Virus record (IMG/VR): IMGVR_UViG_3300046028_009709
Coordinates: 1 to 39,617 of that record
From: a virus
Strand: one strand, 5' to 3'
Length of the DNA: 39,617 bases
A program made the position numbers and the translations under genes. Every line of letters begins with the position of its first letter. Within the stretch, counting starts at the first letter, position 1. Shown here piece after piece: positions 1 through 39,617 of the stretch. The notes under the pieces were generated by a model. It was not told where the DNA came from. It saw nothing but the letters and a program-made list of their open reading frames with translations, and searched no databases.

Positions 1-2
1 CT

Positions 3-719
3 AACTTTTGTGGCAGTGACAACATTGCATTGGGGGCATGTGCTCTAAGGAACAATCAGACCAATTCAAACATAGCAATTGGCGGCGCTGCCTTACAGCA
101 GAATACCAATGGCACAGGTAACACTGCAATAGGACGATCAGCAGGTACGAGCAACACAAGTGGCAGTAACAACGTAGGTGTTGGTTATGCCGCATTGGGC
201 AGTACAACCATAGGCTCATCCAACGTTGCAGTAGGCTACAATGCAGGATGCAACCTTACAACGGGGTGTAATAACATTGTAATTGGCACTAGTGCTCTTG
301 CATCAACTGCCGCATCTAGCAATGAAACAACCATAGGCACAAGCACCACCACAGTTTTCCGAGCCTTTGGTGATTTGCAACTCCAAAGAGACTATACTGA
401 AAAAGTTGTTACAGCAAACACTGGCACTGCTTACACTATAGATATCACAGCAGGCACAATTCAAATTTTGACACTGACAGGCAGCGTTGTGTTTACTTTC
501 CCAGCAGCAACAAGCGGCAAATCGTTTGTATTACTGTTGAAGCAAGACGGAACTGGAAGCAGAACTGTAACGTGGCCCAGCGTAACCAACCCAGTGAAAT
601 GGCCCAGTGGTACTGCACCAACAATTACAAGTACTGCAAGTAGGCTTGATAAATATGTATTCACAGCAGATGGTACAAACTGGTATGGCAGCAATGCTGG
701 CCAAAATTATACCCCATAA
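3..719 (+). CDS. Tail fibre / receptor-binding protein, 5' end outside window
   Basis: The reading frame is open to the left edge, so the N-terminus is missing; the first visible codon starts at base 3 and the stop is at 717-719. The visible N-terminal half is made of short repeats of the type NIAIGG.AL and NTAIGRSAG, rich in Gly, Asn, Ser and Thr. Such repeats occur in trimeric adhesin heads and phage fibres, where they fold into stacked beta-rolls. The last ~120 residues look like a separate globular tip with Trp-Pro motifs (TVTWPS, VKWPSGTAPT) and a YVFTADGTNWYG ending, common in phage fibre C-termini. It probably contacts the host surface. A broken paralogue lies at 2573-2851. The fold and role are inferred from repeats and position; the exact receptor cannot be told. 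Confidence 0.8.
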   Translation, partial: NFCGSDNIALGACALRNNQTNSNIAIGGAALQQNTNGTGNTAIGRSAGTSNTSGSNNVGVGYAALGSTTIGSSNVAVGYNAGCNLTTGCNNIVIGTSALASTAASSNETTIGTSTTTVFRAFGDLQLQRDYTEKVVTANTGTAYTIDITAGTIQILTLTGSVVFTFPAATSGKSFVLLLKQDGTGSRTVTWPSVTNPVKWPSGTAPTITSTASRLDKYVFTADGTNWYGSNAGQNYTP

Positions 720-727
720 GGTAGCAG

Positions 728-1756
728 ATGTTTAGTTCTAATACTCCTATATCGCCGTCGGCACGTTCCAATTCTATTGCAGTGGGCAATTCTTTGTCTT
801 CTCCATATGTGTCAGTTTATCCATGGTCAACTGCTGGATTTGGGACCAAATTTGCCAATCCAGCCACCTTGCCAGCTTCTTTCGCCTATGGCGTTGCGTT
901 CACTTCAACCGGCTCGGCTATTGCTGTAACTGGCGACGTATCTCCCTACATATATGCTTATCCGTGGAGCTCTAGTGGCTTTGGCACAAAGTATGCTAAC
1001 CCAGCAACTTTGCCAACCGCTCTCTGGACTACCGGTGTTGCTTTTGCACCCGATGGGAGTGCCATTGCCCTAAGTACCCAGGATTCACCCTATATACATG
1101 CATATCCGTGGTCCGCAAGTGGCTTTGGCACAAAATATTCCAATCCAGCAACATTGCCTACTGGAGTTGGAAATGGTGTGGCGTTCAGCCCCAACGGTGC
1201 TTCACTTGCAGTAGCTCATGCTGGTAGCCCTTATGTGTCGGTATATCCCTGGTCTGGGTCTGGATTTGGCACAAAATATTCCAATCCAGGTACCCTTCCT
1301 ACTGCTAACGGTGCCTCCGTTGCATTTAGTCCTAGTGGTGCTGCTATCGCAGTGACTGGCAGTGGTTATATTGCCGCATATGCGTGGTCAGGAAGCGGAT
1401 TTGGTACAAAGTATGCCAACCCAGCAACTTTACCAACAACTGGAAGTGGAATAGCATTTAGTCCAGACGCCCAATCTATAGCAGTCAGCGATATAAGTAC
1501 GCCGTATGTTTTGGCGTATCCGTGGTCAACAGCCGGAGGCTTTGGAACCAAGTATTCAGATCCTGGGACTTTACCAAGCGGTGTTGCCCATGGCGTTGCC
1601 TTCAGCGGTGACTCTACAGCAATTGCAGTAGCCCATAATAATGGAGCCAGGATATCTGTATATCCCTGGTCATCTAGTGGTTTTGGAACCAAGTTTTCTA
1701 ATCCGGCTACTACACCAACCAATGACGGGTATTCCGTAGCATTTGGCCCAGTTTGA
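728..1756 (+). CDS. Seven-repeat beta-propeller protein of the tail/fibre region
   Basis: The 342-residue product consists almost entirely of seven ~46-residue repeats. Each has a GVAFSPDGSAIAV-like strand followed by SPYV..YPWS.SGFGTKY.NPATLPT. The final SVAFGPV is one extra strand that would pair with the incomplete first repeat, the 'velcro' closure typical of seven-bladed WD40-like propellers. The gene starts nine bases after the fibre stop and is followed by a fibre chaperone, so a virion surface or adhesin role is likely. The repeats are very alike at both protein and DNA level, so they could recombine and change blade number. No catalytic motif is visible. The propeller fold is inferred from repeat number and spacing. 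Confidence 0.75.
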   Translation: MFSSNTPISPSARSNSIAVGNSLSSPYVSVYPWSTAGFGTKFANPATLPASFAYGVAFTSTGSAIAVTGDVSPYIYAYPWSSSGFGTKYANPATLPTALWTTGVAFAPDGSAIALSTQDSPYIHAYPWSASGFGTKYSNPATLPTGVGNGVAFSPNGASLAVAHAGSPYVSVYPWSGSGFGTKYSNPGTLPTANGASVAFSPSGAAIAVTGSGYIAAYAWSGSGFGTKYANPATLPTTGSGIAFSPDAQSIAVSDISTPYVLAYPWSTAGGFGTKYSDPGTLPSGVAHGVAFSGDSTAIAVAHNNGARISVYPWSSSGFGTKFSNPATTPTNDGYSVAFGPV

Positions 1757-1767
1757 AAGATAAGTAT

Positions 1768-2037
1768 ATGACCCAACATACAAAAGAGCCTATGAAAACA
1801 CGTGAAGAAATACTTCGTATCAACCTCGAAGCGAGAAAGCAAGAGGTAATGCACTATCAGATAAACATCGATAACTATACGTTGGCGCTTGAAAAAATTG
1901 CTCGCATGGATGTTGCTGATCGCTCCGAATTATCTGATTTTGCCGATCAGCTTTCCTGCTTGCTTGCTTCTGAAAAACTAGAGCAAAAAAAAGCCAAAGT
2001 GATGCTAGATGTGATACAGCAACAATTGGGAGACTAA
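1768..2037 (+). CDS. Small coiled-coil protein of unknown function
   Basis: An 89-residue product, largely charged and probably alpha-helical, with heptad-like spacing through LEARKQEVMHYQINIDNYTLALEKIA and again near the C-terminus (LASEKLEQKKAKVMLDVIQQQ). I chose the ATG at 1768. A TTG at 1753 would overlap the previous stop, and the ATG at 1792 is an equally possible start. It ends one base before the chaperone gene starts, so it is probably co-translated with it. Small helical proteins beside fibres can be chaperones or connectors, but I do not recognise a family and assign no function. Confidence 0.6.
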   Translation: MTQHTKEPMKTREEILRINLEARKQEVMHYQINIDNYTLALEKIARMDVADRSELSDFADQLSCLLASEKLEQKKAKVMLDVIQQQLGD

Positions 2038-2038
2038 C

Positions 2039-2500
2039 ATGCTTTATGTCAAAGCCATCAACAATGTCATTATTGTCTACCCTTACACACAGACTGATTT
2101 GATCCGAGATAACCCATCAACAAGCTTTCCAGTTGGTGGGTTATCGACAGCTGATCTACATGAGTGGAATGTATTTCCGGTTGAGTTTTCAGTGCAACCA
2201 ATCTTTAGTCCTTTGACAGAAAGATTGGTTGAAAAACCACCAATTTATAACGGCTCAAGTTGGATTCAGCAATGGAAAGTAGAGGCACGCAGTCAAGCAG
2301 AAATTGACGCGTCAACTGCTGCACAAGCGGAGGTAATACGCCAAGACCGTAATAAACGTCTTGCTGATTGTGATTGGACACAGTTGGCCGATGCGCCGGT
2401 AAACGCTCAAGCATGGTTAGAGTATCGACAGTCATTGCGAGACATCACTGCACAACTAGGGTTTCCTTGGGATATTACTTGGCCAGCCCCTCCTGTATAA
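2039..2500 (+). CDS. Tail fibre assembly chaperone (Phage_tail_APC-like)
   Basis: A 153-residue product whose C-terminal third carries the signature of phage tail assembly chaperones (the PF16778-type group): RN.RLADCDWTQLADAP then W.EYRQ.LRD, ending in GFPWDITWPAPP. Members help trimerise or mount tail fibres and are usually encoded just after the fibre, as here. The N-terminal half is variable, which fits co-evolution with a particular fibre. The ATG at 2039 directly follows the preceding stop. The family assignment rests on the C-terminal motif, which I regard as clear. Which of the neighbouring fibre-like proteins it serves is inference. Confidence 0.75.
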   Translation: MLYVKAINNVIIVYPYTQTDLIRDNPSTSFPVGGLSTADLHEWNVFPVEFSVQPIFSPLTERLVEKPPIYNGSSWIQQWKVEARSQAEIDASTAAQAEVIRQDRNKRLADCDWTQLADAPVNAQAWLEYRQSLRDITAQLGFPWDITWPAPPV

Positions 2501-2572
2501 GTTACTTTCTATTATTGACTATTACTGGCTTAAATAATTGGCCAAAAAAGTACGCTCGAGGAAAACAAACAC

Positions 2573-2851
2573 ATGGCCATCAAGATTTGCGGAAACATCG
2601 TTATACCATTCGCCGCAGGAAACAACAAACTGAAAAAATGTTGCACTGGGCATTGGTGTTGGCTTATCCACTGCCTAAGGCAGCAACAACGTGACTGTGG
2701 TCAACTGTTCACTTTTCTCTGCCACTACAGCAGCCTGCAACATTGCAATTGGTACAGAATCTCTCAGAGACGCTACGTGGGGTTTAGCAACGATCAGCTC
2801 ACCCAGCGTGTGACAGTTCTGGAACTTGCACTCACTGCCAAAGGTGTGTAG
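2573..2851 (+). pseudogene. Frameshifted short tail-fibre paralogue
   Basis: The start (MAIKICGNIVIP, with GAGG upstream near 2558) and the end (LTQRVTVLELALTAKGV) lie in the frame of 2573 and look like the two ends of a phage fibre. The middle in that frame is Cys/His/Trp-rich nonsense. The +1 frame from about 2634 to 2800 instead reads typical fibre-head repeats (NVALGIGVGLSTA, GSNNVTVVNCSLFSATT, CNIAIGTESLRDAT), broken by a TAA at 2676-2678. So two compensating frameshifts and one stop separate this from a working gene. It is a decayed fibre copy or a region with sequencing errors. The open 92-codon frame is unlikely to make a folded protein. Confidence 0.75.
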
Positions 2852-2862
2852 ACTTTAGGCTT

Positions 2863-3771
2863 ATGATCCCACGCGGCGGCACTGAACTCATGATGGCCAA
2901 TCTCTCTCAACAACTGGGAGGTTGGCCATCATCTTTGAATCTCATAGTAAGCAATTGCAGCTTACATCAAATAGATCCCAACAAAAAGAACATTGTTTGG
3001 CAGCATCTCGACACCGACCAAGAGGCCAGTCAAGGTGCAGCTAATCCACAGTTTCAACAGGCTGTTGCTTGCTGGATATTTGTAAGTGAATGGCAGCGTG
3101 AGAAATGGGTAAACTATTTTGGCATACATCCAAACAAAACAGTTGTAATCCGCAATGCCATACACTCTTTCAATTGGCAACTCAAACCCGCCTCTCAGCA
3201 AATTGAAATGATCTACACCAGCACCCCTTGGCGAGGACTTGATGTGTTGCTGGATGCCATAGACCAACTGCAACATCAAAACTGGCGTCTCACAGTTTAC
3301 AGCAGCACCATTATCTATGGCAAAGGTTTCAGTGACAGTAATATGAGAGGCTATCAGTCTTTGTTTGATCGCTGTCGCCAGCACACTCAAATCCAGTATG
3401 TTGGTTACGGGCTCAATCAAGCTGTGAGAAAGAGATTGCAAGGCAGTCACTTATGGGTATATCCCAGCACTTTCCCAGAAACCAGCTGCATCTCAGCAAT
3501 AGAGGCTGCTAGTGCTGGGTGCCAGGTGGTCACCACTCGACTTGGTGCTCTTGAAGAAACCCTTGGCGAAAGTGCTTGTTTTGTAGACTATACTACCAAC
3601 AAACGGGTATTGTCAGCAGCCTTTGCTAAATCTCTTGATAACCAATTGAGCAATTATGATTCAAATAACCCTCAATGGCAAAATCAAGCATTATTATTTG
3701 ACAAACTCTACAGTTGGAACACTAGAATACACGAATGGCAAATTTTAATCAATCAACTCGTCGCAGAGTAA
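2863..3771 (+). CDS. GT-B glycosyltransferase (GT4/GT1-like)
   Basis: A 302-residue product with the features of a GT-B nucleotide-sugar transferase. It has PRGGTELM at the N-terminus, VSEWQ followed by a VIRNAI loop at the domain junction, and near residues 200-215 the PETSCISAIEAASAG segment with the E-x7-E spacing that holds the donor sugar nucleotide. It would act in the host cytoplasm, adding a sugar to a phage or host glycan; the substrate cannot be read. The ATG at 2863 has only a poor AGG upstream, and the frame is open further back without a better start, so the N-terminus may have been trimmed when the preceding fibre copy decayed. Its 3' end overlaps the next glycosyltransferase by 37 bases. 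Confidence 0.75.
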   Translation: MIPRGGTELMMANLSQQLGGWPSSLNLIVSNCSLHQIDPNKKNIVWQHLDTDQEASQGAANPQFQQAVACWIFVSEWQREKWVNYFGIHPNKTVVIRNAIHSFNWQLKPASQQIEMIYTSTPWRGLDVLLDAIDQLQHQNWRLTVYSSTIIYGKGFSDSNMRGYQSLFDRCRQHTQIQYVGYGLNQAVRKRLQGSHLWVYPSTFPETSCISAIEAASAGCQVVTTRLGALEETLGESACFVDYTTNKRVLSAAFAKSLDNQLSNYDSNNPQWQNQALLFDKLYSWNTRIHEWQILINQLVAE

Positions 3772-4433
3772 TGATAGGCACCCCCAGCTATGATGGCAAG
3801 GTAGAGGTCAGCTACACTAGCAGTTTATTTTATACTACTAAAGCTGCTGAAAAAAGGAATATTGAACTTTTACCCTTATGGGTCAGCTTCGATGCATTGA
3901 TTCAAAGAGCTAGAAATGACACCTTGCAATTGGCATATGAGAGCGGTGTTGATGATCTCGTATGGATTGATCAAGATATTGAATGGACCCCGCAGCAGTT
4001 TTTTAAACTACTGGATCATCCTGTAGATGTTGTGGGTGGCACATATCCCAAAAAAGGGGATCGTCCAGAATATGTTGTAAGACAAATGACTAAACGCCCT
4101 ATTGACCCGCAAACTGGTTTGATGGAAGTTGATGGCTTGGGCACAGGATTTGCACGCATGAGTCGACAAGCCATACACCATTTGTGGAACACCAGTCAAG
4201 CCTATATTGATCCCAAAGACATGAAGCAACGCCGAATGATCTGTGATGTGATAGTTACCAACAACGGTCTTATGAGTGAGGACATACGTATGTTTGAAAA
4301 ACTTCAGGAAGGCGGATTTCCCATATATCTTGACACCACAATCACTTGCAAGCACGGCGGCTATAAGCAATATCAGGGTGACTTCCTACAATGGTACACA
4401 GGGCTGGGACAGACAAAAGGCCGGCAATTGTGA
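3735..4433 (+). CDS. GT-A type glycosyltransferase
   Basis: A 232-residue product with a GT-A pattern. It has an N-terminal TPSYDGKVEVSYTSSL segment, then ARNDTLQLAYESGVDDLVWIDQDIEW, where DQD at about residues 78-80 is the metal- and nucleotide-binding DxD motif. GGTYPKK and a later GLGTGFARMSR segment follow, as in the GT2-like proteins common in marine phages. The C-terminal TCKHGG is also typical. It overlaps the upstream transferase by 37 bases, so the two are translationally coupled. Donor and acceptor sugars are unknown. Confidence 0.75.
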   Translation: MANFNQSTRRRVMIGTPSYDGKVEVSYTSSLFYTTKAAEKRNIELLPLWVSFDALIQRARNDTLQLAYESGVDDLVWIDQDIEWTPQQFFKLLDHPVDVVGGTYPKKGDRPEYVVRQMTKRPIDPQTGLMEVDGLGTGFARMSRQAIHHLWNTSQAYIDPKDMKQRRMICDVIVTNNGLMSEDIRMFEKLQEGGFPIYLDTTITCKHGGYKQYQGDFLQWYTGLGQTKGRQL

Positions 4434-4508
4434 CTACTTACGAGTGTTAGTCAAGTTCTCAATAGCTTTTTAGTCAGCTATGATCAAATAGTAAATCAAA
4501 GTCAGTGG

Positions 4509-4742
4509 GTGATGGATCAGTTTTGTGCGTGGTTGGGTATAAACAGTGTAGTAATTGGCTTAAGTCTCTACAAGAGGTTTGAAAACGATTGTAGTAATGG
4601 AGGTTTAGTAGGGCTGCATGATGTGAGAAGATACCTGCATCGCGCCAGTCCTTTACTAGAGGAAGTATTGGGTAGACCCTTTTGTGACTATTATAGGCAG
4701 ATGAATCTTAAATTTTGGAAAAATAGTCAATTTGCCTTATAA
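4509..4742 (+). CDS. Short ORF, possibly a remnant of a WbqC-like sugar-pathway gene
   Basis: A 77-residue ORF lying alone in a 334-base gap. The same frame is open back to the stop of the preceding gene (TGA at 4431-4433) and reads plausible protein (SFLVSYDQIVNQSQWVMDQF) before the first ATG, so the visible start may not be the original one. WVMDQFCAWLGINS and the C-terminal CDYYRQMNLKFW segment resemble parts of WbqC-family proteins, which are about three times longer and occur in O-antigen clusters. That resemblance is weak and by eye. No good ribosome-binding site is visible. A decayed or truncated gene is more likely than a working one. Confidence 0.35.
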   Translation: MMDQFCAWLGINSVVIGLSLYKRFENDCSNGGLVGLHDVRRYLHRASPLLEEVLGRPFCDYYRQMNLKFWKNSQFAL

Positions 4743-4767
4743 TATCTTGAAGCTTCGAGGAACTAGA

Positions 4768-5700
4768 ATGACAAAAAAGATATTTTGGATAGACGGTGGT
4801 GCTGGTAGAGTAATCACCGCTATTCCTGCATTAATCAAATACGGTCGGCTGCATCCCAACAGCGAATGGGCTGTGTTGGTTGGCGCATGGGATTTCTTAT
4901 ACTGGGGTATTCCCGAGCTGCAAGATCGCACCTACAATCTTGATACAAAAGGTGTTTTTGACAACGTAGTCAAGAATGCTGATCAAATAGTAACCCCGGA
5001 GCCTTATCGTATCCCAGCATATTTTAGGCAAGAGATAAGTTTGGCTGAAGCTTTTGACAGGGAAATCAACCAAACTACAGATCACAGTGATTTATTGCCA
5101 CCACGATTGGCATTCAATCAACAAGAAACTCTCGTAGCCAAGAATACCATAGCTGATCTCAAAAGTGTAAGCAAAAAGAACAAAACAATTGTATTTCAAC
5201 CCTTTGGCCGTGGTGCCAAACTGGATCGTGCCACAGTGATTGACGAAGAAAGCAGAAGCTTAAGCTCAAACGACTATTTGAGCCTGAGCCGGCGTCTCAA
5301 TCAAAAATACAACATGATCTTTTTTGGCGAGCCTGACTTTCAATTGAAAGACGACAACTGGAGTGCCAAATACACTGCTGATTTAAGAGTTTGGTCAGCT
5401 CTAGTTGCCAACTCTGACTATTTTGTAGGATGTGACAGTGTAGGCCAGCATATTGCTAGAGCCTCTGGAGTACCAGGCACAGTAATTATTGGGAGTACGT
5501 TTCCCAAGAACACCAGCTATCCAGATTACTTTCAAATAATTGAAAAGCCTGCTGCTAGGAAATATAGTCCTATTCGTATTGCTGGTCTGGACGTAAATCT
5601 CAGCAATAGGCTGAATGAAGGCACAATGAAATTCTCAACCAAAGAACTAGACGACATCTATCAAAAGATTGTTGCAGATATTGAAAGGAAAACACGCTGA
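4768..5700 (+). CDS. GT9-like (heptosyltransferase-fold) glycosyltransferase
   Basis: A 310-residue product starting MTKKIFWIDGGAGRV. The ATG at 4768 has CGAGG seven bases upstream; the frame is open further back but without such a site. The opening glycine-rich loop, TIVFQPFGRG at mid-protein, and the C-terminal FVGCDSVGQHIARASGVPGTVIIGST segment match the GT9/ADP-heptose transferase plan, in which that last segment lines the donor site. It would work on a glycan in the host cytoplasm. Its stop overlaps the carbamoyltransferase start by one base, so the two are likely coupled and may act on the same glycan. The donor need not be heptose. Confidence 0.7.
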   Translation: MTKKIFWIDGGAGRVITAIPALIKYGRLHPNSEWAVLVGAWDFLYWGIPELQDRTYNLDTKGVFDNVVKNADQIVTPEPYRIPAYFRQEISLAEAFDREINQTTDHSDLLPPRLAFNQQETLVAKNTIADLKSVSKKNKTIVFQPFGRGAKLDRATVIDEESRSLSSNDYLSLSRRLNQKYNMIFFGEPDFQLKDDNWSAKYTADLRVWSALVANSDYFVGCDSVGQHIARASGVPGTVIIGSTFPKNTSYPDYFQIIEKPAARKYSPIRIAGLDVNLSNRLNEGTMKFSTKELDDIYQKIVADIERKTR

Positions 5701-7397
5701 TGAAAATAATGGCCATCAATCCCGGTCACAACAGCAGTGTGGCGCTTGTTGAAGACGGTAAGTTGCTGTTTTATAGCGAGGAAGAACGATGGAGTCGCCT
5801 AAAGTATGACGGTAATCCATTTAGAGCCATGCTATGGGTACTAACTAATCATTTGGTAGACCACTTGATCATTGGTGGGACCACCACTAATTGGGTTACT
5901 CTTCCTTGGACTAACGAGAATGCCTATGCTGCATTAGCTCGCAAATTCAGTCCTAATGTGCAAGTTACCCTAATGGGCCATCTACATCACTTGGGTCATG
6001 CAGCTAATGCCTTCTATGGCAGTGGTTTTGAAACAGCATGCGCCTTGGTCGTAGATGGGGCCGGAAGCTATGTGCAAGAAAGCATGGGAGAAGGACTACC
6101 ACTTACTGGGGGTTTTGAAACTGAAAGCATCTATCATTGCAGCTATCCACATGAGTTCAACGCAGTTTACAAAAGATACAGTGACGGTGCGGAAACCAGC
6201 CTCTACTACGACAACGGTATCCAAGAATTTGATAATAATGTTACTATTGTTAAGGCATACGAGAGTGTAAGTGATTATTTAGGATTTGGGGCTATTGAAG
6301 CTGGGAAGACCATGGGACTAGCTCCTTATGGCCAAGAAGACAGCAACATTCCTGCCTTTTTCATCAACAATAAAGGCAACAAGAACTTGTTGATTCCTCG
6401 CTATCCCAGCGGCGCACACATTGACGAGAATAGATTTCCTTACTTGCGTAGATACACACAACCAAGTGACTGGCATAATAACTTTGAATTAGTGCGAGAT
6501 CAAGACAAGAATCTAGCCTACCATGTGCAGAAAGAAACTGAAGAGCAGATGGTGAAGTTGATTGAGCGTGCTATTGACATTACTGGAGAAAATCGCATTG
6601 TAATCAGTGGTGGTTATGCACTTAACTGTGTTGCCAACTACAAATATCTAGAACGTTTCCCTAATATTGAGTTTTACATTGATCCCATTGCACATGATGG
6701 TGGAACAGCCATTGGTTTAGCTCGGCATGCTTATTATGTTCTGAGCCAAGATACTACACCTCAACCACTCTCTCATCTCTACTTGAGTGTGTTGCCAGAC
6801 TATAATCAGATTGAAACCACTATTGCTTCTGTTGAAGGTATCAGCATGAGAGACACATCACCTGCTGAAGTGGCACTACTGCTGGCAGAAGGCAATATTG
6901 TGGCTTTGTTTCAAGGCGCTAGTGAAGGTGGGCCTCGTGCACTAGGCAACAGAAGCATTCTTTTTGATCCTCGAGTAATCAACGGCAAGGATATTGTTAA
7001 CCAAGTTAAAAATCGTGAATGGTTCCGCCCTTTTGCTGCGAGTGTGATGGCAGAACATGCAAATGACTGGTTTGACATGCGCAATCTCAATGAAAGCCCT
7101 TACATGATGTATGCTGTAAATGTGAAGGAAAGCCAAAGAGAGTTGATTCCTGCAGTTACACATGTGGATGGCACCTGCAGAGTACAAACTGTCAGCAGCG
7201 AGCAAAACTTGCATTTGTATCAGCTGCTAGATGCTTTTCGGCAACAAACCGAAACACCGTTGCTGTTTAACACTAGTTTCAATCTAGCTGGGCAGCCATT
7301 GGTGGAAACACTGGTAGACGCCTTGATAACAATCTTCAACTGTGATATCCACTACCTGTATCTTCCCGATCTGGGAATGTTGGTATGCAAACAGTAA
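5700..7397 (+). CDS. O-carbamoyltransferase (NodU/CmcH family)
   Basis: A 565-residue, full-length member of the family that transfers a carbamoyl group from carbamoyl phosphate, via carbamoyl-AMP, to a hydroxyl. The N-terminal kinase-like domain shows NPGHNSSVAL (residues 7-16), a metal-binding HLHHLGH (94-100), VVDGAGSY (117-124) and GGYALNC (304-310). The C-terminal carbamoyl-transfer domain shows ALFQGASEGGPRALGNRSI (about 402-420) and NTSFNLAGQPLV. Known members decorate Nod factors and antibiotics, and some phage members are reported to act on 5-hydroxymethylcytosine in DNA. Here it lies among glycosyltransferases and overlaps GT9-like and sulfotransferase-like frames, so a glycan substrate seems likelier. 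The family call is firm; the substrate is open. Confidence 0.9.
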   Translation: MKIMAINPGHNSSVALVEDGKLLFYSEEERWSRLKYDGNPFRAMLWVLTNHLVDHLIIGGTTTNWVTLPWTNENAYAALARKFSPNVQVTLMGHLHHLGHAANAFYGSGFETACALVVDGAGSYVQESMGEGLPLTGGFETESIYHCSYPHEFNAVYKRYSDGAETSLYYDNGIQEFDNNVTIVKAYESVSDYLGFGAIEAGKTMGLAPYGQEDSNIPAFFINNKGNKNLLIPRYPSGAHIDENRFPYLRRYTQPSDWHNNFELVRDQDKNLAYHVQKETEEQMVKLIERAIDITGENRIVISGGYALNCVANYKYLERFPNIEFYIDPIAHDGGTAIGLARHAYYVLSQDTTPQPLSHLYLSVLPDYNQIETTIASVEGISMRDTSPAEVALLLAEGNIVALFQGASEGGPRALGNRSILFDPRVINGKDIVNQVKNREWFRPFAASVMAEHANDWFDMRNLNESPYMMYAVNVKESQRELIPAVTHVDGTCRVQTVSSEQNLHLYQLLDAFRQQTETPLLFNTSFNLAGQPLVETLVDALITIFNCDIHYLYLPDLGMLVCKQ

Positions 7398-7694
7398 ATT
7401 TAAAAGAGTTTCACTTGAGCAGTGCGTTACCTGGAGCAGGTAGCCCACTGCTCAACAGCATAATTAAACAAAATCCAAAGTTCTCTGCCACTATAAGTGA
7501 TCCTTTGCATAGTTTTGTGCACATCCTTATAAGAGACATCAACAGCCCTGTTGGTGTGGTTGCACAAATAACTTGAGATCGACGCCGGCAAATACTCACA
7601 ATGAGTTTGATATTGGATAGCATACAGTCCAAAAAAAGTGGTCGCTACTACCAATTCTCCAAGAGACTTGACGACTGTGTTGTGGGATCTGTAA
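7385..7694 (+). pseudogene. Sulfotransferase remnant
   Basis: The frame starting with ATG at 7385, inside the end of the carbamoyltransferase, reads KEFHLSSALPGAGSPLLNSI and QNPKFSATISDPLHSFV. This is the N-terminus of a PAPS-dependent sulfotransferase, with the usual PRSGST phosphate-binding loop decayed to PGAGSP. A TGA at 7574-7576 interrupts it; the same frame resumes with DRRRQILT, then a one-base shift around 7610-7620 is needed to read YSPKKVV..TNS and TTVLWDL up to TAA at 7692. Only about the first 100 of ~260 residues remain. It is non-functional, and it suggests that an ancestor of this cassette sulfated a glycan. The rest of the gap to 7827 holds no gene I can support. Confidence 0.7.
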
Positions 7695-7827
7695 TTACCT
7701 TATGATTTTTTGGTAATGAAACAGCTTAGAATTACAAAATATCCTCTAGATTCACGCATATAGCAGATCTTTTAACAAAAGTATGCAACACTGGAAGTTT
7801 CATACACCTACAAGAAAGCAATTATAA

Positions 7828-8703
7828 ATGGCAGGCACCTTATATGGGATGATAACTGTTGCAAGCAGCAACCAATATGCACATGTAGCCCTTACAAGTT
7901 TTTTCAAACACACAAAATTATCTGCAGAAGATAGGTTTGTGTTGATTGACAACGACGGAGAATGGACTAAAAACTGGCATTTGGACTGTTTTGATCCCAA
8001 CCTAGTATATGTGAATTCAAACCCTCAGAATTTTAGCACAAATATCAATCAATTGCTGAGATGGGCTGATGAACAATATGCAGATTTAGTTTTCCTCAGC
8101 AATGATGTTGTTTTTACCCCCAAGTGGGCTACCCGTCTAGTGATAAATGACAGGACAGTGAGCATTCCCAGTTGTAATCAAACTCATTTTTATGGCTTTG
8201 ACCCTACTTTAAATCTACAGCAATTTGGTGGTAGATTTCCACATTTGAATGTAGCTGCTCACACACATGCTGCACGGTCACCAGCACCTTTTGAGCGCCT
8301 TCTCATGCCCACCTATGTATGTAGAATTCCACGTCTAATTTACCAAGAAGTTGGAGGCTTTGATGAAGCGTTCAACATGGGAGGTGAAGATGTGGACTAT
8401 AGATTGCGCCTACTTCAAAAAGGCTTTGAAATCAAATATTGCAGCAGTTATTTGCTACACTTCAACGGTTGCAGTAGTTGGAACGGGGCGGAAACCTTAG
8501 CTGAAACTCAACTGCGTAACCGGTTGTATATGCAAACTTTTATTGAGAAATGGGGAGAAGATTTACACGACTTGTGTATGAGTTCAGGACAACCAACATC
8601 TATTATTGAAAAATATCAATTACACGGGTTACTTAACGAATGCCGTTTCAACGACATAATAAAATCCTTGCTAACTGCACTAGAGTTCAATAAAGTTATA
8701 TAA
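7828..8703 (+). CDS. GT2-family glycosyltransferase
   Basis: A 291-residue GT-A enzyme. The N-terminus reads GMITVASSNQYAHVALTSFFKHT; LVFLSNDVVF at about residues 90-99 is the acidic nucleotide-binding motif; and GGFDEAFNMGGEDVDYRLRLLQKG at about 186-209 is the classic GT2 acceptor/base motif (GGFDE.F...EDVD), as in rhamnosyl-type transferases. It follows the sulfotransferase remnant after a ~130-base gap with a weak AAGAAAG site before the ATG. A late promoter overlaps its final codons. It is the last of the four intact + strand transferases. The sugar and acceptor are not evident. Confidence 0.8.
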   Translation: MAGTLYGMITVASSNQYAHVALTSFFKHTKLSAEDRFVLIDNDGEWTKNWHLDCFDPNLVYVNSNPQNFSTNINQLLRWADEQYADLVFLSNDVVFTPKWATRLVINDRTVSIPSCNQTHFYGFDPTLNLQQFGGRFPHLNVAAHTHAARSPAPFERLLMPTYVCRIPRLIYQEVGGFDEAFNMGGEDVDYRLRLLQKGFEIKYCSSYLLHFNGCSSWNGAETLAETQLRNRLYMQTFIEKWGEDLHDLCMSSGQPTSIIEKYQLHGLLNECRFNDIIKSLLTALEFNKVI

Positions 8704-8706
8704 ATA
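8699..8706 (+). promoter_or_regulatory. T4-type late promoter (TATAAATA)
   Basis: An exact TATAAATA, the extended -10 motif read by T4-type late sigma (gp55) with no -35 box. It lies 24 bases before the ATG of the 8731 gene, so transcription would start near 8713, just before the AAGGAG site. It overlaps the end of the upstream transferase. The position relative to a gene with a strong ribosome-binding site supports it. Confidence 0.7.
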
Positions 8707-8730
8707 TGTTATATCCAAGGAGAAAAAAAC

Positions 8731-9039
8731 ATGAGTGAGACAGTGGGATCAATTATTGATCCACAAACAATAACTACTGAAATTGTTTTAAGTGAAAGAG
8801 TAGTAACAAATGAGTTTGTTATTGCTGAAATTTATGAAAGCATTGTGAACCGTTCTGTGCGGGCTGAGATTGAGCTTGGGCCATTTGTTACTGACACAAG
8901 ACCAGATGGCAGCACGCAAACAAGAGGAAGCAGTCGTCGAGGGATTACAGTGTGGGACAATGATGCGTATGATGCTATAAGGGACACTTGGCGCAACGAA
9001 GATCTCATTACACGTATCAAGACCATTTTGAACGGATAA
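8731..9039 (+). CDS. Small late-expressed protein of unknown function
   Basis: A 102-residue acidic protein with no family I recognise. It has a beta-rich first half (EIVLSERVVTNEFVIAEIYESIV), a Gly/Arg/Ser linker (DGSTQTRGSSRRG) and a helical C-terminus (YDAIRDTWRNEDLITRIKTIL). It has the best ribosome-binding site of the + strand (AAGGAG, 8717-8722) and its own TATAAATA promoter, and it is followed by a strong terminator, so it is probably an abundant late product such as a small virion or assembly protein. That role is inference from expression signals only. Confidence 0.7.
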   Translation: MSETVGSIIDPQTITTEIVLSERVVTNEFVIAEIYESIVNRSVRAEIELGPFVTDTRPDGSTQTRGSSRRGITVWDNDAYDAIRDTWRNEDLITRIKTILNG

Positions 9040-9060
9040 TTTAAGTTATGCAAAAACATG

Positions 9061-9089
9061 AAAACGGAGGGCATATTGCCCTCCGTTTT
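9061..9089. terminator. Bidirectional rho-independent terminator
   Basis: A perfect 13-base-pair inverted repeat: AAAACGGAGGGCA, loop TAT, TGCCCTCCGTTTT. The A-rich 5' end and T-rich 3' end make it usable from both strands. It sits where the + strand left arm meets the - strand right arm. Confidence 0.85.
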
Positions 9090-9126
9090 CACCTATGGTG
9101 CTATAGACGTGCACGCGGGGAAGACT

Positions 9127-9175
9127 GATTCACAAACAACCTTACACGTAGAAAGTTGATTTGGCTTGAGGTATC
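9127..9175 (-). other. Degenerate duplicate of the 3' end of the moxR-like gene
   Basis: On the - strand this stretch reads LKPNQLSTCKVVCES in one frame, matching IKPNQLSSWKVFVKN near the C-terminus of the MoxR-like protein (DNA 9337-9384). Shared DNA includes GTTGATTTGGCTTGA. It lies downstream of the real gene end, separated by the terminator at 9236-9279, and has no start of its own. It is a scar of a partial duplication or of recombination with a related phage. The rest of the 9090-9299 gap contains only the terminator. Confidence 0.6.
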
Positions 9176-9235
9176 ATAAATCCTTTTGAGGATCGCAACC
9201 TTGCTAGTGCATATGAAAGGAACGCAGTAGCTAAA

Positions 9236-9279
9236 AAGAACAAGGGTGCAGTGCTCCACAACGCTGCACCCTTGTTCTT
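9236..9279 (-). terminator. Rho-independent terminator after the moxR-like gene
   Basis: A perfect 16-base-pair inverted repeat (AAGAACAAGGGTGCAG / CTGCACCCTTGTTCTT) with a 12-base loop. On the - strand the stem is followed by a T-rich run (TTCTTTTTAG), the layout of an intrinsic terminator for leftward transcription. It lies about 20 bases past the stop of the AAA+ ATPase gene. Confidence 0.85.
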
Positions 9280-9299
9280 GGTAACTCTAGTAGCTGAGT

Positions 9300-10514
9300 T
9301 TAGTTTGCGTTCATGCTTGGGATCAAGGCTGAGAAATTTTTCACAAACACCTTCCATGAACTCAGTTGATTTGGCTTGATGGGGTGGTCACGTGTAGTTG
9401 CCATAAACGACCGAGCACCCATTACAACCATCTCCGGTTCAAAGTTGTCCATCATGAACTGGAAGAAGCGATCGGCGCTCTTATACATGTCATCGTGCGA
9501 ATTCTTCACACCATTCTGCTTATTACTCTCAGCTTTCTTGACATCATCTGTGAGCTCATACACCAGTGCAGTGGTCAGTGCATAGCAAATGTCCATCTGC
9601 TTCACGTTCAGCTTGGTGACTGTGCCATCAAGGATGTCGCGTGCACGGGGTAGGTTAGCTGCTTGTCGACGATAGCTGAGGAACTTCAGGGCAGGACCCT
9701 CACCTACAGTGCCCTTGATGAGATCGCCAAGCACATCTGCTGGCAGATCCGTCTCGCGGTAGCTGCCATCTTCCTGGGGCTCATACAGCAGTTCGCTGAC
9801 AAAGCTCCAGCTACGTGGGGTAGCAAACGCATAGCTTTCGCGACGGGGATCAAAGTCAAAGAGATCATTGGGCTGATAGCTGAGGTAACCCACCACATGC
9901 TCGTGGATGCGATTCATCATAGCCCATTCCTGCCAGTCGTCAAAATCCACAGCCAGCGTTGCATGGATGAAGCGATTTGCCAGCGGAGTTGGCATGTTGT
10001 AGGCAACACCCTTGTCACGCACTCGGTTACCAGCAGCAACCATCACTGCATCATCAGGCAGCTGGTAACTGCCAATGCGCCGGTTCAGGATCAGCTGATA
10101 TGTGGCAGCCTGCACAGAGGGTGGTGCTGCGCTCATCTCATCAAAAAACACCATTGCGCGGCTGTTGGGATCAGTGGGCAGATCGGTAGGGTTGCTCCAC
10201 TTGAAAATCTTCTCTGTCAGTGGAACGTTGTGCTCATTCTTTACCACGTTGCCTTCTGCATCGCGGATAGTCACTTCTGCGAGGTGCGGAATGCCTCGAA
10301 TGTCAGTGGCCTCAAGTAGGGGAAGTCGAATGTCAATCAGTGGGCGCTTCTGAGCACGAGCAACCTCTGCAACAATGTCACTCTTGCCAATGCCAGGAGG
10401 GCCGGCGATGAAGAGAGGTCGCTTCCTACGCGTCACGTGATCGATCATCACCTTCAGCTTGCTGGGACTGACAGTAGTGATTGTCTGGATTTTCTCTTGA
10501 GCTGCCTTAGCCAT
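9300..10514 (-). CDS. MoxR-type AAA+ ATPase
   Basis: A 404-residue AAA+ ATPase. Walker A is GPPGIGKS (residues 38-45), Walker B is VFFDE (122-126), the sensor-1 stretch is VMVAAGNRV, and ATPRSWSFVSELL is the arginine/sensor-2 region. The order and the ATDIRGIPHL insert are those of MoxR proteins, which act as chaperones that load metals or remodel partner complexes, usually with a von Willebrand A-domain partner. No such partner is visible in the window. It has its own sigma70-like promoter (10552-10579), an AAGGA site and a strong terminator, so it is probably a single-gene unit expressed early. A degenerate copy of its 3' end follows at 9127-9175. Its target is unknown. Confidence 0.85.
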   Translation of the reverse strand: MAKAAQEKIQTITTVSPSKLKVMIDHVTRRKRPLFIAGPPGIGKSDIVAEVARAQKRPLIDIRLPLLEATDIRGIPHLAEVTIRDAEGNVVKNEHNVPLTEKIFKWSNPTDLPTDPNSRAMVFFDEMSAAPPSVQAATYQLILNRRIGSYQLPDDAVMVAAGNRVRDKGVAYNMPTPLANRFIHATLAVDFDDWQEWAMMNRIHEHVVGYLSYQPNDLFDFDPRRESYAFATPRSWSFVSELLYEPQEDGSYRETDLPADVLGDLIKGTVGEGPALKFLSYRRQAANLPRARDILDGTVTKLNVKQMDICYALTTALVYELTDDVKKAESNKQNGVKNSHDDMYKSADRFFQFMMDNFEPEMVVMGARSFMATTRDHPIKPNQLSSWKVFVKNFSALIPSMNAN

Positions 10515-10551
10515 GTCTGCGTGTGTCCTTGCTGTTGTGGATTACCAGCTG

Positions 10552-10579
10552 AATATATGGCAGGTATTTTTTACGTCAA
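10552..10579 (-). promoter_or_regulatory. Sigma70-like promoter for the moxR-like gene
   Basis: On the - strand: TTGACG (5 of 6 to consensus), a 16-base spacer, and TATATT (5 of 6). Transcription would start near 10545, about 30 bases before the ATG at 10514, with AAGGA between. This suggests expression by unmodified host polymerase, that is, early. Confidence 0.55.
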
Positions 10580-10587
10580 CACAAAAA

Positions 10588-10983
10588 TCATCCGAACATT
10601 TCAGCCCACGTCAGTATATTGCCACCCGCCATCTCCAGTTCCATGGCACGCTCAGAATGAAAAACTACAAACCGTTTTTGATCATAGTGATAAGGGCTTT
10701 TCACACTCCTATAGAGATGGATGTGAACCTTTGGAATATTAAATGTGTTGAAAGGCTGTTTGCTGATATCAAATTCCCAAAATTGGTACATCCTACAAAG
10801 GATCAGAAGCCCTGTTGATGTTAACCGAAAACTAGGGCGTGTGCTGCTCCAATTTACAAACAGGATTTTACAAAAACCTTCAAACCCACCTTCCACAAGG
10901 TTTTCTGGAAAAGCTTGCTCAGTTGCATCTGGGTTGATCTGCTCGCAAAAATCTTCCCAGATTGCCTGCTGTAATTGGTTCAC
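10588..10983 (-). CDS. Hypothetical phage protein
   Basis: A 131-residue protein with no family I can name. It starts with GTG at 10983, immediately after the TAA of the upstream gene, with AAGG before it. The N-terminal half is helical and acidic (WEDFCEQINPDATEQAFPENL); the C-terminal half has aromatic-rich strands (MYQFWEFDISKQPF, KVHIHLYRSV). No signal peptide or membrane segment is seen. It probably shares a transcript with the 100-residue protein upstream, whose translation start is controlled by the hairpin at 11279-11326. Confidence 0.6.
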   Translation of the reverse strand: MNQLQQAIWEDFCEQINPDATEQAFPENLVEGGFEGFCKILFVNWSSTRPSFRLTSTGLLILCRMYQFWEFDISKQPFNTFNIPKVHIHLYRSVKSPYHYDQKRFVVFHSERAMELEMAGGNILTWAEMFG

Positions 10984-11286
10984 TTACACCTTGGGAGGTC
11001 TAGATATCTTAACACCTTGGGAAAACTCAAACACTTCAAATTTAGTTGTTTTGAACATTTTGTTAAGTTTATCAGCAAGATTGAAGGCATGCCCAGGACT
11101 TTCTGGAAAAGTGACCCTACGATATTTTGGATTTGAATCGTCATGCAGTGTATTGACACTCTTGAGGTTGATGGGGGTTCCATCATAAAATACAGCATAA
11201 ATTGCCTTGGCCGCAATAATCTGTTCGCTCTGAAATGTCTTGGGATCAGTGTAGCTCAACAACACTTTGGGCTTGGGACGACTCAT
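10984..11286 (-). CDS. Hypothetical protein under an apparent late-promoter/hairpin switch
   Basis: A 100-residue basic protein starting MSRPKPKVLLSY. I chose the ATG at 11286 because AAGG lies upstream and a start codon at this position forms part of a conserved-looking hairpin; a longer frame to 11313 would begin with a weak start inside the loop. The product is probably a small alpha/beta protein (SEQIIAAKAIYAVFYDGTPINLKSV). I do not recognise a family. The expression signals suggest it is silent on early read-through transcripts and made late, so a virion, assembly or lysis-stage role is possible, though not shown. Confidence 0.65.
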   Translation of the reverse strand: MSRPKPKVLLSYTDPKTFQSEQIIAAKAIYAVFYDGTPINLKSVNTLHDDSNPKYRRVTFPESPGHAFNLADKLNKMFKTTKFEVFEFSQGVKISRPPKV

Positions 11287-11326
11287 GACTATTGCCTTGT
11301 TTCTGGTGTGCAATATTTATGAGTCG
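11279..11326 (-). promoter_or_regulatory. Hairpin enclosing RBS and start codon, with near-consensus late promoter in its 5' arm
   Basis: On the - strand the outer arms CGACTCAT and ATGAGTCG pair over 8 bases, and the inner arms TATTGC and GCAATA pair over 6, with a 3x3 internal loop (AAA/GTC) and a 14-base apical loop. The 3' outer arm contains the ATG of the 100-residue gene, and the ribosome site (AAGG) sits at the apical loop/inner stem. CATAAATA (11321 to 11314), one base from TATAAATA, overlaps the 5' arms. RNA started there (near 11308) would lack both 5' arms and could not fold, leaving the start site free. T4 genes e, soc and 49 use this design. Confidence 0.6.
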
Positions 11327-11339
11327 TGAGTTTTCGCAG

Positions 11340-11753
11340 TCAGTCCACCTCGTAAACCACTCGCTTGAAAGTGGCAAAACGCTCCTCATGGGTCATGTTC
11401 TTGAGTTTTTTGCTGAGAATACTGAAGAGAAAGCTGAGAAAACGCTCAGGCACAAACTGAGTGTCTTTGCACACATGAGCATAGACATTGGGATTTAACA
11501 GTCGCATATCACGGATCAGCTCATGTTCACCATCTTTGCAGATGTTTGCTTGATACCATTTGCCACCCATGCATAGCCACATCCAAAATGTGGTGAAACT
11601 GCGAGCTGTGAACAACAGGCTGCCAGCAGCAATTACGCAAGTGGTGCCCTCTGAGGTTGGCAACCGGTCTACCAGGACACTTTCACCCAAATCGCTGGCG
11701 ATTCGGAGGCATTCCAAATCTGAATGCTGGAAGTCTAGTAATCGTTGTCCCAT
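11340..11753 (-). CDS. Hypothetical phage protein
   Basis: A 137-residue protein with no recognised family. The central part is hydrophobic and aromatic (SLLFTARSFTTFWMWLCMGGKWYQ), possibly a buried strand-helix core rather than a membrane helix, because charged residues flank it closely. The C-terminus is helical and basic (FATFKRVVYEVD). It starts with ATG at 11753, overlapping the end of the nucleotidyltransferase-like gene by 19 bases, so the two are probably translationally coupled and may share a function. The stop lies 54 bases upstream of the next start, a gap filled by the late-promoter hairpin. Confidence 0.6.
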   Translation of the reverse strand: MGQRLLDFQHSDLECLRIASDLGESVLVDRLPTSEGTTCVIAAGSLLFTARSFTTFWMWLCMGGKWYQANICKDGEHELIRDMRLLNPNVYAHVCKDTQFVPERFLSFLFSILSKKLKNMTHEERFATFKRVVYEVD

Positions 11754-12427
11754 GTTACTCCTCCCTTTGTAAGTTGCTCTACCGCAGTCAACAGCAATTC
11801 TTTACTGGCTTCAAAACCATGCAAATGATATTTCAAGGTTCTCAAGGGCAAGTTGCGGGTGTTGTCAGAGTCTTTCAAGAGCAGCTCTCCAGAAAGGCTG
11901 CCCCAAGCAGCAGATTCTGAAGCCAGCAGTGTTTTCCCATCTGTGGCAAACTCACAATTGTGGAAGTCAAAGCTGTCCCAAACCTTCTCTACACTTTCTC
12001 CAAAGCGGCGTTTGATCATTTGCACTGTTATTCCAGTGAGCGGGGAATCACCTGGCATCCGATAAGTGATGGCATTATCACTTTGGTGTGCAACGTAAAA
12101 CTTGTTTTTGGGTTTGGTCTGTAGGCATTTGAAGTTGTTGAAAAGCTCTACTGTGAAGGTGTTGGCTTCTTGTTCCATGCATTCAGTTTCTTTTTCAAAC
12201 TCCTCCTGCACATTCACCATAAGAGAGGTTTCAAAGATTTTTTTCCAAGTGGCCAGCTGTTCCCCGCTGGTGAAAAACACATCTAAGTCACCAGTAGTCC
12301 AGGGATTGTTTTCCCAAAGTTTGCGTGCCGCGCCGCCAGCAATCCAAGGCCCATCAGTAATACTCAAAGGAGGCATTCGAGCAATCAAAGTTTGGAATAA
12401 GGGATCAACCACAGGCTTCATCAACAT
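11735..12427 (-). CDS. Nucleotidyltransferase-fold protein
   Basis: A 230-residue protein with the core signature of the DNA polymerase beta-like nucleotidyltransferase superfamily. WIAGGAARKLW (about 28-38) is the GG turn and first helix, and TTGDLDVFF (44-52) supplies the two metal-binding aspartates, D47 and D49. PolyA polymerases, CCA-adding enzymes and minimal antitoxin-type transferases share it. The protein lacks the long C-terminal domains of CCA enzymes. Phage members of this size are common but mostly uncharacterised, so it could add nucleotides to RNA, protein or small molecules. Its ATG overlaps the previous stop by one base (TGATG), and it sits in a run of coupled small genes upstream of the MoxR gene. 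Confidence 0.75.
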   Translation of the reverse strand: MLMKPVVDPLFQTLIARMPPLSITDGPWIAGGAARKLWENNPWTTGDLDVFFTSGEQLATWKKIFETSLMVNVQEEFEKETECMEQEANTFTVELFNNFKCLQTKPKNKFYVAHQSDNAITYRMPGDSPLTGITVQMIKRRFGESVEKVWDSFDFHNCEFATDGKTLLASESAAWGSLSGELLLKDSDNTRNLPLRTLKYHLHGFEASKELLLTAVEQLTKGGVTWDNDY

Positions 12428-12672
12428 CAGAACGTGCCTCCATTGAGATCTAGATTGCGTGGGGTTGATTGCAGTTGTCCCACAAGTTTTTCTTGTAGTT
12501 CCATCACTTTTTGTGCAAGATTTACATCGCGAGCCAACAATGCAGTTAAGCTCAAGGCCAAACTTTCCGCGTCTTCTCTTGACATGCGAATCTCTTTTGA
12601 GTTGTAGTCGCGAGCAGTGTTCACCAGTTTCACAAACTGATTGATGGGATCACTGGAAAAGTTGCTGCTCAT
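12427..12672 (-). CDS. Small helical hypothetical protein
   Basis: An 81-residue protein starting MSSNFSSDPINQFVKLVNTA. The ATG at 12672 overlaps the upstream stop as ATGA, which fixes the start against longer in-frame alternatives. It is mostly alpha-helical, with SREDAESLALSLTALLARDVNLAQKVMEL and then a probable coiled coil (QEKLVGQLQ), and ends in a flexible NLDLNGGTF tail. Small proteins with this pattern occur widely in T4-like marine phages without an assigned function. It is coupled on both sides, so it belongs to the same operon as the nucleotidyltransferase-like gene. Confidence 0.65.
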   Translation of the reverse strand: MSSNFSSDPINQFVKLVNTARDYNSKEIRMSREDAESLALSLTALLARDVNLAQKVMELQEKLVGQLQSTPRNLDLNGGTF

Positions 12673-13151
12673 GGCTGTTTTTGTCCCTCTTTTTGTTTTT
12701 TGTTGAGCACTGTATTGAGTTCCAACTTGCTGGAAAATGGCCCCACAGTAGGGGCGTTTTCTACAGTTTCCATCTTGGGACAAAAACTGGGACTCCAGCC
12801 ATGACTATAGTGAATGCCCCAATATCCAGCTGCAAATCTACTTTTGCTGTGTGCTGTTTTTGAATAGGTAACAAAAGGAGAGTCTTGGACATTTTGTGGA
12901 TTCGTATGCTTGATTGGCCAAACGCCAATTTTGTCCAAAGGTTCTTCCTTTGCTTCCAGTTGCTCAAAAGTGATGTGCCACCCCAGCGACTTTTCCAACG
13001 CCTCTTGACTAGAGAATGTTTCAGTTTTTTGGCTGCTTAGGAGCGTGTAAGATCCATCCTGGGCACTGAGCACTCCAACTCTATTCCCCCATTCAGTCAA
13101 CATCCAACTTTGTGCACTGATGGGTTTGGCTGAGATTTTCTTCATTGTCAA
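12669..13151 (-). CDS. Conserved T4-like phage hypothetical protein
   Basis: A 160-residue protein. The pattern AAGYWGIHYSHGWSPSFCPKMETVENAPTVGPF in its C-terminal half, read as an aromatic/glycine strand followed by a Cys-Pro-Lys turn and a GPF ending, resembles a small uncharacterised protein common in T4-like marine phages, although I cannot name a family. The N-terminus (AQSWMLTEWGNRVGVLSAQDGSYTLL) looks like a beta-hairpin. It overlaps the next gene downstream by 4 bases and the gene upstream by 59. The larger upstream overlap suggests a start further inside is possible, for example the ATG two codons on. Confidence 0.6.
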   Translation of the reverse strand: MTMKKISAKPISAQSWMLTEWGNRVGVLSAQDGSYTLLSSQKTETFSSQEALEKSLGWHITFEQLEAKEEPLDKIGVWPIKHTNPQNVQDSPFVTYSKTAHSKSRFAAGYWGIHYSHGWSPSFCPKMETVENAPTVGPFSSKLELNTVLNKKQKEGQKQP

Positions 13152-13647
13152 CTACCTTGAACTTTGCCCTACGGGCCTTCGCTTGTGTTTCTGTCTGCCA
13201 GTTACACATCAAGTCTGCAACAGCAACCAGCTTTGTCAACTCATCAGGTGCTAGTGCCCCTGGATAAGATTCGTTGAATTTAAGCAATTGTTTTCTTAAG
13301 GAGTTTCCATGTTGGTTAAATGAATTTTCAAAAGGCAATATGTTGTAGTCAAAAACACCATCTGCTATTTTTAGGGTTATATCTATACCATCGCGGCACC
13401 AAATGCTAGCAGTATTTGGAATTGGGGCCTGTTGCCAATCAAAACTTTCACTAGTAATACAAACCAAACGATTGTTGTTTTTGATGATGCGACTCCAAAT
13501 TTTGTATAGGTCTGGTTCACCAATAAGTGGTACACACGTCTTTAACCACCATCCGCGGCCAGGATGGCTCTTTTGTTGAAAGTGTGTGATCTCAGGAGGT
13601 TGACATGAGACTAGGATGTTCCAGATGTTTTGAAAATCCAAATCCAT
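13093..13647 (-). CDS. Hypothetical phage protein
   Basis: A 184-residue protein without a recognised family. It starts with ATG at 13647, nine bases after the stop of the RNase H gene. The N-terminal half is aromatic (MDLDFQNIWNIL, GRGWWLKTCVPLIGEPDLYKIWSRI); the C-terminal part is helical (LRKQLLKFNESYPGALAPDELTKLVAVADLMCNW) and ends in a charged tail. Its last 59 bases are read in two frames together with the next gene, one of the longest overlaps in the window. A DNA-metabolism role would fit the neighbours but is only positional guesswork. Confidence 0.6.
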   Translation of the reverse strand: MDLDFQNIWNILVSCQPPEITHFQQKSHPGRGWWLKTCVPLIGEPDLYKIWSRIIKNNNRLVCITSESFDWQQAPIPNTASIWCRDGIDITLKIADGVFDYNILPFENSFNQHGNSLRKQLLKFNESYPGALAPDELTKLVAVADLMCNWQTETQAKARRAKFKVVDNEENLSQTHQCTKLDVD

Positions 13648-13655
13648 AGCCCTAT

Positions 13656-14636
13656 TTACTCGGTCAAGTGTCCTTGATATTCACTACTGAAACACACACT
13701 GTAATCTGAGGCTGTTTTTTCAATCCGCATCAAACCCCACTGTGCTGCAAATTTCAGCAATGCAATGCCCACTTGTGCCTTACGAGGTTGGTTTACTGCA
13801 TTTTTGATGCAAGTATCCCAAGTTTCCACAAACTCTTGAGGCTGAGCGGTGAGATCAACAAGAGTACAGTTTCTTTCATATGCGTCACGAACTCGAATCT
13901 CTTCTCCGTTGTGGTCTGTCCACGTGCTGAGCATGAGATTGTTCCAGGAATAGCCTTGGGACGCTTTGTTTTCAAATGCTTCCAACATCTTTTTCTTCCG
14001 CACACCTGGGAAGGCACTCATGACATTATCACTGGCATCACCCCTAATGCATTTTTCAAACAAAATCCATTCAGGATGAGGCACTGGTAGTGCCTCGCCC
14101 TTCTTGTTGTGCGCAAGATTGCCATCTTTGTCGTAAATTCCGTTTATGGTATAGAGCAACGCACTGATACCATCGTAAATTTTAACATTCGTGGCTAGCA
14201 GTTGTTGAAAGTCACTGTCAGTGCTGACAATCACATGATCATCACCCGGATGCAATTGGATCCAACGTGCAATGAGATCATCTGCTTCAGCTTGTGGCGC
14301 CTTCAACACTGTTGCATTGGTACGCGAGCTTACGAACTTAATGAAGTCATCAAGAGCTTCATAAAACACTCGATCTTCTTCCTGTTCATCCGCTGTGCGC
14401 TGTCCAGCAGCTACTCGGCGATGAGCTTTGTAAGGCTGGTAAAAATCCCGTCGCCAACTCCTGCTTTCGAGGCAGCACACTAAATGTGACCCATTGAAAT
14501 CGTTCCACACCTTTTTGATGCTGGTGAAAATAATGTGCATGGCTAAGCCCACTTGTGCATTGAAATCTGGAGCTCTTACACCATATCGAACACGCATCGC
14601 CAAATTTTGCAGATCTACAATTACATAAGTGCTCAA
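13656..14636 (-). CDS. rnh: T4-type RNase H / 5'-3' flap exonuclease
   Basis: A 326-residue member of the FEN-1/5'-3' exonuclease family, in T4 the enzyme that removes lagging-strand RNA primers. Metal-binding acidic motifs are in order: D8 in VIVDLQNLAMR, EADD at about 117-120, STDSDFQ at 138-144, and RGDASDN at about 198-204, which leads into the helix-hairpin region (FPGVRKKKMLEAF). I start it at TTG 14636 (MSTYVIVD...) because GGAG lies eight bases upstream and the family motif begins just after; the frame stays open to 14765 inside the neighbouring gene. It should work with the clamp and polymerase encoded further right. Confidence 0.8.
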   Translation of the reverse strand: MSTYVIVDLQNLAMRVRYGVRAPDFNAQVGLAMHIIFTSIKKVWNDFNGSHLVCCLESRSWRRDFYQPYKAHRRVAAGQRTADEQEEDRVFYEALDDFIKFVSSRTNATVLKAPQAEADDLIARWIQLHPGDDHVIVSTDSDFQQLLATNVKIYDGISALLYTINGIYDKDGNLAHNKKGEALPVPHPEWILFEKCIRGDASDNVMSAFPGVRKKKMLEAFENKASQGYSWNNLMLSTWTDHNGEEIRVRDAYERNCTLVDLTAQPQEFVETWDTCIKNAVNQPRKAQVGIALLKFAAQWGLMRIEKTASDYSVCFSSEYQGHLTE

Positions 14637-14685
14637 AGTTCTATCTCCACTATATGACACAACTCTAGCAAGGCTAGGCAGTGTG

Positions 14686-15306
14686 TCAACTGTATTCAGT
14701 CTTCTGTTTGTTAGGTCGCCTTGCTCTCCGGTTAGTTGGTATAGCAGTGGCAACAAATGCATCATCTTGTTCGCCCAAATCTGAGGCTACGGCTCGACAA
14801 ACATCTGTTAACCACTTTTCCACTACTTCTTGCTCACTGGCACCTTCATAACCGTGGTTGCGGAGAAATTCCACAAAATAACTGTTGTAATCCAATTCAA
14901 AAAAGCTTCGTGACGGATCAGTGGGGTCCCAACTGATGTTGGGCATAGCTACCCAAGGCTCTTTTTTGGCCTCAGCTGTTTGCTTCTCATGCTCATTGCG
15001 ATCAATTTTGTTGTGTTTGAGTTCAACATCCAACAGGGCTATTGCGCGATCAACACTAGTTTCTTCAGTAGTCAGCATGCATATTTGCTGGTCAAACTCA
15101 TACTCAGTAAGTTGCCTATATTTCTTTTTGGATTTGAGAGTTTTGATCTCTTTCTGAAGAGGATCTTCCTCATTTATTTCAATCAAGCGTAACTCAAGGT
15201 CAAGACCCTGCATAGTGTATTCGGCTTCTGCAATTTGTCTTGTGCGACCTCGTAGACCCCAACTTCCTGGCCAAAGGCCAAAGGGGATTTTTAGATTCTT
15301 GCTCAT
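14686..15306 (-). CDS. Hypothetical phage protein, possibly virion- or replication-associated
   Basis: A 206-residue protein with no recognised family. The start MSKNLKIPFGLWPGSWGLRGRTRQIAEAEY contains a Gly/Trp/Pro-rich segment that is often seen in phage structural or scaffold-linked proteins. It is followed by long charged helices (LELRLIEINEEDPLQKEIKTLKSKKKYRQLTEYEFD), a probable coiled coil, and a Lys/Arg-rich tail (RRARRPNKQKTEYS). The ATG at 15306 overlaps the upstream stop by 4 bases. Its 3' end lies in the region where the RNase H frame remains open, so the true RNase H start decides the spacing (49 bases with my choice). Confidence 0.6.
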   Translation of the reverse strand: MSKNLKIPFGLWPGSWGLRGRTRQIAEAEYTMQGLDLELRLIEINEEDPLQKEIKTLKSKKKYRQLTEYEFDQQICMLTTEETSVDRAIALLDVELKHNKIDRNEHEKQTAEAKKEPWVAMPNISWDPTDPSRSFFELDYNSYFVEFLRNHGYEGASEQEVVEKWLTDVCRAVASDLGEQDDAFVATAIPTNRRARRPNKQKTEYS

Positions 15307-15569
15307 GTTTTTTCCTTGAAGTTGTTTGGGAGCACATAACTGAGATCTTGTAGATCAAACATGTAGTCGGGTGCTGAAAGTGGCACTGCATACCTCACTT
15401 GGGGATGGATGTATTTTTGGTGCTCTGAAATAGGACACTCAGCCACCCTACTAGCTAGCGTGGAGAGATTGTGGGGATCCTGACCATACGAGATGGTGAA
15501 GAATCCCCGGTTGGCCACCAACAGCTCGCCACTATCTGAATACCAATCAAATCTAATTGGAATGCTCAT
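15303..15569 (-). CDS. Small hypothetical protein
   Basis: An 88-residue protein starting at ATG 15569, two bases after the QueE stop. The N-terminus reads as a beta-hairpin (IPIRFDWYSDSGELLVANRGFFTISYG) and the rest is polar, with a C-terminal YMFDLQDLSYVLPNNF. It overlaps the downstream gene by 4 bases. I see no motif or family. Tight coupling to queE could mean shared expression with the deazaguanine pathway, but nothing in the sequence ties it to that pathway. Confidence 0.6.
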   Translation of the reverse strand: MSIPIRFDWYSDSGELLVANRGFFTISYGQDPHNLSTLASRVAECPISEHQKYIHPQVRYAVPLSAPDYMFDLQDLSYVLPNNFKEKT

Positions 15570-15571
15570 GC

Positions 15572-16453
15572 TTAGGCGTAACTTCCAAATAAATGCAATT
15601 GCATATTAAAGACGAATCCGTTCTGGACACAATAACGAGCAGCGTGTTCGTGATTGGCTTGAGCAGTTTGCATATTGATAAGCCCTGGCGTCCAAAAACT
15701 CACAACTTCATCCACAATACTGCGTTCTTCAAGACTAATTTGATTTTTCTCAGCTCGAATTTGCTTGCTTTTCTGCGGTTCATGGTTGTAAATGTTCATG
15801 GGACTTACAAACACTGGCTTACCAGTTTGGTCCCGCCAGTTGTGTGCCCAGTCAGGGACATTATTGTAAGGAGTATCAGAATCTGCACTCATTACAAATT
15901 TCAAACAGTCTGCACGGGCCAGCATTGCTTTGTTTGGTTCAAGATACTTGACAGGTTTGCCATTTTTTTCACTGCACTTGGGGCTTACAACTAATGTTGT
16001 CTCACGCGGAATGTTTTGTACAATCAGTCCATTGCTTTCAATCTGTGTTTTTGCAAACTGGGTGTTCATGTGTTCCAAAAATGGCACGATGTTTTTTTGT
16101 AGCATGGGCTCACCACCTGTTAGTACCAGCACCATGTTGCGCTTTTTCACAGGGTCACTGCCCGGTCCGCCATACACTACGTCTGCCCAAAGAGGCACAT
16201 TTCCTGAAAAACTATCTGAGATGCTTTTCGCAATTTTAAAATCAATCTCGTCAATAGTCATCCAGTCACCATCATCGAAGAAGGTATCACAAAAACTGCA
16301 AGCCAGCTGGCATTTGGCCAGTCGCACAAACACAGCTGGCTCTCCTCGATAAGGACCTTCACCCTGAAAAGTTGTGAAAATACTTGTTACAAAAAGTTTA
16401 TCTCCAGCATTTTCAAAATAAGATTGTCCTACTATAGTATTTTTACCAAACAT
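15572..16453 (-). CDS. queE: 7-carboxy-7-deazaguanine synthase (radical SAM)
   Basis: A 293-residue QueE-type radical SAM enzyme. It converts 6-carboxytetrahydropterin to 7-carboxy-7-deazaguanine (CDG). TTFQGEGPYRGEPAVFVRL (about 27-46) is the family N-terminus; C48, C52 and C55 form the CxxxCxxC iron-sulphur motif; TGGEPMLQ at 112-119 binds SAM. It is longer than the usual ~220 residues because of insertions around 80-110 and in the C-terminal half. The ATG at 16453 is chosen for GGAGG five bases upstream. FolE, a QueD-like protein and DpdA lie within 10 kb on the same strand, so its product probably goes into DNA rather than tRNA. Confidence 0.9.
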   Translation of the reverse strand: MFGKNTIVGQSYFENAGDKLFVTSIFTTFQGEGPYRGEPAVFVRLAKCQLACSFCDTFFDDGDWMTIDEIDFKIAKSISDSFSGNVPLWADVVYGGPGSDPVKKRNMVLVLTGGEPMLQKNIVPFLEHMNTQFAKTQIESNGLIVQNIPRETTLVVSPKCSEKNGKPVKYLEPNKAMLARADCLKFVMSADSDTPYNNVPDWAHNWRDQTGKPVFVSPMNIYNHEPQKSKQIRAEKNQISLEERSIVDEVVSFWTPGLINMQTAQANHEHAARYCVQNGFVFNMQLHLFGSYA

Positions 16454-16543
16454 ATATGCCTCCTGAGTGTTAAGATAAGTTTGTAGCAATCAAACATCAG
16501 CGTCAAGCTCTAGATGTCAACGCTGTCCAAAAACAAACATGTG

Positions 16544-16556
16544 CGCTATATTAGCG
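16544..16556 (-). terminator. Weak hairpin in the queE leader region
   Basis: CGCTA-TAT-TAGCG, a 5-base-pair stem just past the stop of the GT17 gene, followed on the - strand by a T-rich stretch (TTTGTTTTTGG). It could partly end transcripts of the glycan island before queE. The stem is short, so confidence is low. The 107-base gap otherwise holds only the queE ribosome-binding site; I found no convincing promoter. Confidence 0.3.
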
Positions 16557-16560
16557 ACAG

Positions 16561-17439
16561 TCAAGTTCTAGAGGTGTGTATTTTGTGAGGGGCGTATAGA
16601 CCACAAGTAGATAGCTGTGCGCTGGTAATAACATATTCCTTAAATTTTTCTAAATTATTGATTACATATTCAGGATAGTAGTCATCAATAATTACTGGTT
16701 CAAAATACTGTCCTGGCCTCTCATGAGATGTTTTGTTCTGTACAAACTTGTTTATGTCGAAGTTATCAATAATTTCGGGTACATTTGCTTCGGTGTGTGA
16801 AAAACTCTGCAGTTTCAACACTCCGTGCGCATCATCACCTATTGAACACCAGTGCCAGCCGCCATGGGAAATAAAAGATACATTTTCAGGTAGATGCTGC
16901 CACGGGAAGGTAAAGGATCTTTCGGTTTGTGGATCGGTAAACACGCTTGTTCGAGTTACTATGATATTTGGGCTAGCATCCCAGTCAATTCCATGATTAC
17001 CTTTGACGCGCATGTAATTCAATTTATAAATGTACGTAGGACAAAATAAAATCCATCTTGAATATTGGGTATCTTGTCTGCATTGCTGGATACAAGAGGG
17101 CCGAGGAATTTCGTCAGCATCACTAGTAATTACTAGATCATTTGGCTGAATATCCCATAGGCCACGTGCAAGACTTTTGCGTTGATGCCGCTCACGAGAC
17201 CATGCGTCGTCTCTAGTTTGGCCCTCGGGCATGTCGGTTACTACTATGTGTCTAATTTTTTCCTTATATTTTGCGAAAAGATGTTGATTATCAGCGAAGT
17301 ATAAGGGTTTTGATTGTCCACTATGCGTGTATGGTGATTCTGCAATTATAAAATAGTCCACTGTATCCCATAAGGTTTCAAGTCTTAACTCAAGAAGGGT
17401 AAGTTCATTAAAAAATGTAAAGCAGTCATAAATTTTCAT
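16561..17439 (-). CDS. GT17-family glycosyltransferase
   Basis: A 292-residue protein matching the GT17 (Glyco_transf_17) pattern throughout. KIYDCFTFFNELTLLELRLETL and DYFIIAESPYTHSG at the N-terminus are followed by LVITSDADEIPRP (about 101-113) with the DADE metal/nucleotide site, then FISHGGWHWCS near residue 190. Eukaryotic members add bisecting N-acetylglucosamine, but the many bacterial and phage members have unknown acceptors. The ATG at 17439 has AGGAGC upstream. It is the last gene of a four-gene glycan island inserted between queE and folE. Confidence 0.85.
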   Translation of the reverse strand: MKIYDCFTFFNELTLLELRLETLWDTVDYFIIAESPYTHSGQSKPLYFADNQHLFAKYKEKIRHIVVTDMPEGQTRDDAWSRERHQRKSLARGLWDIQPNDLVITSDADEIPRPSCIQQCRQDTQYSRWILFCPTYIYKLNYMRVKGNHGIDWDASPNIIVTRTSVFTDPQTERSFTFPWQHLPENVSFISHGGWHWCSIGDDAHGVLKLQSFSHTEANVPEIIDNFDINKFVQNKTSHERPGQYFEPVIIDDYYPEYVINNLEKFKEYVITSAQLSTCGLYAPHKIHTSRT

Positions 17440-17463
17440 AAAAAGCTCCTGACAGTAAAAATA

Positions 17464-18888
17464 TTATTTGGATCGAGCAATAATGCCATCGACTTTGATA
17501 AATTCAACAGCGTAGCCTGTTTGGCGAAAAATTTCTGCCAGCTGATTTCGCTTTGTGCTGATAACGTCAGCCCAATTTTTATGTGCAGTAGCTACAGCAT
17601 GAACTTCAACAAACCACGTGCGTACCTTATCTTTTACTGCGTTGACTTTGGAAAATGTGAGTGCACTCATCTCACCGCCTTCAATGTCACATTTTAGCAA
17701 ATCTACCCTATCCAACGAACACTGTTCAATTAGGGTTGGTAAATCCACCGTAGGTACTACAATTTTTTGGTCTGTTTGATACATAAATCCATTCATTTGT
17801 GTATTTTGCTGGTTGATATAAAATTCGGTATTTCCGCATGTGTAATTCAAGGCCAAAGGCAAGCATTTTATATTAGAGTATGGAGCTGTTAATTTCTGTA
17901 AGACAGAAAAAGTATCGGGGCTGGGTTCTAGAGCTATAATTTGTTCTGCATGAGTGTGCATATAGAGAGAAAAAAGGCCAATATTAGCACCAATATCCAA
18001 AACACGCATTTTTGTGTGGTCACACAATAATTGATCGTAAAATCTTACATTGTTTATTTCATTTAAGGTGTGTTCTGTGTAATTGGCACTATGTTGCCAG
18101 AAGTTTTGTAAGTTTTGATCAAGTTCTATCTGAAGTTGGGTTCGATTGCTGGTAATCAAATTTATAACAGGAAGCATAATATTATCCTTATGTAATTGAA
18201 TTTTTTGTTGGTGATCAACAATAGGGGTAATTATTGCAATTTTATGGCTAAGATCCAATCCGGGCAAATGCAGCAGCCAGTCGCCATCTTCCCATACCCC
18301 TGTGTTATTCAATTTATCTACGGGGTTAACAACATATGGATAAAGCTGGTAGTTGTAGCTATTCATATGTTTTTGTGGAACAATAGTTACTGTGTCTTTC
18401 CACCATGGAGGAACAATCAAATTCATACCTGTGGGGTAAAGGGAACTTCCAGTATCAGGCCAACTACACAAATGGTTTATAGCCCACTGATCTGAGTCCC
18501 ACTTGCCTTGGGATGCCATTTCCAAGGCCAAGATTGCATAGAGAAACCGGCGAGTTGGCTCACTGTTTTTCATTAAAATACTTCCGGTATTGACTCCATT
18601 GGAGTCCGTCGTAAGTATTATATTTGATGACTGAATCACTCTATCTTCAATCTTGACATCAAAGTTTGTGATTATGGAGTCACAATCTGTGTACCACAGC
18701 CATCCTATTTCTGGATAGGAGTCCAATATTGATAATGCATATCTGAACCTGTCAAAATTGGATGAATAATCTTCATACAAAAAAGCCCTATAGTTATTGG
18801 TATCTGCATAGGTTTTTTTGTTTTTATCCCATGTAAGGTGGCTTAGCTCTTTGAGAGCTGGATTGATAACTGAGAACATTGCATACAT
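17464..18888 (-). CDS. GT34-like glycosyltransferase fused to FkbM methyltransferase
   Basis: A 474-residue two-domain enzyme. Residues 1-215 resemble GMA12/MNN10 (GT34) transferases, with KNKKTYAD, then WLWYTDCDSIITN holding the DxD at 68-70, and SDQWAINHL. Residues ~290-474 are an FkbM-type SAM methyltransferase: VLDIGANIGLFSLYM with the glycine motif at 298-304, ALEPSP at 319-324, VPTVDLPTLI, and LLKCDIEGGE at 397-406. The simplest reading is that the first domain adds a sugar and the second O-methylates the product, capping a glycan. The two parts are in one uninterrupted frame. The start is ATG 18888, 12 bases after the previous stop. Confidence 0.8.
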   Translation of the reverse strand: MYAMFSVINPALKELSHLTWDKNKKTYADTNNYRAFLYEDYSSNFDRFRYALSILDSYPEIGWLWYTDCDSIITNFDVKIEDRVIQSSNIILTTDSNGVNTGSILMKNSEPTRRFLYAILALEMASQGKWDSDQWAINHLCSWPDTGSSLYPTGMNLIVPPWWKDTVTIVPQKHMNSYNYQLYPYVVNPVDKLNNTGVWEDGDWLLHLPGLDLSHKIAIITPIVDHQQKIQLHKDNIMLPVINLITSNRTQLQIELDQNLQNFWQHSANYTEHTLNEINNVRFYDQLLCDHTKMRVLDIGANIGLFSLYMHTHAEQIIALEPSPDTFSVLQKLTAPYSNIKCLPLALNYTCGNTEFYINQQNTQMNGFMYQTDQKIVVPTVDLPTLIEQCSLDRVDLLKCDIEGGEMSALTFSKVNAVKDKVRTWFVEVHAVATAHKNWADVISTKRNQLAEIFRQTGYAVEFIKVDGIIARSK

Positions 18889-18900
18889 ACGTGTTACCTA

Positions 18901-19698
18901 CTAAAAATATTTGCCATTATCCCGTGGAAACCAACAATCGCCACCTGCGCCGTTTGGGGTAGGAGTTGCAGTTTGTTCATTTTGTTCACATAGATAAGGT
19001 TTTCCTAAACCAATAGCAAGTGCAAGCGCGATGCTTTGATTTCCAACAAATAGCTCAGAACCTTGAATTACTCTACACAATTCCAAAAGATTATTGGTGG
19101 GGAAAAAATCAATTTGTACTTTAAACAATCTCTCAAAACTTTCATGCTCAGACGGAGATCCCACAAATACAGCCTGTTCGCACAACTTGTTTTCAATAAG
19201 TTCAAACCATTTAGGATGGGCATCGGCTTGTAGATATCGAGAAGTCCTATTAACAACTATCGATTTGCCTGGGATACTTATAGGATCAACAGGAGTTAAC
19301 CAAGGTTCGTGCAACAGCTTATGATTTATTGCAGGATCTCTTATATCCCATCCCAAACTTAACGCATATACTTGTGTTTGGTTTCCTTGCCACCCTTGGG
19401 GTAAAATCCATTGCCAATTTTTAGATGCTAAGTCAAAATCAATTGTGTCAGATTGCCAAATTCCTACATTTTGTAGGTAATTTTGAGCACTTAACAAAGG
19501 TTGTATTTGATTAAAATCATCAAGTGTAAGCCTATTGGGGTGAGGATTGCGCCCCCATCCCAATACTTTCATACAAAACTCATCAAGATAATTCAATCTC
19601 ACATAAAGATTACCACCACCAAGCATCTTGATTATACATAGACTATAAATTGTATCTCCAAAGGTTGTGTAATTTAAAAAATTAAAAGGCATTATCAA
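18901..19698 (-). CDS. GT9-like glycosyltransferase-fold protein
   Basis: A 265-residue protein with the C-terminal half of the heptosyltransferase (GT9) plan: KSIVVNRTSRY, then AVFVGSPSEHESFE and LLELCRVIQGSELFVGNQSIALALAIGLGKPYL, the donor-site loop and helix. The N-terminus (FLNYTTFGDTIYSLCIIKMLGGG) matches the first GT-B nucleotide-fold strand. It is shorter than typical members (~310-350), so the central region may be reduced. It overlaps the upstream methyltransferase by 4 bases. The first residues offer two starts (ATG 19698 and two codons on). The sugar donor is unknown. Confidence 0.65.
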   Translation of the reverse strand: MIMPFNFLNYTTFGDTIYSLCIIKMLGGGNLYVRLNYLDEFCMKVLGWGRNPHPNRLTLDDFNQIQPLLSAQNYLQNVGIWQSDTIDFDLASKNWQWILPQGWQGNQTQVYALSLGWDIRDPAINHKLLHEPWLTPVDPISIPGKSIVVNRTSRYLQADAHPKWFELIENKLCEQAVFVGSPSEHESFERLFKVQIDFFPTNNLLELCRVIQGSELFVGNQSIALALAIGLGKPYLCEQNEQTATPTPNGAGGDCWFPRDNGKYF

Positions 19699-20279
19699 TC
19701 TTTCTTCTGCAATACTATTTCAATAGCAGACTCGCTAATTGGATTTAGTGTTTGATCAATATCCATTTTAGAATAGTCAAAATTGGCATCCAATAGCTCA
19801 AGCTTTAAAATTGACAGTTCAGGAAATTTCCTAAAAAAATCAGTGCAATTGATGCTAACTGGACTCCAGCTATGTGTTTTTTGAATAGTCCATGAAGTTT
19901 TATGATCACCATTATAGCGACTGGGCCAGTTTTTTTGTTCATAAATGTCTTCATCAGGAACAGTTATAATCATATAGCCTTGTGGTTTCAAGATTCTAAT
20001 CCAATTTTGCATAGCAATGTAAGGATCTACAATATGTTCTAAACAGTGGCTACTGATAATAAAATCATATGAGTCATTAGGAACATTTTGCATATATTGC
20101 GCGTCACCGTCTCCCCAATCCCAGATTCGTACGTTTGCCATTTTTGGAAAAAAGGTAGTATAATGTGAGAGTCCGTCTTCTCCAGCACCGATGTCAATGC
20201 CATTGCCTACGAAATATCGAGTAATAAATCTGCTGTCAGAGAGCCTTCTCATAACAGCTTTACTGGTTTCATGTGTCAT
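19695..20279 (-). CDS. SAM-dependent methyltransferase (Methyltransf_11-like)
   Basis: A 194-residue class I methyltransferase. GIDIGAGEDG (27-36) is the SAM-binding loop, IWDWGDGDAQYM carries the acidic end of strand 2, SYDFIISSHCLEHI (70-83) is motif IV, and ILKPQGYMIITVPDED follows. Such enzymes in glycan clusters often methylate sugars or initiate capping; a small-molecule substrate is likely. It overlaps genes on both sides (4 and 11 bases), and is the first gene of the glycan island. It cannot be told from sequence whether this enzyme and the FkbM domain of the fusion protein act on the same glycan. Confidence 0.8.
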   Translation of the reverse strand: MTHETSKAVMRRLSDSRFITRYFVGNGIDIGAGEDGLSHYTTFFPKMANVRIWDWGDGDAQYMQNVPNDSYDFIISSHCLEHIVDPYIAMQNWIRILKPQGYMIITVPDEDIYEQKNWPSRYNGDHKTSWTIQKTHSWSPVSINCTDFFRKFPELSILKLELLDANFDYSKMDIDQTLNPISESAIEIVLQKKD

Positions 20280-20724
20280 TTTGATTCTCCAAACTGTTGT
20301 TTAACGCCTGCCAAGTGAGTTTCCCTTCTCTATGCTCAACTTCTGTTTCCAATGCCCTAATCAGGTCCTCATGGGAAACTTGTTTAGCTATCCTCAAACA
20401 CTTTTTAACCCCTTGTAGATAACTTCTTGCTATAGCTACTTTCCCAGCGGCTTTTATGTCAATGCAGTTCTGCAAACTGTCTACCAACTTAGATGCTGCC
20501 TTAGTGGGATGGTTTTGATGCCAAGTGACCTCACCTTGTATGCTGATGCTTAAGATGGTTTCGCCATAGTCATTGTCAACTCGCAATGCTTGAGTAGGCC
20601 TGGCATTACTGCTACCAAATGTCAGTAACGTACCAACCGTGTAACCTGATCCAAGGTTATTCACTGTGATACCGGTTACACTGCCTTGACAGACACTGGT
20701 TACCTTAAAAATATTAGAGGCCAT
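20269..20724 (-). CDS. Hypothetical phage protein, possibly virion-associated
   Basis: A 151-residue protein starting MASNIFKVTSVC; the ATG at 20724 overlaps the upstream stop by one base (TGATG). The first half contains GSVTGITVNNLGSGYTVGTLLTFG, a Gly/Thr beta motif repeated in many phage baseplate and fibre-associated proteins. The second half is helical (LVDSLQNCIDIKAAGKVAIARSYLQGVKKCL) and charged. The combination suggests a small structural protein or connector. No enzyme motif is visible. Confidence 0.55.
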   Translation of the reverse strand: MASNIFKVTSVCQGSVTGITVNNLGSGYTVGTLLTFGSSNARPTQALRVDNDYGETILSISIQGEVTWHQNHPTKAASKLVDSLQNCIDIKAAGKVAIARSYLQGVKKCLRIAKQVSHEDLIRALETEVEHREGKLTWQALNNSLENQNDT

Positions 20725-21008
20725 CAGGAACCTCTGGGCGATTGCAAAAACTCTATAAAACGAGCTTGATCTTCCACAGCCCAAAAACTGAACCGAAAAC
20801 TCTCATAGCTGATTTTTTCTGTGGACCAAATATTGGTGCAATTTTCCACACACCAATTGAACAACAGTTCATAACTGGGTTCATAACGTTGGTTGGATGG
20901 CTTGTAAAGCTCTTCGAAGCTAAGGAGTAATTGATTGTGAATGAGTATTGCCCGAACACTCTCGGGCAACACATTCCACTCTCTATATCTACTGTTGATG
21001 ATTTTCAT
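20724..21008 (-). CDS. Small hypothetical protein
   Basis: A 94-residue protein starting MKIINSRYREWNVLPESVRAIL at ATG 21008. It is mostly helical, with many aromatics (YELLFNWCVENCTNIW, FRFSFWAVEDQARFIEFL). That texture is seen in several short T4-like phage proteins, but I recognise no named family. It lies 39 bases downstream of folE and is coupled to the next gene. Nothing links it directly to pterin metabolism. Confidence 0.55.
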   Translation of the reverse strand: MKIINSRYREWNVLPESVRAILIHNQLLLSFEELYKPSNQRYEPSYELLFNWCVENCTNIWSTEKISYESFRFSFWAVEDQARFIEFLQSPRGS

Positions 21009-21047
21009 ATTTTGACCTAAAAATTCTCTGTTACAATAACTGTTGTA

Positions 21048-21728
21048 TTAGAGAGAGGTCAAGTCAACCATCTTCATAAATTCAGCACGAGCACTGGGAT
21101 CCTGTTTGAACGCACCACCCAGCTTGCTGGTAACTGTGCTGCTGCAATCATCTTCAACGCCACGATGACTTACGCAATAGTGCTTGCCGTGAATGACGAC
21201 AGCAATGCTATCGGTTTCCAGGATATATTCCATTGCATGAAAGATCTGCTCAGTCAAACGCTCTTGAATTTGTGGTCGGCGGCTAAAGTATTCGACAATT
21301 CGATTGATCTTGCTTAGGCCCAATACCTTTTCTTTGGGGATATAAGCCACAGTTGCTACACCATCAATCACAATGAAGTGATGTTCGCAGGCACTTTTGA
21401 CAGTGACATTTCGTTCACACACCATTTCATCATAGCCCATTTTGTTGGCAACAGTGGTGCACTTGGGGAAAGCTTCCCAATCAAGACCCCAAAAAAGTTC
21501 CTGGATAAACATGCGAGCCACTCGTGTCGGCGTTTCAGCCAAACTATCATCTGACAGATCCAAGCCCATTGTTTCCATGATGTCCTTGAACTTGCGTTCA
21601 ATAATATCAATTTTGTCTGTGCGGCTTAGGGAATTTTCCACTGTTGGGGTTTCAACCCCTTTGGAAACTAGGTATTCATGTACTTTGCGACCCAGTTCAG
21701 GATCACATTTTGTGCGATTATAGCTCAT
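21048..21728 (-). CDS. folE: GTP cyclohydrolase I
   Basis: A 226-residue type I GTP cyclohydrolase. It opens the GTP imidazole ring to give 7,8-dihydroneopterin triphosphate, the first step towards both folate and 7-deazaguanines. Zinc ligands are visible: C114 and H117 in VKSACEHHF, and C185 in HGKHYCVSHRG. LGLSKINRIVEYFSRRPQIQERLTEQI (137-163) is the family core, and TPTRVARM is the N-terminal signature. I start it at ATG 21728 after an AAAGGAAAG site; the frame runs on to 21764. An exact TATAAATA lies 76 bases upstream. With the QueD-like protein, QueE and DpdA it gives a DNA-modification route. Confidence 0.93.
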   Translation of the reverse strand: MSYNRTKCDPELGRKVHEYLVSKGVETPTVENSLSRTDKIDIIERKFKDIMETMGLDLSDDSLAETPTRVARMFIQELFWGLDWEAFPKCTTVANKMGYDEMVCERNVTVKSACEHHFIVIDGVATVAYIPKEKVLGLSKINRIVEYFSRRPQIQERLTEQIFHAMEYILETDSIAVVIHGKHYCVSHRGVEDDCSSTVTSKLGGAFKQDPSARAEFMKMVDLTSL

Positions 21729-21803
21729 ATCTTTCCTTTCAAAGCATCTGTCGTTTATGCACAACGGGTGTTTCCACCAATTTGCTACCGTAATGTAGCA
21801 GAC

Positions 21804-21811
21804 TATTTATA
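21804..21811 (-). promoter_or_regulatory. T4-type late promoter motif upstream of folE
   Basis: An exact TATAAATA on the - strand in the dpdA-folE gap, with no -35 box. Transcription would start near 21798 and give a ~70-base folE leader containing a TGCTAC/GTAGCA hairpin. The motif abuts an AT-rich inverted repeat (AACACAA/TTGTGTT, 21811-21827). A late promoter on a DNA-modification gene would be unusual, so chance occurrence is possible. Confidence 0.5.
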
Positions 21812-21831
21812 ACACAAAAATTGTGTTATTG

Positions 21832-23490
21832 CTATTCAAATTCATCAAAATCCATGACAATGTTGTTATCAGCGTTCATTCCTGTGATTTTGGCCAACAT
21901 AGCAGAATGTTTTTCAATCAGTTGCATGGGTTTTTCACTAGTGAAGATCTCTTCACAAAGTCCCCCAGCAAATTCAATCAAGTCTTCGCTGATGTGATGT
22001 TTCCTCTCCTCCATTGGCAGGTCTTGCATTGCACATGCATGTTGAATAGCTTCAATATGAAGCTCAACATTGTGGCTCATGCCCAGCACATAGCTGAGAC
22101 CATCCATGCTGCTGGGCCATTTGACCTGATACTTTTCATGGTCCTTAAACTCTTTCTTGCCCCAATCAAACATGCCGCTGCCGTGGTCAGTGTGCTCATG
22201 CATAAGATAATGTTTGTATTCATCACTGTAGCGAAACTTCTCGCCATGAACGCCTTCCAAGCTTTGTTGATACAACAAGCTTTCAAACTCTTTTTGTGAA
22301 AAAGCTTGTTTTTTGAAATTGAGATCTTCATAACCTTTGACACAGATATCACCAATGGTGATCCGCTTGCCAATGCTGCTTTCACGAACAGCATGTTTTT
22401 GATTGTGGCGATTGATCCAGTCTTGAAACAGTTCTTGACTGCCCTTAAGCTCTTTTTTGTCTGGCAACGAGTTGTTTTTATATGCAATGCTTTGCGGACT
22501 TACTTCCCAACTGTAGTAGATGTTGCCTTTTGCTACGTTCACAAAAGGACTTGCTGCATCGTAACTGAGAGTTGTACTCTCGTTGATGTGCTTTCTCCAC
22601 ACTCGTTGAAGTGTAGTAAGAGCGCAGCCTGCCTTGATTTTGCCATTGCCTAGATAATGGATCCAATCTCTGTTATCCAAATACTTGCCATCTCGCATGA
22701 TAATGATCCGACGGAGATTTATAGCAAAATTGCTGGCTTGCACATTACTGAATGCCCAGGTTTCAAAAGGAAGATCTTTCACAACGTCCCACCAAATGTC
22801 ACCTTCTTCTTGATTGCGCCCCTGCAACACATTCAAAAATTGTGTACTACCTTCCCGACGATTTTTGATGAAAAAGTTGTGATTCTCCATACTGCTGTCA
22901 AGACAGTCTCTAAAGTTCTTAACCCCAGGATGTAGGTTCTCACCTGTGATAGGATCGTTACCAAACTTCAACAAGCTGCCTGTGGGTACATCTAATACCA
23001 TACTGTAGTCACAAGTGTGTTCAAGCCAGCGTAGGATTTTCATCCTAATGGCGTCTTTGTCCTTCATCCAGTCTTGATCAGTTTGCTTTTCTTTTTTCTG
23101 CCAAGGCCATTTGAGAACGCCAGTAGCAATCTGATAACCACCACTGTCGCCCACAATTACTGAGGCGTTTTTGTCTCGCTTTTGCACCATAGCTTCTTGG
23201 ATATCACTTTGAGCAGGATCCCAATAACTGTGACCGCTGCTGTAGAGTGCAGTGGGATAATAAAATAAGTTGGTATTGGTTTGTAGAAAGTCCAAATCCT
23301 GCAATCCGCCCGGCAGCCCCTTGACTGTGCGAGCGTTGGGCTGACTTACTAGTCGCACATAGATCGCTGAGATTGAAGGAAGAAAAATAGCATAGTCCTT
23401 GTTGGTGGTCCACATGTCTCTACCCACCACAGGTTGCATGTTTTGATCAATTTTTTTCAAATGTGGGTTGGGGCTGGAAAGTTTTGTCAT
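21832..23490 (-). CDS. dpdA: DpdA, 7-deazaguanine DNA transglycosylase (TGT-like)
   Basis: A 552-residue protein on the tRNA-guanine transglycosylase plan. DSGGYQIATG (115-124) matches the TGT DSGGFQ substrate loop; VLDVPTG (165-171), NVLQGRN (220-226, as QG in TGT), and IHYLGNGK (277-284) follow in order; SYDAASPF (309-316) is the likely catalytic-aspartate segment. DpdA enzymes exchange guanine in DNA for a free 7-deazaguanine base and protect phage DNA from restriction. The ~150-residue C-terminal extension has no clear TGT zinc site. FolE, QueE and the QueD-like gene nearby supply the precursor. Tail stop and following GT are 9 bases apart, so it shares the GT promoter at 24621. The class call is confident; the exact base inserted is not readable. 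Confidence 0.85.
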   Translation of the reverse strand: MTKLSSPNPHLKKIDQNMQPVVGRDMWTTNKDYAIFLPSISAIYVRLVSQPNARTVKGLPGGLQDLDFLQTNTNLFYYPTALYSSGHSYWDPAQSDIQEAMVQKRDKNASVIVGDSGGYQIATGVLKWPWQKKEKQTDQDWMKDKDAIRMKILRWLEHTCDYSMVLDVPTGSLLKFGNDPITGENLHPGVKNFRDCLDSSMENHNFFIKNRREGSTQFLNVLQGRNQEEGDIWWDVVKDLPFETWAFSNVQASNFAINLRRIIIMRDGKYLDNRDWIHYLGNGKIKAGCALTTLQRVWRKHINESTTLSYDAASPFVNVAKGNIYYSWEVSPQSIAYKNNSLPDKKELKGSQELFQDWINRHNQKHAVRESSIGKRITIGDICVKGYEDLNFKKQAFSQKEFESLLYQQSLEGVHGEKFRYSDEYKHYLMHEHTDHGSGMFDWGKKEFKDHEKYQVKWPSSMDGLSYVLGMSHNVELHIEAIQHACAMQDLPMEERKHHISEDLIEFAGGLCEEIFTSEKPMQLIEKHSAMLAKITGMNADNNIVMDFDEFE

Positions 23491-23499
23491 AGATATATC

Positions 23500-24588
23500 T
23501 TACTTTACTGTGGTTGATCTAGCAACTGTGTTGCCGATGTTTTCAAACATTACGCTAGCTGAAAGATATTTTTGTAAGAGCACTTTCTTTTGCTTTTCCA
23601 ACTGCCTACTGAACTTTTTGGGGTGATTCAATCTGTACTGAATAAATTCAGTCAATTGTTGTTTGTGTGTTTGATAACTTTCCCAATCTTGAGTCCAGTT
23701 GCTGGGATAGAGAAAATCAGGATGATACATTTCGCTGTAGCTGCACCGATTGGGCAGCACTGGGATCACATCTGCCAGCACAGCTTCCATTACACTGATG
23801 CCCAAGTTTTCATGCAAGCTACAGGAAAAAATTACTTGGCAGTCAGCCAGCTTTTCGTAATAACTGCTTTTGTTGAGATTCATTTTTTGTGTAATACACC
23901 AAGGCTGTTTCATGCTGTTGGAGAGATCTTCAGCAATTTCAGGCTGCTTATCTGGATTGTAACGGTGTGGCCAAATAACGCCCTGTTTCCTCTCTCGGCT
24001 GTCCTGCATAATATCTTGCATTTGTTTGACAATAGCAGAGTGTGGTTGCCCACTGGTTTTGGCTTTGTGATGATATTCATTGCTGATGCCCAGATTGCTC
24101 AAAAACATTTTTTTATGAAAATCTGTTGCATACCAATTCTCATCGCAGGCATGAAACAGTGCCTGCTCAGCTAGCCAGGGCCACGGTTTGCTCATTTTAT
24201 ATCCAAGGATATCAGTGGGATCGTATGCTCCAGCATGCCAGTAACCTTGTATGTTCCAATTATATCCCATGAGATCATTCATATACTTGACTTGCAGAAT
24301 CACTGGATTCCAAGCGTCAGTGAACAAATGCATATCATTTGGAGTTGTTTCTCCAGCATCATGTTTGTTGAGAAACTCAACCAGTTGAGTGCTTTTCCAT
24401 CTGTTGGTGTCGCTGAAATTCAAAAATGCACCAGATGTGGTGTTTGTAGTGTTTTGGACCCCATCAAGTTGGATTACTTTTGCTGCATTTCCAACTATTT
24501 CTTGGAGCCGCAACGGAATCTCGTGATACCATTGTTGGGTGTAGCGATTATCCAATGGCTCGATAGGCCATACAAATACATTGGGCAT
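23500..24588 (-). CDS. GT-B glycosyltransferase upstream of dpdA
   Basis: A 362-residue GT-B protein. GVIWPHRYNPDKQPE (203-217) resembles the WPHRW..DK.PE motif of DUF3524/tRNA-queuosine mannosyltransferases. VIFSCSLHENLGISVMEAVLADVIPVLPNRCSY (252-284) is the GT4-type donor site, with E260 and E268 in E-x7-E spacing. It is the first gene after a strong sigma70-like promoter and lies nine bases ahead of dpdA, so the two are co-expressed. T4-type phages often glycosylate their modified DNA base, so a DNA or deazaguanine substrate is an attractive guess; a surface glycan is equally possible. Start ATG 24588. Confidence 0.7.
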   Translation of the reverse strand: MPNVFVWPIEPLDNRYTQQWYHEIPLRLQEIVGNAAKVIQLDGVQNTTNTTSGAFLNFSDTNRWKSTQLVEFLNKHDAGETTPNDMHLFTDAWNPVILQVKYMNDLMGYNWNIQGYWHAGAYDPTDILGYKMSKPWPWLAEQALFHACDENWYATDFHKKMFLSNLGISNEYHHKAKTSGQPHSAIVKQMQDIMQDSRERKQGVIWPHRYNPDKQPEIAEDLSNSMKQPWCITQKMNLNKSSYYEKLADCQVIFSCSLHENLGISVMEAVLADVIPVLPNRCSYSEMYHPDFLYPSNWTQDWESYQTHKQQLTEFIQYRLNHPKKFSRQLEKQKKVLLQKYLSASVMFENIGNTVARSTTVK

Positions 24589-24620
24589 TTTTGATCCTTC
24601 AAATATTCTCTAATAGAGAT

Positions 24621-24649
24621 AGTATATAAACCACAGGAGTTTTTGACAA
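24621..24649 (-). promoter_or_regulatory. Sigma70-like promoter for the GT-dpdA unit
   Basis: On the - strand: TTGTCA (5 of 6), 17-base spacer, TATACT (5 of 6). Transcription would start near 24614, about 26 bases before the ATG at 24588. This is the best host-type promoter I found and implies early expression of the glycosyltransferase and dpdA. Confidence 0.65.
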
Positions 24650-24681
24650 TTATAGCATTGAAAATTATAAGGTTATCGCCA

Positions 24682-24743
24682 ATACAAAGTATTTGAGCCA
24701 GCACAATCCTATCTCGATCTCCTGGCGCTCAAATACTTTGTAT
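24682..24743. repeat. Long perfect inverted repeat (17-bp arms)
   Basis: ATACAAAGTATTTGAGC and its exact reverse complement are separated by 28 bases. Each arm also contains the smaller palindrome ATAC-AAA-GTAT. It lies in the 170-base gap between the QueD-like gene and the GT-dpdA promoter. There is no T-run on either side, so it is not a standard terminator. A transcript end, RNA-processing site or protein-binding/recombination site are all possible. Confidence 0.8.
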
Positions 24744-24758
24744 AGCAATCCTTGGTGG

Positions 24759-25130
24759 TTATGCAGCGTCCCAGGCTAGCACAGCCCCATTCTCACCATC
24801 TTCACTAACGTCAATGCTCACTGCACGACCTGGATAGCGAGCAGAGATTTGGGCGTAGAGGTCTTCGGCGATCATCTCGCAGCTTTTGAAATCCAGTTGG
24901 ATCACACCATCACCATAGAGACTTTCCAGCCAACGCTTGAAAATGATAAATTCAATGTCTCGGTCCAGGTGATTGACGCCAATTCCAACCTTGAAATGAA
25001 ACATGTGCCTATGCGGATATTGAAGAAAATTTACATCTGCAAGGGAGGGGTCAGTTCCAGCTGCTGGATACTTGTGAATCCCTTCACGTTGAAAAGTCAC
25101 GTAGATTTTTCTTGTAGTTGGTTCTGTCAT
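24759..25130 (-). CDS. queD: QueD-like 6-carboxytetrahydropterin synthase homologue
   Basis: A 123-residue protein of the QueD/PTPS fold. It would convert dihydroneopterin triphosphate to 6-carboxytetrahydropterin for QueE. Zinc ligands appear as H19 (EGIHKYP) and H40/H42 (YPHRHMFHF), and C84-E85 in FKSCEMIAEDL lies where the family has TSE. The usual catalytic cysteine just before the HGH motif is absent; C84 is the only cysteine. This variant form (IH.YPAA, FLQYPHRH.FHF, VSEDGENGA) recurs in T4-like phages, so it may use another residue or be a PTPS-like enzyme. It has its own upstream -10 motif. The precise reaction is less sure than the fold. Confidence 0.7.
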   Translation of the reverse strand: MTEPTTRKIYVTFQREGIHKYPAAGTDPSLADVNFLQYPHRHMFHFKVGIGVNHLDRDIEFIIFKRWLESLYGDGVIQLDFKSCEMIAEDLYAQISARYPGRAVSIDVSEDGENGAVLAWDAA

Positions 25131-25156
25131 TATTTCTCTCTTTGTTATGTGTTCAG

Positions 25157-25183
25157 ATTATATGCTGTAGTCAGCTAAATCAA
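25157..25183 (-). promoter_or_regulatory. Possible sigma70-like promoter for the queD-like gene
   Basis: A perfect TATAAT at 25162 to 25157 on the - strand, with TTGATT (4 of 6) 15 bases upstream. The spacing is short, but the -10 lies in a non-coding gap and gives a leader of about 20 bases with AGAGAG before the ATG at 25130. Confidence 0.45.
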
Positions 25184-25186
25184 CCG

Positions 25187-25414
25187 CTACACCAATTGAT
25201 TTACTGTGCAATATTTGAGGCCACATTGTGCACTACAAAACTCAATACGGGTGGTCCCCATGTCACGGAAATATTCTGGCCAAATGTCACTTTGAGTATG
25301 GACTACTGCCCCATCATTGTCACAAACGTATTTCCTGTAAGGCTCACAACTTGTGCCGCATGCAACACATTTGAGAGTGGGAAAATTTGATGGAATGGTT
25401 TTTTTATGTTTCAT
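25187..25414 (-). CDS. Small cysteine-rich zinc-binding protein
   Basis: A 75-residue protein with seven cysteines: C16, C19, C23 and C31 near the N-terminus, and C60, C64 and C69 near the C-terminus (IEFCSAQCGLKYC). The CxxC and CxxxC pairs suggest one or two zinc ribbons of the TRASH/FYVE-like small type, often nucleic-acid or protein binding. The start at ATG 25414 overlaps the stop of the Agt-like gene by four bases, so it is the last gene of the CYTH-plcP-agt unit. I cannot assign a role; the coupling may be only for expression. Confidence 0.65.
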   Translation of the reverse strand: MKHKKTIPSNFPTLKCVACGTSCEPYRKYVCDNDGAVVHTQSDIWPEYFRDMGTTRIEFCSAQCGLKYCTVNQLV

Positions 25415-26403
25415 TTGGGTACCAGCGTATCAACAAAGATATCAGTTGTTTTTTCCCAACTCCATCGCTTGCTGCCTTCAAAAACAGTTTTTCGACTCAA
25501 TGTCAAACATTGCGAGATAGCTGTCTGAATATCATCATTTAGCACACCAGTCACCCCATCATCTACAACATCTATTGGACCCTGCACAGGAAATGCTGCA
25601 ACAGGAGTACCAACACTCATGCTTTCAATCATAACCAACCCAAACGTGTCACTTTTGCTGGTGAAAACAAAGCAGTCAGCATTTTGGAACTGCTGTACCA
25701 GTTGCTTACCGCTCAATTGCCCAGTAAATGTAACCCAGGGGTATTTGTTCTGTAACCGCTTGAGATCAGGGCCATCACCAACACACACTAGATTGTATTT
25801 TTCTGCTGATAGGCTACAAAACACCTCTAAATTTTTCTCAGCACTGATTCGACCAACACTCAACAATGTGGGCTTGGTGTCACACTTGCGGTCATTAAAT
25901 TGAAACAGTTGGGTGTTGACTCCCCGTGACCATGTGATGGCTTGAGACAGGCCAAGCGACACCATCTCTCTTTGCATAGTAGGAGTGTTGACCAAAGTTG
26001 CTGCACTATTTTGATGAAACCATTTGAGATACCTCATGGTTTTGAGGGCCGGCACACCAAATTTTTCCTTGAGATAGTGATCCCATCTTGTGTGAAAGCT
26101 AGTTGTGTAGCGCCAATTTTTGTTTTGAAAAAATTGCCTAGCAGTTAAGCCCAGCACACCTTCTGTACAAATGTGCAAGTGTGTGGGTTCATACGCCTCT
26201 ATTCTTTTTTTCAAATTCCAAAAATTCAATGGTATGCGAGCACCTGGATATACCAATGCAGGCATAGACATCATTTGATCAGGAGTGAAGTGGATGAGAT
26301 TCTGTATGCCTCGAGAAAACATTTGTTTTTTCACTGCATTCATTGTAGTTACAACACCATTCACTTGGTCTTGGCAGTTGTCATCAACAATCACAAGTCT
26401 CAT
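25411..26403 (-). CDS. agt: Agt-like glycolipid glycosyltransferase (GT4)
   Basis: A 330-residue GT4 enzyme. The N-terminus MRLVIVDDNCQDQVNGVVTTM and HICTEGVLGLTARQF, the TSFHTRWDHYL stretch and WSRGVNTQLF at about 158-168 match the SqdX/MgtA/Agt group that glycosylates diacylglycerol. SKSDTFGLVMIESMSVGTPVAAFPV (about 251-275) is the donor site, with Asp replacing the first Glu of E-x7-E, as is usual in this group. In alphaproteobacteria and marine bacteria Agt uses diacylglycerol released by PlcP to make mono- or glucuronosyl-diacylglycerol when phosphate is scarce. Here it overlaps the PlcP-like gene by four bases. The pairing makes the call much stronger than the GT alone. The sugar donor is unknown. 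Confidence 0.75.
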   Translation of the reverse strand: MRLVIVDDNCQDQVNGVVTTMNAVKKQMFSRGIQNLIHFTPDQMMSMPALVYPGARIPLNFWNLKKRIEAYEPTHLHICTEGVLGLTARQFFQNKNWRYTTSFHTRWDHYLKEKFGVPALKTMRYLKWFHQNSAATLVNTPTMQREMVSLGLSQAITWSRGVNTQLFQFNDRKCDTKPTLLSVGRISAEKNLEVFCSLSAEKYNLVCVGDGPDLKRLQNKYPWVTFTGQLSGKQLVQQFQNADCFVFTSKSDTFGLVMIESMSVGTPVAAFPVQGPIDVVDDGVTGVLNDDIQTAISQCLTLSRKTVFEGSKRWSWEKTTDIFVDTLVPK

Positions 26404-27188
26404 TCAAGGCTCCATGTGTTTTTCGTCATCATACTTTTTGTTTCAGTGTCGTAAACCAGTAGCTCTATTGAGCCATCAAAGTTTTCAACCAAAGCTGACA
26501 CAGTTTCACAAAAATCACCACAATTCATATACACAAACCCATCCTCAAACGTTTTCAACGATGGAGAATGAATATGGCCACAAATTACTCCATGAAATGC
26601 TTCGTCCCGAGCATATTGTACTACATGTTGCTCGTATTTGGTGATAAATGCAACAGCTTGTTTTGTGTTTGTTTTAAGGTATGAACTTAGACTCCAATAA
26701 TCTTTTCCAAAAAACCGGCGCATATGATTCAAATGTGTGTTCAACCACAGTAAAAAACTGTGTGCTTTGTCGCCCATCAAGCTAAGCCATTTGTGATATC
26801 GAATTACCCCGTCAAACAAATCACCGTGTGTTACCAAAAATCTCTGCCCATGAACAGAGTGATGTTCAAAGGCATTGCCCAGCTCAATGTTGCCAAACGT
26901 GTGTATGTCTGGAATCCATGCTCGAAGGTACTCATCATGATTACCTAAAACATATCTCACCTGTGTGCCTCTCTTGGCCGCAGTGAGAATTCTTCGAACC
27001 ACATTGCTATGTGTTTGTGGCCAGAATTTGCTGCTTTTCAATTTCCACAAATCAAATATGTCACCAACGAGGTATAGATTTTGGCAGGAGTTGTGTTTCA
27101 AAAACTCCACAAGTAGCTCAGCTTGGCATGCACGACTACCAAGATGCGTATCGCTTATGAAGATGCTACGATATTTGCTGTTTGGCAT
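26400..27188 (-). CDS. plcP: PlcP-like metallophosphoesterase (phospholipase C for lipid remodelling)
   Basis: A 262-residue calcineurin-fold phosphoesterase with all metal motifs: FISDTHLGSRACQAELL (D13, H15), LVGDIFD (D43), GNHDE (82-86), VTHGDLFD (H121) and GHIH (204-207). Such proteins are often labelled UDP-2,3-diacylglucosamine hydrolase, but the THLGSRACQAELL, WPQTHSNVV and INTHLN/YWSLS..LK patterns are those of the PlcP group, which cuts phospholipid head groups to give diacylglycerol under phosphate starvation. The adjacent, overlapping Agt-like gene uses that product. No membrane helix is seen; it would act at the inner membrane surface. LpxH cannot be excluded without a tree. Confidence 0.75.
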   Translation of the reverse strand: MPNSKYRSIFISDTHLGSRACQAELLVEFLKHNSCQNLYLVGDIFDLWKLKSSKFWPQTHSNVVRRILTAAKRGTQVRYVLGNHDEYLRAWIPDIHTFGNIELGNAFEHHSVHGQRFLVTHGDLFDGVIRYHKWLSLMGDKAHSFLLWLNTHLNHMRRFFGKDYWSLSSYLKTNTKQAVAFITKYEQHVVQYARDEAFHGVICGHIHSPSLKTFEDGFVYMNCGDFCETVSALVENFDGSIELLVYDTETKSMMTKNTWSLE

Positions 27189-27718
27189 TATAGACCTTTC
27201 AGGTTCATCAAAACTTTTTTATAGTTACCAAGATTCTTGTTCTGAAACCTCTTGTCGTTTGCGTCAATCCAGCGCCAAAAATTCTCCTGTAAGAGAGGAT
27301 GAACCTCAGGAAGGTCTAACTCAAATTCTGGCATTTCCACTTCTGCCATGCTCAAATAAATGTCGCCGCTTTTGGGATTTTTGAAAAAATCCACGTCCCA
27401 ACAGTTCAACCCTTCTTGAAACTTGCAGCGAGTTTTGTGGATTACGGGTTTAGCTATCAAGAAAAGTTTGTGATAGTCGTGGATTGAAATTTCTGTTTCG
27501 ATCTCCACTGTATTTCCAGTAACCTTGGTTTTGAAAGTGAACCAATGCGTTTCTGCATCACCATTGTGTGGTACCACATGTCGAATTCTTGCACTTTTGT
27601 TGATATAACCCTGTGTTATTTCAAAGGTTTGCACAAGGGGTTGGCGTTTCAAATGTCGTAGTAGCTCCTGCGGGCTTTCAGGTCGCAGGAGCATTTTGCG
27701 TTCGTGTTCAACTGGCAC
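27188..27718 (-). CDS. CYTH-domain protein (triphosphate tunnel enzyme fold)
   Basis: A 176-residue CYTH protein. The E-x-E-x-K motif appears as VEHERKMLL (E4, E6, K8), followed by EITQGYINKSARIRHVV, a THWFTFKTK strand, VEIETEIS, and YLSMAEVEMPEF, the acidic and basic residues that line the triphosphate tunnel. Members hydrolyse inorganic triphosphate, thiamine triphosphate or act as adenylate cyclases. I start at GTG 27718 with GGAG upstream; the frame runs to a GTG at 27742 that lies inside the clamp terminator hairpin. Its stop overlaps the plcP start by one base. A link to phosphate metabolism would fit plcP next door but is inference. Confidence 0.75.
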   Translation of the reverse strand: MPVEHERKMLLRPESPQELLRHLKRQPLVQTFEITQGYINKSARIRHVVPHNGDAETHWFTFKTKVTGNTVEIETEISIHDYHKLFLIAKPVIHKTRCKFQEGLNCWDVDFFKNPKSGDIYLSMAEVEMPEFELDLPEVHPLLQENFWRWIDANDKRFQNKNLGNYKKVLMNLKGL

Positions 27719-27729
27719 AAGCAGTCTCC

Positions 27730-27755
27730 AAAAAATGGGCACTGTGGGGTGCCCA
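27730..27755 (-). terminator. Rho-independent terminator after the sliding clamp gene
   Basis: On the - strand: TGGGCAC, loop CCCACA, GTGCCCA, then six Ts. It directly follows the clamp stop (27766), and the CYTH ribosome-binding site GGAG starts right after the T-run, so the CYTH-plcP-agt unit depends on read-through past it or an unseen promoter. Confidence 0.8.
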
Positions 27756-27765
27756 CTGTGTCCTA

Positions 27766-28518
27766 TTAGCGCAGCTTTGCTGGCAGCACATACTTGTATG
27801 TGGTAATGCCAGTATTGAGCTTGAGCTGAATAGCACCCTTGACGGAGAAGCTCATTTCAGCATCAGCACCATCAACCAGCTTCAAAAGTGCAGATACAAG
27901 AGCAATAGGCCATTTGTGTGAGCTTTCAAACTCGCCCGTAACCCCTGTAGCAAACACTACACCGCCGCGTTGAGTAGCTGCACCTTCATCTCCAATGAAA
28001 AACTTGAGGTTACCATCAACTGTCTTGGGAATGAAGTATTGCTCGTAGCTGCTGAGACTGCCAGCAGCCCAATTGAACTGTTGAATGTTGCTTTTGCTGG
28101 GTTTGATTTTAACGTCCCACTGTGGTTCCATGTACTTGGGTTGATCTGGGACCATGTTTTTTGCTAGGAAGCGATAATTGATGAAACTATTGCTCTTGTT
28201 TGTGTAGTGCATCTCAGTGGGAACGTCTACACCTTCACGCTCAGTAAGCACTAGTTCAAGCTTGCTGTCTTTGTGGGCAAACTCGGAATCATTCACAATG
28301 CTGTTGAGCAAGCCTAGATTGGCAAGGCCAAATTCTCCAGCCCAGCCGTCCACAGGATGCAAAGTTTCAGCCTTGAGAATCACTTGTTTGTCTTTGTCAA
28401 TAGCCTCAATGGTGCTGGTTTTAGCGCCACCAGACACCTTGATTTTTTCGTAAAAGCCAGTACTGATCACGTTCTTTGCAAGATCAGAAATTGCATCCTT
28501 AATAGCTGTTGCTGTCAT
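27766..28518 (-). CDS. 45: T4-type sliding clamp (DNA polymerase processivity factor)
   Basis: A 250-residue protein on the gp45 plan. The trimeric ring tethers DNA polymerase to DNA, and in T4 also activates late transcription. MTATAIKDAISDLAKNV is the N-terminal helix, FFIGDEGAATQRGGVVFATGVTGEF (about 174-198) the conserved C-terminal strand segment, and SFINYRFLAKNMV another core region. The ATG at 28518 has GGGAG upstream; TTG at 28524 overlaps the preceding stop and is less likely. A strong terminator follows. The presence of a gp45-type clamp fits the TATAAATA late promoters, which need it. Confidence 0.85.
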   Translation of the reverse strand: MTATAIKDAISDLAKNVISTGFYEKIKVSGGAKTSTIEAIDKDKQVILKAETLHPVDGWAGEFGLANLGLLNSIVNDSEFAHKDSKLELVLTEREGVDVPTEMHYTNKSNSFINYRFLAKNMVPDQPKYMEPQWDVKIKPSKSNIQQFNWAAGSLSSYEQYFIPKTVDGNLKFFIGDEGAATQRGGVVFATGVTGEFESSHKWPIALVSALLKLVDGADAEMSFSVKGAIQLKLNTGITTYKYVLPAKLR

Positions 28519-28520
28519 TT

Positions 28521-28724
28521 TCAATAACTCCCTTTGTTACCCATTTTGCGTTGTGTTGTCTCTTCGTCAACCAGGATGGCATTTTGTTTCAAATCATCAT
28601 CAGTCCAACCCATCATGTTCTTGAGTATGAACCTTCGACTTAGCCAAGGTGGTGCACTGTTCAATGCTTCAAATAAAGTTTTGAGTTCAGTAGGCTCATA
28701 TATTCGAGTTTTTTGGGCTTTCAT
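28521..28724 (-). CDS. Small hypothetical protein upstream of the clamp
   Basis: A 67-residue protein starting MKAQKTRIYEPTELKTLFEALNSA at ATG 28724 and ending two bases before the clamp ATG. The pattern SRRFILKNMMGWTDDDLKQNAILVDEE faintly recalls the C-terminal tail of T4-like portal proteins, but at this length I do not rely on it. Probably helical throughout. Its placement may help couple clamp translation. No function assigned. Confidence 0.5.
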   Translation of the reverse strand: MKAQKTRIYEPTELKTLFEALNSAPPWLSRRFILKNMMGWTDDDLKQNAILVDEETTQRKMGNKGSY

Positions 28725-28742
28725 AATTTTTCCACAATTGAG

Positions 28743-29375
28743 TCAGTTGTCAAACACAACCTTTGTAATATAGTGAGCGATGCTCACGGGTATGTCAATT
28801 CGTAAGGGACACCACAGTCGCATTTGATCTTCTTTTTTAAACAGGAGTGCAACGCTGTCTAAATCACTTGAACCTTTGTATGCCACATAGGCAGTGTGCT
28901 CGGGTACCCGATCACTAACAAATATTTGACTGCCTTGTTTGTCAAATTTGCGCAACACGCCTGCTGAATACCAACAGCCCACTTGTTTACAGGAATTGCT
29001 GTCATCAATATACAGTTGATTGTCTGGTATTTGGGCACGTATCTCCGGAGTTGTGAAAATGAGATTACCACAGCCTCGACGATTTTGATGCCCTAATAAG
29101 GTTGACTGTCTACGGAGTGCAAATGGCAATCCATCGTATTTTTCCACCACAGTGTTTGCTTGTGAAAACAGCAAATCTTCAGCTTCAATTATGCTGTCGA
29201 CTTCATGAAAGTCGTCCACTACTGAATCTAGACACACATGGCCAGTAACGAACACTAAGGTGCTAGTGGGGGTGCTTGTTGGTGAGTTCCAAGAAGCCGG
29301 TGAAGTTGGAGGGTAGGACTTATACCGTAAGAGTTGAGCCCTCTCTTCAAGAGAGGTTCCAAAGAGAGGGCTCAC
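28743..29375 (-). CDS. Hypothetical phage protein, start uncertain
   Basis: The frame of 210 codons begins with GTG at 29375 inside a strong hairpin, and its first ~40 residues (YPPTSPASWNSPTSTPTST) look like low-complexity or untranslated sequence. A GTG at 29255 gives a ~170-residue product starting MFVTGHVCLDSVVDDF, which reads more like a folded N-terminus, though no good ribosome-binding site is seen. Later segments (NLIFTTPEIRAQI, YVAYKGSSDLDSVALLF, MRLWCPLRIDI) look like a beta-rich globular protein. I recognise no family. It ends 18 bases before the next gene. Confidence 0.55.
   Translation of the reverse strand: MSPLFGTSLEERAQLLRYKSYPPTSPASWNSPTSTPTSTLVFVTGHVCLDSVVDDFHEVDSIIEAEDLLFSQANTVVEKYDGLPFALRRQSTLLGHQNRRGCGNLIFTTPEIRAQIPDNQLYIDDSNSCKQVGCWYSAGVLRKFDKQGSQIFVSDRVPEHTAYVAYKGSSDLDSVALLFKKEDQMRLWCPLRIDIPVSIAHYITKVVFDN
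29337..29372. repeat. Hairpin-forming inverted repeat
   Basis: AGCCCTCTCTT and its reverse complement pair perfectly over 11 bases around a 14-base loop. An alternative local hairpin (CTCTCTT-G-AAGAGAG on the - strand) shares one arm, so the RNA could switch between two folds. It follows the stop of the Pro/Lys-rich gene (29385). No T-run follows, so it is not a classic terminator. Confidence 0.7.
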
Positions 29376-29384
29376 TAGAATTGG

Positions 29385-29759
29385 CTAATTAGTTTTCTTT
29401 TTGGCTGGTGCCTTGCGTTGACTAGGCGCCTTGGGTTCCTTAAGGGCTGTTGTAGCTTTTGGCTTTTTCCCTGTTTTAGCTGGGGGAGGTTCCTGTGATG
29501 GCTCTTGTTTGGCAGTAATTACAGGGGCAGGTTGCTGCAATACTGGTGGATCTGTTGGACCAGACGTGGTTGGTTGGTATGCACTTTTTTCGATTACAGG
29601 AGCAGCCTTTTCTGAGCTGGGTGGCACAGGATTTCCAGCGGGTGTCACAACTATTGGCTGGATTGGTTCTGTCCTGGGTGCAAGAGTAGTTGAAACTGGT
29701 GTTTGATCAGGCCCAAACATCCGTCGTATGCGTTCGTATAAGGCAGAAAAAATATTCAT
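29385..29759 (-). CDS. Low-complexity Pro/Lys-rich protein
   Basis: A 124-residue protein with a short helical N-terminus (MNIFSALYERIRRMFG) followed by ~80 residues rich in Pro, Thr and Ala, and a strongly basic tail (AKTGKKPKA, APSQRKAPAKKKTN) reminiscent of histone H1-like tails. It is probably disordered. Such proteins can bind nucleic acid or act as flexible linkers. It lies directly downstream of DNA polymerase, behind a nested hairpin and an AAGGA site, so it might be a replication or DNA-packaging accessory, but that is a guess. Confidence 0.6.
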   Translation of the reverse strand: MNIFSALYERIRRMFGPDQTPVSTTLAPRTEPIQPIVVTPAGNPVPPSSEKAAPVIEKSAYQPTTSGPTDPPVLQQPAPVITAKQEPSQEPPPAKTGKKPKATTALKEPKAPSQRKAPAKKKTN

Positions 29760-29771
29760 GAATTATTCCTT

Positions 29772-29822
29772 AAGGTTGACTTTTGTCAAATCTACTTGAC
29801 ATATAGCTCCGTTGTCAACCTT
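29772..29822. repeat. Nested inverted repeat between polymerase and the Pro/Lys-rich gene
   Basis: On the - strand AAGGTTGAC pairs with GTCAACCTT (9 bases), and inside it TGTCAA pairs with TTGACA (6 bases, 6-base loop). It starts just past the polymerase stop and ends directly against the AAGGA ribosome-binding site of the next gene. There is no T-run. A translational or mRNA-stability element is plausible. Confidence 0.65.
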
Positions 29823-32579
29823 TCAAAAACTAAACATGCTGTCAAAAGTTTCGTTGTTTTTGGCATCTTCAAGATTCCAGTGCAATACACCCAACAAGTT
29901 TTCCAGTTTCTTGTCCAAAATTGTGGCCTCCATAAGAGCGTTGTCAAAAGGCATAGACTTGAACCAATCAGGAAGATACAGTTGATCTACAGGGTATGCA
30001 ACAGATGTCATACCCAAAGGGTTTGATCTCAGCTTACAGACAATCACCTTTTGCCCGTCTTGAATTCGCATTGATCCATAATCGTTGTAGATCTCACACA
30101 ATAGGTTCCAGTTTAGGCTCGCAAGGACATGGCCCGGAATAGTTTTTCTTTTCCCAGTGTCTTTGTTGAGGTCAACGCTTTCCTGAGCTTTCTTAATCAT
30201 GCCATATTGAGTAAGGTTATTCACCCTTTTGGGGCTGCCTTTTGCCCAGCTGGGCCATTGGCTGAACTCTGTGCGGAACTCCTTGATGCGCGTGAAAATG
30301 CTGTCTTTGTCAACCTCAGTCAAAACCAAAGTTAAAATCTCACTCAAGAAGTCCTGGACTGGTTTTGGTGTATCACTTCTCTTGAGATCAAGCCCCATAA
30401 CTTTGATCTCACCTGGCTTGCCATCTACATCCTTTCGCTTGCCTTCTTTGTCATAGATCATCACAGCATACCGCTTCTTGGTAATGAACAATCCATGGCT
30501 TGCTACTAGTTCACGACCAGCTTTGATCACACTTCTGGATTCAGGTACATTGAATGCCTGTTTCATAAATCCAGGAAAGCTTTGGTTGGTGATATCTGCA
30601 ACTTGATCATACAATTGCACCACTGCTTCACGACTCCAATCAAAGCTTTTGAAGTCTTCAAGCTGGCTCATTACTGGATATGCGCTAAAATAAATGCTGT
30701 CGGTGTCGCCATATATGACAGCATCACCTTTGTAGTGATATTTCCCTGATATTACCTCATTGATCTTACTACCCATGTGTTTGACGATACATCTACCTGT
30801 TAAAGTAGTACTTTGTGCAATACGGTTGTCAAACCACGATGAGCTAGAATTTCCGATAGCTCCATAAAGTGAATTTAGCAAAATTTTCTTAATCAACTGC
30901 CTTCTGTCATAAAAATCAGCTTTTTCTTGATACTCACTCTTCTTAGAGGGATTAGGTTCTTCATCAGCTTTTTTGAAACATGCTTTGGCTTCTGCCTGCA
31001 ACTCCTTTCTCTCACCATACCAGCGAGCCAGCAAGCCTGGTACCACACCCTCCTTGTTGAGATCAAAAATGGTGCCATTGGCACTGAGAGTCATTTGCTT
31101 TTTGGGATTTTCAAAAATCCATTGATACAGTTCGTCAGCACTGAGTTCCACAGTGGTACCGTCTTCAAAGTCCACAGTCAGCATAACCATTTCCCGATTC
31201 ATCACTTGGTTATACTCAATAATGCCAAACATCTCGTTCCAACTGTCAGCAAAAGTGCGCTTTTCCTTTTGCATCCTGTGTTGAATCAAACGATCATTAC
31301 CCACAGGGCGGATTTGCCCCACTACTGTTTCCTTGCTCATGTTCAAGCTACGAATAGCACTGGGATATAGACTGTTGATGTCTACGCCGCCAATCCACTT
31401 GTGCATGCCTTCAACTGGGTCAGCCACATATGCACCAGCAATACCAGTGGGCTCAATGTCTTCACCCTGATCATCTTTCATGATTTCAGGATTGTCTCTA
31501 CGTCGAGTAGGAACACACAAGCCAAGATCATGTGCTTCGTTAGTAATGGCATTGTCAATAAGCTGTACTGACCCCATTGTTGTTTGGATCAACACTCCGT
31601 TTGTATGTGCTAGATCATTGCTTAGATCAATGAATTTCAGCTTGCGATCAATTTTCACCAACAGCATAACGTCTTGCCTGTTATAGGCAATGAACTTTTC
31701 AAAGTCTTCGTTATAGAGCTTGTCTAAGCTGCCTTCGTAAGCTATCTTCTTGTCGCCCACTTCATACTCGCCCACAAAGTCCAGTCGATAACTGTGCATC
31801 TCGTGATAGGTGTGCTTGCGGTACAGTTGCAGATAGTCAAGATGGACTCTGCCCACTAGATCAAAAGTAATAGTGGGCTTGCCATAGCTTTCATACTCCC
31901 TTTTCTTGGGAAATTTGTTCCAGAGACACAGCCTTTTAGTGTGCTCCTTACTCAAAATTTGAATGATACGATTGTGCAAATAAGGAATATCATAACCCTC
32001 TGAATTCCAACCTGTGAGAACATCTGCATCCTCAATGAGGGTGAGAAACACATCCAATAGCTCAGTTTCATTGCTACACAGCACAGTGTCTTCAAATTTG
32101 TCCACAACTGCTGATGCTTGCTCTACTGTGAGTGTTTTGGGTTTGAGGACAAGAGTAAAGTTTTTGCCCAGCCAACTCAAATATACAGATACTGCTGTAA
32201 TGGGATTGAACGCCTCGTCAGTTGACGAGAAGCCCCGATCAGGATCAAAATCAGTTTCCAAGTCAAAAAACGCCACATGCAACTGTGGACTTGCTGTATT
32301 TTTGTAATGTTCATAAAAACAACGGAAAATGGGATTGCTATCACTTTCATATTGTTGTGTTTTTGGAACCAAGCGACACTCTCTTTGAAACTCTTCCCAA
32401 CGATTGGTTTCAAATTTATCCAGCCGTTCACCATAAATGCTAGTGTATTTTCCACGCTCACTGGGAAAATACATTACGTATTTGCTGGGATATGTGTTGT
32501 AGACTCGTTTGTGGTTTACACGCTCCACAACATGAATACAGTGTTTGTCTTTCTCCAAAATAGCATCAACATACGTCAT
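29823..32579 (-). CDS. 43: DNA polymerase, family B, T4 gp43 type
   Basis: A 918-residue replicative polymerase, the full T4-type length. The 3'-5' exonuclease has FFDLETDFD (DLE at about 106-108), TGWNSEGYDIPYL and AYNRQDV. The polymerase has motif A GGVDINSLYPS (about 397-407), motif B KKILLNSLYGAIG (564-576) and motif C VIYGDTDS (621-628). The C-terminus ends in FDSMFSF, the short peptide that docks on the sliding clamp. I start at ATG 32579 with GGAG six bases upstream; an ATG four codons earlier has no such site. It works with the clamp and RNase H found here. No break or intein is seen. Confidence 0.95.
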   Translation of the reverse strand: MTYVDAILEKDKHCIHVVERVNHKRVYNTYPSKYVMYFPSERGKYTSIYGERLDKFETNRWEEFQRECRLVPKTQQYESDSNPIFRCFYEHYKNTASPQLHVAFFDLETDFDPDRGFSSTDEAFNPITAVSVYLSWLGKNFTLVLKPKTLTVEQASAVVDKFEDTVLCSNETELLDVFLTLIEDADVLTGWNSEGYDIPYLHNRIIQILSKEHTKRLCLWNKFPKKREYESYGKPTITFDLVGRVHLDYLQLYRKHTYHEMHSYRLDFVGEYEVGDKKIAYEGSLDKLYNEDFEKFIAYNRQDVMLLVKIDRKLKFIDLSNDLAHTNGVLIQTTMGSVQLIDNAITNEAHDLGLCVPTRRRDNPEIMKDDQGEDIEPTGIAGAYVADPVEGMHKWIGGVDINSLYPSAIRSLNMSKETVVGQIRPVGNDRLIQHRMQKEKRTFADSWNEMFGIIEYNQVMNREMVMLTVDFEDGTTVELSADELYQWIFENPKKQMTLSANGTIFDLNKEGVVPGLLARWYGERKELQAEAKACFKKADEEPNPSKKSEYQEKADFYDRRQLIKKILLNSLYGAIGNSSSSWFDNRIAQSTTLTGRCIVKHMGSKINEVISGKYHYKGDAVIYGDTDSIYFSAYPVMSQLEDFKSFDWSREAVVQLYDQVADITNQSFPGFMKQAFNVPESRSVIKAGRELVASHGLFITKKRYAVMIYDKEGKRKDVDGKPGEIKVMGLDLKRSDTPKPVQDFLSEILTLVLTEVDKDSIFTRIKEFRTEFSQWPSWAKGSPKRVNNLTQYGMIKKAQESVDLNKDTGKRKTIPGHVLASLNWNLLCEIYNDYGSMRIQDGQKVIVCKLRSNPLGMTSVAYPVDQLYLPDWFKSMPFDNALMEATILDKKLENLLGVLHWNLEDAKNNETFDSMFSF

Positions 32580-32744
32580 CCAAAACTCCATAATCCATAT
32601 AAATTCAACCCTGTATAAAACAACATCATTACAGCGAGTAATAGATTCTTACGCAAAATACTGCTGATGGTCAAGGCTACACTGCCAAACAACCAAAACA
32701 AATACAATGTGCTCAAAGGTAATATTTGAAAGGCTTAAACGGCG

Positions 32745-32767
32745 ACAGCCAGCAGTATGCTGGCTGT
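32745..32767. repeat. Perfect hairpin in the polymerase-dsbA gap
   Basis: ACAGCCAGCA-GTA-TGCTGGCTGT, a 10-base-pair stem with a 3-base loop. No T-run follows on the - strand. It lies 166 bases before the polymerase start in the 274-base gap 32580-32853, in which I see no gene and no convincing promoter. Confidence 0.75.
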
Positions 32768-32800
32768 ACCTAAAATCTCAAAAAAACATTACAATCCATT

Positions 32801-32823
32801 TAGATCTTTGAGTTAAAGATCTA
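32801..32823 (-). terminator. Possible terminator after the dsbA-like gene
   Basis: TAGATCTTT-GAGTT-AAAGATCTA, a perfect 9-base-pair stem, 30 bases past the dsbA-like stop. On the - strand a run of seven Ts comes about 12 bases after the stem, too far for a textbook terminator, so confidence is moderate. Confidence 0.4.
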
Positions 32824-32853
32824 TAAAAATGTATCCTTGCTTTGTATGAAGCC

Positions 32854-33129
32854 TTAGGAAACACCTGCTGCTTTTAGCACTTCTTCAACACTGTCCAGCT
32901 GTGTTTGAAGATCGTTCAAAGTGTCTTGATTCTGCTGGCTCATCTTGTAGGCGGTTCGGATAGCCATGTTTAGGATCTTTTTGTCAATATCCAGTTCCTC
33001 ACTTACTGATCCCACTTGGTCTTTTAGTCCCTCTTTGAGGGTAGCAATCTCGCGCAACACATCAATACCTGAATTCACAAGGGCCATAATCTTTGAGCGA
33101 TCATTTGGTCCTAGAGTGCCGATACCCAT
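32854..33129 (-). CDS. dsbA: DsbA-like double-stranded DNA-binding protein
   Basis: A 91-residue helical protein. REIATLKEGLKDQVGSVSEELDIDKKILNMAIRTAYKMSQQ followed by a DLQTQLDSVEEVLKAAG tail follows the plan of T4 DsbA, a small dsDNA-binding protein that binds near late promoters and modulates late transcription. The core motif ('KEGLKD...ELDIDKKILN') has the same spacing as the T4 LIKDI..(E/D)LGVDGKMFN stretch. The protein is of the right size (T4 DsbA is 89 residues). The start is ATG 33129. The resemblance is by eye but fairly specific. Confidence 0.6.
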   Translation of the reverse strand: MGIGTLGPNDRSKIMALVNSGIDVLREIATLKEGLKDQVGSVSEELDIDKKILNMAIRTAYKMSQQNQDTLNDLQTQLDSVEEVLKAAGVS

Positions 33130-33196
33130 CTACTTTTGCTCCACGTTTGTTGTATGCCATGATTGTGTGGCAGACAGCACATGTGTCAAACAACAA
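33101..33196 (-). CDS. Possible tiny CxxCH zinc-knuckle peptide
   Basis: A 31-codon frame (TTG 33196, or TTG 33193) overlapping the ends of its neighbours reads FDTCAVCHTIM followed by AYNKRGAKVDGYRHSRTK. The CAVCH pair and the basic tail look like a real small zinc-binding protein, and the stretch fills the otherwise empty 33130-33185 gap. An ATG at 33160 gives only 19 residues. The start codons are weak and there is no clear ribosome-binding site, so this is tentative. Confidence 0.25.
   Translation of the reverse strand: MLFDTCAVCHTIMAYNKRGAKVDGYRHSRTK
33162..33189 (-). promoter_or_regulatory. Possible sigma70-like promoter for the dsbA-like gene
   Basis: On the - strand: a perfect TTGACA, 16-base spacer, and CACAAT (4 of 6). 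Transcription would start near 33155, 26 bases before the ATG at 33129. The -10 is weak and the site may overlap a tiny ORF. Confidence 0.3.
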
Positions 33197-34181
33197 TAAG
33201 GCTGCTGGCTTGGACTCCATTGTTATATCCAACGAGGGAGAATTCTTGTGTGCTCTGGGCTTGCCAAGGAGTTTTGAATCCAGTGTACTGGTTCAACATG
33301 CCTCCAACAGAAAAGTTAAATGACTCTTGGCTTGTTAAGGGGTTTTGGAAATTAGCTACGTCCTGGAATCTATAGCCCTCTTGTGTAGTGCTCCGCCAAT
33401 TCAAAGCTGTGTCGTTGAACCAAACTGTAGATCCTGACAGTGCAACAATAGCTTCTTTGCCAAGTGTGGATCGGTATAATAACCGCGTAAATGGTTTGGA
33501 TTTGCCTTGATCTTTTAAATTATCAAACAATGTCCATTCTGTGCTTGTGGTTTGAAAATCGTTTGTATAGGCTATCCAGCCTTTGCCGCCCAGCCAAACT
33601 TTTACACTACTTCCTACGTGGGCTTCAATACTGTAAATACCGCCAGGGATAATATCTGGAAGTAGTATTCTTGTCCAAGAGGCAGTGTTGTCTTCACTAT
33701 AGATGACCACAGGCTGTCTCAGATGATTTGTGCAGCCCACAGCAATCCATTTTCCTAGGCCCAAGTGTTTGATATCAAACAAAGTCATGGGTTCTTGATA
33801 ACTGACAAATTTTCTGACCCAAGTTGCTGGACCACCATTTCCAGACACTGCGACAAATCCAGTTTCTGCAAGGTTACTGAAGTTTTTTTCATGTCCCACA
33901 ACTGTGAACAATCCTTGCCCCCATGTGATTTTGTTAACAAGCCAACTTTTGTTTTCAGGAGTGTAGGAATACCAATTTACACCATCACCACTTACTGTGA
34001 AGTCTCCAAAATTTGTAGCACCAACCCACGTATTGTTTCCATACGCCATGGATTGTATGCTGCCCAGTCCATTGACCGGACTATTGCCTGTAGTCCAGCC
34101 TATTTCATTGGTAGAGAAGGCATATAATGCCCTGCTGTACCACCGTGTGGGATCCATACCAAAACTATACAAAGTTGCCAT
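33186..34181 (-). CDS. Beta-propeller-like structural/adhesin protein
   Basis: A 331-residue, Trp- and Gly-rich, beta-strand protein. Short motifs recur every 40-60 residues: YGNNTWVGAT, GQGLFTVVG, GFVAVSGNGG, GKWIAVG, WLGGKGWIAY, with SGDGVNWYSY and DNTASWTRI resembling BNR/sialidase-type Asp-box turns (S.D.G..W). This suggests a six- or seven-bladed propeller of the kind used in phage tail tips or adhesins. The start is ATG 34181. It lies next to the mosaic phage proteins on its 5' side. A similar-purpose propeller is encoded at 728-1756, but the repeat sequences are unrelated. No catalytic residues are evident. Confidence 0.6.
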   Translation of the reverse strand: MATLYSFGMDPTRWYSRALYAFSTNEIGWTTGNSPVNGLGSIQSMAYGNNTWVGATNFGDFTVSGDGVNWYSYTPENKSWLVNKITWGQGLFTVVGHEKNFSNLAETGFVAVSGNGGPATWVRKFVSYQEPMTLFDIKHLGLGKWIAVGCTNHLRQPVVIYSEDNTASWTRILLPDIIPGGIYSIEAHVGSSVKVWLGGKGWIAYTNDFQTTSTEWTLFDNLKDQGKSKPFTRLLYRSTLGKEAIVALSGSTVWFNDTALNWRSTTQEGYRFQDVANFQNPLTSQESFNFSVGGMLNQYTGFKTPWQAQSTQEFSLVGYNNGVQASSLIVV

Positions 34182-34187
34182 TTCAGC

Positions 34188-35243
34188 TTATTTAACCGAG
34201 GGAAATTTGCCATTGCTTTGAGTTTGAGGAGGAACTCCTCCTGTTGTGACTTTGTTGAGAAATTTCCGGGCTTGTTTTTGTATCTCTCTGGGGCCCACAT
34301 CAGCTGTTGTGTTCACACCTTTGACAACTGTTCCTACTCCGCCAACTTCTTGAACTAAGGGCTTGCAGTCTTGCATGTTGAGGAACCAGTTTGCTTGTGC
34401 CTTGTCATGAGATGTGGCACTGCGGCGATTTTTCAACTTCTTGGCTTTCTCACAAGTGACGTTTCCGCCATAGAGTCGAGTGATTTTGGCTTTGAGAGTT
34501 CCAGGTGCTCCTGCTCTCTCATCAATAGAGGTGTCTGTGGAGAAGAAAGGACCGGCCATGGCACTAGATTGACGTTGAGGAACAAGTGATGTGTTCAAAG
34601 CCTCAATCCATTTGGGTTTGATGTGCCTGGCACGCAATCCAGCAAAAAACAAATGAGTTTCCACAGGAACATCGCCTTCTGTTTCCAGCACTGCATACAT
34701 TCTGTTGCGACCCTCATGTGCTGTGACCCGGGCAGGTTTTTCTAGACTACCTTCGTCCCATTCAACTGGTATGTCTAAGACCAACCAGGGACTGGCCATG
34801 CCCTGCCCTTGATCCAGCTGCTGTTTGATATAGTCCACACTGGTGGCTTGATCTCTAGAGATCTTGCTAGCCAAGCTCAAAAACACACTGGGCTTCATCA
34901 AGACTCGCAGGCCAAGATAATCCACATTGCGGTTGTCGGGCACTTCCCCAATGCCACTCACATTGTCGATTTTTACTTCATTTAGCAGGGCAAACAGCTC
35001 TATCAGAAGAGCTTCTTGAGCAGGCTTTTTCTCAAGTTTGCTCAATTTCTTGTAATAGTTAAGATCCTCACCCAAGTGATCCAAGGCTATTTCTCGCGCC
35101 ACACTCCGCAACCGGGTGTGCTCCATCTCCACTTTGATGCCCTGTGCCAGCTGTTTCTCCACAGAGTCTGTTGACACTTTGTATTTTTTAGCCAGCTCAG
35201 CTACGCTACTGGTAGGTTTGTTCAATAGGTCATTCAGTTTCAT
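34188..35243 (-). CDS. Phage protein with DUF5661-like N-terminus
   Basis: A 351-residue protein. The N-terminus (LAKKYKVSTDSVEKQLAQGIKVEMEHT then VAREIALDHLGEDLNYYKKLSKLE, about 15-75) matches the DUF5661 pattern found in many phage and plasmid-borne proteins. The middle has VDYLGLRVLMKPSVFLSLA and ARVTAHEGRNRMYAV; the HEGRNR stretch resembles a motif in phage polyvalent proteins. The C-terminus is basic, with a Gly-rich tail. The start ATG 35243 overlaps the upstream mosaic protein by 14 bases. I read it as a virion-borne or co-injected accessory protein, which is inference. No enzyme activity is assigned. Confidence 0.6.
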   Translation of the reverse strand: MKLNDLLNKPTSSVAELAKKYKVSTDSVEKQLAQGIKVEMEHTRLRSVAREIALDHLGEDLNYYKKLSKLEKKPAQEALLIELFALLNEVKIDNVSGIGEVPDNRNVDYLGLRVLMKPSVFLSLASKISRDQATSVDYIKQQLDQGQGMASPWLVLDIPVEWDEGSLEKPARVTAHEGRNRMYAVLETEGDVPVETHLFFAGLRARHIKPKWIEALNTSLVPQRQSSAMAGPFFSTDTSIDERAGAPGTLKAKITRLYGGNVTCEKAKKLKNRRSATSHDKAQANWFLNMQDCKPLVQEVGGVGTVVKGVNTTADVGPREIQKQARKFLNKVTTGGVPPQTQSNGKFPSVK

Positions 35244-37056
35244 TAGGATCTTCTTCAAGGTTGCGGATTTTTTTCACCGTTGTAGTCGGCTTTCCCCAAG
35301 GTTCTGGCCAGCGTTGAGTAAATTTGAGCCTCACATTGGCTGCAGGAATTGGCTTGTAGATTACCCAAGCATCGTAGTCTTGTTGTATATCCAATGCTGG
35401 ATCAGGAGTTAGATCATTGGGATCTTGAACGTTGATTTCCCATATATCCATACTCTCACGATCATCTTGACTCCAATAGTAAGCCCAATCTTCAGCTTGT
35501 TCAAAAGTTTCAAACCCAAACACACCTGGTTGTCGCAATATATGATCATGTTCCTTTGTTTTGGGAACAAGTCCTCTCTGGCGAATGCTCAAACGGTTTC
35601 GTGTGCGTGTGACATGATAGAGTTTGGTGGGCAGCGGCTCATCTCCCTGCCCGAGCCATGGGGCAGCTTCATTTGTCTTGCTCTTGCCCCAGTTTTTGGC
35701 ACCCTTTTTCCTGCACTGCACTAATGCACCGCTGGCATAGGCACTGGGCCAAACTTTGTAGCGACTCTTGACTTTGTAATAGCAGGCATCTTGTTTTTCA
35801 CTGAGCATAGAGTAGTTAACCATTTGGCCACCACAATGAGGACAACTGGAGTTTTCTTTCAGCTCATGTTCAGTCAAAGCCAGTTGGATGTTTTTCACAT
35901 CTTCTGTGCGTATGTTCAAGAGAGCCGTGGTGCCTATGCTCCTGGTTTGCCAATAGCCTTGGTTGTGGAGATGCATCATCATATAGTAGAGATATTGAGG
36001 AATCAGCTGTTCAGTAGCTGTGACTTTGATTCCAATATGATAGGGACTGAATTCTTTGGTTGGTGTGCCTACATTTGTTCTATCACTGCGTCGCACAAGC
36101 CAAAAGTCAGCATCAGGAAAATTAGTTTTGATAGTGCAGAGATCTCCCAATTTTGTAGAGCCAACACTTTCTTTTGTGGCTACGTTCCGGGCCTTGCCTT
36201 CACGTTCAGGATTGGGATCTTCTCTACGCTTGCGCCTAGCAGCAGTTGCACGTTTTTTCTTGCCCAGTGCCCAAGCCTTCCGCTGTGGCAGGCATTTGGG
36301 CTTGCCTTCGCCTTCACTGCCTATAGCACAGTCGCCTCTGATCTTGCCATCTGTCCCAAATCGCACCCATTTTTGTTTGAACCAATCACGCAAGCTTTCA
36401 TCCAAATATTGCGCTTCCCAATCCATAAAGTTTTCAGCAAATTTTTGGCACCGTTCTCGTATGTTTGTATCAGCAGTAACCATAATATTGAAGGTGCGTT
36501 GACTTTGGGATTGAGTAGTATCTGAGTAACCGCAATAGACTTTTTTGACAGGACTCTTGTTGATTAGGTCAGTACAACTTTCACCATATCTTGGCATCTG
36601 CTCGCTGCATGGACTGCATGTGGTTACAATAATACAGCCATCAGGTATGCTTCCGTATTTTTTACGATAAGCCCTCATAGCCAATCGTTCAGCATGATAC
36701 CATTTGTCATTGGCAAATGTGCTGAAACCTATTACAAGACGGTTGCGGGGATCCAACAACCCTGCGGCTACCCATCCGTATTTGTCAGGGTTTTTCTTTC
36801 GTCTGGTGTCAACTAGGTTACACAACGCAACTAAGATGCGATCCAGTTTTTTATAGTTGTGTATTTCTACGTTATTGTTTTCATTCAAGGGATTGCTAGT
36901 TGTCTTTCCGCCCTTTTGTCGTTTGCGTCTAGCAGCACAGTGAGCACGTTGGCTGAACCCTTTGGGACTGTTGCAGTTGATACTTTTCTTATACTTTTTG
37001 GTCCATTTTTCTTCAAGATTAGCTGCGTTAAAATCTAGTAGTTCCTGTAACTTCAT
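35230..37056 (-). CDS. Mosaic phage protein: deaminase-like, S-subunit-like, zinc and ART-like domains
   Basis: A 608-residue multi-domain protein. Residues ~15-50 have a Lys/Arg-rich KYKKSINCNSPKGFSQRAHC motif. Residues ~68-195 look like a cytidine-deaminase fold with H121-A-E123 and TTCSPCSEQM (C147, C150). A basic KWVRFGTDGKIRGDCAIG..GKPKCLPQ..A motif is at 229-262. Residues ~300-395 (IGIKVT..QYLYYMMMHL..GYW...NIRTEDVKNI) resemble a restriction S-subunit half. CPHCGG at 405-410 and KSRYKVWPSAYASGALVQCRK form a zinc unit. Residues ~475-545 (LYHVTRTRNRLSIRQRGLVP..GVFGF) look like an ADP-ribosyltransferase fold. It is likely a polyvalent protein delivered with phage DNA. Domain calls vary in strength; the deaminase is the best. 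Confidence 0.6.
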   Translation of the reverse strand: MKLQELLDFNAANLEEKWTKKYKKSINCNSPKGFSQRAHCAARRKRQKGGKTTSNPLNENNNVEIHNYKKLDRILVALCNLVDTRRKKNPDKYGWVAAGLLDPRNRLVIGFSTFANDKWYHAERLAMRAYRKKYGSIPDGCIIVTTCSPCSEQMPRYGESCTDLINKSPVKKVYCGYSDTTQSQSQRTFNIMVTADTNIRERCQKFAENFMDWEAQYLDESLRDWFKQKWVRFGTDGKIRGDCAIGSEGEGKPKCLPQRKAWALGKKKRATAARRKRREDPNPEREGKARNVATKESVGSTKLGDLCTIKTNFPDADFWLVRRSDRTNVGTPTKEFSPYHIGIKVTATEQLIPQYLYYMMMHLHNQGYWQTRSIGTTALLNIRTEDVKNIQLALTEHELKENSSCPHCGGQMVNYSMLSEKQDACYYKVKSRYKVWPSAYASGALVQCRKKGAKNWGKSKTNEAAPWLGQGDEPLPTKLYHVTRTRNRLSIRQRGLVPKTKEHDHILRQPGVFGFETFEQAEDWAYYWSQDDRESMDIWEINVQDPNDLTPDPALDIQQDYDAWVIYKPIPAANVRLKFTQRWPEPWGKPTTTVKKIRNLEEDPNETE

Positions 37057-37691
37057 GGCTGTTTTTCCTCAGTGGCTATTCCTGTTACATAGCGATCATC
37101 TGTGAAAAACTTCACAGCATTTTCCACACTGTAGATGTTCATGTCTATCAAATAACCAGGATTTTGTGTGATGGGATTTTTCACCCAAGCATTGTCATGC
37201 CAAACAATTCTGTTGTTAGGATAAAGGTAATAGTTGCCTTCATCCATGCGAAACATGTGAGCGCACTTGTGCTCTGGAGTTTCGCTGAAGTTGAGATCAG
37301 CCATTACAGCGTTTTCCCAACTCCAATCCAATGTCATCATGTAATGACCTTGACGTTTTTCACCTTTCCATGTGATCAAATCTGCCCGCAACCCTGCCAA
37401 TCTAGCCCGAACTTGTACATCGATATAGGGACTAAAACAATCCCAATACATATGATCGTGCAGAGGTCTCACTGGAGCATCTGGTTTCCAGCAAAATGCG
37501 GTTATGGGCCTGCGGGTCCAGTTGACTCCGTTTTCCAAAAATGCTTCAAATAACGGTGTGCGTTTTTGCAAGCTGGCAACACTGTGAACGTCGCAAGGAG
37601 TAAACTCACCATGCCCTTGAGTGTGGTTAAAGAGATACTCATTGCGTATCAAGCATGTGACGACTGGAATGTTGTGATTTAAATAACTCAT
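37053..37691 (-). CDS. Conserved phage hypothetical protein
   Basis: A 212-residue protein starting MSYLNHNIPVVTCLIRNEYLF. The ATG at 37691 overlaps the upstream stop as ATGA, and the end overlaps the mosaic gene by 4 bases. Its pattern of GHGEFTPCDVHSVASL, FLENGVNWTRRPITAFCW, YWDCFSPYIDVQVRAR and HKCAHMFRMDEGNYYLYPNNRIVWHD recalls an uncharacterised protein of many phages with about the same length. I know no function. It is beta-rich with several conserved-looking Trp and His, and no signal peptide. Coupling to two mosaic genes suggests shared timing and perhaps packaging into the virion. Confidence 0.65.
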   Translation of the reverse strand: MSYLNHNIPVVTCLIRNEYLFNHTQGHGEFTPCDVHSVASLQKRTPLFEAFLENGVNWTRRPITAFCWKPDAPVRPLHDHMYWDCFSPYIDVQVRARLAGLRADLITWKGEKRQGHYMMTLDWSWENAVMADLNFSETPEHKCAHMFRMDEGNYYLYPNNRIVWHDNAWVKNPITQNPGYLIDMNIYSVENAVKFFTDDRYVTGIATEEKQP

Positions 37692-39617
37692 TTTTTTGTC
37701 CAATTTTTTTCTACAGTGTCTGTATCTAGCTCAACAAGTGGCAATCCAGCATCCAGCGCAAACACCTCTGTGATCTTATCAAATCTCACAGGAATCTTTT
37801 CCCAGTGCAGCCAAGCTGACGGAGCCACTTGCTCTGGCACCCCTGGGTCGTACTCTACCACCCTGCCTCGGTAAACTTCCCGAATCTCGCTGGCTGGGAT
37901 TGTACCCTCGATACCTACCTCATGCTCCCCAGTGCCAGCCACCTTTCTCACCCTGCTGGGATCAGGCTTGGGCACAGCGATGACCCATGCTGGCTTGTCC
38001 CAAGTGGCTTTGTGTTTCCAGGGGGCAAAACTGTTGGCATAGGCTTCTGCAGACTGGGGATCAGTGCTGAAGTAGGTGAGCCCCTCTTGCCCTCCCATGT
38101 TGTAGTCGCCTCGGCTTTGAATCTTCCCAGTCTTTTTGATAACTTCAAACTCCGCATTGCTCATGCCGCGATACACCAATTGTGGATTGGGTGTGATGTC
38201 TAGATTTGCTTGAAGATTGGAACTAGGTATGAGTTTGTCTTTGACAAGAATGACTTTGCCATCATCGTCAGTGTATTTGTCCTCTTCGACATCAAAGAAG
38301 TTGGGGTCATATTCAGCCAACCTGCCTCTCCATGTGGCTCGATACTTCTGTCTTTTGGGAGAGACGTCTTCAGAAATTTGATTGCGTTGGTGGTCAGGAT
38401 TACCATTCTCTATTCCAGCTCTCTCCCACACACGGAAAATGGGATGATCCACACTTTTGGGACTGTAGACTTCCATGCTGCGATAGGCATAGTCATTGGT
38501 ACCCAAGTATTGCACATACCCTCTCAAAGCCCAAGCGCCCATGGCCGGTGCAGCACTGTGATGCGTGAAATGCTCGCTGTCAGCAGCCACAACACTGCCA
38601 TCTTTGTAGATAACAAATCTAGCACTGTGATACTTGTTGTTGCGTGCTAACCTTTTCAAATCTTGAATTGTGGGATTTTTGTGAACCATGCGCTGGTCTT
38701 CATCGGTCCAAGCTTCTTCCAACTTCTTTCCCATCTGGACTAAACTAGTGCCAGTAAATGGGTTGTCAGAGCCTCTGTGCTCCACATCGTAGCCCAGCTT
38801 GTGATAAAAGCCTTCGCTTTCCCATTTTGCCTCAACGACACTCTTGGTGGCACCCTTGCTCTTTGCCACAGTTAAGGCCTGTAACATCAACGCTTTGCCA
38901 GCACCAGGGTTGTTGTCATAACTGCCCAACCATTTCACATGCGCCACTTGATTTTCAATAACCACATGTATTGCAGTTACACTGAACACGCCTAGATCTG
39001 GTGTATAGTTGTAGAGGAAAATGCTATTTTTTCCCAATTTGGGATCGTCAAGTGCTCGTAAGTTATTTTTGACCACATAGGCAACAGCCTCTAGGGCTTT
39101 GAAATCCTGGTCAAGTTTTTCATACTTTGAACCCGCAGCATCATAGCTGGCATTGTCAATCTCTTCTTGCTCATATTTGATTTCACCCAATAAGTCTTCC
39201 AGATCTGCACGATCCAGTTGATTAGCTGATTCAACAAGAGGTAAGTTCCAATAACCAGTTCCTTGATCTTGAAATCCCATCTGCTCATAAAATTTGTGGC
39301 TGTTCCAGATGGGTTTCACAACAGCTAATGACGCACCTTGTTTCTTGCTTTGTGCTAACCCCTGTTCCAACAGTTGCCTGCCAGTGCCGTTCAAACTACC
39401 TAACCAAGTGATTTTTGCTGTCTGGTTGTCAAGCAGTATGTGCAATGCACTTTGGCAACCTTCAGTGTAGAGCCAAATGCTGGTGTCACTTATTTCGGGA
39501 TCGTTTTCAAAAAGCTTCTGCGATTCCAAAACGTGACTGATGGCACGCAAGGCACGATAGGCTTTGCCTTGCGTTCCCAGTTGACTTCTTGCCTCCGTCA
39601 GTTGGCGAGAAATTTCC
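37688..39617 (-). CDS. Mosaic phage protein: duplicated GNAT-like modules and ADP-ribosyltransferase domain, 5' end outside window
   Basis: The frame is open to the right edge, and 22 residues (EISRQLTEARSQL...) precede the first candidate start, so the N-terminus is missing. Numbering from TTG 39550: residues 1-100 and 150-275 are two copies of a coiled-coil plus GNAT-like unit (ITWLGSLNGTGRQLL / VKWLGSYDNNPGAGKALM, and NSHKFYEQMGF / ESEGFYHKLGY). Residues ~455-565 look like an R-S-E class ADP-ribosyltransferase: VYRGMS (R461), YFSTD (S495) and GEHEVGIEG (E542-x-E544). It would modify a host protein or nucleic acid on injection. Activities are inferred from motifs; the ART motif set is complete. 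Confidence 0.7.
   Translation of the reverse strand, partial: EISRQLTEARSQLGTQGKAYRALRAISHVLESQKLFENDPEISDTSIWLYTEGCQSALHILLDNQTAKITWLGSLNGTGRQLLEQGLAQSKKQGASLAVVKPIWNSHKFYEQMGFQDQGTGYWNLPLVESANQLDRADLEDLLGEIKYEQEEIDNASYDAAGSKYEKLDQDFKALEAVAYVVKNNLRALDDPKLGKNSIFLYNYTPDLGVFSVTAIHVVIENQVAHVKWLGSYDNNPGAGKALMLQALTVAKSKGATKSVVEAKWESEGFYHKLGYDVEHRGSDNPFTGTSLVQMGKKLEEAWTDEDQRMVHKNPTIQDLKRLARNNKYHSARFVIYKDGSVVAADSEHFTHHSAAPAMGAWALRGYVQYLGTNDYAYRSMEVYSPKSVDHPIFRVWERAGIENGNPDHQRNQISEDVSPKRQKYRATWRGRLAEYDPNFFDVEEDKYTDDDGKVILVKDKLIPSSNLQANLDITPNPQLVYRGMSNAEFEVIKKTGKIQSRGDYNMGGQEGLTYFSTDPQSAEAYANSFAPWKHKATWDKPAWVIAVPKPDPSRVRKVAGTGEHEVGIEGTIPASEIREVYRGRVVEYDPGVPEQVAPSAWLHWEKIPVRFDKITEVFALDAGLPLVELDTDTVEKNWTKK

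Follow-up and report, generated by a model that had tools for sequence, protein, structure and literature searches.

A phage-encoded PlcP–Agt-type gene pair, probably a membrane lipid-remodelling module

The gene pair and the phage that carries it

The window, by which we mean the whole stretch of DNA analysed here, is the 39,617-bp IMG/VR virus record IMGVR_UViG_3300046028_009709. Two intact genes overlap by 4 nt on its minus strand at 25411-27188, where the first-pass annotation had reported two overlapping genes. They are predicted to encode a PlcP-type metallophosphoesterase and, downstream of it, a glycosyltransferase (GT) of the GT4 family. The features of the locus are as follows:

25411..26403, minus strand: Agt/GTcp-type GT4 of 330 aa, predicted diacylglycerol glycosyltransferase (from Pfam, residues, tree and model)
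26400..26403, minus strand: ATGA, the 4-nt overlap of the PlcP stop with the GT start (from the sequence)
26400..27188, minus strand: PlcP-type metallophosphoesterase of 262 aa, predicted phospholipase C acting on phospholipids (from Pfam, motif and tree)
27188..27742, minus strand: CYTH-like ORF (PF01928, E 3.4e-4, sub-threshold at 20.9 bits against a cut-off of 23.2)
27766..28524, minus strand: PHROG 12062 phage protein, the upstream neighbour (from a PHROG match)
29823..32591, minus strand: T4-type family B DNA polymerase (phrog_262, E 2.8e-199), which places the pair near replication genes

The ATGA overlap is likely to couple the translation of PlcP and GT. On the other side of PlcP the stop codon of the CYTH-like ORF overlaps the PlcP start (TAATG), so that the three genes lie head-to-tail and the CYTH-like ORF likely belongs to the same operon. 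This ORF gave no match to PDB sequences up to E 1; among the neighbours of 128 viral PlcPs (see below) it was found at L101 and L106 only, and tblastn with it gave matches in L102-L107 and not in L023. Comparison of the pair with an 89-92% identical relative gave a dN/dS of 0.03 for PlcP, at a dS of 2.3 that is near saturation, and of 0.09 for the GT. These low values point to purifying selection and thus to the maintenance of both genes.

Profile searches found tail-fibre, tail-assembly and virion families in the window together with the T4-type DNA polymerase (665 bits), and we therefore regard it as phage DNA. In the window itself gp23 was sub-threshold and no terminase was found. A near-identical relative of 328,603 bp (G018; 98.2% over 12.7 kb) carries gp23 (319 bits), TerL and PstS, so the assignment to a large T4-like phage combines the polymerase of the window with a gp23 and a terminase seen in this relative only. 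The window also encodes other sugar-modifying proteins, namely a GT17, a Nol-like carbamoyltransferase and further GTs. Its GC content of 43% and the position of the viral Agts near SAR11 Agts do not settle the host; by their IMG sample numbers, the related contigs appear to come from lakes or seas.

Identity of the two enzymes

A PlcP-Agt operon in the same order, with Agt directly downstream of PlcP, is described for SAR11 ('Ca. Pelagibacter' HTCC7211) and other Proteobacteria in PMC4796936 and PMC8231724. The first of these papers also reports that PlcP was shown by deletion and complementation in Phaeobacter MED193 and that a SAR11 Agt makes detectable glycolipids when expressed in E. coli, and both enzymes are established in Pseudomonas as well (PMC8528852); the main text of PMC4796936 mentions neither phage nor virus. 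The window pair has the same catalytic residues as this operon. It differs in being phage-borne, in sequence (its PlcP is 44-50% identical to bacterial loci, with Pelagibacteraceae at the top among the best 80 of at least 591, and its GT about 33-41% identical to bacterial Agts), in showing no Pho box signal and in having some phage relatives where a GT2 replaces Agt.

The esterase matches the Pfam families Metallophos_2 (4.7e-10) and Metallophos (1.8e-8), and at every metal-site column checked (D13, H15, D43, N83, H84, D85, H121, D123, H205 and H207) it agrees with bacterial PlcP-type proteins. It carries the motif GNHD, a family mark that stems from the comparison made in this analysis and not from a published definition. 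GNHD is present in 127 of the 128 PlcP-type sequences of the viral set, which includes L019, a probably cellular one, and the remaining sequence has GNHE; it is present in all of the 80 bacterial PlcP-type sequences compared (the best 80 of at least 591). All nine LpxH proteins examined have GNRD instead, eight of them scoring above the LpxH family cut-off.

LpxH belongs to the same metallophosphoesterase superfamily, and one may ask if the pair consists of an LpxH-like lipid A enzyme and an LPS or surface glycan transferase. The GenBank names of phage homologues are in favour of this, as are the structural matches: the closest solved fold to the AlphaFold model of PlcP (pLDDT 84; poor at 126-141 and 171-180) is LpxH (5b49, E 1.6e-10), and LpxH makes up nine of the ten PDB sequence matches of the family profile. 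At a TM of about 0.55, however, the fold match is loose and indicates the superfamily only. The two LpxH equivalog models scored 47.3 bits (cut-off 134) and 37.3 bits (cut-off 190.35) against the esterase, far below what is required, and a search with TIGR01854 showed that LpxH and a low-scoring PlcP-type paralogue coexist in 7 of 20 bacterial genomes (G052, G055, G056, G058, G062, G068 and G069), where six of the LpxH proteins are above the cut-off and that of G069 falls just below it (181.7 bits).

Phylogeny agrees with these scores. The PlcP references of our tree were bacterial PlcP-type proteins including Agt-adjoining ones from Pelagibacteraceae, which took the place of the PlcPs of MED193 and S. 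meliloti. The esterase groups with these proteins and apart from LpxH, which is split from the PlcP-type rows at 100/100 on a very long branch. As this branch is 5 changes per column long and joins the mixture tree beside the long branch of the window, LpxH is too distant to serve as a root; we therefore use only the split between viral and bacterial rows (100/99; the exception, L009, lies with Methylococcaceae at 86/51) and not the rooted order inside the PlcP tree. A quick PlcP tree left the cyanophage S-SRM01 outside and L019 basal to the viral rows. Scores, motif and tree rule out LpxH as the identity of the esterase, and with the GT inside the Agt clade (see below) the lipid A and surface glycan explanation appears very improbable. 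From sequence comparison, the assignment of the esterase as a PlcP-type metallophosphoesterase and not LpxH holds, its predicted substrate being different from that of LpxH.

The GT matches Glycos_transf_1 (4.5e-23) and Glyco_transf_4 (2.3e-11), and its AlphaFold model (pLDDT 93) matched GT-B enzymes including BshA and MshA. The functional residues of the SAR11 enzyme GTcp have been probed by mutation, and its D256E variant lost over 90% of activity (PMC8231724). Thirteen of 14 mutation-tested residues of GTcp are identical in the window GT (H104, D252, G16, G82, G85, R160, R185, K190, T253, F254, G255, E260 and W316), and the sole change, T162 to Ser, introduces a residue that 24 of 49 bacterial Agts also have; for comparison, the SAR11 protein of L181 agrees with GTcp at all 14 positions. 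The unusual catalytic Asp256 of GTcp corresponds to D252, and the His104-Asp256 dyad is hence present in the window GT. Both UDP-sugar motifs show two changes each (GRISAEKN against GRVAXEKN and FTSKSDTFG against FPSXTDTFG), with the point residues mutated in GTcp kept inside both. The catalytic position is Asp in 48 of 49 bacterial Agts and Glu in all six other GT4s. Since R163 and W320, which contact DAG, and most residues of the donor site also occur in those six outgroup proteins, only the Asp and the tree discriminate Agt. Among the other viral GTs the position is Glu in 48 of 83 which, given the loss of activity of D256E in GTcp, suggests that some members of the viral clade may have a different donor or acceptor.

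In a mixture-model tree (71 rows) all 30 viral GTs fell into one clade (100/97). They lie inside the bacterial Agt diversity, within a clade of 36 (99/95) that adds four Pelagibacteraceae, one other alphaproteobacterial and one gammaproteobacterial Agt; the placement of the exact sister of the viral clade is tentative (94/63). The six other GT4s stand apart from the Agt rows at 100/100. Judged by residues and tree, the membership of the GT in the Agt (diacylglycerol glycosyltransferase) clade holds. The family assignments of the first-pass annotation are thus borne out: the esterase has the full set of PlcP-type motifs at all checked metal-site columns, the GT4 falls in the diacylglycerol-glycosylating group, and the phylogenetic placement it had proposed as a check separates the esterase from LpxH and the GT from other GT4s.

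The location near a DNA polymerase gene could also mean that phage DNA or protein is what the GT modifies and that nucleotides or nucleic acid are the substrate of the esterase, in which case the two genes would be paired by an accident of the replication module. Nuclease families are indeed among the PHROG matches of the esterase. These matches are weak and confined to its N-terminal third (residues 3-89), the pairing recurs in many loci and the GT groups with Agt, in a tree of viral GTs, bacterial Agts and six other GT4s. We consider a DNA glucosyltransferase and nuclease unlikely on the grounds of the weak PHROG matches and the Agt clade, and give this explanation only a small chance.

Recurrence of the pair and its gene neighbourhood

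To follow the pair in other genomes we used loci picked, in viruses and bacteria alike, by similarity to the query family: the best 80 of 157 IMG/VR relatives of the GT (58 distinct GTs), the best 80 of at least 568 IMG/VR matches of PlcP confirmed among at least 600 candidates, and the best 80 of at least 591 bacterial PlcP loci out of at least 593. PlcP lies upstream of the GT within 2 kb in 78 of the 80 GT-selected viral loci (within 200 nt in 66), and the two loci without it are both cut by a contig end. Starting from PlcP, a GT4 was found within 2 kb in 35 of 80 viral loci and a GT in 43 of 80 bacterial ones; adjacency to a diacylglycerol glycosyltransferase, common and not universal for bacterial PlcPs, is seen in the window as well. 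The distances of PlcP and GT are correlated in 49 viral loci (Mantel r 0.60) and in 36 bacterial loci (Mantel r 0.75), with 0 of 2000 permutations as high in either case.

Removal of duplicates by the last 150 residues gave the set of 128 distinct viral PlcPs, which is biased since GT4 similarity was the criterion for roughly half of its members. A GT4 follows downstream on the same strand in 83 of them. Of the 45 distinct loci that lack Agt, 27 have a GT2 (about 240 aa) downstream in its place, within 200 nt in all except one (681 nt, with an ORF between), and no locus of the 128 has both. Neither GT is near the remaining 18 PlcPs, 15 of which have more than 1 kb of downstream sequence and three under 1 kb.

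The gene neighbourhood includes functions related to phosphate. PstS binds phosphate for import, and phage-borne PstS and PhoH, which adjoin the pair in some contigs, have names that link them to phosphate supply or starvation; PstS differs in that it imports phosphate, whereas the pair is predicted to release it from the host's own membrane. PstS (PF12849) is present in 7 of 50 pair-bearing records. It lies on the same strand 149-899 nt from the pair in G003, G004, G013, G022, G027 and G038, of which G003 and G022 share 99.97% identity over 11.4 kb, and about 167 kb away in G018. Five of the six non-duplicate PstS records have it within 2 kb, which by chance would occur at about 4e-6 under uniform placement and a 2-kb limit chosen post hoc. 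The other 43 of the 50 records, most of which are fragments and which include the window, have no PstS. Another PstS, scoring 398 bits on the PstS equivalog, was found near PlcP in the viral locus L062.

Around the 128 viral PlcPs, up to a distance of about 3.5 kb, we found PstS at 9 or more loci, PhoH at 13, ribonucleotide reductase at 21 and a fatty acid desaturase at 14. The neighbour clusters (GT2, PhoH, NrdA, NrdB, desaturase, PstS and RimK) owe their names to a single scanned representative per cluster, and the PstS count of 9 is a lower bound because the cluster misses at least the profile-found PstS of the G003 type. In L108, the next relative of the window, an ORF of the PhoH cluster lies two genes upstream of PlcP. 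The Pho box, on the other hand, showed no excess in the window (1 match vs 5.7 expected), and its score upstream of viral plcP was marginal (mean 9.25 vs 8.99 at random places, for 121 loci with enough upstream sequence). Phages may use promoters other than the Pho box.

The 50 pair-bearing records were chosen by hand, mostly as longer contigs, from some 160 IMG/VR loci. They include the window, five near-identical relatives of it (L102, L103, L104, L105 and L107), the close L106 and the near-duplicates G003 and G022, and so do not represent 50 independent lineages. Two phage-labelled matches of the query, MT836169 and CAKLQH020000017, look cellular.

Could these contigs be mis-sorted bacterial DNA? 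gp23 scored above the cut-off in 10 of the 50 records (in two of them at 28 bits), TerL (PF03237) was found in 10 and a match to the T4-type polymerase in 21, so that only 24 have at least one of the three T4 hallmarks. The polymerase family also matches 5 of 14 cellular control genomes (TerL matches 6 and gp23 none), and together with the two cellular-looking phage entries this is what could be said for mis-sorting. Against it, the window is clearly phage, gp23 and the large terminase occur together in 8 of the 50 records, the 328-kb relative among them, and the viral GTs form their own clade. Ribosomal protein S8 was found in 0 of 50 sequences (48 pair-bearing records and the phages Mosig and S-SRM01) and in all 14 control genomes. 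Mis-sorting is contradicted for the window and at least 8 contigs, and as a general explanation we regard it as extremely improbable.

A proposed role of the pair in infection

The first-pass annotation was not aware of this pair being described in a phage, and this stands as far as open-access full text goes: we found no paper there in which plcP or the PlcP-Agt pair is called a phage gene. PlcP-type genes as such are already present in sequenced phages, the pelagiphage Mosig EXVC030M and the cyanophage S-SRM01 (Kyanoviridae), whose proteins are 48% and 37% identical to that of the window; unlike the latter they bear the GenBank name UDP-2,3-diacylglucosamine hydrolase/diphosphatase. What is known already is thus single phage PlcPs under the name of LpxH. 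No Agt-type gene was found in the stretch fetched around these two PlcPs, and in Mosig the PlcP gene has a PstS-family gene (142.9 bits against a cut-off of 206.6) beside it in divergent orientation. The available text of the Mosig announcement (PMC7892664) makes no mention of the PlcP-type gene. Likewise plcP is not named in the main texts of a pelagimyophage survey (PMC7029224), a marine jumbo phage survey (PMC9123017) and an ocean auxiliary-gene catalogue (PMC11360552). The auxiliary-gene table of a viral-fraction metatranscriptome from Lake Baikal contains one 'lpxH, UDP-2,3-diacylglucosamine hydrolase' (PMC9611531) which may be a misnamed PlcP.

The pair closely resembles the enzymes with which bacteria short of phosphate exchange the phospholipids of their membranes for sugar lipids, and it recurs in other virus contigs, suggesting that viruses may mine host membranes for phosphate. 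That PlcP and Agt have the chemistry predicted from their sequences appears likely, and that they form a phage-encoded membrane lipid-remodelling module seems probable. We infer the substrates, the activity in infection and the benefit of the pair as follows. PlcP would act on phospholipids of the host (phosphatidylglycerol or phosphatidylethanolamine, to judge from homologues) and split them into diacylglycerol and a phosphorylated headgroup. The coupled Agt would use a UDP-sugar to attach a sugar to the diacylglycerol, which the homologues suggest to be glucose or glucuronic acid. The mass of membrane lipid would be kept, and the phosphorus bound in lipids would become free inside the cell. 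The likeliest benefit would be phosphorus with which a very large phage genome can be replicated in water poor in phosphate, with a changed envelope as a possible second effect. The role in infection could thus consist of phosphate release or of envelope change, and the gene neighbourhood inclines us somewhat towards a use of the pair to free phosphorus.

It is also conceivable that remodelling of the host envelope is itself the purpose and phosphorus is not, with altered membrane charge or receptors that exclude other phages, a membrane kept intact until lysis, or resistance to host defence. The GT17, the Nol-like carbamoyltransferase and the other GTs of the window would fit such a role, as would the ORF cluster with a fatty acid desaturase representative near 14 of the 128 viral PlcPs, and unpublished data quoted in a review (PMC9804370) indicate that lipid remodelling affects phage adsorption. 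PstS, however, adjoins the pair in six of the seven records that have it, and the genes for PhoH or ribonucleotide reductase close to other viral PlcPs speak for phosphorus and nucleotides. PADLOC defence models gave no match up to an E of 0.01 to any of the three genes (GT, esterase and CYTH-like ORF). An envelope role without a phosphorus function is therefore the less probable alternative, to which we would give roughly one chance among several.

Returning to the release of phosphorus, our broader proposal is that a large aquatic phage lineage mines host membrane phosphorus with PlcP and either of two unrelated GTs, the Agt-type GT4 or the GT2, sometimes beside PstS, PhoH, ribonucleotide reductase or fatty acid desaturase, and that viruses have retained the module for so long that their Agts now form a clade of their own. 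We consider this generalisation evenly balanced. It is directly testable since a cultivated phage with the PlcP half exists, namely Mosig, and the activity of SAR11 Agt in E. coli, reported in PMC4796936, makes the phage Agt proposal testable as well.

Phages are rich in phosphorus and some carry phosphate-import genes such as PstS. Glycolipids in lakes and seas are taken as a sign of phosphate-starved cells. If our proposal were true, the lipids of the host membrane would represent a new source of phosphorus in infection, and viruses would be one way by which glycolipids arise in these waters.

Partners and neighbours of viral PlcP

The genes around 128 distinct viral PlcPs (predicted phospholipase C-type metallophosphoesterases) were compared, using the best 80 loci selected by PlcP and the best 80 of 157 selected by the glycosyltransferase. 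Recurring neighbouring ORF clusters, named from one scanned representative each, include:

L031, 6910-7632: GT2 glycosyltransferase gene, after a viral PlcP without Agt
L040, 9178-9882: fatty acid desaturase, near a viral PlcP
L179, 5102-5992: gene for a RimK-like ATP-grasp protein, shortly after PlcP

The GT2 gene (about 240 aa) lies downstream of an Agt-less PlcP in 27 viral loci (L031 and 26 more), within 200 nt of PlcP in 26 of them, and at no viral PlcP locus did GT2 and Agt, the predicted diacylglycerol glycosyltransferase, occur together. GT2 in place of Agt is thus an apparent swap of the PlcP partner. The desaturase cluster, found near PlcP in 14 viral loci (L040 and 13 more), is a predicted second membrane-lipid gene beside viral PlcP. 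The RimK-like gene follows shortly 3' of PlcP in 11 viral loci (L179 and 10 more) with a median offset of 897 nt from the PlcP start, and ten of these also carry the Agt-type GT4.

Variation among viral Agts and the records sampled

Alignment of 83 viral Agt-like proteins showed Asp in 35 and Glu in 48 at the column of the window's catalytic D252, a split that may reflect differing substrates. In the trees, the PlcP of locus L009 clustered weakly with Methylococcaceae and its Agt fell within the viral clade, making a mosaic pair possible.

Two phage-labelled records had a cellular appearance: MT836169 (L019) has ORFs resembling tyrosyl-tRNA synthetase and polyphosphate kinase, as judged from their translations, and the annotations of CAKLQH020000017 (L020) include Prc, NagZ, Ndk and RodZ.

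Further genes of the window phage

5700-7397: Nol-like carbamoyltransferase
15572-16489: QueE-like radical SAM protein, below the NCBIfam cut-offs
16561-17439: GT17 glycosyltransferase
21048-21764: GTP cyclohydrolase FolE, above the cut-off
27188-27742: CYTH-like ORF, sub-threshold match, coupled to PlcP

Among the viral loci compared, the CYTH-like ORF was found only in the window and its near relatives. Close to its start stands EHERK, which resembles the ExExK motif, and its product could be a triphosphate-hydrolysing enzyme. The carbamoyltransferase and GT17 are additional sugar-modifying genes. Together, the QueE-like protein and FolE suggest that the phage encodes 7-deazaguanine synthesis, perhaps serving DNA modification.
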